Shown here: positions 1 through 64,000 of the stretch, piece after piece
Layout of the letters: each line of letters begins with the position of its first letter
Numbering within the stretch: position 1 is the first letter of the stretch
NCBI GenBank assembly: GCA_037043015.1
Contig: CM073322.1
Coordinates: forward strand, 25,386,364-25,450,363
Origin: Bryum argenteum
Lineage: Eukaryota; Streptophyta; Bryopsida; Bryales; Bryaceae
Direction: 5' to 3'
Length of the DNA stretch: 64,000 bases
Translations under genes and position numbers: made by a program
Notes under the pieces: generated by a model
What the model saw: only the letters and a program-made list of their open reading frames with translations
Told to the model about the DNA's origin: nothing
The model's database searches: none

Positions 1-294
1 TTCTCTGCCCTGATGCCCGATCCGTAGCGAGAGCAGAGCCAGGTTAAGCAATTTGCGTCGTTCATCAGCTGTCAAACAATGAACAGTACCATCCAGTCGC
101 TGGTCAAACGAAAACCCGCAAAGGACTGCATGTGTGGAACGCGAAACCAGGGAATCTCCGCAGTCGGCACTTACTCTCTTTCTTTTACACTTTGACTGTG
201 AACTTGTAAGAATCCTACTATATCTGTATCCTACCATCATGGCATCGGTACGGTTTCACAGTCACGAGCCTTCACATTCATACTTACATACATA

Positions 295-387
295 CATACC
301 GGCTTGATCAGTCTATCACAACACACATACCGGCTTGATCAGTCTATCACAACACACATACCGGCTTGATCAGTCTATCACAACACA
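295..387. repeat. Tandem repeat, 3 x 31 bp
   Basis: Three head-to-tail, essentially identical 31-bp units (295-325, 326-356, 357-387), each starting CATACCGGCTTGATC. A short CATA-rich stretch precedes them. This is a simple minisatellite with no visible coding role. Confidence 0.95.
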
Positions 388-808
388 CGAATGTAATCTA
401 ATGGATTGCTCGCGGTGAGTCATTACACGAGTGTTGACTGTTCCCTCATTTACAAAATCTGTACACAATCATGTACAAGATGGTACATGGACCGTGTTTT
501 CGTACCCCTGCGCCCTGGAAACTACGGAGTAATTATTCGAGTGCTATCATGCACACCCAGCGTACCAATCCAATCTGCAACTGCCAAGTGAGTTCTGTGC
601 ACACAGACTGTTCATCTCTTAATTACAACACCAGATAATGAATGATCTCTAGTGCAGAATGTTCAGATCAAGTATAATTACATGTCCTAGATACACAGAC
701 TAATCTTACTAAGCCATTGACTGGGGATCGATGGACTATTTGAATTACTTAATCGGTTGTTATTGATGTCCAGCCGTTGACTGGTGATCGAGCGCCTGAG
801 CGAAGGAA

Positions 809-1020
809 ATGGCAGATATGGAGGACATGGCTGGCCACGATGGACATGAGATTGCGCGCGGCGATCTAGCGGCAGCCAGCAATGATCAGCTAGCTTCATT
901 CCAAAGCAAAGCTGTTGTCTTCAGAGCAGCAGATACCGGGTATGGTGATAATAGCAATCCGAGTCGTCCTGACGGCACTAGTGTAGCAGGCAGGATTTGG
1001 CTACTCCTTGACCATGCAGG
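809..1020 (+). CDS. Possible orphan first exon of an unrecognised gene
   Basis: An ATG opens a hydrophilic frame of about 71 codons that begins MADMEDMAGHDG and runs into a good splice-donor match (CAG followed by GTGAGC) at 1021. Its composition is more protein-like than the surrounding AT-rich DNA. I found no matching downstream exon before ALG5 and do not recognise the sequence. It could be a relic, a short expressed exon or chance. Confidence 0.2.
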
Positions 1021-2441
1021 TGAGCTTTGATTGCATTTGACTCATCTTTTTTCTGTTGTCAATGAGCGAGCACGCATCTAAGAAAGTGAAAGAGAACAAC
1101 CCCTGCATGCACCCTTGGGATCTGCACACTACTGCAGAAACCAGGATTCGGGCAGGATTTACAGACTATTCATGCTTCTCCTTCAATCAATCGCTTGAAT
1201 CTCTTTCCTTCCTCGATTTTCTTTTTCTTTTTTTCTTATTTTTTACTTACTAACTGACCTCCTGTCGGCAGTGGAGGAGAATCAGACTGCTGTTGCTTTT
1301 GATTAGCTAACCACTCATTCAACTTGTAATTAGCTTCCAAGCGTGCAGCTCTGACAACCCTGAAGACTCGGGAACCGCAAGAAGACTTCGGCTCAGTTCC
1401 CCAAGTTCATGACCATTCAAACGAGATTTTAAACCTTTGGGTTCGGAGATAGTGACAAATTTCAACTTTGTTCCGAGCTGCACGTTTGCGGTAGTGGAAG
1501 GAGTATTCTAGAACAAAATATAGTACGTGCGAACAATAGATCCCTAGAAATCGTGAGCACAGTCCGAACATCCTATTTTTTGCATGTCCGGTCCAATCTT
1601 TAGAAAGTCAGGCTCATTGCTCAAGCCCTGATTTGAACTACTACTGCCACCGAATACCGTTTTTGCCGTTTCCCATAGTTCTGGTTCCAGAGGTAATAAT
1701 AGACAATTGAAAGAAAAACACTGCAACTGCATTGATCTCCTCGCACGGTTCTCAAGCTCATATAGATAATTTTGCATTTCATCCGATGGTTAGATGATTT
1801 AGTCCCCGGAATTTTTATCAGTTACAGCATTTTACTACAGGTGACTGATTGCTGTCGTTGACATGACCTGACCGATCGATCACTCCCTACAACTCTGGAA
1901 TAGATCTTAGTTACTTTTGTTTCTTCGTAAAAACGTCTGGGGGTGGTCAAGGTAAAAACTCTACCACAACAATCTTACTTCATCTCTCAAGTCTTTGGGG
2001 GAATAATCTAATTGTGCCGTATCCTTTGTATGAAATATGGTCAAACTAGTCAAATAGTTGTCTTTCTTCTTCATGGAATATTACAAATGTGACCTTTGTT
2101 GCGATCGAAGATAGAATCATCTTCGGGTTTTTTGAGATGCGCATTTGAATAGTCGAGGTCAACTATATTCTTATTTAATATTACAAAACTAAAAAAGTCT
2201 TTGCGCATAATTGACGTGCTTGCGCCAATTTGTCACTTAGTTCTAACTAGGATTGTGCTCATGATACTATAAAATCTTTGTTGTTGAATAGTACCAAAAA
2301 AGTACCTAACACAAAGGTTTTAGACCATTAATTGACAAAAAATCAATCCATATAAGCTTTTTATGCATTTGACTAGTGAAATAGATTACTCATCACAAAA
2401 GAAAATTGCGGCATACTAGCTATTTGATCCACCCTAGTATA

Positions 2442-2667
2442 AGGTAGGAGTGGCTAAAACCGTCCAGCCCCAAAAACCGCACAACAGGGTTCAAATATTC
2501 ATAGGAAATTATAGGATTACTCAAAAAATGTCTTTTTTTTCGGGATGAATTTGCACTAGCTTTGCAGACTATCCAAAAATAATTAATATTTTACACCACT
2601 ATTCCAAGTATGCAAAGCTGAAATTCGGACGGTTTTTGGGGATGGACGGTTTTAGCCACTCCTACCT
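2442..2667. mobile_element. MITE with about 40-bp terminal inverted repeats, TA-flanked
   Basis: The left end AGGTAGGAGTGGCTAAAACC is repeated in inverted form at the right end. Similarity continues for about 40 bp with one or two mismatches. TA dinucleotides at 2440-2441 and 2668-2669 look like a target-site duplication. The 226-bp interior is non-coding. The size and TA target fit a Tc1/mariner-type MITE, but the ends differ from the usual plant Stowaway consensus. Confidence 0.85.
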
Positions 2668-2669
2668 TA

Positions 2670-5600
2670 CTTTCAAGATTGTTTCAAGGAAAATACTCTT
2701 TGGGAAACTAGTTTATTTTGTGCAATGAAATGGGAGGGAGTGCTCCAACTTAACTTAGATGTATGTTTTCGGATGGTGGCTAGAAAATAGAAATATGCTT
2801 ATAATTATCATTATTGGCAGAAAAAAACTAGAATTGGATGGTCAACTACGGTTATGTGGTCAAAGACATAAGCATCATGTTTGGGCTTTTCTGAACTACT
2901 GCAGAAGATTCATTTCTCAGAATCTATGGCTTATAAAGCACTGGACTGATCCCACATTCAATGGGGCTGGATTCTCAGCTTGGAGGTCTAACACCTTTCT
3001 GACATGAAAAAACGTGAACAATACTAAAGTGATTAATATTAAAATCTCGTGAATAGTGAGATATTACATTCTAAAGGTGCATTCTTGAAAAGGAACATGT
3101 TCATTTTGTATTGGGAAAGGGCAACTTTGAAGGTAAAATGTAGAGCCTTGGCCTTTTTCGTAGTATCCTTAGGCGTATTAGTTGTCGAAATTTAACCCTC
3201 TGGATGAGATAATAACAACTCTTAGGAACATTAGTTTTTTCATCTGAAGGTTGTTTTTGACTATCCGATACCAAGATTTGTTGTTATGATTCTAAATTAT
3301 CAAATGTTGAAAATTATGGCATACATTCTAATGAAGGCAACTTTTGTTTTGAATCATGGGGCAAGTGTTACCATTGCAAGGAAATTGTTTGAATTTAAAG
3401 TGATCTATTATTATCATATTTTTACATAAGCATGACTCTAAGATGAATTCTTACACTAAATAAATAGGAGTGGTCTATCGAATTCTTACCCTAAAAAAAC
3501 CACTAAAAAAGTCTTGCATCAACTATGATCTTACAAATAGAGCACATCCAACCGTTGAATTCTACCATGGTACTACTTCTAATTAGGATTAGGCAAAAGG
3601 TCATGTGATTGAGATTCTCAAGAAAGCATAAAACTTTGGTTCCTACCCTTATTCAAGCATGAAGTAGAAAAGTGAAGTATTGGGTTTTTAAGCTTTAGAG
3701 GAATCACACAAGGATTTTCAAGTGTTGAGAAAATAGAGGAAGACATCTATGGTTTTTGTTTATTTAAATGGTGTGGTGTAAGACATCAAAAATGTTTATG
3801 CTAATGAAATCATATAGATGATGCAATGCAAGGATTATTGTAGTGGGAGTAGTTGTCAATTTCTTGGTTTATTTTTAATACAAAAATGCACTTTTTATAG
3901 AAGTGTGATAATTGTTGATGGAGATTAGGTCAAGAATCCGATAGATCACTGCTATTTCTCACACTTGCTCATGAATCGTGATTACGTTGTTTTCTGTTTG
4001 GTGTCTTGAGTATGGATTGGTTAATTTTGATATCCTACCAAAAGTATTTTGAGGATTTTTAGAGGCAAAAAAAGATAGTGTTAAGATGTTTAGTTTACAA
4101 CAAAGCTCCCTTGAAGGTCAAATTCCAAATTCCTCCATTAACCTCAACTTAACCAACTACGCCAGCCGCCTATTTGTTTGGAGCGTCATTTAATTATTCT
4201 CTATCGACTTCACTGCAACTACCTAGGTGTCTTGCAATCCCTCTTACATATACTCCAAGCTACCCGGCAATCCCCTAAGGCCATTTAAGATTTGAACAAA
4301 AATGTTCCATATTTCTTAGACCATGACTTCTCTTTTTATAAAAATTAGTTATCTACAATGCTCTTTAAATTCCCTACACTCATAAAACTCTAAAAAATTT
4401 GAATGAAATTTGATTTTCTCTTTAAGGTGATCAAAATCCCAATAATTCACTTTGAGTTTTAAGATTCTATAAGGGTTAAGACCTTTGTAATTGCCAAGCT
4501 TCAAAATTTGTAGTTAACTGATAAAAGGGTATTGGTCTTAGAGCACGATGCATGTTATTTGTCATAACACTAATGAATCAACCATGGAACTTGAGTCATC
4601 AACGCCCCTAAAAGTCCCTATAAAGTCTTCATTAGAACTTTAGAACCAACAATTACAAAAAAATTGTTCTTATACTTCAACTCTATATTTCCTTTAAAGA
4701 AAAACATATTTTCACACAAATACATATTTTCACTCACTTCAAGAATTCTCAAGTGGTTGCTCTATGGCATTTTTCATGTCATGAATTCTTGGTTGCCCAT
4801 TGTAAGGTGTTCAATAATGGCTCAATTTTCACCACGGGAATTCTATAGGGATGTTATCAATGCAAGCATTTTTAGTATATGGGAAAACTAGTAGAAAGAT
4901 AGAGCAATTGGAATTATAATTTTTGGGCTCTACATAAATGAGTTATGAATTTTGAAGTTGAAAACATAGGTGTTTCTAAGATGGTGCCCTAAAGTGACCC
5001 CTTTAATGTTTGCAATGAGTAGGGTAAGTACATCTATTTTCGGACACTTAAGCCATTCACCATACTTGAAGTAATTACATGTGTGATATACAATATTTTG
5101 ATGATTAGCAAATATAAAAAACAATCTTTCCACATTTGTGTGATGTTTTTAAACACTTAGATAATTAAATGCAAATTTTGAAAAAGCCTAGCATAGGCTA
5201 ACCTATAACCGAACAATCTAAATAGGTATGCATGGGGTACATGCAAGGATCGGACAATCTACAAAACAAGTGAGAAAATCTAGGAAAGAGGTTGTCCGAA
5301 TGTAGGGGGGTGTCTAGATATAGATGCATTTACCCTACACAAAATTTATAACTAACTCAATTTTCATACAAAATTGATGTTTCCATTTGGTCCAATCTCC
5401 TAAACACTTTGCACATATCAAAATTGGTTTACTTGGCCACTTTTCATTGAGCTAGCCAAACTGCAATTTGAGCGGTTTCTGACCCACTTACTATATACTT
5501 GAGGTGTTTTTGCAAAAATAATCGAGATGAAAAGCCAGCATAGAGGAGCCACTCTGATAGACGAAGCCTGGACGAGAAAGAGTCGTTCGCTGGAATATGG

Positions 5601-5691
5601 ACGAAACGTCGAAACAGATCGAAACAGAGCATGCTTGTTAGGCTATGGCGGGAGATGCTACCTGTTTTCACCGTCTCGCCCGCCTGCGGCC
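2670..5691. repeat. AT-rich repeat-derived DNA without genes
   Basis: No coding sequence is supported. Several parts match other places in the window. About 3,300-3,560 resembles the TTAA-flanked element at 12,329-13,282 and the right part of the piggyBac-like element near 41,495-41,590. About 4,955-5,005 resembles 14,020-14,070. About 5,330-5,510 resembles 18,355-18,545 in direct orientation. A TTAA at 3192-3195 followed by CCCTCTGGATG may be a degraded terminus. These look like old, fragmented non-autonomous transposons. Confidence 0.5.
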
Positions 5692-8600
5692 ATGGCATCA
5701 GGGGGAAGTTCTTTCGCTTTCCGCGTCAATTTCCTTGTCGCTGTAAGCTCAATTCATCAACCTCTTCTATTTCATATAAAAAATCTCGGTCTTGATTCTT
5801 TCAGCCCGTTCTATAGTCCAAAATTCGAGGTTACCGCCAAAACTCTGTTTGAAAAATCCGGCGTAAGCTCTTGTAAATTGATTCTTGGAACGTGTAATGC
5901 GATCGGATATCATTCATAACTCAATTGCAATCAGATCATTCAGTAATTTATATTCGATCTTTAGGGGATACTTGTAATTAGGTCAAATTTTATGTTCGAG
6001 GTTTTGTAATTGTTCCATATATGCAGGTTCTCTCAGTGTTAATATGGAGTTCCCTCTACGTACACAAATATCTGCGTGAGCTCGACTCGGTCTCTAGGTG
6101 AACTTTTCAGCTCCACTAATTCATTGATTGTCGATTGTCGGTTTCAAGATTGAACTTGGAGGTCGATCAGTTGTGATTGTGCATGCATACGAGAAAAATT
6201 CAATCCTGGTACACTTAGTAAGCAATATCAAGCTTTACCGGCTCTCAAGATTCGTAAGATGCGTTTGGGAACCTTACATCGTTAAATACTATGCAGGAAG
6301 GTACAGTGAAACTTGAATGAAGAAACCTATAATGGAAGGAAAATGAAGCTTTAAGTTGCGGATGCTCTATAAATGCAGATCTTCATAAATGTTAGTTCAT
6401 GTAATGTTAACCTTGTTATCGAATTGCAGTTTATTTTGCTCTAGAATAGGACTATGTGAATATCTGAGCTGTTTGAACTCAACGACATTGGGGGTACAAT
6501 TAGCTGAAGGATAACTGCAGTTTAAGTTCGGGGGCGAACAAGTTCGGTTTCTTGTATCTTAGAGACGATCCTTTCTGACTTCTGCATTGCAATGGCTTCT
6601 TTCAGCAATGCAGGTCCGTGTCCACTGTCAGATGCGTCTCACGGTCAGGTAGGTTTTCAGTCTTTTACGTGAGTTTCCATATCAAGAATGATAATCGTTT
6701 CAACTTGAGAAATGAATGCCGTTTTCTGCACTAATCTTTTGCGTAATACAATGTTAGGTGGTGTTTGCACATATTTCTCGGCCCTCTGAGAAGTACCTTT
6801 CTTTGATTCTGCCAGCATACAATGAGGAGGCAAGACTTAGTATCACCCTTGACGAAATGCTGAGGTGATTCTTTCCCTTTCTCTCAGACGTCTTGCTCTC
6901 ACACACTCAAATGTTGCTTCTTTTTCTCAATTTGCTTCATGAACTTCAATTTTCGACAGTCGTATTTCATAGGAAATGTCATAATAGTTATGTCAATAAT
7001 CCATCTGGCTATACGGGTCGTGAAGTTTCCTCCTCCTGTTCTATGTTCTGCAGCTATCTTCAGACGCGTGCACAGACCGACAAGTTGTTCACTTTTGAGG
7101 TATCTCCTTTGCTAAAATTGAGAATTCTTTGCATAATTTCCATTGTTACATAATTCAGCTTACATTCATATCCTTCGATTTATTTCATCACGAAGTCACT
7201 TGAGTAATTAATGTAGGGGGGATTTGAATTTAGAGACTTGGATTTTTCTTGTTGGTGGTCCAGATTATTGTTGTGGACGATGGCAGCACTGATAAAACTG
7301 TGGAGATTGCGAATGAGTATGTGAAAGCTCATGGCATCGATACGATACGAGTTCTTAAGCAACTCGTAAACCAAGGCAAAGGAGCAGCTATCAGAAAGGT
7401 ACCGCTGTGGTTTCTATATGAATAAAGCTTCTGCCAGTTATTTCTACGTGGTTTGGTCGTTAGAATTTTTAGAGTTGCAACCAGACACTTTTTGAGTTTT
7501 TTGCTAATTCTTGGGAGTGGTTTATCAAATGCAGGGCATGCTTTGCTCTCGTGGGGAGCTACTTTTGATGCTCGACTCTGATGGTGCCACCAGATTTTCT
7601 GACGTCAGAAAGCTGGAATTACAAGTAGGTCCCCGAATCTTCTCGAATTTGTTAAACGCATGCAATTTGACTAGCCTATGATTTTTCTGCGTGAATTAAC
7701 ACGGTCAAATCCTGAAATCCACCTCATCTGACTGGTTGTGAAGATGTTGCAAAGTATGGCAGACCAGCATAGGATTGCGGCACCAGGCGCTGTCTATGAT
7801 GGGGACAGTATTCCCGTAGCTGTGTGGGGATCTCGAGCACATTTAGAAAAGCATGCATTGGCTACAGTAAGTGGTTACTTTTTTTGATAATTTTCTCCTG
7901 TCACTCTGAACAAGACAGGTTTTTCAAGATTAAGTTTTTAGTCGTCTTGTGTATCATGAATTTGGACAACCTTCCTTCCTTTTAGTATAAACAATGAAGC
8001 CTCTCACAAGGGATGAGACTGAGGCCACTTTGTGTGGCCTTTCTTGTGCAGCGCAAGTGGTATCGCAACATTCTAATGAAGGGATTTCATCTTTGTGTTC
8101 GCCTTGTTGCTGGAGGCGGTATACGCGACACTCAGGTTCTTTTGCTCGACTCATCACTCGTCTAGCAGCTAGTCTCCGGTTGTAATCAATGAAAGCCCCA
8201 TCTGGTATTTTACTGCACATATCGACTATGTACTGCAACCGGTAATTGTATTTATTAATATCATACTCTGGTTCAATGACTAGTGGTGTAGAGAATTTAT
8301 GAGACTAATGTTTGTGTTTTTGATGTCTGCTGCATTCTTTACTTAGGAGACTAACGACCCTTGGTTTGTTTGCAGTGTGGTTTTAAGCTGTTCACACGAG
8401 CTGCAGCTCGCAAATTATTTGTCAACATGCGGTTGCAAAGGTATCACCCTCCTCTTTTCCATCCTTTCAATTGTGGATATCCACACCAAGAAGAGTTAAC
8501 CCCAATTCCGTTAGAATGGCATTATTCCGGTAAAATGGCACACCTCAACTTTCTGAACTGTGGTTCAAAAACCATGTGATATAACAGAATTTTAAGGTGA

Positions 8601-9036
8601 TATTAGGGAAAATGAGTGACAATGTATATAAAAAAGTGATATTACAAAAAAATTGTGATATTACAGAATATACCATTTTAAATGAGCACAAATGTAAGAT
8701 CTAGTGTGACAAAATGGCACATGCATGGCATAGTGCCATTTTAACGGAATTGGGGTTAGTTGCATTATCTTCGAGGAAGAATGAGCAATGTGCTATCGGC
8801 TGTCATTGTACCCATCTCATTCAGGACTGTGCTGCTTGTATAGGTGGACATTCGATGTGGAATTGCTCTATCTCTGCAAGCGGATGCGCATCCCCGTTCA
8901 CGAAGTGGCCGTTACTTGGTCAGAGATTCCTGGATCAAAAGTGAAATTACTTGGCATTGCTTATATGCTTGTCGAGCTCTTCTTCATTCGAGTAGGTTAT
9001 GGATTCCGCGTGTGGAAAATTTTGACTGGTCCATAG
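5692..9036 (+). CDS. ALG5: Dolichyl-phosphate beta-glucosyltransferase (ALG5)
   Basis: This GT2-family enzyme transfers glucose from UDP-glucose to dolichyl phosphate on the cytosolic face of the ER, supplying Dol-P-Glc for N-glycan assembly. Eleven exons splice into 325 residues: 5692-5742, 6027-6075, 6614-6648, 6758-6864, 7054-7099, 7264-7398, 7535-7624, 7744-7866, 8052-8135, 8376-8440 and 8844-9036. A single membrane anchor lies at about residues 10-30, encoded across the first two exons. The catalytic domain shows PAYNEEARL (64-72), VVDDGST (99-105), DSDGAT (155-160; the family usually has DADGAT) and CGFKLFTR (241-248). Length and exon phases are fully consistent with a complete gene. 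The first in-frame ATG of the anchor exon was chosen as start. The last intron (8441-8843) carries a MITE. Confidence 0.95.
8499..8756. mobile_element. MITE in the last ALG5 intron, TA-flanked
   Basis: A 258-bp non-coding element with ends ACCCCAATTCCGTTAGAATG and the inverse of ACCCCAATTCCGTTAAAATG, flanked by TA at 8497-8498 and 8757-8758. It lies entirely within the intron between ALG5 exons 10 and 11, so the coding sequence is not interrupted. A near-identical copy lies in opposite orientation at 55,411-55,665 and a diverged one at about 27,087-27,377. Confidence 0.9.
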
Positions 9037-9704
9037 AGATTGATTTTATACGAAGATTTATACTCATTTATCTTGTATGGCAATGGAGATCATGGCTGTT
9101 ATGCATCGTCTGTGTAGCAGTCTTTACGGTTCGCGTCACTCATCTTCTAATCCATTAGAGAATTGGGCAAGGGCGGGACTGTGAAATTGTCCCAAGTATT
9201 TTTGGTCTCAACAATTTATCAGGATGCTACTTTCTTTTGAACTGCTATCTCGATATCTTGACAGCAGAATATATCGTCTACCTTATCAGCTCTAAGACCT
9301 AACTCATCATATTCAGCTCTAAAACTTAACGGAATCCTCATTTTTGTGGACAAAGCTTCATGTAGAAACTCGTGGACGCAACTACAATTTTCACGCACTT
9401 TCGTAACAGTATGAACATTGGCAACGTATCGATAACGCAGGACATTTATCACCGACGTGGATACAATATTTTCATATTGCCAGTGCGATTCACAGGTTTA
9501 GCACAGCAGTGGATAAGAATGAGTAGCCTCCACGAACGGGCTGAGTCGTTAAAATAATGAACCGAGGTTAATAAACCCACGGATACAACAATCTAGCTCG
9601 AAGAGTGTAGCACGGATGGCGTCCACACCATCCGTGTTACACTCGACTACTAGCTAGCTTTATTACAAAAAAATAGCCTACCATACTACCAATTAAGACA
9701 CCGT
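9037..9704. other. Spacer between ALG5 and the first PME gene
   Basis: No gene is supported. The two genes converge here, so the region holds both 3' ends. A strong hairpin lies at 9603-9644. Confidence 0.5.
9603..9644 (-). other. 17-bp-stem hairpin downstream of PME copy 1
   Basis: The arms 9603-9619 and 9628-9644 are inverted repeats (GAGTGTAGCACGGATGG against its complement, one G-T mismatch) with an 8-base loop. The hairpin lies about 60 bp past the stop codon of the minus-strand PME, so it would be in the 3' UTR or 3' flank. The mirror gene has only a partial equivalent near 16,960. Confidence 0.7.
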
Positions 9705-11601
9705 CTACAGAGCCCGTTCCAACCACGACTTTCCGTCGATGAAGGCGATGCTGCTGAACGGAGCCGCCTGCTTCGTAGTCAACACCTTCGACCACCACAC
9801 TCGCCCGTTCCTGTTGGCGCCAGGTCCCCAGCACTGGTACTCCGCGTAGAACACCGTCTTCTGTCGCTTCGGGTCCGCCCAGTCCATCCATGCCTCGGGC
9901 CGGATCATGTCCGCGATCTTGCACTGGTAGAAGATCACGCGCGAGTACGCGCCCCACGCCCGCCCCAAGTAGATCTTGCCCGACCCGCCGATGTTGCACT
10001 GGTAGAAAACGAACCCCGTCCTCGAGTTGCTCTCCCGCTTCTGGGCTGTCACTGATCCGCTGCCTGCCTTGGCGATCGATGTGAGAGTGCAGTACTGGTA
10101 GAACGACTGCCCGTCGCCGAAGATCCAGTCGATCGACCCCACGATGTCGCAGCTGCGGAAGTAGTGGCGCCCCGCCTTGTCGTACAGTGTGTCCTGCGCG
10201 CCCAGGAAGCCGCACCGGTAGAACGCGCCCTGGTCGCCCTGGATGCGCAGAGCCACCGCTTGCTTGCCCACGGCACCACCGGAAGGAGGGGGAGCGGAGT
10301 TCTGCACCACAGCCACAAAACATCTCGCTCAATTCCAAGCCGTGTAATTGCACATTTCAGCTCCCCTGTATCGAACGCGCAATCTACCTCCAGCAGCATA
10401 TTCTACAACCGGCTTTCACCGCCAGAAATACGGGCTGGGTCCAGCCGGTTCATTGAACATAATGTACCACTGGACACCCTGCATATCATTCCCACATCAC
10501 TACCCCGACATATCCCTCAAATCACGTATTCTCAGTTTTTTGAAGCAGCTTGGACATGCTATTTGACGATCCCGTGTTGTATCGACGTATCAGTACTTCA
10601 TGCCGATGGCCATTTTCATGTTTATGGGCCGTCTCAATTTCCCCAAATAGTTACTAAACTATCCGATTGCATCCATAATCGCCTACTTCAAATGCGCTAC
10701 CCAGACACCAACTCAGATCAACACCCACGCATTCCACTCACCGCGAATGTGCAGTCGGAAGCGATGAACCCAATCGACTCTACCGCCGTCGATGCGCTCA
10801 ACCCCGTTCCTCCGGCCATCTCTGCCGTCTCATACCACGTGATGATCGTCTTCCTGCTCTGGCACTTGAAGTAGATGTACGGCTTCTTGCTTGGGATTGT
10901 CAGCTTCTGCCTGCACCCACATGCGTTCAAACACTCATGGTCATATTTCCACCCAGGAGACTACCCATGAAAGTATGATCCGATCGAGTAGTACCTGTAG
11001 ACTCCGTCCAGAATTCTGATCGTCACCCTCCTCGTGTTGCCGTTCGGAACGGAGTTGATCGCAGCCTGGATGGTCCTGAAGTTGCCCTTGCCCTTGCTGT
11101 CCACCGTGATGGTCCATCCCTTGGGAGGGAACGCCGTCGTCTCCATGGTGCCATCAGACGCGATGCTCATGGACTGGACTTCTGCTTGTCTTTGGGCCTC
11201 GCAGTCGCTGAAGCAATCATAGTCGGCGGGCGCATTGCAGTCGCACACCGCTGTACTGGCACTCGGCGCCACCAGCGCCATCAGCACCAAACCCACGAGC
11301 ACAACCGCGCCATTGCGGAGAACAGCCATGTTGATCGCAATGTGGCACACACAATGCCGGAGCTAGAAACAGGAATCAACACACTGCAAACGCCGTGAGG
11401 TCAGGTGGAGATCCCAGCTACCCTCGCACCGGAGGGGGTGACTGTAAATGAAGCGGAGACCTGAGAAACACTGGGACCACGGAGGGGTTATAACGGAGAG
11501 CGGGCCGCACTGCAATCCGAGCCAGCATTGCATCGAAGTCCATGACTCCATGCAAGCAAGGAGCGTTGATGTCTAAGTTTAGTGTTCACCCAGGATTGGC
11601 A
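9690..11601. repeat. Left arm of a 1.9-kb inverted repeat
   Basis: This stretch is the reverse complement of about 14,988-16,899. It contains the whole PME gene, both introns and about 270 bp upstream. Exon-boundary coordinates in the two arms sum to 26,589, so there is no net indel from start to stop codon. Introns show scattered substitutions while the encoded proteins are identical. Homology fades after the stop codon and beyond about 11,601. Confidence 0.92.
9705..11329 (-). CDS. Pectin methylesterase (pectinesterase), palindromic copy 1
   Basis: A secreted CE8 enzyme that removes methyl esters from homogalacturonan in the cell wall. Three exons (11329-10995, 10910-10742, 10301-9705) encode 366 residues. 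It has an N-terminal signal peptide (about 1-26), a short Cys-rich stretch (CDCNAPADYDCFSDC) and then the catalytic domain. There is no long inhibitor-like PRO region. The catalytic set is complete: Q182 in KQAVAL, Q204-D205 in AQDTLY, D226 in IDWIFG and R282 in YLGRAW. IDWIFG and LGRAW are slight variants of the usual DFIFG and LGRPW. The protein is identical to the mirror gene at 15,260-16,884; all exon ends in the two genes sum to 26,589. Confidence 0.93.
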
Positions 11602-14600
11602 AAAATGCAGCTTTCAAATTTATATTATGATAGTACAAGTTTAGGTTTGAAAAGTGGTACACGGATATCTTGTAGGATGCAAGTTTAGTTTTGTTTTTAT
11701 ATCATAGCGTCTTATTTAGATTGGCCGCACTGGTATTTTGTGCATTGGAACATCCTTCGACAGTAGCGAGTAGTGCATGTTTTCGTAGACTGCAATACAT
11801 GGAGCTAAGTTAGGAAGTGTATGACATGTGAATGACGCCAGTCACGGACCTCAATCTTGGTAAGAAGTACTGTTAAGGAGTAGTCCATGCATGTCAATTG
11901 GCAGTGAAGCGCGGCAATTCGGATCAGTGGCGCGGCAATTCTGTAAGGTGGCGCAGCACATGGATAACAGCATAAGGCATTTTGTTTCCCTCTCTTTTGT
12001 CTGTAATCGGCGACGTCGTGCTTCTGAAGTTAGGAAATGAACGAATCGTGGGTAAATTACTGTATGCTTACATTCTTGAGGGAGTCTGTTTCTAATTTCG
12101 TGCACTTCCGCTCTCTATGGACCACCCCGACTTGGCCGGGTATTCCATTATAAACCTGATTTAATCAGCTTATTTTCACATGTGGAAAATGTGATCGAAC
12201 ATTTAACTTACAATTTACATGACTAATCCGTAAAGTTACGGCTAGTTTGCGAGTGTCATAATTAGTTAGAAGACAATGTTATGAGAATGAGGCTATCTAT
12301 GAAGTCACTAAAAAAATACTTTCCTTAACTTCTATATGTCCCTAGTGTCGAAAGACGACATTTTGGTTGAAGGCCATAAATTTTGAAAAGCTATAACTTC
12401 ATCACTCTAACTCCTTTGTGGACAAGATCACTTGTGTTAGGTCACAATTCAAGTCTAGTTTGTGTGGTAAATTATGCAAAACCATACCATAAAGTTTGAA
12501 TAAATGGCATGCATTTTAGTGAAGGCGGATTTTGTTTCTAGGTTTATAAACATTTAGTATGTTTATAAATTGCAAGCCATTTATTTGAGATTATAAATAG
12601 TTTTTTGTGAATTTGTTTTATATAAGTATGATCTTTAGATGCATCCCAACAACTTTGTAGTTGAAGAATTTTTATCTTGATAACTTTGAAATTGGACATG
12701 CAAAGATGTTTCTATGATGGAAAAAGTGAAAAAAGGACTAATCTTGATGAGCTATATCTCCTTCATCCACTGTTTTGGGATAGATTCGAATTATTATCTA
12801 CTTTTAGTAGTAGAAACCTTGACCCGTTCAAATATATATACAAGGTAAAGCATGGACTCAAGTGCAAGGGATCTAGTTTTGGACTATTTTTCCTGTTTAG
12901 TATGTTTGGCATCTTTTGCCATTGTAAGGCTATCAGCTGAGCCGAGATTTTTTTGAGATGACTTTTTTGGTACGGTAGAGTCTTTGAGATGAAAATAAAA
13001 AACTTTCTAGTTGGTGATTTTATTATTGTAAATTTCATGATGGTAGTATTTTCACTTTGAAGTGAGAATGACTGTATTTTGTAGCCTGTTTTGAGCACTA
13101 AAACATTATGATCTCGCAATCTATAAGGTTCCATGTGTTAAGTTTTGGTCCACATGAATTAAAACAAGTCGATTACAAGTTTGTAGAGTTGAGATGTGAA
13201 TAGCGTACCTTTATCTTCATTTATGACACTTTTTTCAAAAATAAGTTTTTTCAAAAATATCTCTATCAAGGGCATATAGAGGTTAAGAGGAAACTCAATT
13301 TTTTTTTTTGCTTATGTGTATGGAGAGATAGAGAGCCAAAAGAAGCTTTGCTTCAGCTTGGTGACACCTATGGGCACTCTCAACGGATTAGCTAAAGGCG
13401 TAAGACTGGCTACTTTGGGCCATGCATAGGATATATTCCTTAGCCAACGCACTGGCAATTTTACCCACCACCTTTGTTGGCTCACCAAAGAGAGGCCATA
13501 TACCCACCACAACCCTGTGACCCAACAAAGTCCGACTCAAATCCATCGTTTACTTCAAGGTAAGTTAACTTTTGGGGAGATTTCGTCCTTCATTTTGGGA
13601 TAACCTCAAAACTTTGGAATTTGAAGCACTTTTGAATTTATGTTTACAATGGTTTTGTAGGAGGTGGAGTATAGCAATGTGATTTAGCACAACTGTTGTA
13701 GAAGGGGTGGATTTATAGATGTGCTACATTTAGCAACCCCTCCTCCCTTGCTACATTTAGCTAGTCTTTTAGCTAATTTGTTGGGAATGCCCTAAAATTG
13801 ATACAAGAATTTATAAAGGATTGATACAAGTACTTACAAAGAATCGATACAAGAACTTTGTTATAATATAACTCTAAAGTGGACCGATCAATAATAGTGC
13901 AACTTTAGTATGAAAAAAATATAGGAAAGTTAACAGTGGAAGCAATTTTTGTTCATAGGCAAAGTAAGTGGAAGACTGGAGTCACTAGATCAAGTAGATT
14001 CATAGTTTAAATTAAGGCTTACAATAGGTGTTTCTAAAATGATGCCCTAAAATGACATCTTATAATTTTCATTGTTCTTAAATATTGTGAAGTTGTCATG
14101 TACCTTCGGCTCAATCAATGTAACGAGCCATTATCAATATTGTCAAATTTTAGTAGTCTGCCTAAGGCCGCTTTACACAAGAGGCCATGCTATTGCTGGA
14201 GCCATTTATGACACGATCCTCTCATGGATTGGTTCATATTCTGAAAATGGCCACAAGGTCTTTACGTAGGAGATTAAGGCCAGTTTTGTGAGCTTATATT
14301 TTAGTAAGTGGAAGACAAGGTACCGCAGTGTCCGCCCTCCAAAAATTGAGAGATACACAATTGGAAGGCGAGTTCATGTCCTTGAGGGCCATTTATGATT
14401 TCATCACGGAAATATCCTTTTGTAACAAAAATATTTCAATGTGGAAAAATAAAAAATGGAACGTGGTTCCGTATACATTTTGGGCCCATGGCCTTGTGAA
14501 TTGGCCTGGTGTTTCCTTTACAAAGCAACTACAACGGTTTACACATGTGAGAATTGGCTCACAACTTATTAATTTCTAATGTGTTCTTCGAGCGGTAAAT

Positions 14601-14987
14601 TGAGCCAACTGGGTTCAAAATGGGAATCAACACCAGATTTGTTGGCCTTAACTTCCCGTGTAAGTTGTCCCTTATTGCCAAGTCCCTTCCGCAAGTAGAG
14701 AGTTTCCAACTCAAAGTATTTCATGAACACACTCTCAACGCGCTTCTGCTGCAACAGTACGACTTGCCAAGTGGGAATTCATAATAACCCCAAATTACTA
14801 GAGCGCGTGATGCTGCGGATTAAAAGTCAACAGGGCAAGGTGTAAAAAGACACACAACAAACTAATTTTTGCTCTGGTGTTCTAAAATAACTCAAGATCA
14901 CACTTTTCAAATGATAAACTCTACAGTACAATTCATGTCGAGAGTGCTTAATCCAGCTCCGGTGAGAGTCGCCGAAGGTGCTCACTC
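11602..14987. other. Palindrome spacer, no gene
   Basis: A 3.4-kb AT-rich spacer between the two PME arms. It contains the TTAA-flanked element at 12,329-13,282. A block near 14,020-14,070 is shared with 4,955-5,005. No coding sequence is supported. It must also hold distal promoter sequence for the two divergent PME genes. Confidence 0.5.
12329..13282. mobile_element. Non-autonomous TTAA-flanked element (piggyBac-like), 954 bp
   Basis: TTAA lies on both sides (12325-12328 and 13283-13286). The termini are imperfect inverted repeats: CTTCTATATGTCC at the left against the inverse of CCTCTATATGCCC at the right. The interior is AT-rich and non-coding. It aligns along most of its length with 55,142-56,690, which has about 500 bp of extra internal sequence. 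TTAA targeting is the hallmark of piggyBac transposases, and a piggyBac-like element lies in this window. Confidence 0.7.
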
Positions 14988-16899
14988 TTGCCAAACATGG
15001 GTGAACACTAAACTTGGGGCAACACGCTCCTGCTTGCATGGAGTCATGGATCTCGATGCAATGCTGGCTCGGATTGCAGTGCGGCCCGCTCTCCGTTATA
15101 ACCCCTCCGCGGTCCCAGTGTTTCTCAGGTCTCCGCTTCATTTACAGTCACCCCCTCCGGTGCGAGGGTAGCTGGGATCTCCACCTGACCTCACGGCGTT
15201 TGCAGTGTGTTGATTCCTGTTTCTAGCTCCGGCATTGTGTGTGCCACATTGCGATCAACATGGCTGTTCTCCGCAATGGCGCGGTTGTGCTCGTGGGTTT
15301 GGTGCTGATGGCGCTGGTGGCGCCGAGTGCCAGTACAGCGGTGTGCGACTGCAATGCGCCCGCCGACTATGATTGCTTCAGCGACTGCGAGGCCCAAAGA
15401 CAAGCAGAAGTCCAGTCCATGAGCATCGCGTCTGATGGCACCATGGAGACGACGGCGTTCCCTCCCAAGGGATGGACCATCACGGTGGACAGCAAGGGCA
15501 AGGGCAACTTCAGGACCATCCAGGCTGCGATCAACTCCGTTCCGAACGGCAACACGAGGAGGGTGACGATCAGAATTCTGGACGGAGTCTACAGGTACTA
15601 CTCGATCGGATCATACTTTCATGGGTAGTCTCCTGGGTGGAAATATGACCATGAGTGTTTGAACGCATGTGGGTGCAGGCAGAAGCTGACAATCCCAAGC
15701 AAGAAGCCGTACATCTACTTCAAGTGCCAGAGCAGGAAGACGATCATCACGTGGTATGAGACGGCAGAGATGGCCGGAGGAACGGGGTTGAGCGCATCGA
15801 CGGCGGTAGAGTCGATTGGGTTCATCGCTTCCGACTGCACATTCGCGGTGAGTGGAATGCGTGGGTGTTGATCTGAGTTGGTGTCTGGGTAGCGCATTTG
15901 AAGTAGGCGATTATGGATGCAATCGGATAGTTTAGTAACTATTTGGGGAAATTGAGACGGCCCATAAACATGAAAATGGCCATCGGCATGAAGTACTGAT
16001 ACGTCGATACAACACGGGATCGTCAAATAGCATGTCCAAGCTGCTTCAAAAAACTGAGAATACGCGACTTGAGGGATATGTCGGGGTAGTGATGTGGGAA
16101 TGATATGCAGGGTGTCCAGTGGTACATTATGTTCAATGAACCGGATGGACCCAGCCCGTATTTCTGGCGGGGAAATCCGGCTGTAGAATATGCTGCTGGA
16201 GGTAAATTGCGCGTACGATACAGGGGAGCTAAAATGTGCAATTACACGGCTTGGAATTTAGCGAGATGTTTTGTGGCTGTGGTGCAGAACTCCGCTCCCC
16301 CTCCTTCCGGTGGTGCCGTGGGCAAGCAAGCGGTGGCTCTGCGCATCCAGGGCGACCAGGGCGCGTTCTACCGGTGCGGCTTCCTGGGCGCGCAGGACAC
16401 ACTGTACGACAAGGCGGGGCGCCACTACTTCCGCAGCTGCGACATCGTGGGGTCGATCGACTGGATCTTCGGCGACGGGCAGTCGTTCTACCAGTACTGC
16501 ACTCTCACATCGATCGCCAAGGCAGGCAGCGGATCAGTGACAGCCCAGAAGCGGGAGAGCAACTCGAGGACGGGGTTCGTTTTCTACCAGTGCAACATCG
16601 GCGGGTCGGGCAAGATCTACTTGGGGCGGGCGTGGGGCGCGTACTCGCGCGTGATCTTCTACCAGTGCAAGATCGCGGACATGATCCGGCCCGAGGCATG
16701 GATGGACTGGGCGGACCCGAAGCGACAGAAGACGGTGTTCTACGCGGAGTACCAGTGCTGGGGACCTGGCGCCAACAGGAACGGGCGAGTGTGGTGGTCG
16801 AAGGTGTTGACTACGAAGCAGGCGGCTCCGTTCAGCAGCATCGCCTTCATCGACGGAAAGTCGTGGTTGGAACGGGCTCTGTAGACGGTTTTGTGATTG
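14988..16899. repeat. Right arm of the 1.9-kb inverted repeat
   Basis: Reverse complement of 9,690-11,601; see the left arm. It carries the plus-strand PME gene. Near its outer edge, between the upstream block and 15,001, a single net base is gained relative to the left arm. Confidence 0.92.
15260..16884 (+). CDS. Pectin methylesterase (pectinesterase), palindromic copy 2
   Basis: Exons 15260-15594, 15679-15847 and 16288-16884 encode a 366-residue secreted pectinesterase identical to the mirror copy at 9,705-11,329. It carries the same signal peptide and the catalytic residues Q182, Q204, D205, D226 and R282. The start is the ATG at 15260; the frame is open slightly upstream but has no earlier ATG. 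The third-exon acceptor is placed so that exon 2 ends in CTFA and exon 3 begins NSAP, matching the usual ITFxNSAP junction of plant PMEs. The two genes point away from each other across a 3.9-kb intergenic region. Both look functional. Confidence 0.93.
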
Positions 16900-17465
16900 T
16901 TAATGTTGATGGATCCAGTATAGATGATTCTTTTACAATAAAATCTGTAGACCAGTGTGGCACGGATGCTATCAGCTGCATTAAGGGGCACACTCTTTTA
17001 GCTAGAACGATTTATCCGTGCGTTTCTGAACCTCGGTACGTACTCATTCTTTGCGCTCTGCCGGTTGCGATGAGGCAGCCTATTTTTTCACATTCGTTTC
17101 TTAACAGAACATTTTGTAAATCCCACAATTCTATGCATGAAGATATTACTCACCTGAAGTTTTGAATCTTGGGAGGGAACCTGTGGCTTTTTTATGGCAA
17201 TTGCACTGGCTAATGAGAGTCGAAAATTCATTTCAGTGGACTGGTACTGCAATGAATAGTCAACATGTTGAAAATGAAGTTGAATCCTATGTATTGCACC
17301 TGTGCAAAAAGCCGTAGTTCTTACACTTCGTAGAGAAATTAGCACAGTATCATAACTTGCCCTGCCTCCGTTTGATCAAAATTGTTGACATTTGCTGGCT
17401 CCGTTCATTTGTTTCACCGTCTACTATCAAGTCTGTATTTTGACGCAGGCCTGGAAGATGTAATG

Positions 17466-17612
17466 CGGAGAGGTTGTAACAGGGAGCATGATGCATCGCA
17501 GTCTGAGCCAGTATTGCATCGAGGTCCATGACTCCATTCAAGCCCGAGGCGCGGAGGCCCCAGGTTTAGAACTTGGCCATGATTGGCAGTAGTGCGAACC
17601 TTCGGCGATTGT
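17466..17612 (-). repeat. Orphan copy of the PME upstream region
   Basis: Blocks such as ATTGCATCGAGGTCCATGAC and AACCTTCGGCGATTGTCAC match the sequence upstream of both palindromic PME genes (11,470-11,600 and the inverse of 14,940-15,100). The order is the same as for a minus-strand gene. No PME coding exon follows within the expected distance, so this is a promoter or leader left behind by a lost or rearranged copy. Confidence 0.75.
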
Positions 17613-17980
17613 CACCGTATCTGGAATAATCAATATTTGCCAGTACTTTATTTTGTTTGAACTGTGGGTGTTTCTAAATCTATGGAGCGTTTATTTTTCA
17701 ACATTTAGTTCCGACTTGAATTGAAATAGTCATCTTTACGATTACAGCGACAATTTCATCGAAAATTTTGCCACTCAGATGTACTGTGCCTCTCATGTGA
17801 AGCCTAGCGGAGGGAAACTTTTAAAGTGTTCCTTTAACTTGAATTTCCGGTTTGTAAATTTCCTCGGGTTTGTAAATTCGTGCAATTGCAAGCGTTCAAG
17901 TTCCGACTAGCATTCCGGTAAGGTAACCTGCTACTCAATGCTACTCAATGATGGGGAGGTAAAATTTTAGCACGTTAGCC

Positions 17981-18028
17981 CGTCAAATCTGTAGCACGTC
18001 AAATCTGTAGCACGTCAAATCTGTAGTG
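17981..18028. repeat. Tandem repeat, 3 x 16 bp
   Basis: The unit CGTCAAATCTGTAGCA is repeated three times, the last unit imperfect at its end. A smaller duplication of GCTACTCAAT lies just upstream. Confidence 0.85.
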
Positions 18029-19279
18029 AGTTGTCCGTGCAAGCAATTTGTGTGCATGGGTGAATCAAGTAGAATATTGGACTTATTGAAACCATTTTTT
18101 TTAACCCTTCTTAAATTTGTTATGGATTATTGAAGTTGGACTTGTGTGGGTGTTCCCAAAATAACATAATTAAGAATGTATACAATGAATATAATGATAA
18201 TAAGCCTCCACTGCTAGTATGTATCTCTTGTGAAGTTCACAAAACCCACACAATACCACAAATTGCTCATAGGCCGTTTCAAGCTAAGAGGTACATCATA
18301 GCTTCTAGCTGTTCTCACGGTGTACATTTTAGGTTGAGAGGTTCTGGATACACCTACACGTTTCACTTCCAAAATTTATAACAATTTCAATCTTAATTCA
18401 AAATTAAATTTTCCACTTTGTCCAATCTCTTACATACTTTGCCCATCTATTACAATTTATTCACTGAACCACTTGCCAATGAACTTGCCAATATGAAAAT
18501 CGAGTGATTTCTGAGCCACTTACAATACTTGGCACATATAAAATTTTCCACCCACCACTCTCTATCTTACTATAAGGCACGTGTTATAACCCTCTTTTCA
18601 CTGGCACAAAGAAAACGTGAACATCAGCTGTCATGGTGTTCGAGTTTCACTTGTAATTAAAGTCATACAGACTATTCACATTGTCAACCAAATGTTAAAC
18701 TCCTCATCCCACGATGAAACTCTGGATACACACATTTCTTCTGTTTGTACTGATAAGTCCACGTGCTCAAGCCCAGAATCCAAAATTACAAGACTCTGTT
18801 TTCTTGAAAGTACGAAAGCCATCGTAGTGAGGTCGGTGGAACACACAAGAAATTTCCTGCAAGTTGTCGCAGATGAAGCATGAAATTTGCTTCTTATTGA
18901 TACATGAACCTCTCATGTACATTTCTCCATCAGAATACTCCCACAAGATTACAACTCTTCATTGAAGAAGTTCATTCTTTTTCGAACTCTCTGTGGTACA
19001 CTTCTTCAGTTCAAGAACCATGAAAATGAATCTTCATATTCATTTTCTAAAGAATTCAAGCGATTATGTCTCCCCCAGTTAACTACTTCACAATTTATCA
19101 CTTGAGATATGGAGATAAAATAAGATTTACCTTTGGCTTATATGGTTATATTTGACATAGACTAACGGTGTAAATTTGCAATAAAACTTTTGGAAATATA
19201 AGATTGAATGAATCAAATGAGTTGTCCTGGTGAAAGACACCATTCTCAACTTTGACGGAAAGAAAATTAAATTAGGACT

Positions 19280-19620
19280 TATTGTAGTAGTTCCAGCACT
19301 GGACTTACCAACTGCCGAGGTGGACCCACTTACCAACTGCCGAGACTTCTTGCCAGTAGAATTAGCAATCATGGGAAGTTGTAGAGCCGCCCGAGATTGG
19401 ACAAGATCATCGTCTCTTTCTCGGTGTGTCTCGTAGCAAGAAAGTACAAGATGCTCGATAGTATGTGTGCCCTTTGATATATATGTGATCACAAAAATGT
19501 CAGAATCGTGATGCATAGTTAATATATTCCGATTGCTAAGTATAGCATGTGTGAGGCATATTCATGTGTGTGAAGTAGGCGGCTTTTGGCATTTTGTAAA
19601 TCCATTGGAAGCATCCAATA
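19280..19620 (+). repeat. 5' LTR of the copia element
   Basis: It begins TATTGTAGTAG and ends ATCCAATA, matching the 3' LTR at 24,550-24,893. The ends TATTG and CAATA are perfect inverted repeats, and the flanking GGACT duplication supports these limits over the inner TG...CA. The 5' part contains a duplicated ACCAACTGCCGAG motif. Confidence 0.9.
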
Positions 19621-19631
19621 GGTTATGGGCC
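19621..19631 (+). other. Probable primer-binding site
   Basis: GGTTATGGGCC directly follows the 5' LTR. It is complementary to the anticodon arm of plant initiator tRNA-Met as I recall that sequence (GGCCCAUAACC, containing the CAU anticodon), not to the tRNA 3' end (which would read TGGTATCAGAGC). Drosophila copia primes from an internal initiator-tRNA fragment in this way. No match to a tRNA 3' end was seen. Confidence 0.65.
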
Positions 19632-19853
19632 TCTTTTGCTTCTAATATCTTTGTACAACTCAAAGTGTCAGAGTATATTTGGTTTATCTTTGTCTGTCTT
19701 GATAGTTGTGTTTTGATAGCTGTGTCAGTTATCTTTTCTTGTACCTTCTTGTGACTCGTATGTCCTCATTGCTGTCTGGTCTCCAGTAATTTTGTGTCTT
19801 TTCTTGGCCTCGAAATCTCGTTTAAAACTTTGCAAAGTTTGCAACAAGCCACT

Positions 19854-22800
19854 ATGGCGGACAGTACGCGTGATCTTCGTAGCATCTCTCGTTTTAAGGG
19901 GACTAACTTCCATCTCTGGAAATTCCAAATGCGGGCTATCTTGTTGGGAAAAGAACTCATGCCCATTGTTGAGGGTACGATACCCAAACCAGGCTACGGT
20001 TCAGATCCTGCTGACATTTCTGAATGGGTCAGACGGGACAGTCAGGCTTTTAGTTTACTGTGTCAAGCTCTTGATGAGTCCATTCTCAAACACATAGTCT
20101 CATGCACTACTTCCAGAGAGATTTGGGAGAAACTAATGTCGATCCATGAGAGGAACACATCGTAGAATGTTCACTCATTACGGAGGAGTTCTATAAGTGT
20201 TCCATGATCAAGGTGAGAGCGTCGTTGATTTTCTTAGCAAGCTCGATTTTATTGTGTCCCAACTCACCAGTCAAGGAGACAACACCTTCACCGAGCAAGC
20301 GCAGATTTCAAAGATTTTGTCTAATCTTCCGGGGGCTTTCGACAGCATGCTACCTGCCTGGCGCATGCAACCTGATGCGGTGAAGACCCTGCCGAATCTG
20401 ACGCTCCAACTGCTACATACGGAGGGCATGCATAAGATGCGTGCCGATGCCATCATTGCTTCATCTGCAGCATACGCTGCATCAGCAAAAGGAAAAAGCT
20501 CCAGTGAGTTTACCCCGGAGCAGCGAGTTGCTCGGAAGAAGGAGATTGCCGAGCGCAAGAAGGCAACTGACTGCTGGAAATGTGGCGTTAAAGGGCACTG
20601 GGGTAAAGAGTGCCAAGCTAGTGATGAGGACCAGCGTAAGTATCAAGAGCTGAAGCGTAAAGTGGCAAGTGATCAGTCTTCCGGCTCTAGCCAGACTGGT
20701 AATTTAAAGGCGTACATGGCTTGCATCCGTGAAGATCGAGATCACTCACTGCTTTGGTACGTTGACTCGGGCTGCACCGAACATATGACTACAGATCGGT
20801 CATTCTTCACGACATATTTAGATTTGTCTCACCCTCGCTCCGTTGAAGGCATCGGCAGTGTGCAACTCCAAGCAGTTGGGCACGGAGACATCCACATCAA
20901 GATTCAGCAGTCGGAAGGGTTTACGTATGGAGTGCTGAAGGACGTATTGTATGTACCAGGCCTTGGGCGGAATTTGTTTTCATCCTATGCTGCTGCTCAA
21001 CGACAGATATTTACGCTCCACACCGATATTGGATGTCACATGCTTGAAAATGGAAAGAAAGTCATGACGGGAGTAGTGCAAGATCGCATGTATCGACTGC
21101 TTGTCACTGTAGTTCACCAAGACTCAGAGCAGCCCGCTCAAGCTTTCACTTCTGCCGTGTCTTTTGGTGTTCCGACACAGGCTGAAGGCCGCCAGTCGCT
21201 TGAGATTTGGCATCGTCGATTATCCCACACTAGCTACCAAACAGTCCAGCAGATGGCAGCCCAAGGTGTTGTCGACGGCATGATTATCACTCAACAAGAA
21301 CGGCGCTTTTGCTCGGGCTGCGTGTATGGGAAGCAGAATCGTCATGCATTTCCCCACGACGAGCATAGGGAGCGGTCGGCTGTACCAGGAGATCTCGTCC
21401 ACACAGACTTGTGTGGACCTATGTCTACCTCTTCCATCAGTGGAGCATTATACTTTGTCCTGTTCAAGGATGACTGTACATGGTATCGTGTTATCGAATG
21501 TTTAAAAACGAAGTCTGATACCATCAAAGCCTGTCGCCGTTTTGCAGCTCAGTTACTCGAGACACCGGCCACACGATCAAGATTGTGCGGAGCGATCGTG
21601 GCACCGAGTTTACCAGCCATGTCTTTCGGCAGTTTCTTGACTCGAACGCTATCAAGCAGGAATTGACAACACCGTCAACGCCGGAACAGAACGACGCAGC
21701 TGAGCGCGATAATCGTACTATCGTTGAAGCGGTGCGATCTATGTTGCATGCAGGCAATGTCGCACACAGGTTCTGGGGAGAGGCTGCACACACCGCAGTC
21801 TACACACTCAATCGAACAGCATCTCGTACGCTAGACGGCCGCACGCCATACGAGCTCTGGTTCAAGAAAAAGCCATCTGTGTCCCATCTGCGGGTCTTTG
21901 CCTCTGATGCTTACGTCCATGTTCCTAAGGCGTTTCGCAAGAAACTCCATGCCAAGAGTCGGAAGGGAATTTTCATGGGGTATTCCGCCACTAGTAAGGC
22001 GTACAGGATCTGGAATACTGAATTGTGCCGCATTGAGAAGAGTCGCGACGTCATATTTCACGAAGATCTTTCGACAGAAGGACTTGGTGGGAGCTCTGAC
22101 TGGTTTACTTATCCGTCTGACACTGGACCGGTGGGAGATCTTGCGCCGATGCGTCACCAAGCAATGCCACCACCAGCAATGCAACCAATGCTTCTACCAC
22201 TGCCGGCAGTAGGTGCTCAAGGAAATGCACATCTAGTGGGAGCTGTTCCAATTCCTATTGGAGTGCCACCTATCGTTCGTCTTCGTCCAGCTCCCAAGTT
22301 GCTGCAGCAAGAGGAGCTCAACAACCCTCTAGTTCCGATCAGTCTTCCGAGCAGTGGTGACTCGCTTGGTGATGATGTACGCATCTCAGGCTCCCAAAGC
22401 ATAGACGATGATTCAGTTGGTCATGGTGACGATGTTCCTATACTTGTCGATGCAATCGATGAGATCCGGGATGCCGAGGCGGTAGTAGAAGCAAGTAATG
22501 CTCTTGCTACGTTGCCGAACCCGGAGTTGGCTCCAACAGAGTCGGCATCTGTTGGCGATGGTACAGGCCAAGTACAAGGAGCTAGGCAACGCAATCCCCC
22601 GCTCCGATACGGTGATTGGATATATCCCGTCAGTAGAAATTCGTATGCATGCACTGCTACAGTTTCAGACCTATCCATCGAACCACACACTTTTGACGAA
22701 GCGATGGCCTCCCCACAGCGGGATAACTGGCTTCAGGCCATGAACAATGAGTACGCATCCCTGATGGCTAATCAGACCTGGCGTCTTGAGCCTCTTCCTA

Positions 22801-22898
22801 GTGACAGAAAGGCCGTCAAAAACAAGTGGGTATTTAAGATTAAACTTGCTTCTGATGGCTCCGTTGACAGGTATAAGGCCAAGTTGTGTGCCAAGGGA
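19854..22898 (+). pseudogene. Copia gag-protease-integrase-RT (first part), disrupted
   Basis: The frame starts at the ATG at 19854 with a typical copia gag. An in-frame stop (TAG, 20163-20165) and frameshifting up to about 20,200 break it. The next frame (20,197 to about 21,560) contains a CCHC zinc knuckle (20,572-20,613), a protease active site in WYVDSGCTEH, and the integrase zinc motif and first Asp (HTDLCG). A frameshift near 21,565 separates this from the third frame, which has the second integrase Asp (SDRGTEF), the Glu (PEQNDAAERDN) and the start of reverse transcriptase. That frame stops where a solo LTR is inserted. Confidence 0.92.
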
Positions 22899-22899
22899 T

Positions 22900-23133
22900 T
22901 GTAAGAGTCTAGCTGTCAAAACAAGCAAAAACTACAAAAGAAATATATTGATCCAAGACTCAGGTTTACAATGAATAAGAGTCCCTTATATACAAATCTC
23001 TTGGCTCAACTGCCGAGGCTATACTTTAGCTCTACTGCCGAGGCTATACTTTAGCTCTACTGCCGAAGTTCTATTTATAAAATTAATAGCGAGTGAACAT
23101 CCGAGCTTATCAACGAGGCCTTGGCCCATGACA
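22900..23133 (-). mobile_element. Nested solo LTR inside the copia RT region
   Basis: A 234-bp TG...CA sequence is flanked by the perfect duplication GGGAT (22895-22899 and 23134-23138) and interrupts the reverse transcriptase frame. On the minus strand it has a TATATAAGGG promoter-like motif and the layout of an LTR. It therefore looks like a solo LTR of a second retrotransposon. It contains three ACTGCCGAG-type motifs, also found in the host element's LTR, in tandem units of about 25 bp. Confidence 0.85.
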
Positions 23134-23137
23134 GGGA

Positions 23138-24490
23138 TACACCCAACGCGAAGGCTTAGATTACAAGGATACGTTCAGCCCGGTTGTTAAATTTAACTCC
23201 ATCCGAGTTCTACTCTCAGTGGCTGCAGCAGAGGATTTGCACATTAGCCAGTTTGACGTTCGTACAACGTTTCTGTATGGTAAGATCGAAGAAACGATCT
23301 ACATGGAGCAAGCTACTGGCTTTCAAGACCCGACTGCTCCGCACCAAGTCTGCCGCCTACAGAAGGCTCTCTACGGGTTGAAGCAGAGTCCGCGCGTCTG
23401 GAATAAGAAGTTTGATCAGTTTCTCCAAGCCTACGACCTCGAAGTCTCCGATGCAGATGCTTGTGTCTACGTGAACAAGCCCCACGCATCCCGCTTGCTC
23501 ATTGCGATTTGGGTCGATGATGGTATTATCTGCAGTGAACAGAGGGACACCATCAAAAGTGTTCTTGATTACATGGAAGGAGCCTTCGAAATTACGAAAG
23601 GACTTGCTGAGATATTTGTCGGTCTCCATATTACACGTGATCGGGACCAGCGTTTAATCCATCTGGATCAGCGGCGATATCTGGAGAGGGTGCTACAACG
23701 CTTCAATCATGAGAATTGTAACCCAGTCGTGGTGCCTGCAGATCCCAACAGTGCGACGGAACTTGTCATCACCAGTCCCACTACAACTGATGTTGTCACG
23801 TGGCCTTATCGTGAGTGTATTGGTTGTCTGCAGTTCGCCTCGATAGGGACACGCATGGATATCAGTTATGCCGTGAGCAACGCTGCGAAGTTCAGCAGTC
23901 GGCCCAATGCTACTCACGTCTCGGCAGTCAAGCGAATTCTACGGTATATTCGTGGCACGCTAGATATGCACATTACGTATGGCCCGGTGAAACCCAAAGA
24001 CATGCATCAGCTGGTGGCGTACTGCGATGCCGACTATGCAGCCGACATCGATGACAGAAAGTTCAGGTCAGGTTTTCTGCTCATGCTGAACAGTGGTCCG
24101 GTGGCATGGGGAAGTCGTAAGCAAACCTGCACGGCAGGCAGTACCACCGAATCTGAGTATATTTCTGCCTCGTTAGCTTCCCAGGAGGTTATATGGATGA
24201 GGCGACTACTTGCCAGTATTCGCTTTCCCCAGACTGGGCCGACCAAGTTGTTTAGCGATAACCAAGCAGCCATACGCCTGGTTCAGAATCCAATCTTCCA
24301 TCAGCGCACTAAACAAATAGCAACTAAGTTTCACAAGATTCGGGCTCAGGCACAACATGATGGTGAAATTGCACTTCTCTACATCGCCACCAAAGACCAG
24401 CTTGCTGACGTTCTCACGAAGCCGCTACCCCGGGATAAGTTCAAGCGCATATGTTTCCAAGCTGGGCTGAATGCTGCACCTGTTACTTAA
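23138..24490 (+). pseudogene. Copia reverse transcriptase (second part) and RNase H
   Basis: The frame resumes after the solo LTR and runs to the stop at 24,488-24,490. The RT part includes the palm motif AIWVDDGIIC (most copias have YVDD). The RNase H part shows YCDADYA, TESEY and SDNQAA and ends with the conserved DVLTKPL region before FKRICFQAGL. This portion is open throughout. The polyprotein as a whole is not continuous. Confidence 0.92.
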
Positions 24491-24540
24491 AGCGATGCAC
24501 TGTGTTGAAGTGGGAGACGTTGGTAAGTCATCACAGTGCT

Positions 24541-24549
24541 GAGTGGGAG
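24541..24549 (+). other. Polypurine tract of the copia element
   Basis: The purine-rich GAGTGGGAG directly abuts the 3' LTR start (TATTGTAG), the position expected for plus-strand DNA priming. Confidence 0.75.
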
Positions 24550-24893
24550 TATTGTAGTAGTTCCAGCACTGGACTTACCAACTGCCGAGGTGGACCCACT
24601 TACCAACTGCCGAGACTTCTTGCCAGCGTAGAATTAGCAATCATGGGAAGTTGTAGAGCCGCCCTGAGATTGGACAGTATCATCGTCTCTTTCTGGTGTG
24701 TCTCGGTAGCAAGAAAGTACAAGATGCTCAGTAGTATGTGTGCCCTTTGATATATATGTGATCACAAAAATGCTGTAACTGTGATGCATAGTTAATATAT
24801 TCCGATTGCTAAGTATAGCATGTGTGAGGCATATTCATGTGTGTGAAGTAGCTGGCTTTTGGCATTTTGTAAATCCATTGGAAGCATCCAATA
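24550..24893 (+). repeat. 3' LTR of the copia element
   Basis: 344 bp, about 96% similar by eye to the 5' LTR. Differences include a 2-base insertion after TTGCCAG and several small substitutions and indels. It is followed by GGACT, the second half of the target duplication. Confidence 0.9.
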
Positions 24894-25167
24894 GGACTGC
24901 AGTGCTAGGACGTTAGTTCCTACCTTCTGCTTTTAGCATCAGGTTGCACATGCAGCTCAAGACACTTTAGGAGCTAATCAAGGTATAGGAATTCACGTTG
25001 ATGTGCCCGGTTCAGCTCCGTTTGCAGAGCTTCATTCGATACATAATTTCGGTGTGCAATGGTAATGTCGAGTTTGAAGTAAATTTACTTCCAGGAGTTA
25101 TTGAAAAGAATCTGGTAATCAAGAATATCTGTAAAAAATGTCATCGATTCGATGAACGAGTGATGAT

Positions 25168-26623
25168 TTAGAGGGTGCCTTGAAGCCACGACTTGCCGTC
25201 GATAAAGGCGATGCTGCTGAAGGGAGCGGCATAAGCTTTGGTCAATTTCTTGGACCACTTGACACGGCCATTGCGATTAGCGCCTGGTCCATGGCACTGG
25301 TACTCCGCATAGGACACCGTCTTCTGTCGCTTCGGGTCGGTTCAGTTGGACCATGTGGGCGATCTTGCACTTATAGAAGATCCCGCGTGAGTAGATCCCC
25401 CACGCACGGCCCAGGTAGATCGAGCCCGAGCCTCTGATATTGCACTGGAAGAACACGAATCCCTTCTTTGAGTTAGTGTCGCGCTTCTGAGCTGATCTGA
25501 TCTGATCTGATCTGCTCTCTGCCTTGGCGATCAACGTGAGAGTGTAGTACTGGTAGAGCGACTGCCCCTCGCCGAAGATCCAGTACATGGAGCCCACAAT
25601 CTCACAGCTGTGGAAGAAGTGCCACCCCGCCTTGTCGTAGAATATGTCCTGTGCTCCCAAGAAGCCGCACCGGTAGAACTCGCCCTGGTCACCCTGGATA
25701 CGAAGAGTCACCGCTTGCTTGCCCACGGTACCACCAGCAGGAGCGGCGCCTAGTTCTGCAAACAACCTAGTCAGTCAACGAGCACAAGAATCTGCCATGG
25801 TTGTACTCTAAGATGTGCACCACATCACAGTCAAGTGTAGGGGCATAAATAGTCTACTAGCTCCAGTCACATGTATTCTACTTAACATTGCACAAAACGA
25901 GGGTACTTTCAGGCAGTGATTGACAGATGCGTATAGTTCGATGCAAAATCTCATTCAATGAGTGAATTATCAGTGTCAAGTTACTAACCACGAAAGAACA
26001 GTCAGAAGCAACTAAGCCGATTGAGACGATGGCCACTGAAGCAGTACTTAACGCCGTTCCTCCCGGCCGCCTTCTCCGCCGTATCGCCCCATGTAATGAT
26101 AGTCTTTCTGCTCTAGCACTTGAAGTAGATGAAAGGCTTCTTGATTGGGATCAGAAGCTTCTGCCTGCACCAGCACTCAGCCAGAAGCGCACACAGTCAG
26201 TATAAGTCGTGTCAAGCAACCAGGAAAATTGTTACAGACCAAGGCACCGAATTACAAGAGAAGCCATTATCCACGTTCAAGATGGTCGTACCTGTAAACA
26301 CCGTCATCAATTTTTGATGGTGACCCTCTTGGTGTCGCCGTCGGGGATGGAGTTGATAGCAGCCTAAATAGTCTTGAAGTTGCCTTTGCCCTTGCTATCC
26401 ACGCTGACGGTGTAGCTCTTGGCAGGAGATGCGGTTGTGGACATAGTATGATCAATGTCCTCAATGCTCTGGCTCTGCACGCTAGTCTGTCTGTTGGATT
26501 CGTGGTTGATGTAGCAATCCCACTCGTAGTCGTCTGTGGCAGGCGCGGACCAGTCGCATCCACAACCGAGGCAAAACACGCCAGTGCCACCAAAAGAATC
26601 ACTCCATTGCGGACGAAAGCCAT
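25168..26623 (-). pseudogene. Pectin methylesterase pseudogene
   Basis: It has the same three-exon plan as the intact PMEs, but with many lesions. Exon 1 (from 26623) has a frameshift just after the signal peptide, a CAG-to-TAG change before the AAINS motif and another frameshift near its end. Exon 2 (about 26,000-26,170) has a TGC-TAG stop in the FKCQ motif. Exon 3 has a short deletion and frameshift after KIAHMV. A catalytic Asp is lost (MYWIFG where the family has IDWIFG) and QDTL has become QDIF. A (CTGAT)4 slippage tract sits at 25,492-25,514. It is head-to-head with the intact PME at 28,194. Confidence 0.93.
25492..25514. repeat. (CTGAT)4 microsatellite in the PME pseudogene
   Basis: Four CTGAT units plus a partial one replace the conserved GSGSVTA-coding stretch of the intact genes. 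This is replication slippage in an unconstrained exon. Confidence 0.9.
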
Positions 26624-27086
26624 TTCGGCAATGTGGCACACAGAATGCCGGTTCTAGAATGGAGCGAAATGTCGTGAGGGTGATCGATGACCCTTTCTCA
26701 GGAGGCTCTGCATCTGATGAGGAGACCCGCGAAACCATGGGTTGGGAGAGGCCTTTGAAGAGGATTGCAATCCGCGTGAAGCACGACAGCTTTGCAACCA
26801 GATTTCTTGGCCGCAACGTCGATACGCTACTTTCTGAGTCTAGTCTCGCCCTTTCTCAATTGGAATCGATTCACTGAGTTCCCGTTTATTTCGTCGCTGT
26901 AAAACTGGAACCATGAATTACAGGGACGAGTCAAGCCCGGCAGCCATGAATTCCAGCTTCGTCGCTTATCCACTTCGACACCGTCACCTCTGAATGCAAA
27001 AATGTATGTGATTTAGTTCTATATCCATGGCCAGATTTATTGTGATGGAACTTCTTGTAGTCTCTCCTTAAAAAAAAAAACTGGGA

Positions 27087-27377
27087 ACCTCAATTCCCTT
27101 AAAATGGCACTATGGCATAGACCCTTAAAATGGCACTATGGCACTATGCCATGTGTCATTTTATCACACCAGACCCTGCATTTGCATGCCTACACATTGG
27201 TGCACTCTACAATATCACGCTTTTTTTTTGTAAACCACTCATATTTATATATCCACATTCATATTACGGACTACCACCTTCAACTTTGTACATCATGTCA
27301 CATAGTTTCTAGACTATTGTTCACAAAGTTGAGGAGTGGTATATTAACAGAATAGCACCATTTTAACTTGATTGGGG
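27087..27377. mobile_element. Diverged MITE of the ALG5-intron family
   Basis: The left end has ACCTCAATTCCCTTAAAATGG and the right end has the inverse of a similar sequence (TTTTAACTTGATTGGGGTT). Internal blocks such as ATGCCATGTGTCATTTTATC match the copies at 8,499 and 55,411. A duplicated CTTAAAATGGCACTATGGCA lies near the left end. It is clearly older than the other two copies. Confidence 0.7.
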
Positions 27378-27725
27378 TTTAAGATATTGGTTAATGAACA
27401 TTGTCTAATTTGTCAAAATTCTTAACATGACCATACTCCCCATAATCGACCATGTAAGAATTTCCGATGCATATATACATAGGTTATGAACTTCATCAAA
27501 CTATACTCCAAGCACACAATAACTCTCAAACGTTTTGGATATCAATAAGGAAAAATTTGCGTGATTGATAATTGCAATGAAGAGAATCTCTCCCAATACA
27601 CATTAATGTAAACCTCAGCTTTCAATTTGACATGAAGTAATTAATGTAAGGTGAGATTGGTAAGCAACTTTTACTCATCTGAAATATATGTGATTGGATA
27701 AAAGTGAGACTCTTCATATATGATT

Positions 27726-27881
27726 GGTCAGAAGTGAGATTCTTGACTGCCTAGTAGCCTTCTGGTGCAACAATTCAAGATTCTAAGAACAAATTGTAGA
27801 TCCGGTCAGAAGTGAGATTCTTGACTGCCTAGTAGCCTTCTGGTGCAACTATTCAAGATTCTAAGAACAAATTTTCGATCC
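27726..27881. repeat. Tandem duplication, 2 x 78 bp
   Basis: Units 27,726-27,803 and 27,804-27,881 are nearly identical and begin GGTCAGAAGTGAGATTCTTG. It lies about 310 bp upstream of the intact PME start, so it may affect its promoter. Confidence 0.9.
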
Positions 27882-28193
27882 AAGAAGGAGACGTCAACTG
27901 TTTATGCTATTCCTAGCTACCTCAGTACCAAATGGAATCATGAACAGAATCTCTTGTCCAGATACTTGACCTTGCAACGCTGGATTGAGAAAGTAGCATA
28001 TCGCGATGGATCTAGTTGCAATGTTGTCGTGCTTCACGCAGAATGCAGTCCTCTTATAAGGACTCTCCCAACCGATGGTTCCGTAGGTCTTTCCTCTAAC
28101 TTTAGCTGCAGTGCCTCCATGGTGAGGTCATCGATCACCCTCACGAAATTTACTCCATTCTAGAACCGGCATCCTGTGTGCCACATTGCCGAT

Positions 28194-29609
28194 ATGGCTT
28201 CCGTCCGCAATGGAGTGATTCTGTTGGTGGCACTGGCGTGTTTTGCCTCGGCTGTGACTGCTGAGGTATGCGACTGCTCCGCGCCTGCCACTGACGACTG
28301 CGAGTGGGATTGCTACATCAACCACGAATCCAACAGACAGAGCCAGAGCATCGAGGACACTGATGATACCATGTCCGCATCTCCTGCCAAGGGGTACACC
28401 ATCACCGTGGACAGCAAAGGTAAAGGCAACTTCAAGACCGTTCAGGCTGCTATCAACTCCATCCCCGATGGCAACACCAGGAGGATCACCATCCAGATCA
28501 ATGACATTGTCTTCAGGTACGACCACCCTGGACGTTACAAATCGGTGGCTGGCTTTGGGACGGGTTTCCTGGTTGGCTAGTACGTGCACGACTAGAATTG
28601 ACTGTGTGCGGTTCTGGTGCAGGCAGAAGCTTCTGATCCCAAGCAGGAAGCCTTACATCTACTTCAAGTGCCAGAGTAGGAAGACGATCATCACATGGGG
28701 CGACACGGCGGAGGAGGCGGGAGGAACGGCGTTGAGTGCTTCCGTGGCCGTTAAGTCCCTCGGCTTCATTGCTTCTGACTGTACTTTCGCGGTAATTAAG
28801 TAACTCAATTTTGATAAAGAATCAAATTTTGCATCGAACATGTCTGTAACCTTCAAGAAGCAGACCCATTGCATTGGACTTATCCTATCATTGCAACCCC
28901 AAATATACATTAGTCGAAGCCAGGAGATCCATTTAGGCACTGCATTCTGGAAGACCACCATGGCGGATTCTCGTGCTGATTGCTATCGGTGAATCGATTC
29001 AATGCTGTGCAGAACTCGGCGCCTGCTCCTGGGGGTGGTGCTATTGGCCAGCAAGCGGTGGCTCTTCGCATCCAAGGTGACCAAGGCGCGTTCTATCGGT
29101 GCGGCTTCTTGGGAGCACAGGACACATTGTACGACAAGGCAGGGCGGCACTACTTCCAGAGCTGTGAGATTGTGGGCTCCATTGACTGGATCTTTGGCGA
29201 CGGGCAGTCGTTCTACCAGTACTACACTCTCACGTCGATCGCCAAGGCAGGGAGCGGATCAGTGACAGCCCAGAAGCGCGACACTAACTCAAAATCGGGA
29301 TTCGTGTTCTTCCACTGCAACATCGGAGGGTCGGGTTCGATCTACCTGGGCCGCGCATGGGGCATATACTCGCGAGTAATCTTCTATCAGTGCAAGATCG
29401 CCAACATGATCCGCCCCGAGGGATGGATGGACTGGGCGGTCCCCAAGCGACAGAAGAAGGTGTTCTATGCGGAGTACCAGTGCTACGGACCAGGCGCTAA
29501 TCGCAATGGCCACGTCAAGTGGTCCAAGGAATTGACCAAAGCTCAGGCCGCTCCCTTCAGCAGCACCGCCTTCATCGATGGCAAGTCATGGCTCCCAGTC
29601 GCCATCTAA
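28194..29609 (+). CDS. Pectin methylesterase (pectinesterase), intact member of the second pair
   Basis: Exons 28194-28516, 28623-28791 and 29013-29609 encode 362 residues. Exons 2 and 3 have exactly the lengths of the palindromic PMEs (169 and 597 bases), so the structure is conserved. It has a signal peptide (MASVRNGVILLVALACFAS...), the CDCSAPATDDCEWDC Cys cluster and the CE8 domain with all catalytic residues (QQAVAL, AQDTLYD, IDWIFG, YLGRAW). It acts on cell-wall homogalacturonan. It is close to, but clearly distinct from, the palindromic pair, and is the intact partner of the pseudogene at 25,168-26,623. Confidence 0.93.
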
Positions 29610-30861
29610 ATCATCACTCTTGCATCGATCATGTTTCTTATTATTACGGAATTCTATTGAATACTAGATTCTGTTCTGGATCGATACTGCAATTACGCGT
29701 CTAGTTGGAAGCTCTGTATACTGTATGTGTAGATGTCTCGATGACCGCTTAATTTGATCATTGCAACCTCATATTTACAAATTTGACAGCGTTTGCAACC
29801 AGATTGTATCAAAAGTTACAAATATGATGGAATCATACAGTTGATTAGCTTCTCTATGACTATTTTCTATGAGATTGATTTACACTTTTTAAGTGTAAAC
29901 TATTTGTGAACATTCAGCTTTTAACAACTTATCGATATTAACAACTTATCGATAGTATACCATCAGATAAGGTTTAAAATAAATTAAGATCTCAAGCGTA
30001 ATAAACAACCAAGTTAGGAATTTTATATCATCGTGTATTGTTGACAACCAAACTCCTTAAGATGTAAACATCAATAACTGTAAATACCTCAACCATGCTA
30101 TCAGCTTTTTTTATACATAGTAAGGGGCAAGATAAAATTTGTAAATAATGTAGGATAGTATCAATTTCTAAATCTTGAACTTCTGCCTGAATGGTTGCAA
30201 TTTTGGACGCCATATTACCATATTTCCACGATTTTTCAAGTATTCCTACCTTGAGATAAAATACGCTATCTTTTTATTTTTATAGAATCCACGCTAAAAC
30301 GCTAAATGCCATTATTTTGTGAGATAGTTCCTTCACAACACTAGTCCTAACATTCAATGAATGAATTTCAATCACACCTTATGTTCTCAAAAAAAGAATG
30401 TACTATCTTACTGTAACCTACTCGGAAGCTATCTGTTGTATCGAAGCATAAGAGTACTCTCATCTCGGAAGATATACGACCAAAAATCTGACACTTAGAC
30501 ACCTTCAATCACCAATCTATGTACCAATTCTTGGATGTTTCAGAGGTCGTCACTTTCTGCAACAGATGCCAATAAACTCTCGCAAAGTTCACTAATTCAT
30601 TTTACAATATAAAAGACCCCAAGTGTTCATAGGTTATGTCGTTGAAATGACTTGATGACCAGTACACGACTACAATCTATGAATGATAATTACAAGTATA
30701 TATAATGACCCTTTCTTGCAGGGAAAAACTTACCCACTTTGAATCTAGTCACCTCAAACCGTCCGGTAGAGTATATTTCCAATCAAGATGTGAAACTCCT
30801 CATGGGGTGCACTCCATCAAGCAAGAAAAATGTATTGCAGGTAATTACAGAAAATAGCTCC
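29610..30861. other. Intergenic, AT-rich, nothing recognised
   Basis: The 3' ends of the plus-strand PME and the minus-strand AMSH gene face each other here. I see no gene, clear repeat or RNA. Confidence 0.5.
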
Positions 30862-33800
30862 CTAAGCTCGTAAATCTACCACATCAAACTGCAATTTTGG
30901 GTTCATGTATACATGCTTGCAGTGGTCGTATATTTTGCTTCCATCCGGAGGTTCCTCATGAGGATGAAAACCACGCTCCCGGCATTCTTGGATTACTCTG
31001 ACACCTCCGGGATCAGTCAACCGGAAAATTCCAAAAGGTCTGCATCGACAGAATAGAAGAGCATACACGAGTTTATAAGCTGTGATATCATCTTTGAGGA
31101 ATTGCTTTAAGGCCATAGTCTACTGAGCAGAAACAGATCGACTACCATACATCGTATAGCTTGTGACTGACTTACTTACCGAACATCAGTGGGCGCCATT
31201 ACTATAGCTATAGCCTCTTGCAACATGATCTGTGACAACATCAAATCCATGTGAGCACAAATGATAGGACATCTATAAGTGCATTATGATGTCTATTTCC
31301 TGCACGAAATCACCTTCAAATTCTACATAGCGCAAACCTCAAATAACGACACGCTAAGCACTTGTCTATCTACTCAGCGTACAAACATGAATATCAAAAC
31401 TTCATGAGGTCTATAGAGCGAGAAAAACTTGATATTTAACGATGTGAATTAAGTCAATGAGTCACTACTGACCTGATAAGCGTAATGAGTATGGAGATCA
31501 ACAGAGGACATGAAACACGTTTGAGTTGGATGCGTCTGTAAAACCAAAAGCCTTAGTTAAATTGCTGGTATAATAACATCACAAGGAACAGGATATCAGA
31601 ACGTCTTTGACCAGTTATGCTCCGATGAGAGAAAATTCTGCAGACAAGACTAACTCACATGTATCCAACCAAGCGAAAATAAACCTCGCTTGTCTTGATA
31701 ATCGAATATCTCCTCCTCGTTGAGTGTTTGGCACTGCGTCAAGCAATCCCACAAAGAATTGAGAAGAACGACCTTGCCGAGATATTACAAGGAATAGTAA
31801 CGAAAACGAGCGTGTTGGCTCTCTATGACATACTGATCACGGTTGACGAATAGGGCTATTGAGACCTACAAAATCTTTGCTTGTACGTCCAAGAGAAGCA
31901 GGACGGAAAGACAAAGGAAAACAAAAAACTTACGGTGTCAGATGTAGCTTCTTGCTTTGGTATGATCAGGGTCGAAACAAAAAACGTGCCCTTCTTCTGA
32001 AAGATGAAGAGAAAGAAAGAAGTCAATAGTCCATAAAACTCTTGTAAACATACTGCCCACCATAGCAAATGAGCTTGTCTCCAGAGAAGAAGAACAACTC
32101 AATGGGCAGATAATTGAATTGTACTTACCAGAGACCCTGAGAGAACCCCACATGTCTCAACATTGCGAGCAGTATTAGCCTTGGCCAACCGCAAAAACTC
32201 GTCCATCATTTTTGTAGACTGGAGGTAAACCATGACATAGAGCGATGCAACTCTCCGTAAATAAAAGATCAGCTTGAAGAAAGATCACACTCAAACTGCA
32301 GATGCCAAGTCTTTCAAATCAAACTCTAACTCTCTACTTAGAGAAAGAAACCAACCAAAGCAACAAGGAAAAAAGTGTCGTAGGTGCGTACTATATGCAA
32401 ATGTTTGGGTCCCTTCGACATAACATCGTCTAAAGTTTGTGCTGACCCAGGACGGGAACCAGCCACCATGGTTTGCGAATGGTCATGTAAGTCATGTAAG
32501 CCAGATTGCATGGTCTGTACAGGAGCGGCAATAGGAGGAGGCATAGGCTGTCTTATCAGTGTTGGTGGAGGGGCTGGATACGATTGAGAGGCAGGCTCTG
32601 AAAGAGAATCCAAAGATGCAACACTTGCAGACACAGCCGAGTTTGTAGCCTGAGCAGGAACACTCCAATCCTGGAAAAAGCTTCATCCCAAGAGCCCACC
32701 AAGTCAAACATCAGAGATTTCCAACTTGTAGAACATCCACACACATATCATGATGTTAAAATTGCAACATCCACACCTGCAAGGAACGAAACTACACTAA
32801 AACGCCTTCAAGGCATAAGAAACTGCACAAAGCAACGTCACAATACAGATAATGTCTATATGGGACTAACCTTGGTATCTCGATTGGTGTCCCGACAACA
32901 TTGCTTGGATATTGTACCTACATATTTGAAAGGAGGGGTCATTAAGAAATCAACCCTACGTCATAATCTACAGCAGAGTGAAGGTCTGCCCATATTCCGA
33001 TTGTAAAAAGTAATGCAAACCTTAACAGGTGCTGATTCCTTTCGTGGTCGCTGAATAACGTGTCCAGAATATGGTCCAAGAATAGAGTGTCTAGAAAGTG
33101 TTTCTTCCTTCGGCCTTGGAATATTCAAGGATCTGCATGTTAAAGACCAACAACGAACTCATGACTCATTTTAAATGTTAGGATGCTACCTCCATATTCT
33201 AGCTGATACATGAAGAAAGAAAGAGATCGTAGGAGCTCCTCCAAAGTGAAACCATATCCATATTATTGCGATAAACGTCAGCAGGAACTTACAAAGCTTT
33301 AAGTTGATCGTCAACTGAAGAGTTGACTTGAGATTGAGATGAACTTGGCGGGTTGTAATCAGGTCCTGCGTCACCATAACCTCGAGGTCCTGCGTCACCA
33401 TAGCCTCGAGGTCCTTCGTCACCAGACTGTACACATCCCCATGATCAGCAACCATGAATAGAAATCGATGTCTTGATTGAATCCATAAACCAAGTCTTCG
33501 ATTACTGACTAGAAATCAAAACCAGGTTTCGGCTCACAAAATCAAAGCACAACATCTGATTACACATGAGTTTTTAGGTACAAAATTTGCAAATGTACCT
33601 AGTGTACCTTTTCATAATTTGAAACCCCGGCATAAGGCAGGCTCCTACTGTAAGAAGATCGTGTGGTTCCGGTGTCGTTATAAGAGGAAGAGTTATAATA
33701 TGGAGAAGGCGAGCTCTTGGAAGGAGGTGGCGCAGACTTGAGAAAAGCTTTGTTATAATGATCAACTTGCTTCTGGAATTCAGGTTTCAGCTTTTCCAGC

Positions 33801-34337
33801 TCCGTAATAACATCTATTAATTTCTGCAAAAAAAATTGAAGATTTAGATTTCCATTCCGTCCCGATCATACACGAAATCTCACAAATAGCCAAAGAGCTT
33901 ACTCTTTTGTATTCTTTCCTTTCTTTAGGATATACTCTGTACTCGTGATGTTCAGGTATGGTCTCAGACACCAAGCTGCACAAGAAGTCGAAATTTTCAA
34001 TCAAAATTTAGCACGATCCGATTTGAATAGCCTTCTGCGATCGATACAATCAGGATTCAAATTAATGCGTACCTGGAAAATCGAAGTAAGAGAATATAGT
34101 AATCGATCGTATTCCCTTCATCGCGATAAATTCCGGCCTACAAAAAGGAACAGATTCGTCCAACCCTAATTAATGAATTTGAGCTATTTGTTAGCGCGAT
34201 CAGCGAAAGAGAGGCAATTTGAGCGTTGATACCTGTTTGAGGAGATTGTCCGCCGTCCGGTAGTAATATCGCAACGATAAGCGACTGTCTATATCAACCT
34301 TCTTCGTTTTGGCGGCAATATCCAGGGCGCCTTTCAT
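30862..34337 (-). CDS. AMSH3: AMSH3-like JAMM deubiquitinase
   Basis: A zinc metalloprotease that cleaves K63- and K48-linked ubiquitin chains at endosomes, acting with ESCRT-III in vacuolar sorting and autophagy. Fourteen exons give 519 residues: 34337-34233, 34137-34073, 33975-33903, 33823-33608, 33426-33293, 33132-33021, 32917-32871, 32680-32392, 32218-32129, 31996-31934, 31733-31659, 31535-31473, 31229-31180 and 31039-30862. The N-terminal MIT-like domain (about 1-110) is followed by a low-complexity linker and the MPN+/JAMM domain. The latter has E368 (VETCGVL), H423-x-H425 and D436 exactly ten residues later. The exon 8 acceptor is the least certain: AG at 32,681-32,682 keeps frame, while the stronger-looking site ten bases on does not. 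Confidence 0.94.
33372..33419. repeat. Duplicated 24-bp unit in the AMSH3 coding sequence
   Basis: GTCCTGCGTCACCATAACCT-like units are repeated head to tail inside exon 5, giving a tandem GPRGYGDA peptide repeat in the flexible linker between the MIT and JAMM domains. Confidence 0.8.
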
Positions 34338-36027
34338 TTTGAAGCAATTCAATCGAGAGGATTATAGCATTCTTCTAAAATTCACCGGAAATCTTTTCTA
34401 CAAGAGTGAGATTTTGTGCGATGGCTTCATCCGATCAGCGAGACAGGGCACAATTTTGAGCGAGTGTGAAGCGAAGGCCGATCACTGGGAGCTCCTACCT
34501 CTTGCTTCGGCCCGAAGCTAGAGGTAAGCCTGAGGATCGGACTATCATCTTTTTCTTTACAACTAAAGATTTCCTTGAAATCTCTTTCTGTAGTGAATTC
34601 CTTTTCCCCACAGTAGTTATTTTTTCCCTCCATGTAAAATATGAAGCATTTCTTCAAGTTATATAGGTCCTATGAGGGTAAAAATTACATAGACATATTC
34701 CTTACTCACCTAGGAACAAGAGTTCAAAGAGTTTGAAGTGTCAAGTTACCTTTCAAAAATGGTTTTTTTGCCCCCAAAACTTTACTTTGTCATTCTACAA
34801 CATGCGGAAAAAAAAATAATAATAATAATAATAATAATATATAATTAATTAAATTTTAAAAAAATTAAAAATCCAACGTTACAATCTCACAAATTGTGAG
34901 AAATTTGAACCTAAGATTTAGTGTACATGTTCATGTACAAGTTAGATACTAGATCCTACGATTATGTACTTCAAAGCTTGTCAAAATTCAAAAATTTGCA
35001 TCTTGCATCAAAAAAAGGGCAATTTTGAGGATTTTTGGTTGTTTTGAGGCTTCTCATCTTTAGGGGTTAAGTTTGGATGTAATTGCTTCATTTTGTTATT
35101 GAATTTTGGAAACCATAGGACTATTCATCTTTGTCATTGAACTAAATTATTTTTCCTAAGACAATAATATGAAATTGAATGTCTTGTAGTTTAGTACTTC
35201 TTAAGAGTGAACATTAATATTTCTTCAAAATTTCCTTCTCAAACATATAACTTACTCTATAAATTATATACATGTAGGAAAATAGCTTAGAAGGTGGCAA
35301 TTCCAGAAATCCTTTTCAAACATGGTAAGTGCTCACACAAGCTTCGAAGTAACACTACTCAAAGTTGTTGATTAGTGTTACAAGTTCACTTTGAGTGCCA
35401 TTGCAAACAATGTCTCTTGCCTTTAATTCAAGCTACCAATTGTACCACTTGCAAAAATTCTTTCACTTGCAAAAAAGTTCGTATGCTCTTACATTTAGTG
35501 TCATGGTTTGACAATTAGTGTTGTAGCACTATAATGTGACATTTATTGTTAGGGTTCATGATTAACATTTGTAAGACTAATCAGGTGTAAAGTGCCAAGG
35601 CTTATAATTGATCAAATGGGTGGGCATAAGTACCTCTCACACAATTAAGCTCTGGATAAAGTGCCACGGCTTACAATAGTTCAATCATTCAAATCGGTGG
35701 GCGTTAGTGCAATTCATTTTGTAATAGTGCACAAATGACTGTGATGAGAATAATAAAAATCATGAAATAAACGGATTACTTAAGGTAGGCACTACTTCTA
35801 GGTTTTTGTTTTGTGACATTATGATCTGAGGGAGTGATGGTCGGATCGGGCCACATGAAGTGTAGTTGGAAATGTGTGTTTTTGTAGAGTTGTGAAAAAC
35901 AATGGAAATGCAAAACGGGCCGAGGAGTCCTAATGTATTCAATTTTGAAGTATTTATGGCTCCCAAATCACCAAAATTACAAAATGATCTTATTGTAAAA
36001 CTTTACATTACTTTAATAGTAACTTAC
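34338..36027. other. Intergenic DNA with a piggyBac-type terminus
   Basis: No gene is supported. An (ATA)n microsatellite is at about 34,806-34,840. The sequence ending TCTTTAGGGG next to TTAA (35,067-35,070) matches the inverse of 56,924 onward, and more weakly the right end of the piggyBac-like element. It is probably a truncated relative. Confidence 0.5.
34746..35066. mobile_element. Truncated TTAA-type element, right terminus only
   Basis: The right end CTTTAGGGG abuts TTAA at 35,067-35,070. About 300 bp inward is homologous to the inverse of 56,924-57,170, including the block around CAACGTTACAATCTCACAA. No matching left terminus was found. Confidence 0.55.
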
Positions 36028-37444
36028 TTAACCCCTAAAGGCCCAGGAAAGCCGAATCGGCGTTTTGCAGTTTTGGGCACCTTAGATGAGAGGTCAAATT
36101 TTGGTGTTTTGGGCTGTAATTTGGTGTGTGTGTCGGGAAACATAGTAATTGTGTGTGGTAAAATTTGCAAAGTAAGATTCCAATTTTAGTGCCTTGTAGA
36201 GCAAATTTTTGATTTGGAGTTGAGAAAGGGCAGAACGGGTTGTTGTTGTGGCCACTAAGGAACAAGGTGGAAATGGGGGCAGTTGCGAGGGTCACTCGAG
36301 AAAACTCCAGAGGGGCAGGGGTTCCAAGCAGGGTTTTGGAGGACCCAACATTCGGCAGAATTGAATGCTTTGGGACTGGCCAAAGATTGACGCCCCCTCC
36401 AAATACATGTCATAACTACAAACTTCGTGAAACTGGCGGCTGAGAACACACTGACATGGGGCGATTCAAATTTCAGAATTTGAATGAGAAACTCATGGAA
36501 AGATGTTGGGAACAACAAACAGCATACATCAAATCCAAAGCATATTTCAAAAGTAACAAAAATCCATTATGGCTAGTTTTGCAAATTCTTTGGACGGGGT
36601 TCCTGTGACTGCTGCCATCATTTCACTAGCAACTACCGATTCGAGAGAGGCGAGTGCAACAGTAGGAGAAGGATTCATCGAGGTGCCAGTATGGACCGAA
36701 AATGATCAGAGCACTGAAAATGGTGATTACGCAGTAGAGTCTTCGGCCAGGAGATCGAACAGCTCCTTCGTGGTCCAACTGTACTTGCCGCCGAGGTTGA
36801 GCTTCAGCGAGAGGAATCGGCGGCGAACTGTACGTGCCAGGGAGGTCGACGAGTTCCTTCGGAGGCGTACTGCAGCTGCCTCCGACCGTCCAGCTTCAAG
36901 GTCGCCGCTGCATCAAGTTCGGCAGCCTGCAGATCATCACCAACTTCGGCAGCCCATGCGCCAGTGAGCGATCAGATGATTGCACAGATCGAGGAGCGAT
37001 CACATCAACGGGTTCGAATACATGAACATGAACTTGGTTTGCATGTGGAACTTGCATGGTAAACTGACATCACATCAACTGACTAATATGACCATATGCA
37101 GGAACCCAATACTGCGGTTGTGAGTGTCGGAAACTTGCAGCCACTTCTTATTTCGACATTGCCGCCTCCATCTGCCGATCCAGAAGCTCGCCTTCGTTCC
37201 TGGGCTGTACGCAAACACCTTCGAGCACATCAGATTCATGACCTCCTTTCACTGCTTGATCAAAAACATTTGCGCAGTTTACGCGTTCGTAAGAAGTCCA
37301 AAGCTTGGCCAAGAAATCCACAAGCAAATAATTTCCGACACCATTTCTACAGGCAAGCCGCACATATTCTAGGGTGGGTTGATCAACACGCTTTTGAGCA
37401 AGAATTTCTTGATATTGTCAAATCTACTTGGCCCGATACAAGCA

Positions 37445-40196
37445 ATGCCTCCACGTCGATCATGGAAGAAGTCAAAGGAGGTGAGTATCTCTTGTGTAAC
37501 ATGTACCTAAATTTCATAGTTGAGAGTTATGAGTAATGTCTAACTTGGAGAATACAGATGGAGTGGGACAATATTCCAATGAGAAGGAGTTCACGTCTAC
37601 AGACACAACCGGAACCAACTACGGTTCCTCCAAGCCCACCATCTAGTCCTGAAGCAATATTACCTCCTCAACATCAAGAATTGCCAGATCTAGGACCTGG
37701 AGTTGAGCTCATGACCTTCCCTGATACAGATGTTGGCTTCAACGGCGAGTACTTGAATTCGCAATCTCCAGTGCATGCGTATTACCCAAGCTCAGAAGAA
37801 TTGTGTAATGAAGAAGGAGAAGATGATAGTGGTATGGAGAGAGCTGCAAGTCTTGAGGATATCCTCTGGCCACCTGAAGTCTTGCTTGCAGCAATAAACT
37901 TTGGCCGAAGAGGACGGAAGAGAGGTGGTGAGATCTACAATGCTGGACCTGATCCCGAAGAAGCAAGCGGGAGTGGTGAGATGCACGGACCAGCGCTGCA
38001 GCTAGGCGTCGACCAAGATTGCGGTGATGCAACGGCGTTGCGACTAGTATGGGACTCAAGCCGGCGGACTGCGGGCTGGCACAGCGCCGCGGCCACGAGG
38101 TCGGGCCACGTCGGCGAGTCAAGCGCGTCGGCTGCCAGCTGGGGTCCGGCGCCGAGCGCAGCGGGGCATCTCCAGCCGAACAGCAGCAACGGCCGGCACG
38201 CCTGCTTACCCGGGCACCAGGGCCTTCCTGTGGCGGGTGCATCGCCTTCTGGCCTTCCCCTTACAGGCCATACGCTTGGGCTACAAGGGCAACCAGTAGT
38301 TGTGACTTCAGAAGAAAATATTGGTCAATTCACATTGCAGCCAAATATTTTTATTGGGGAGAGAAGTACTGGTATTGGGCCTGGAGAATTCTATGGCAAT
38401 GATACTGAGGGCGGTAATAATAATATGGAGTGGGATGATGATGTTGAGGAAGAACATATAATAAGAAGGAGAATGACACGCAATGGTGTGAGGGATGATT
38501 TGGGTGGGAATGATAGTGAGGACTTACCCAATTTTGAAAGTGCCTCGATAGTGATGGAGATAATCGTAACGATGGGTTACCCCATCAACAAGAGGATATT
38601 AGGTGGCAATTTAGGAATGAGACTTGGGGAAACCCAAGTATTATGTATAATCCAATGCCGATATCATTTTTGGGGAAACCCATGGGTCCTTCTCGTCATC
38701 ATCGTGGTATGCCAAGTTTTATGGATTTATTTGGCCTCTTTTGGACTCCACACATGTTGGCCACTATTGTTCAAGAAACTAATCGGTATGCAAATGCTCC
38801 TTTAGATGAGCATGGAAATACCAAAGGTGGTCCTACTTGGGAGAATATGACAATTTCGAGCCTCAAAGCATTTATGGCCTTAGCCATATATATGGGGTTG
38901 AGGGTTCAACCTAATGTAAGAACATATTGGATGCGTGATGACCTCTTTGGATGCCCAAGTATTTCAAATATATTTACACGGGCCCGATTTCAAGACATTA
39001 GGAGATGTCTCCATCTTACAAACATGGAAGGACAAACTAGAGGGGACCCGGGTTATGACAAAATCGGTCAAACAAGATGGTTAGTCAATGCTATGAGAGA
39101 TCAATGTAAAAAGCATGGTTTCTTGGAAAATATTTGACCATTGATGAAATGATGATTCGCTATAAGGGGACATATTCACCGATACGTCAATATATGCCTA
39201 AGAAGCCTCAAAAGTGGGGCTTGAAGGTTTGGTGTTTGGCATGCTCGATTTCAAAGTTCGTATGGAATTTCGAGATCTATTGTGGAAAAGACAATATTGT
39301 AGCCCCCCTTCCCATAGAACAACCTAATATTGTTCTTGGCGATGCTCGATTGGCCCATAATGTAGTTATGAGGTTAGTGGATGGCCTTTGGAACTTAGGC
39401 CATTGCGTGACAATGGATAATTACTTCACTAGTTTTGGACTTTTCACAACTCTTTTATCACGGGAAATGTATGCATGTGGGACAATAAGGGCAAACCGGG
39501 TTGGTCTTCCCTTAGATTTGAAAAACACCAATTCTTTCAAAAATGTGCCTCAAGGCACAACTTTATGGAAAATGCATGACACCCGCACGATATCATGTGT
39601 TATGTGGAAGGATAAGAAGCCCGTGCTTCTTATTTCCACTCATTATTTGCCAATTCAACCCCCATGTGAGAAGGTAGTAACGGTCCCTCGGCGAAATGGT
39701 GCAAGTCGTGAAATGATTCTAACATCCCCGATTTTGAAAGAATATACAACTCACATGCGAGGTGTAGATGTTGCCGATCAACTCCGAGCATCCTATTCAT
39801 GCCAAGTACGGAGCCACAAGTGGTGGCACCGTATTTTTTCTTCTTATTGGATGTCTCGATTGTCAACATGTATATATATTATTTGGAGTGTGTGAAACAC
39901 TATCGATATAACCGCACGCCGATGACACACCTTCAATTCAAGAAGGGCTTATGTGAAGCCCTTCTTCAAGGGTGGCCTATGAGAGATTCACACCCGCGGA
40001 TATTCCTCGAGCAAGGAACACGCCATTGATTTGTGTACCCACATATACAAAATTACGACGTCGGTGTGTGGTTTGCCAAAAATTTGAACCACATTATTAT
40101 CGCCGGAAGTGTGGAGACAAATGGATGTGTCTCAATCGAGGTTGCTTTGAGAAGTGGCACACAGATATTGCCATACGACGCCAACGCCATATGTGA
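37445..40196 (+). pseudogene. piggyBac-like transposase, frameshifted
   Basis: A likely first exon (37445-37480, MPPRRSWKKSKE) splices over a 77-bp GT-AG intron to 37558 (MEWDNIPMRRSS). An acidic, low-complexity N-terminal region precedes the DDE_Tnp_1_7 core. Motifs include IDEMMIRYKG, then the three aspartates expected for catalysis: VTMDNYFTS, WKDKKPV and GVDVADQ. A C-terminal Cys-rich zinc domain follows (RCVVCQKF, CGDKWMC, RGCFEKWH). Single-base frameshifts near 38,545, 39,130, 39,835 and 39,975 break the frame, so no full protein can be made. The rest is well conserved, suggesting fairly recent decay. Confidence 0.9.
37975..38290. other. GC-rich segment inside the transposase N-terminal region
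   Basis: A block of about 300 bp is sharply richer in G and C than the surrounding AT-rich element. It stays open in the transposase frame but gives low-complexity sequence. It is also open in two other frames, which suggests an inserted host fragment rather than transposase sequence. I do not recognise its source. Confidence 0.5.
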
Positions 40197-40199
40197 GTG

Positions 40200-40560
40200 A
40201 ATGTAAGTATTTCTTTTTGCATACAAAGAGGAAGCTCAAGTTTGTTACCCCACATTTTGCGCATATAGTACTTTGCTTGTGAATAATAGTACTTTCCTTG
40301 TGAATAATACTTTGCTTTATTTCAACCCCACAAACAAACGTTAGTAATAATAATATGAATAGTACTTTGCTTGTGAATAATACTTTGCTATGTTTTTTAT
40401 CCCACAAACAAATATGAATAGTAGTTGAGTTATGAATAATACTTTGCTTTATTTCTTACCCCACAAACAAATGACACCACAATAATTTGAATATTGCTTG
40501 TGAATAATTCTTTGCTTTGTTTCTTACCCCACATACAAAAGTTAGTAATAATACTATGAA
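40200..40560. repeat. Imperfect tandem repeat, about 100-bp unit
   Basis: About three to four copies of a unit built from CTTGTGAATAATACTTTGCTTT and CCCCACAAACAAA lie just after the transposase stop, inside the piggyBac-like element. Confidence 0.75.
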
Positions 40561-41734
40561 TAATACTATGCTTATGGATAATTTATTTTTTTATTAGTTA
40601 CATTAGAATTCTTGTAAATTGATAAATTTTGGTGATTTTGTAGGTGTTCGGCAATCCCTGGAGTCCTTTCTCCAGTTAGGAGAATTCTATTTTGTGCCCT
40701 GGAGAACGACTTCGCAAAGGGGGCTTCAATCAGTGCGCCTACTGCACGGTACAAGTGGTGGCCAGGGACGGCAGCAAGGCGGGCCAGCTCCTCCAGCTCG
40801 GCTCTTTCCAGATCACGAAATTCCTGCCACCTCATGTGGCTCCCCAAGGTGCCAGTCAAATCCACTTTGTCGTTGCAAGCGTGGGCCTTTTTGTCAGATC
40901 ATCTTTTTATAGGGAACTTATAAAGAGCTTAGGGAGCTTAGTAACGGTGGGGAGCAACGGGAAGAAAGCCCTCCCTTTATTGCAAGTGACACATGTCATA
41001 GCTATCTACATAGAATATTAGGCAAAGTATTTATGGTGGCAGTAGGCTATTCATAGCTCTGCCATATTGCCAGCAATGGGCCCGTAAGATTGAGAATGGG
41101 TTCCCATTCTTCTTTGTTGCCCGTCCATTTACTAATTTGCATATGTGTGTTTATGTTCTCCAAAATTGTCAATAATTGAGATTTTACTTTTTTCAAATTT
41201 TTTTCCCCCATGACTCTGATTTGTGTAAAGGAACATTTTCACCGTTCACTTTTGAAAAATTCAAAAAGTTGATGGTGGATTTGTATTAGAACCCCAATTT
41301 GTTCACTTAGAGTACTTTTTTGCCTCCTTCTAGAAAAAAAAAAAAAAAAAATTGTATGAAGGTCCAAAAAGTGGAATGAGTGTCTAAAATTTTGCATGGG
41401 TGTGGCCAACTTGATTTCTAACATGGAAAAAAATACTAGCAAAATGTTTAGGGTAACAATCACCAAGTCTCCCTTTGCACCAAGTAGACTATGTCTTTCG
41501 GGCAAGCCACAAAAAAATTTCTGCATCAACTTTGAACGTTATGATCTCACAAATGGTGCAGATCCAACGGTTGAGATTTGACATGGTAATCATGGATGAA
41601 GTTAGGTTCAAGATCTTACGGTTGAATGTTCCAGAATACAATAAAAATTTATGCCATACTCCAAACTCCACAATGTGGTCAAAAATCGCAGATTTTGAGA
41701 TTGGAGGTTGCAAAAACGCTTGGGCCTTTAGGGG

Positions 41735-42877
41735 TTAAGTATATAAAATTTGACAATATATCTCTAGCAACTCTGCGGGCCATAGTGTGATTAAGGACAA
41801 GAGCCATAATGGTTTGAAGGACGAGAGCCATACGTCTAACTGTGTTGAAGGACGAGAGCCATACGTCTAACTGTGTTGAAGGACGAGAGCCATACGTCTA
41901 ACTGTGTGATTGAAGGACGAGAGCTATACTAGTCTAATTGAAGGACAAAGGCCATATTTGTCTAATTGAAGGACGAGAGCCATACTAGTCTACTTGAAGG
42001 ACGAGAGCCATACTAGTCTACTTGAGGGACGAGAGCTGGAATAGGTAGCACGTTAATCAAATTCAAATTCGTCCCTGATTATTAGATTTGTACAGACTGT
42101 CAAACCATTCATATTGTAATTGTTCCATATATTGCTCATTATTCTGCACAGAAACTCAATGGAGTAAAAAAAGCAAGTGAATAATTTACAGCATCCAAAA
42201 GTTATGTGACTTGTAAAATTTTGAGATACTTTCTTTCAATTGTAAAGCATTGACCTGTTCCAATGCATTTAAGGGTTAACTTGGAACCGAAGAAACAGCT
42301 TCGGACCACTTGAGCCCCAAGTCATGTCCAGCTTGCCAGTTCATAAAGATACAGCTCTTTTTCTCCTACAAAACGTAAGTTCTTTTCAGAATTTCAGAAC
42401 CTTGCTGTTTTTTCCAATGAAACTCGTTATATCACCCAGCATTAAACTATCGTAAGAATCAAACAATGGCAGCATGTGGTGAGAAAGTAAAGTGAGGATA
42501 TAAACGACGCCGAATGAGCTGAAGTATAACCTTGGGATTCATCAAAAAAATCTAAAATACAAGACATGCATCAGGTGTAACATATTCACACCCTTATTCA
42601 TGAACCTTCATACCGCTTCAGCTAATACCAATCACAGAAGCAAATAAAATAAGGACCCAGAGATGGGTTATAGAGAGATAGATATCTAATAACAACGATA
42701 CCACAGAAGGAAATTTAAAAATTCTATAAAACCATATTTAGTACCTGAAACGCGACCAGCCCTGCTATGCTTGAGGTGTTACATAAGAATGTGCAACAAT
42801 CGCCTCTACAAATCAAAGAATAGGATCTTCGAACGAAGTATGAACATTGACCAGCCAGGTCTTCCTTGTAAAATCCG
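41735..42877. other. Spacer between the piggyBac element and RAB2
   Basis: No gene is supported. It starts with the right TTAA, followed by the minisatellite at 41,790-42,034, then about 840 bp of AT-rich sequence in which the RAB2 3' UTR must lie. Confidence 0.5.
41790..42034. repeat. Minisatellite, about 9 units of 23-36 bp
   Basis: The core GAAGGACGAGAGCCATA is repeated about nine times with changing tails (CGTCTAACTGTGTT, then CTAGTCTAATT or CTAGTCTACTT). The first three full units are 31 bp and nearly identical. It begins about 55 bp beyond the TTAA of the piggyBac-like element. Confidence 0.9.
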
Positions 42878-44375
<1,498 letters not shown>

Positions 44376-45044
44376 TTAAGAAGGGAGAAAAGCAGGTTTC
44401 GGTGGTGAGAGAGTTCGAGATTGATCAGGATCTGTATCGAATTTGTCGCAATAAAATAAGCTACCATAAATCGAAAGCGAGCAAAAGCTGCAAGCAAATG
44501 GCAGAACGGCAGCTGATTAAGATCCGAGTAGGAGAAGAGACAGAGCGTTCCCCATGTTCCCATCGTTCGTTCTCTTCGGCTTCATACGTGTCACGGCTGC
44601 TAGCACCGACACATGGTAGTGGCGTATTCGATTTACTGTACGAGCACAAGACGTGTTCACATCACAAGTACTTTTACTTTTGCTTTTACTTTTTAACTTT
44701 TTTGCGAATCAATCAACTGCAAGTAGATTTTTCCATTTCTTTTTTTATCATATAAATTAAATGGTTATATTTTTTGAGAGGTTGCTTGTGTTGATTTTCA
44801 ACATACGGCACATCTAAGGGTAGAGTACTTTTATTTTTTAAAGTGTTTTACATTTAAAAATAAAATTTCAATAATCAATGATATTAATAAAATAATCTAA
44901 TATATATTTATATCATTTATTCTCATTTATATTAGAAATATATTTTAATCATTGTTTCTTCTTTTTCACTCTAGCGTGAAGCTCACATCATCACTCACAA
45001 GTGCAATCGAAGGCGGAAGTGGACCAAAAACACTCACTATTACA

Positions 45045-45359
45045 ATGACGATGTCGAAATCAAATTTTGTAGCTTTATTGAAGACTTTCATATCGTTTTA
45101 TGACGAATCGATTCATCACCGAGAAGATGTGAGTATTCAATATTTAATGATGAGAGCAAGATATTTCGCTATCACAAAGTTTGCGAGTACTTCTAGAGCA
45201 GCACCTCAATTTGCAAATGCTCATGTTGTTGCTCGTGCAGTGGCTAGAGCTGCTCAATCACACATCCAGACGGTCATAGGTAGAGATGAATGGATTGCAT
45301 TCATACAAAAGTTTGAAAGCTCCTGGGAGAAACTTATACTTATACATAAACCCCAGTGA
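45045..45359 (+). CDS. Hypothetical small ORF, unrecognised
   Basis: A 104-residue frame from ATG to TGA (MTMSKSNFVALLKTFISFYD...) with a fairly balanced composition and a few hydrophobic patches. I recognise no family, signal peptide or membrane span, and no neighbouring exon clearly extends it. It could be chance or a transposon relic. Confidence 0.2.
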   Translation: MTMSKSNFVALLKTFISFYDESIHHREDVSIQYLMMRARYFAITKFASTSRAAPQFANAHVVARAVARAAQSHIQTVIGRDEWIAFIQKFESSWEKLILIHKPQ

Positions 45360-46099
45360 AAATGAAGTATGCATCTTAATCCAAAGTTTAATGATGATCG
45401 AAAGCAAAAAAGAACACCAATATCATGAATAGGTGCATTGTAAAAAGAGACATATAGTGAATTGCATTTACAATCAGCTTTTGTAAGTTTTTATATAATA
45501 TTCATAGTATACACATACTGAATTTTTTTGGAATTTTTAATGTTGTTAACAAAAGTTTCAGTAAGTTGTGTAAACTCTCTTGAACATGTTAGATTTTTTC
45601 TTGCATTTCAATGACTTTAGTGATACCAAACTCCCAAAAAATAAGGTAAACAAACCCACCACCACGTCACTCTCGGTACCAATTCCCAAAATCTCACCTT
45701 CAATATACCATCTGACTTCCATAACCCAATTGGTGTTCACATATTACATTCAGTGAAATCAATTTGTATTCAGATGTTACTGAAAAGCAACCTTGAATTA
45801 TAATAGTAATTATATCACATGCTCATTCCAGCCTTTATGTCAGAGAATTCCTCTCAATTAAGAGCTCGATGCATGAATTCATATGAATTCAAATGGTCAA
45901 TTCATAACAGCAAATAACTTCATATTTGGGGCCGGTGCAACTTTACTTTCATTATGCATCTTCCTATTTCGTGTCAAGGACTGTACATAAGATTGCTCAT
46001 GATATCAGGTTTGGTAGTAAATGCAACGATGGCCTTTCATCCCTGCATGTCTGCTGTTGGCGCTGATCTCTGAGTAGTACTCGCTTCGTACAAAATAGA

Positions 46100-46480
46100 A
46101 TAAGCTATGGCGGAAGAAGTTTAAACAATATTCAAAAACTGAAGCAAGCGCATGAGTAAGAGAATCTCCACTGTTTTTTCCCTTGTTTTCCTGTTCCCGC
46201 CATGCGCTCTAATTTGAATTTTGCTGGCCTTTCAAAGAGACTGTCAAGCTATGGCGGAAGAAGCTGCAACATCATTCAAATGCAAGCACATGAACAAGAG
46301 AAGAAGTACCGTTTTTGATTATTTTTCTCTTGCGCCCTAATTTGAATACCGCTTACCTTTCAATTGATGAAAGAAAGAGAATATCAAGCTGTGGCGGAAA
46401 AGCTTCAAAATAATTCAAAAACAAGCGAATGTGTCCTGCTTTCATGAGTGCTCTGATTTGAATAATTGCTTCAATGAGTT
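46100..46480. repeat. Imperfect tandem repeat, about 3 x 143 bp
   Basis: Units start near 46,103, 46,247 and 46,388 with AAGCTATGGCGGAAGAAG or AAGCTGTGGCGGAAAAG and contain a shared CTAATTTGAAT block. The copies have diverged by substitutions and small indels. Confidence 0.75.
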
Positions 46481-48216
46481 ACCTCTCAAGGTAAGAAAGT
46501 AAGGTGAGGGCGAGGACGAACAATTTGCTAGAGCGGTGTCTTAAATGTTCGTCAGAGGCGTCAGTACTCTCAAGGCACAGCAGATGAGATCGGCGACGCG
46601 CCGGATTGGCTATGGCGTGTCTTAGAGTCCATCATTGATGAGCAAGGACAGTGCGTTTGGTATTGTTTACTCGATCAGTACAGAGGCCATTGTGCAGTTA
46701 TTAAGACCGCCATGTGAACACAGGTGTAAGCTTCAGCATCAGAGTTTTTGTCACGAAAAGTGCAGCGCGCATTGCTGGAGTTCTCTGATGCCGGGGGTAG
46801 CTTTCTTTCCATGCGGTACTGCTGCTTCTTAGGTGTGCTTTCGAGTACTGTGATCATTGCTTCAACTTACTCCTTTGCCTCTTGGAGACGGCCGCTTACT
46901 GAGAGTCAGGCCAACAGGTACAGTGGCTCATGGCCAAGCACAAATTGTGTTGATTCTTAAGCCGGTAAATGACAACACATTTTTTTTGTTTATAACTCCC
47001 ACGGAGAGGAGAAGTCCGTGATGCTATCTTAGGTCTTTGAGTGGATGGCTGTGTGGGGCTGAAAGACAGTTTGTAGACGAGCTGTATGTTGCGCTTGTTT
47101 CAGTATGCTGGTGGTTCACCATGAGGAATATCCTCCCCCGCCGCGGTTTAGTCACCGTAGACTGTTGATTCACTGACGGGATATTTGAGATTTTCTTCTG
47201 GCTGCTTGAATCTGAATCTACTTTACTGCTGGCGAACAGAAGTAGACGCTGAATTTTATTACTGGTGGCTTTTACATTGAGTACTCGACTCTTGGATGAT
47301 TTGGTTTCGGTATTGATCCAGAAGCTCAAAGTGCGGCCCTGATAATGTTTTGGAGCCAGTTCGAGTTCCAATGCAGTCCGTACCTTAGTGCCATTGAGAC
47401 AGGAAGTTGGCAAACGTAATGTAATTATTTGTGCAAAGATTATTCGGAGGCAGGTTGGTCTCTGATGCGCAAAGTAGCTTGGCTTCAGGTGTTAATTCCT
47501 GCCTTTTGTGACAGCTTACCCCACCTACAGCTACAAAAGCTGCAGTGTTTATTGTCATGTCTTATACGGTAGTGGTCTACATTACGGTCGTTCATAAAAA
47601 TCTACTACTGCACAGCTGCCCATACATTCTTTGCCATCTCTACAGATTCACCTTTCGTCGGTCCGTCCCTTCGGCTCAATCACTTCTATTTGTGTTCCTC
47701 GTGGTGTCAACTACAGGCATTATGTTACCTTATCTTGTTGTCTCGAAGAGCGTTCTATTCTCTACTCAACTTTATTTACTCTGTATTTCTCATATCACGC
47801 AGGAAATCATTGAAGAAGTCCACCTTTCTAAACGTGGAAATATTATCGGCCATCAGGGTCATGTTGTTGGAATCCTTTTGATTCCTATGGGCACTTTATC
47901 TGCTCCGGACAAGATGTTCTTTTAGTCGGTGGATCAGAGAGCGTTACTGGTTAGAAGCCTGGCGTCGGCCATCACATTGGGCGAAAACATCGACGAAAGA
48001 AATTTGTGGTTTAGGTACTAGGAATGTCCTCAACCGTCCCTGTCAAGGGTCAGTATTAGAAGGCCATTCCGGTTGCCACCGACGTAGTAGCTAGCACTCA
48101 GTTCCGAAGAGTCTTATGATCCCTAATAAGTTGAGCATACTGAGCTCCAAATCTTCCTGAAAGGAGAGATTGTTGATCTCAGGTCGTTAACCAGGCGGAG
48201 GTATTTAGTTCTTTCA

Positions 48217-51200
48217 ATGGGGAAAGATACTGGAGAGGCGGACACTGGTGAAGATCAGAGTTCTGTTTCTCGAGTCCAGTTGCAGTCGAATGAGCAATGG
48301 ATTCCAGTAATGTCGTCTCCAGCCTCGAAATCTTTGCCTCCTTCGGCGACGAATATGAATACAACGGCAGTGGAGAGTTTGCCAGTCTCACGTATTCCTG
48401 ATGGAATTTCTGGGAAATCAGAGTTGCCTGATTCAACTTCCCTCCACCCTCCGAAAGAAGATCCTAAGTGCGCTCCAGCTTCCCCGGTATCGATTGAAGT
48501 TGATAAGTTCAGCATCGGGTTTGCTCCTGTGGACATACGGGGAAAGCTGTTGTTGGACCTGAAAAATACTGGAGGATGGCGAGCTGCCTTCTTTATCTTT
48601 GGTACGTTGCATGATGTTGTTGGTGTCCTCTGAGCATTAGGACCAGAGAACACCTACAAAACGTTAGCATACACCAACATTTCAATATCTTGATTATTGG
48701 TGATCCTCGTAGACGTCTGCGCCGACTTTGCATTTTCTCTTGTACACAAATCTTCCAGAAGTTGTAGATTTCTTGGTCTCTCGGGATGGTGGACGGTGTC
48801 AAGTCAGTAATAGACTATGAAATCTGTGGTTCTGCTTTGTATCGATAAACAGAGCACCATGAATAGGATATATTTAAATCTATCGTGAGCCTGATTGTTT
48901 GAAATTGTGCCGGTAGAATGTCAAGTCGCCTGATTTTTCCAGCTTATTTACTAGTCCTTGTTAGCTTGGCACTGTAAAGCTCATCTATACAGCTGGATCC
49001 TTTCTAGCGACGATCTTGTGCATGTTTATGTGGTTGAATGCTTCTGGTTTGTACAGGCAATGAAGCTGCAGAGAGAATGGCATTCTACGGCATTCTGGTA
49101 AACTTATTGTTTTACTTGTACTTAGAGATGCACATCAGCTTCCCAGAAGCTTCTAAACTAGCCACAAACGTGGTGGGAACATCTAGTATCACGCCAATGA
49201 TAGGCGCCTTCCTTGCCGATGCGTATATCGGACGGTATTGGACAATTGGCATTTTCTCTACGATTTATTTGGCGGTACGTCTTTACCACCCTTCCGATGT
49301 AAACACATCTCTGAATAATATGTCGCAGTTCTTTGTATCATTTCCCTCTAAGAGTTCGTGAGCTGATGCTAGACTATCACCCCCTGTATGTATTGCAAGG
49401 ATATGCTCTGCTTCCCTATGCGCAGCGGTAAATTAAAAAAGTCATTTGTGTGCGTAAACCCTTAGGTGCTTAATCACTTCCTGTGGTAATACGATTAAGA
49501 TGTAGCTTGAAAAGCGCCAAAGGTACGAAATTGGACCGATGTTATCCTTCGTCTTTCACATCAGTGCGAAAACACTCAGATGATAAGTACATCAGATATC
49601 GTAGTACGCGTCAGTGATTGAACAAGACTTACATCTTACAAGCATAGGGCGGTACGTGACATCAAACATCAATTGATGTTTTATGCGGAAATTCTTATCA
49701 GTCACCCAATCGAAGCGTGTAGAAAGGGATTATTTCGATGTTTCTGGCATGGTGCAGGCCACTCGGTCACTATTGACGAACGACTGAGCAATTACATTGA
49801 TACGGAATCATGTCGTATACGCGTCATTATTGGCTGGAATTTGTGCTATCCATGATGACCACCTGACAATATGTTTTCACATCTCAAATGACTTCTCTTG
49901 TTGCAGGGCTTAGTCCTTCTGACCCTTGGCGCTTCCATACGAAGCTTAAGGCCCACAAGCGTGGGATGTAATGAATTGGCGATGATACTTGGCACCTGCG
50001 CAGCACCGTCCACGAAACAATGGGCTTACTTGTACATAGGACTTTACACCATTGCTCTCGGTGCTGGAGGCATAAGACCATGTGTATCGTCCTTCGGTGT
50101 TGATCAATTCGACGTTGAGAACCCAAAAGAGAAAGCACAAATCCCAGGATTTTTCAACTGGTTCTATTTCATGATTACCATCGGCATCTTCTTGTCTCTT
50201 TCTTTTGTAGTTTGGGTCTCTACTTACGTCAGTTGGGCTTGGGGATTTGGTACATTATCAATGGCCATGGCTCTTGCGAACTTGATCTTTTTTTTAGGGA
50301 CCCCATATTACAGACATAGACTTCCCAGTGGAAGTGCTTTAACCAGATTGGTGCAAGTTGTGGTCGCTGCACTGAGGAAAAGGTCAATTGCAATGCCACC
50401 GAACAAAGCTGAACTCTACGAAGTTCATGACAAAGAATCTGCTATACCCGGAAGTAGAAAACTGCTCCATACGGATACTTTAAGGTCTGCTGCCTGAATA
50501 TATTCCAACTTGTTATCTTCTGTCCCTTCAGAACTTCTCTGAAGAATTATCCGTGATGCATTCCTTTTTAAGCTTGCAAGTGGGATTGAGTTGACTAATT
50601 CTTGAATATTCTGCGCAGATTTTTTGATAAAGCAGCTGTAGAGACTCAAAAGGAGAAAGTAGCTGGAAAGCCAGTTACCCCTTGGAGACTTTGTACTGTT
50701 ACGCAGGTATGGTCTCGTCGTTTCACTACTTACATTGCACTGGATTAGTCCTTCACCTTGAATCCACTTCAAGTTTGACCAAAATTTGCACATCAAGCAT
50801 CGGATGTAAACAGTGATGGAGATTCCATTACAAGCTGTCTTTAAATGAGCCATTCCTTCGTCAATTTATAGGTTGAAGAGTTGAAGGTGCTGCTCAACGT
50901 TTTACCGATCTGGGCAACGGCCGTGATCTTAAATACGGCCTTTATACAAATTCTCAACTTCGGTGCCCAACAAGCAATGTCCATGGACAGGAAGCTCTTC
51001 TTTTTTACTGTGCCAGCGGCATCTGTGCCTGTTGCAGCAGCCACGATAATCCTTATATTTCTACCTTTCTACGATCGAATTATGGTGCCTTTCATGAGGA
51101 AGTACACCGGGAATCCAAGAGGAATCTCTTTTCTTCAGAGAATTGGAGTGGGCCTTTTCATTACGATTATAGCGGCTATTTCGGCTGCCGTCCTTGAGAA

Positions 51201-52171
51201 GAAACGACGACAGGTACACCTAAGACATGACTTAGCAATTAGATTTCTTGCTCACTGAAAATATAACATGAAGATCCATGATCATGTCCTCATGCTACTC
51301 CTGATGCATATGCTCAGTTGAGGAACACATGTAGTACCGGCGACCCTGAGGTCGCCATCACCCGATGATACACCCGGTGGATGAACGTAGTCCACAGATG
51401 GACCCTCATCCTCACTACTCGTGCATCTTACACGGGTGCTCCACTCCTCGTCATCACCTGCTCCATCCACCTTCTTTCATCTACTCCATCTGTGGGTCAC
51501 CCGGTGAGCTGGAGGTCGCCAGTACTACATTCTATCCTGAGTTAAAAAGTTCAAAATTATCATTTAGTTGGCAAGCACAGAAAATTTTAAGAAGCAACAC
51601 GTTGATCACAAACCAAGATCTGAAAGCAACGCAGTTCTCACTTGATATAATCTTATCTCATATTGATCGCATGCCTGATTTCTGTTTGAAGGTAGCTTGG
51701 GAGTCGGGCAAGGCACAGAACCCACTGGCGATAATTCCCATCTCAGCTTGGTGGCTAACGATTCCCTTCTCATTGATTGGGTTTGCCGAGATCTTCGCTT
51801 CAATTGGTCAGCTAGAATTTTTTTATGACCAAGCTCCTGATGGGATTAAAAGCATTGGAACTGCGTTTTTCTCAGCAACAACTGCTCTTGGCGCTTACCT
51901 CGGCAGTTTTCTGATATCTGTTACAACCAAGTATACGGGTCGACATGGACAGCGACCATGGATCGATAACGTGATCAGCGTCGGCCACATGGATTATTAT
52001 TTCTGGCTTCTCGCAGGTCTTAGTGGCGTTAACTTCATTATATACCTCGTTTGCGCTCATTTCTATAAGTACAAGGCTGAGTCGAAGAGTACCATGAGAA
52101 CTATGCAAGTTCCATTAGAATCTGGCGAAACGCCAACTGCGAAGAAAGAAAGCATCCACACGGTGATGTAG
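48217..52171 (+). CDS. NRT1/PTR family (NPF) transporter
   Basis: A proton-coupled major-facilitator transporter of the POT family; plant members carry nitrate, peptides, hormones or glucosinolates. The substrate cannot be told from sequence alone. Exons 48217-48601, 49057-49274, 49907-50484, 50619-50706, 50872-51213 and 51692-52171 give 696 residues. Landmarks are GGWRAAFFIFGNEAAERMAF at the start of the membrane domain (an ExxER-type motif, here EAAER), the GAFLADAYIGRYW loop, GAGGIRPCVSSFGVDQF, NWFYFMI, and FAEIFASIGQLEFFYDQAP in the C-terminal half. The hydrophilic N-terminal extension of about 118 residues is longer than usual. The last intron (51,214-51,691) carries a foldback element. 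Confidence 0.94.
51330..51529. mobile_element. Foldback/MITE-like element in an NPF intron
   Basis: TGTAGTACCGGCGACC at 51,330 is the inverted repeat (one mismatch) of the end at 51,514-51,529. A second inner inverted pair is CCACAGATGGA with TCCATCTGTGG. The 200-bp unit is GC-richer than its intron and non-coding. No convincing target duplication was seen. Confidence 0.65.
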
Positions 52172-55137
52172 CGTCTACGTAGAGCTGCTCGGAAGAGCAG
52201 TTTCACCGCAGGTATGACCTATCTATCACATGAAAGATCGAACTCATTACTTTATATTGCAAATTGTCTAAACCTGATCTGACACATGCTGGGAGGAATC
52301 AACTGGACGAAAACATCAATTTAGTTGAAATCTCAGAGTCAGATTAGATCATTTTCAATGTACTGTACATGTCATGTCCACCTACTCTGGGTAACATAGC
52401 ACCCAAACTCAGTTCCAGCTCCTGTAATTTTATGCAATTGAAGGCGTGGCTAACATCTTATTCGTTACCAAGCTCACTATTTCATCTGTGCCTTATGTAT
52501 ACTCCTACAAATGGCTTGACTATTTGATAGATTCATTGAAAGGAAGGTGGTGGGTGCTCAGATTGTCCTCGTTTGATTCAGTCAAAATTACATTAGACCA
52601 AAATTTATGCCAAAATTGGATCCAGACAATATTTTTGTCTAAGTTGAGCTTAGTGGTTCGTCAACAAGCTGACATCAAACTTTATTTGTGGGAGGTGCAA
52701 ATCTATGTGATGATTTGGGTCCACTTGGAATACATACATTGTAGTTTCTATATCACCACCTAGAAGAAGAAAGAGGCTTGGAATTAAGTAGCCTTTGTGG
52801 TATGTGTGTTTGGGTTTACGTAAGTGTGTATGAGTGTAGAAGTGTGGTATATTGTTATGTGAGAGAATAGGTAAGGTATGGACTGGTCTTTCTTTAAGTG
52901 TGGATTTGTTCAGACATATGTGTTTTAAAGCTAAGAAAAGTATGTCGATCTCTTGAATTTGAGAATCTGAGTATTATTTTTGTTATTGTAGAAATTAGAG
53001 TGGGGATTTGTGGGAAGAAGAAGGCTGCATTGTGGTGCTCTTTAGATAAAGCTTCTTTAAGCAAGTTAATATTGGATATTTGGATTTGATAATGGTTCCA
53101 AGTTAAGTTGTGGATTTTTACAAGATGTTGCTTAGAAAAAAGTGATGATGAGGAAAATGCAATTATGTACTTTTGGGGTGGTAATTGTATTCAAAGGTAG
53201 GCTATTTGCGAGTAAGTAGTGTGTTGAGGGGAAGAGTATAGTAGTTTAGTGACCAAGTTGTATGACACGTGTGTATGTAACATTGGGAGTATATGATATA
53301 TGGAAGTAAATATAAGGGCATAGCATAGGATAAAGCCTATATGTATAGAGCTAGAGTAGTATGATGTTCTAATCACAAGTAGTCGTGTGATTGTGAAGGG
53401 TAGAAGACCCTCTGTGGGCCCATTGTTGAAAGCTGAAAAGATTACACCCATTTGGTTCTACACGCCTGAGAGGCAAAGGCTAGTAGTTGTATTTGGTCTT
53501 CTGCTCAGTATCGACAATTTTTGCGTTATGAGCAAGTCATTTATGAATATGAATGTGACAGACAATGGATCTACTAGAAAGCTAGGCACAGTACATGACT
53601 TCCAAGAATTTGTTGAATTGGCATTCAAAGTTGTTCATGTACAATGTGACCCGCAGTCGATCATGTGCTAGCAAGACTTTAGACATCACATTGGGTTAAT
53701 GCAAGTAACGTACGGGCAGTCGATTGACCCACTGGGACACACCGCATTCCATTTGCATGTCAACAACATTCACTGTAAACTTGCCAATTACAAGAGCTCT
53801 GGAAGTCAAAATCCCACCCCGCGACCACGTGGTTCGTTCAATTGGCTGAACTTGGACTGTCCGGGAAATGCGTTGCACAGAAGAAAGCTGCGTTGAGCAT
53901 GGGGGAGCTGCATTACGCGGGAGTGCAACACGGGTTGCATGGTGTCGCGGCCTCTGAGCCAATTCGAGCTCATTGTAATCTAGCTGTTGGGAGGGGTGGT
54001 GCTCGGCATCCTCACTACTGCCGGAGCTATTTTCTAATACCTCACGGCCATCATCTTCGTGACTGAGGTCATCCCCTGAGCAGAAGAATCTGCCAAATTC
54101 CGTGTCTAAGTCAACCGCCGACATGGTGGTTCCTCTGCTATGTAAGTTCCATAAAATGGGCAATGCGAGTTAAGTTTAGTGGTACCTGAACAAACTTGTG
54201 CAATGCAGATCTACGCAATGTTTCAGTTATACACAACATGTGCGATTGTGAGAGGTGAGAGTAGCCAACAACAATGTGATGAATTCACATTTCATTCACA
54301 GATTCAGTTGAAATCTAACAATTGAATTCAACAAGCTAAGACACAACTCACTCACTGTATTGTACACAAATCTTCACCACTCAGTCTCCACAGTCTATGC
54401 AAGCTCCGAAACAGCAAAATGTCCAAAACAGAAAGCAACAGCTAAGCTGATATCATGCGGTCTCACACAATTGCAATGCAATAGAATGCCCTTCGTTTTT
54501 CAACATTTTGGACGTCCCTCAACCGCCCATGAAGGCTCTAGACACCACTGTATTTAGTTTCCAAATCTACTCTATCTAAAGAGCCGCCATCGCCAATACT
54601 CAACCTTCAATATACACTAAGTACATTTGGTAAACTGCCCACTTAAAGCCTCAATTTGGCCACCAATAATAACATTGATATGATATCAAGAGGCACCAGC
54701 GCCGCTTTCTCCACACACGCATCACCATACAACTCATGATCTTGAACCAATCTGTCAGAACCTTTATTTTTATTCACATCCAAAATTAACGGAATTTCTT
54801 GCCTGTAGATGCGATTTCAAGCCTATCCTACCGAGTGGTCTCGGGGTGGGTGGTGGTAATAGGTACTTCGACCTTACTTATCCAAACTAAAGAGGAAGTT
54901 GTCTCTTTTGTAGTAATAATACATATAGTTAAGTTTTCTATAGCTGAAATTTGGGAAACTAATACTTAAGATGCCGAAAGGCATTTATTTTACTTTTATT
55001 GATTATTAGGCATGAAGTTGCTGAACTTGCCTCTGAAGTACGTTAGAGATCTTTGTGTATACAACCAATAAATTTTGATAGAGATGATGAATTATCATTG
55101 CAACATGCATTGTTGGATGCTAGAAAATTCGTGTTTC
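52172..55137. other. Intergenic, no confident gene
   Basis: AT-rich. One open frame on the minus strand (53,696-54,124) is listed separately. Nothing else is supported. Confidence 0.5.
53696..54124 (-). CDS. Hypothetical protein, unrecognised
   Basis: A 142-residue frame from the first ATG at 54124 (MSAVDLDTEFGRFFCSGDD...). The N-terminal half is acidic and Ser/Glu-rich (HEDDGREVLENSSGSSEDAEHH) and the C-terminal half is basic. There is no known motif. It may be the N-terminal part of a transposon protein, an unspliced exon or chance. The downstream sequence does not clearly extend it. Confidence 0.25.
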   Translation of the reverse strand: MSAVDLDTEFGRFFCSGDDLSHEDDGREVLENSSGSSEDAEHHPSQQLDYNELELAQRPRHHATRVALPRNAAPPCSTQLSSVQRISRTVQVQPIERTTWSRGGILTSRALVIGKFTVNVVDMQMECGVSQWVNRLPVRYLH

Positions 55138-55141
55138 TTAA

Positions 55142-56690
55142 CCCCTAAATGTCTCTAGTGTTGAAAAATGACATTTTGGATGAAGAGCAAAGACTTTGAA
55201 GAACCATAAATTTTTCATAATCCCGACCCCAATTTTGGACAAAATCATATGGTTTGAGTCAAACATCATGTCTTGTTTATGTGGTAAAAATAGAAGACCC
55301 AGAAAATTAAGAAGAAAGTAATCACATGCATTCTAGTAAAGGTAGCTTTTGTTTTTGAGATTTCAAACGGTTGACATGTTTTAGCATTCGAAGCCAATTA
55401 TGTGGAATTAATCCCAATTCCGTTAAAATGGCACTATGCCATGTGCCATTTTGTCACACTAGATCTTACATTTGTGCTCATATAAAATGGTATATTCTGT
55501 AATATCACAATTTTTTTTGTAATATCACTTCTTTATATACATTGTCACTCATTTTTCCTAATATCACCTTAAAATTCTGTTATATCACATGGTTTTTGAA
55601 CTACAGTTCAGAAAGTTGAGGTGTGCCATTTTACCGGAATAATGCCATTTTAACGGAATTGGGGTTAATTATAAATGGTGTTCCGTGAATTTCTTTTAGA
55701 TTTATTGTAACAACTTTGTAGTTTTAGTAGTAGAACCTTCAACCTGATCTTAGATGTATTGAAATTAAGACATGGATTTGAGTGCAAGGGGTCTAGTATT
55801 GGACTGTCTATCTTTCTTTTGTAAATTGTTTGGCAGTTTTCATCATTGCAAGGCTACTATTTGTCGAGCTAAGATTATTTTTTCATGAAATTTTCTTTGA
55901 GATGAAGATGAACAACTTTGTACGTGGTGGTTTTTCGATTGCAAATTTCATGTTCGTAGTATTTTCACATCAAAATGAAAATGATTGTATTTTGTAGCCT
56001 ATTTTGCGCACCAAAACGTTGTGAGCTGAAAATCTATAACCCCTAAATTTCCTTGTGAGTTTTTGGAGCTTGAAACCTCAAAACTGCGATTTTCCACCAC
56101 TATGCTTTCCGGGGAGTGTGAAGATAATTTTCTAACTATTTTTAGATTTTCAACAATAAGATCTCATAAATAAGCCTATTTTCACTTACTAGTTCAAAAA
56201 ACAACTATTAGATGTTTATCATTTGCAAGATTGTATCATCCAAAGTTTGTGCAATATTTTTTACTAAAATTTCTAAAAACTTTGAAACTTGCTCTTATAA
56301 AGTTTGGAGGCTGCCCTTCTGGAATCAATAATTCTTTTGACAACTAAAATTTGTGTTAAAAAACTCTAAAATTGAAATATAACTTGATATTTGTTGGAAT
56401 ATAACTTGATATACACCTTGGAGTATAGGGAATACTCAATGAAAATCTTAGTCAATAGTATTTATTTTTAGTCAAAAACCTAGGCTACCCAAAATGGCAA
56501 AATATCAAATCACTCTGCAAGGATAGTTAGGGAATAAGGCCCCATGAGTCAAGTTTTGGTCCACATGATTACAACAAGTCTATTACGAGTTTGTACGCAT
56601 GAGATCTAAATATCTTATCTTTACTTTCATCTATAACACTTATTTTAATAATGACTTTTTGGCTTAAAATACCCCACGGATGTTCAAAAG
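55142..56690. mobile_element. Non-autonomous TTAA-type element with a nested MITE
   Basis: It starts at TTAA (55138-55141) with CCCCTAAATGTC, close to the piggyBac-like end CCCCTAAAGGCC. It aligns with the 954-bp element at 12,329-13,282 from its first bases, through the AAAATGACATTTTGG block, to a TTAA at 56,691-56,694. It has about 500 bp of extra internal sequence (about 56,030-56,525) and a 255-bp MITE at 55,411-55,665. The right terminus is degraded. Non-coding. Confidence 0.65.
55411..55665. mobile_element. MITE of the ALG5-intron family, opposite orientation
   Basis: 255 bp flanked by TA (55409-55410 and 55666-55667), with ends ATCCCAATTCCGTTAAAATG and the inverse of ACCCCAATTCCGTTAAAATG. 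Its interior is the near-perfect reverse complement of the copy at 8,499-8,756. It is inserted into an older TTAA-type element. Confidence 0.92.
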
Positions 56691-56923
56691 TTAAGAGTGT
56701 GGGCACTCTTGGGTACTTCCTCAAACATTGACATGATCCATTACAAGAGTAAAACCCAAGAGAACATATTCAAGTATTCAATTAATCAAAAGCATGGCAT
56801 GTAGCCAAAAGTCACACATTAGGCCACGGCCTTGTTCCCTCTTTTTTCAAGATCAGCCCCAAGGGCTTTACACCGAGGGGGAATTCACCTCTATATGATA
56901 TCAAATTTTTGATGTACTCTTAA

Positions 56924-57200
56924 CCCCTAAAGTCGTAAGCCCCCAAAACTTCCAAAACTCCTCAAAACCACACTCTTTCAATGCAAGATGAAAATTTTCA
57001 ACTTTTGACATAATTTGAAGTATATAACCCTAAGATCTTATACCTAACTTGTCCATGTATGTGAGTACCAAAATTTAGTTTCAAATTCCTTACCAATTGT
57101 GAGATTGTAACATTCAAAGTTGAAAAAAGAAGTATTTTTCCCTTGTTGCAAAATCTAGGTTTGAAGTTATTTGTGTGCTCAATAAACCAATTTTAAGAGT
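56924..57200. mobile_element. Left terminus of another TTAA-type element
   Basis: CCCCTAAAGTCGTAAGCCC follows TTAA at 56,920-56,923. The next roughly 240 bp resemble the inverse of the piggyBac-like element's right end (blocks around AAGATCTTATACCTAACTT and TTGTGAGATTGTAACATTC) and the fragment ending at 35,066. No matching right end was located. Confidence 0.6.
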
Positions 57201-57426
57201 AAATCTGAACTATGGCTCTTCCAGTTCTTGTTCCTAAGTGAGTTGGGAACACATCTATGCAATCTTTACCTTCATGCAACCTGTAAAACCTAAAGAAATG
57301 CTCGAATTCTTACATGGAGGTATTGTGAAATTCAACTTCAAAGGCCTCTCTTTGATAATAAAAATGGCATGTGAAGGATAATTGGATGAATGATCCAAAC
57401 ATTGAGATGCCTTAAAACCTTACTAC

Positions 57427-57460
<34 letters not shown>

Positions 57461-57690
57461 ATATAAAATATCAATTTTTGATGAATTTTGATGATCTTAT
57501 GCTCATTTATTTCTCAAAAATATCAACATAAAACGAGCATATACCACAGTTTGGGCAGATTTCAAATAGTGTTATCAAACTTTGACGGTGATTATTTCCT
57601 AAAGTATGAAGAATTTTGAAGCATAAAGTGACTTCTTGGAAAGATATGGAAGAATTGTACAACGATTCAATCTCATACTATCTAAATATA

Positions 57691-57796
57691 CTCCCTCAGT
57701 CACATTGTAATTATCCAATAGTTTTTCTCAAATATACAATCGGAGGTAGATTTAAGAGAACCTATTGGACAATCATAATGAGACAAAGGGAGTAGT
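57691..57796. mobile_element. Stowaway-like MITE
   Basis: The ends ACTCCCTCAGTCACATTG and the inverse of ACTCCCTTTGTCTCATTA bracket about 105 bp with an inner inverted repeat around CTATTGGACAATCATAATG. CTCCCTC-type ends at a TA target are the Stowaway signature. It is related to the copies near 62,382. Confidence 0.75.
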
Positions 57797-57846
57797 AAAC
57801 AAGGGGCTGACCAGACCCAAACGTCCCGTTTTGGGTTGCCTTTTAA

Positions 57847-58080
57847 CCCTTAAACGTCAGACCCAGCCCGAGGGGTTGGGTTTTTTTTTTAGAGAATCTT
57901 GCTCATAACTTACACTCCATTATACCAAATGGAATTTTTAGAATTCCAAACTGAGCACCTTAAAGAGATCTATACTTTCTTAGAATAGAGCTCAAGCAAA
58001 TTAAAAATAGAATAATGCTAAGAATGGAGTTTAAAAGAGATTTTGGTTGTGGTATCAGGAAAGCATATGACGTTTAAGGG
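57847..58080. mobile_element. TTAA-flanked MITE, 234 bp
   Basis: Perfect 13-bp inverted termini CCCTTAAACGTCA and TGACGTTTAAGGG, with TTAA on both sides (57843-57846 and 58081-58084). Non-coding. The target and C-rich ends suggest mobilisation by a piggyBac-type transposase, though the terminal bases differ from the 5.7-kb element (CCCCTAAAGGCCCA). Confidence 0.85.
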
Positions 58081-58601
58081 TTAAGACTCTCAATCGAACC
58101 CATTAGGGCTCAAAATTGGCATGGAGATTAGTTGCCCTTGACTCTCCATGGAAAGCGTCCAGTAGAAAAGTTTGCCTTGCTATTGCAGATTCCAAGGACA
58201 GGATTCTTGGAATGAAAGAAAGAGTGGGGAGGAACGTTCCTTGGAGCTGAAATTAGGGAGCCGTCAGTGAGCAAATAGTGTTTCGATAAGAAGACGAAGA
58301 GAGCATCAAGGGCATCAATCCGATTTCGATCCATAACAACAAAACACACACGCTCATCTCCTTAATAAACAAGCAAACAAACAAGGCAGTTAAGCTTTTG
58401 CCATCACCTCCCTTTAGTTGTTTTTTCACTTCCCTGCCCTGCCTTGCCTTTGCCGTGCTACTCCATGCCAGCAGCTCACATGACCCGCATGTGCGATTTG
58501 CTTGCTCGCTTGCTTGCTTGCTCCACTTGTATACTTGCTTACACCTGCAAACACTTCTCCCCTTGTTCCATAGGGTTTGATTCTGTTGCCATTTCATTCA
58601 C

Positions 58602-61870
<3,269 letters not shown>

Positions 61871-62381
61871 CTACTCCTCCCTGACTACATGGTGTGTTCC
61901 TTCTATTCGACGTGTTCCCTCTATTCGACCTTAAAAGGGGGTCTGTGCTAATTAGGATCCGATTGATCGATTAAAATTGCGTCCTCCTCAATTTTTAGCG
62001 ACCGCACAATGCTCAAATTGTCTTCACCGAATAAGATAGGGAAATATCTGTATTCAGCTGGTTTAGTATCGGTGCTTTCCAACTTGAACCTTGAGAGGAA
62101 AGAATATATGTGCTAAACGCAGATGATGATGAAGAAGAAGATGATGTCTCTTGGTAAAGGAAAAGTGCATCCTGCTCTTTCCTTGCATGAGCAGATGGGC
62201 TCATGTTATGTGGAATGTGTAATTGGTTCTATTGGAAGTCTCCAATGTACTTATTTGTGTTTTACAAAACTACTATGATTGTTGTCAGTCAGTAAATGGC
62301 GATAAGTATGGCGCTTTCGGCAGTAGAAATAGTTCAGTCTCAAAATCTGCTTCACCGGTTGTGGCTCCTTCTTGAATAGTA

Positions 62382-62470
62382 CTCCCTCTGTCCTAGTAGG
62401 TTCTCCCAAATCTACCTCTTGTGGTAGATTTGAGAGAACCTACTAGACAATAATATTGGGACGGAGGGAG
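62382..62470. mobile_element. Stowaway MITE, short
   Basis: An 89-bp hairpin-like element with ends CTCCCTCTGTCCTAGTAGGT and the inverse of a CTCCCTCCGTCCC end. It is flanked by TA (62380-62381 and 62471-62472) and is almost wholly self-complementary. A second, half copy follows at 62,499-62,551. Confidence 0.88.
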
Positions 62471-62536
62471 TACCTTGTACTTTGCAGACTTGTTGATTGG
62501 AGGTAGATTTGAGAGAACCTATTGGACGATTGTAAT

Positions 62537-62620
62537 GGGATGGAGGGAGTATGAAATTGTAGGAGGTAGGAATGGGTGGGATGGAGGGAGTATGAAATTG
62601 TAGGAGGTAGGAATGGGTGG
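62537..62620. repeat. Tandem duplication, 2 x 41 bp
   Basis: GGGATGGAGGGAGTATGAAA and the following 21 bases are repeated once head to tail. The unit includes the terminus of the partial Stowaway copy, so the duplication arose after that insertion. Confidence 0.9.
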
Positions 62621-63609
62621 TTGGCAAAAATGTATGCCTCCTATGTTATAATGCAAAGTGTTGTTCCAAGATATATTCTTTTCAATTTTGGTTCGGACCA
62701 TTTTGACTTTACAGATTGATTGCAATACTTCTTTTCATAGATTATGCTCTTACAAGCAAGTTTACAATATTGATGTTCACATAGATAGAATAGATAGAAC
62801 TCTTCATTGCCGACAGATCACAGAGAGCCTGAAACTATAATGAATCGTCTTATGATAACTGCAGGCAATGTTGCCAAGATCTGTTGAAGTAGTGATGCTC
62901 TGTTGGTGATAAAAACTTGAATCCTCCATTGAATGTAAGTTACAGGAAATTCACATCTCTGCAATTCATGTCAATGGAGTCAGAGTAAGGATATTCTTTA
63001 TTCGTGATATTAACAGGAAAACTATAGTAAATGTTTGATCAAACTCTTTATACCTCCGTTTAAGGTTTAAGCTCCTTGATACTTGCAGGTCCTGACACAA
63101 TAAACTCCTTTGCTTGGTATGAAAACTTCATTCTCTGGCTGAGAGCACTTTTACTGAGGAATCTACAATGAGTTGGAACGAGTTATGTGCAGAAAAGATA
63201 TATTTATATGCACAATAGATATATATTATATGAACTAAAATAATCTAAGATACACAAGGATAATACCGGTACATGAATCGGCATTTCTTCCATTTGACGT
63301 AAATTTACATGTTAGGCGCGCTTGTACATTCAGTGAACAATTTGAATAGTCGAAAAGTTGGGAAGAAGACCTTATAAATCAAAAAATGTTCATGGAGGTG
63401 GAACATCCCGGTAGTGCAAGCCTCAGTGCTCGAAGGATGTTGTTGTGGTGCCGAGGGCATTCATACAGTGGTGGAGTTGAATTGGTAGTCAGTCTGGTGG
63501 ATAGATACACGCTGCAAGGCTCTGGTTTTGCTACCCTCCACCGCACCTCAAAGAATCCCATCTCAAATCAAAATCACAATATACCAGTAAAAAGTAGTCA
63601 TAAAACTCC

Positions 63610-64000
63610 TCATCGAGATTTCTGTCTCTTGAGTTTTCGCAATCGCTCCTGGCGCTCCTCCTCCTCGATCAACTCCTGCTCTCGCTCGTCTTCTTCTCGT
63701 GCCAAGCGTGCGCTCCGCTTCTCTTCCGCCTGAATGTGCCGAAAACTCGTCTCCATGTTCTTGTCATCCCCGTCGTCCAAGTCCTTGTACTTGTTGGGAT
63801 TGTAGCGAAACAACTTCTGTATGATGCTTGACACTCCTGATGCTCGAGGGGCACGTCCACCACCATCACTGTCTGACTCGTACTCGGAGTCTTCTAAGTC
63901 TCGAGCCCTCTTCTTTGGCTTCGGTTGTGGCGGAGCAGGCCTGTTCCGAATCGGCTCATCGCTCACTCGCCTCCTCATCACCTCATCGCTTACTCGCCTC
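63610..64000 (-). CDS. SPT2: SPT2 chromatin protein, C-terminal part (cut by window end)
   Basis: SPT2 is a histone H3-H4 chaperone linked to transcription and nucleosome recycling. The visible 130 or so residues are highly charged. A basic stretch (PPQPKPKKRARDLEDSE), an acidic patch and a Gly/Arg link are followed by the conserved C-terminal SPT2 domain. In this domain KLFRYNPNKYKDLDDGDD and NMETSFRHIQAEEKRSARLA match the KxFGYdxxxYxDxD...MEssfxxIxkEExrSxrig pattern. It ends in KRQKSR. The frame is open to the window edge, so the N-terminus and upstream exons are missing. RRVSDE is repeated at the upstream edge of the visible part. Confidence 0.88.
   Translation of the reverse strand, partial: RRVSDEVMRRRVSDEPIRNRPAPPQPKPKKRARDLEDSEYESDSDGGGRAPRASGVSSIIQKLFRYNPNKYKDLDDGDDKNMETSFRHIQAEEKRSARLAREEDEREQELIEEEERQERLRKLKRQKSR

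Follow-up and report, generated by a model that had tools for sequence, protein, structure and literature searches.

Among solved transposases, the best match to the one described here is piggyBat (PDB 9c0f), which has an animal host and is a bat element. Animal piggyBac MITEs are short and non-autonomous, and have both the terminal inverted repeat (TIR) and the TTAA target in common with an autonomous family. The piggyBac element of T. ni (IFP2, PDB 6x67/6x68) inserts at TTAA, ends in 14-bp TIRs and is 2,472 bp long, as described in PMC10140906. For land plants, PiggyBac is listed in Table 2 of PMC4438587 and in the C-fern repeat table of PMC6890710, and PiggyBac MITEs appear in the angiosperm MITE review PMC10004981. 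These entries share with the present element the superfamily name and the plant host; in the passages used here they are annotation counts or superfamily lists, which neither name a family nor describe its TIR, its transposase domains or its age. Our literature search placed land-plant piggyBac on record at the superfamily level and brought up neither a family from mosses nor a burst of recent date. The first-pass annotation is fair in calling such elements "rarely described in land plants", though they are on record.

The window, that is, the whole stretch of 64,000 nucleotides that was analysed, contains at 36032–41734 a 5,703-bp piggyBac-type element with perfect 14-bp inverted termini and TTAA on each side, as had been claimed from the letters and as we confirmed by reading both ends (Table 1). 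We estimate a probability of about 0.93 that this is a piggyBac-type transposon, very likely in a moss genome, whose family jumped very recently. The termini (CCCCTAAAGGCCCA / TGGGCCTTTAGGGG) diverge from base 15 on; as the flanks (TACTTAA / TTAAGTA) match too, a repeat search scores the perfect inverted repeat at 21 bp. A chance match of the termini is excluded, since the TTAA+TIR 18-mer with up to 2 mismatches occurs at 4,527 + 4,611 = 9,138 sites assembly-wide, while the reversed control pattern occurs at 0 + 3. The TTAA target, the 14-bp TIRs and the DDD piggyBac-type catalytic domain resemble those of T. ni piggyBac; in contrast, the element described here is 5.7 kb long, shows 24–28% catalytic-domain identity, has a long N-terminal part that includes a separate domain, and has a coding region that is probably spliced.

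Table 1. Features of the piggyBac-type element, in window positions.
Feature	Position	Strand	Basis or remark
Left target-site duplication, TTAA	36028..36031	.	TTAA on both sides also in 12/12 sister copies fetched whole
Left terminal inverted repeat, 14 bp, perfect	36032..36045	+	
Subterminal motif AAGCCGAATCGGC	36049..36061	+	Common to the 261-bp MITE (MITE alignment, blastn); core GCCGAATCGGC at 36051
Putative conserved N-terminal domain of transposase, about 100 aa	37096..37480	+	
Transposase, long variable linker, first frame segment	37558..38546 (end approximate)	+	ORF 37558-38805; runs on into the DDE domain in L049-L052
Transposase, start of PF13843 region, second frame segment	38643..39137	+	ORF list; same residues within the open frame of L049 (916 aa)
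Transposase catalytic region, three aspartates, third frame segment	39134..39845 (ORF to 39895)	+	PF13843 match; piggyBat / T. ni piggyBac alignment
End of catalytic region, fourth frame segment, ...DVSIVNMYIYYLECVKHY...	39845..39990 (start approximate)	+	Three-frame translation against the L049 open frame
C-terminal Cys-rich motif CVVC...C...C...C...WHT, fifth frame segment (39993 to 40196)	40065..40163	+	
Imperfect direct repeats 3' of the coding region, repeat families D1 and D2	40265..40611	.	
Right terminal inverted repeat, 14 bp, perfect	41721..41734	-	
Right target-site duplication, TTAA	41735..41738	.	

The DDE_Tnp_1_7 family (PF13843) matches both the window (39128–39892, E=1.2e-42) and sister copies, with E=1.3e-75 in the open sister copy L049. 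The three catalytic aspartates named in the first-pass annotation are present in TIDEMM (39143–39145), TMDNYF (39416–39418) and RGVDVADQ (39767–39769), and each falls on its counterpart in the alignment with the two solved animal enzymes, 9c0f and 6x67. Specifically, phmmer with L049 returns piggyBat 9c0f at E=3e-27 and T. ni piggyBac 6x67 at E=4.3e-25. The identity to piggyBat is 23–28% with the same catalytic residues, whereas the aligned part begins at residue 105 in the piggyBat chain (578 residues) and at residue 396 in the open frame of L049 (916 aa). As to the claimed C-terminal Cys-rich domain, a CxxC...C...C...C...H segment is there and gives a sub-threshold match to the Cys-rich end of piggyBat (domain 2 of the L049 phmmer search; CFEKYHT / CFEKWHT), while no Pfam zinc-ribbon match above the cut-off was obtained in the proteins scanned.

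The putative N-terminal domain is identical in amino acids (100%) at 58 places, the window included, and has 88 diverged matches at 46–72%. In L055 and L057 it shares a reading frame with the DDE domain, and 58 frame-keeping GT..AG joins are possible between it and the next coding stretch. Comparison with Pfam and PDB gave nothing credible for this domain, the best PDB profile match having E=0.11; a BEN-like domain is conceivable. The domain is found in 5 of 6 sampled piggyBac groups of the genome; neither of the two solved animal enzymes showed it. Relatives at 74–76% identity in the catalytic domain and other piggyBac families at 37–46% identity reside in the same genome. As to the plant lineage of the superfamily that the first-pass annotation had put forward as a possibility, in a tree whose rows come only from this genome and two animal sequences, 14 rows (11 loci) of this genome split from the 2 animal enzymes (99/99), on very long animal branches. 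A pattern search for relatives in collections of viral contigs (19 matches) and genome contigs (46 matches) yielded none that was confirmed.

The borders are the same in all 12 sister copies fetched whole, and TTAA/TTAA flanks are likewise seen in 10 of 10 MITEs; two further copies, each read at one end, carry TTAA (L052) and TTAT (L051). Empty TTAA sites, which the first-pass annotation had proposed to look for, were found in paralogous form for three insertions. When the flanks of the window copy were joined, 38 of 40 scored matches crossed the junction at 73–95% identity; the joined flanks of the full-length copy L045 met 12 uninterrupted places at 98%, and those of the MITE L060 met 28 at 98–100%. 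Of eight uninterrupted sites read at the junction, five have a single TTAA and three a one-base difference in it. These sites are paralogous, those of the window copy being related repeats and not the same locus before insertion. They show clean insertion, and seamless excision by the encoded enzyme would be expected by analogy.

The genome search brought out 62 copies with left end and transposase, spread over all of contigs C1–C11. The 62 exact left ends pair with 62 exact transposase 30-mers at a spacing of 3,109–3,122 bp, and a search for short derivatives with an exact copy of the left 31-mer found none, every left end having its 30-mer. With 3 mismatches allowed, the 30-mer search gave 9 more matches, each at 3 mismatches, which are taken to be relatives. 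Excluding the diverged copy L039 on C1, which lies 96–103 substitutions from the other copies, 12 copies including that of the window differ by 0.093% substitutions on average and 0.25% at most (66 comparisons), and 11 of the 12 whole sister copies are nearly identical to the window copy. That the window copy is a dead fossil of a long inactive family could be argued from L039, from its own coding region, which is broken at five points, and from the stops carried by other loci of the superfamily; we nevertheless regard it as very unlikely, as differences of 0–0.25%, 62 of 62 family 30-mers exact despite the mismatches allowed, and a stop-free PF13843 domain within a single open frame in 6 of 14 fetched regions (L039, L045, L049–L052) all speak against it. 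The broken frame does qualify the initial reading of a full-length element with a transposase: borders, domain and aspartates stand, but from 37558 to 40196 the coding region of the window copy is five stretches in changing frames, not one open frame, and compared with the open sister copy it is interrupted by five single-base indels. The window copy may therefore be a mere passenger, unless these indels are assembly errors. Such errors are possible because near-identical copies differ by more indels than substitutions (pairwise 3–15 against 0–14; a mean of 9.6 indel events against about 5 substitutions per 5.7-kb pair), with L040 and L041 separated by 0 substitutions and 10 indels; moreover, recurrent indels are scattered without following the substitutions of the copies, L040 having one and L041 another. 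On the other side, each of three among the window copy's five coding indels is found again, at an identical position, in 6–7 of 10 other near-identical copies (L049 as reference), so that these are possibly real variants, and homopolymer slippage is also a real process. We consider it an even bet that most of the frame-breaking indels are long-read assembly errors and that the window copy is perhaps intact in the plant.

As to the origin of the family, the plastid contig of the assembly has its best PsaB match in Physcomitrium patens PSI, and the host is a plant, most like a moss, the name moss resting on this one plastid gene. Since it is in animals, fungi and protists that the superfamily is best known (PMC12732532), the stretch could be thought to be contaminating DNA of an animal or protist within the plant assembly, but this is hardly conceivable: the copies extend over all of C1–C11, the same assembly has a moss-like plastid contig, genes for pectinesterase and for Ras-family and POT-family proteins adjoin the window copy, TTTAGGG repeats lie at the end of C8, and the insertions sit in the genome's own repeats. 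A recent arrival by horizontal transfer from another eukaryote, in place of an old moss lineage, would agree with how uniform the copies are, no less than a recent burst does; it appears improbable, given that catalytic-domain relatives and distant families with the same N-terminal domain occur in the same genome, which fits long residence. Tentatively, mosses may hold an old, diversified and still mobile piggyBac branch, in which the extra N-terminal domain might act as a DNA- or chromatin-binding module and direct TTAA insertion in plants; avoidance of the largest contig, with 1 of the 62 copies where 10.6 are expected, could be one example.

To judge from its solved relatives and from what is generally known of the superfamily, the transposase would bind the element ends, its three aspartates would carry out cutting through hairpin intermediates, insertion would take place at TTAA, and excision would be seamless. 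With near-identical copies by the dozen, fresh MITEs and sister sites that are uninterrupted, a native plant family would be a ready subject for tests of active plant piggyBac transposition, and the extra N-terminal domain, being common to families, makes plant piggyBac site choice and a single plant lineage directly testable. An enzyme of this kind may also move the 261-bp MITE, which is too short for a transposase gene, has the same termini as the window element and gives 600 internal-motif matches in the assembly. Unlike a plain internal deletion, the MITE has in common with the window family the TIR, the subterminal motif and, inside, only about 135 bp at 72–73%, so that derivation by deletion is not supported. 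Ten aligned MITEs, with the same 14-bp TIR, measure 261 bp (8), 262 bp (1) and 265 bp (1).

The window holds a true piggyBac element, and its host is a plant. As the first-pass annotation had described, TTAA stands at both borders of a 5,703-bp element whose inverted termini CCCCTAAAGGCCCA are perfect over 14 bp, both seen exactly in the window sequence; a repeat search lengthened the inverted repeat to 21 bp once the matching flanks TACTTAA/TTAAGTA are included. Apart from these two termini, the 64-kb window has no terminal inverted repeat (TIR)-like site with fewer than 3 mismatches. The profile search for DDE_Tnp_1_7 that the annotation called for returned a PF13843 match (window 39128-39892, E=1.2e-42), in which all three aspartates were located, and the C-terminal Cys-rich region it claimed was found as a motif. 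"Full-length" holds for the element, with both ends in place, but fails for the reading frame of this copy, because its coding sequence is split over five stretches with the frame changing between them. The architecture, with an extra N-terminal domain and a long linker, differs from that of two solved animal enzymes, piggyBat (9c0f) and T. ni piggyBac (6x67).

Features located in the window
Feature	Coordinates	Strand	Remark
Target-site TTAA, left	36028-36031		exact border
Target-site TTAA, right	41735-41738		exact border
N-terminal domain	37096-37480		upstream of catalytic domain
Three aspartates	39143-39145, 39416-39418, 39767-39769		alignment of catalytic domains
Cys-rich motif	40065-40163
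Pectinesterase-like frame	9705-10316	-	judged by eye
Pectinesterase-like frame	16105-16884	+	PF01095 match
Pectinesterase-like frame	25277-25765	-	judged by eye
Pectinesterase-like frame	28980-29609	+	PF01095 match

The host is most likely a moss, judging from one plastid gene in an assembly of 258.8 Mb and 25 contigs, of which C2 carries the window at positions 25386364-25450363. Contig C12, with two adjacent PsaA/PsaB genes, is taken to be the plastid. The best structure matches of its PsaB are chains 7ksq, 6l35 and 8htu (1671 bits), of which we take 7ksq and 8htu to be from Physcomitrella patens; these are followed by 9lut (1632), 7wfd (1605), pea 5l8r (1587) and a Chlamydomonas set including 6ijo (1513). 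PMC7884438 assigns 6L35 to the moss P. patens, 4XK8 and 5L8R to pea, and 6IJO to Chlamydomonas. Additionally, the terminus of contig C8 carries TTTAGGG repeats, and the window holds pectinesterase, Ras-family and POT-family genes and one Copia element.

As a family, the window element has been mobile recently. The search for sister copies suggested by the first-pass annotation yielded 62 sites in the assembly for a family-specific left 31-mer (all 62 exact, with 2 mismatches allowed) and 62 exact sites, plus 9 with 3 mismatches, for a transposase 30-mer; each of the 62 left ends has its transposase site at a spacing of 3,109-3,122 bp. Fourteen of the 62 copy regions were fetched, 12 of them whole (L039-L050) and two cut by the fetch borders (L051, L052). 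TTAA flanks every one of the 12 whole copies on both sides, as it does the visible end of L052, while that of L051, at position 1157, has TTAT, either because the duplication has mutated or because the target was non-canonical. Pairwise substitution among the window copy and the 11 whole copies other than L039 averages 0.093% and spans 0-0.25% (66 pairs); L039 itself is 96-103 substitutions away from the others. Assuming 7e-9 substitutions per site and year for plants, the average gives, as a rough guide, a family age on the order of 1e5 years or less. Six of the 14 regions keep the PF13843 domain open, with no stop, in frames of 916 aa (L049), 831 aa (L050, L051, L052), 553 aa (L039) and 515 aa (L045).

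Uninterrupted relatives of the insertion sites, also sought at the suggestion of that annotation, were found for the window copy, the full-length copy L045 and L060, one copy of a miniature element (MITE) described below. The query comprised 23 joined flanks of 60+60 bp with one TTAA (L050 contributing only 3 bases on the right), and the 40 of 4,028 candidates scored all belong to the L060 or L045 sites: at least 28 uninterrupted copies at 98-100% identity for the former and at least 12 at 98% for the latter. A separate search with the window site, in which 40 of 59 candidates were scored, matched both of its own halves; the 38 other places all span the junction at 73-95% identity. The window element is therefore inserted in a dispersed repeat, and relatives of that repeat do not carry the element. 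Junction letters, read at 8 of the 78 uninterrupted sites, give a single TTAA in five (window copy 3/5, L045 1/2, L060 1/1) and one changed base in three. At C2:1912919 two elements lie head to head with a single TTAA common to both left ends; apparently one copy used the TTAA flanking another as its target.

Near-identical copies, the window copy among them, differ by 3-15 indel events per pair (mean 9.6), and the full-length copies L040-L050 show more indels than substitutions; L040 and L041 have zero substitutions yet carry indels. This excess points to residual indel errors in the long-read assembly. Specifically, the window copy differs from the open-frame copy L049 by five single-base coding indels, two of them rare (one private, one also in one other near-identical copy). 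Because each of the other three is found again in 6-7 of the 10 further near-identical copies, the coding indels of the window copy are possibly real variants.

The MITE is a short non-autonomous element with the same termini, and TTAA+TIR pairs spanning 269-273 bp recur among the matches listed. Ten fetched MITEs measure 261 bp (8), 262 bp (1) or 265 bp (1) between the TTAAs and are near-identical; TTAA borders each on either side, and the flanks differ. In common with the 5.7-kb element they have the 14-bp TIR and a subterminal AAGCCGAATCGGC, and over about 135 bp near one end they are 72-73% identical to it; the enzyme of the 5.7-kb element may move them. Allowing up to 3 mismatches, a MITE-internal 30-mer has 600 sites (control 0), and TIR+TTAA 18-mers number 9,138 with up to 2 mismatches (control 3; positions known for the first 100). 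Since this far exceeds what the 5.7-kb element and the MITE supply, further element kinds with the same TIR must exist in the assembly. L054, a member of another piggyBac family, ends on either side (2477 and 7754) in TTAA+TIR with 1 mismatch. A piggyBac end (TIR with 1-3 mismatches, TTAA) directly adjoins copy L042 at its position 500, and a lone TIR-like site from the set with 1-3 mismatches lies beside TTAA at window 56924.

Of 775 candidates in the PF13843 search of the assembly, 116 were scored and every one of them passed the cut-off; 14 control genomes gave no match. Fourteen catalytic domains, representing 11 distinct loci (duplicates L002/L056, L003/L053, L008/L054), form six groups with 37-46% identity between groups and 23-28% to the two animal enzymes. 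A tree of loci from this assembly and the two animal enzymes, along the lines the annotation proposed, separates all 14 assembly rows (11 loci) from the animal pair (99/99), with very long animal branches. The catalytic region is interrupted by a stop in L004 and in L007, the latter also being without the second aspartate.

The N-terminal domain has no credible match among Pfam families and solved chains. Its 150 scored matches, out of 324 candidates, include at least 58 places that are 100% identical, the window included, and at least 88 further places at 46-72% identity. Among the diverged matches listed, 27 of 88 are found no more than 4 kb upstream of a listed same-strand PF13843 match, against 0, 1 and 0 after shifts of 50, -50 and 100 kb. 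Both domains share one open frame in L055 and L057, and tblastn places the N-terminal domain upstream in L053, L054 and L056 (E 4e-6 to 2e-9, 32-35% identity). It is present in five of the six groups; the sixth (L007) has only 1.5 kb of upstream sequence, with no match there. In the window family, joining this domain to the next coding stretch needs a putative intron.

In the mostly open-access literature covered, neither a moss piggyBac family nor a native land-plant piggyBac with recent activity was found. In 2008 the superfamilies on record for plants were limited to five others (PMC2528002). By 2015 PiggyBac was listed for all studied groups, including land plants (PMC4438587 Table 2). Listed are 1,230 elements (122 kb) in C-fern (PMC6890710), one of 75 bp in feather grass (PMC8319324) and PiggyBac MITEs in angiosperms (PMC10004981); a 2025 source calls the occurrence in plant genomes occasional, e.g. 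red algae (PMC12732532), and the animal system is described as yet to be tried in P. patens (PMC5505980).

The copies are unevenly distributed over contigs. On C1, at 44.1 Mb the largest contig seen, there is 1 of the 62 copies where its length would predict 10.6 (binomial P=1.3e-4), and C2 carries 18 against 8.3 (P=9.6e-4); exact MITE 30-mers among the matches listed number 1 on C1 versus 43 on C2, and C1 holds 5 of the 116 scored PF13843 matches. C1 could be a gene-poor or sex chromosome, which might account for the scarcity of copies there. Within the window, a ~31-bp imperfect tandem repeat (TTGAAGGACGAGAGCCATACGTCTAACTGTG) lies at 41790-42040, near the right border of the insertion, and the first two pectinesterase-like frames encode near-identical proteins in opposite orientations, which suggests a recent duplication.
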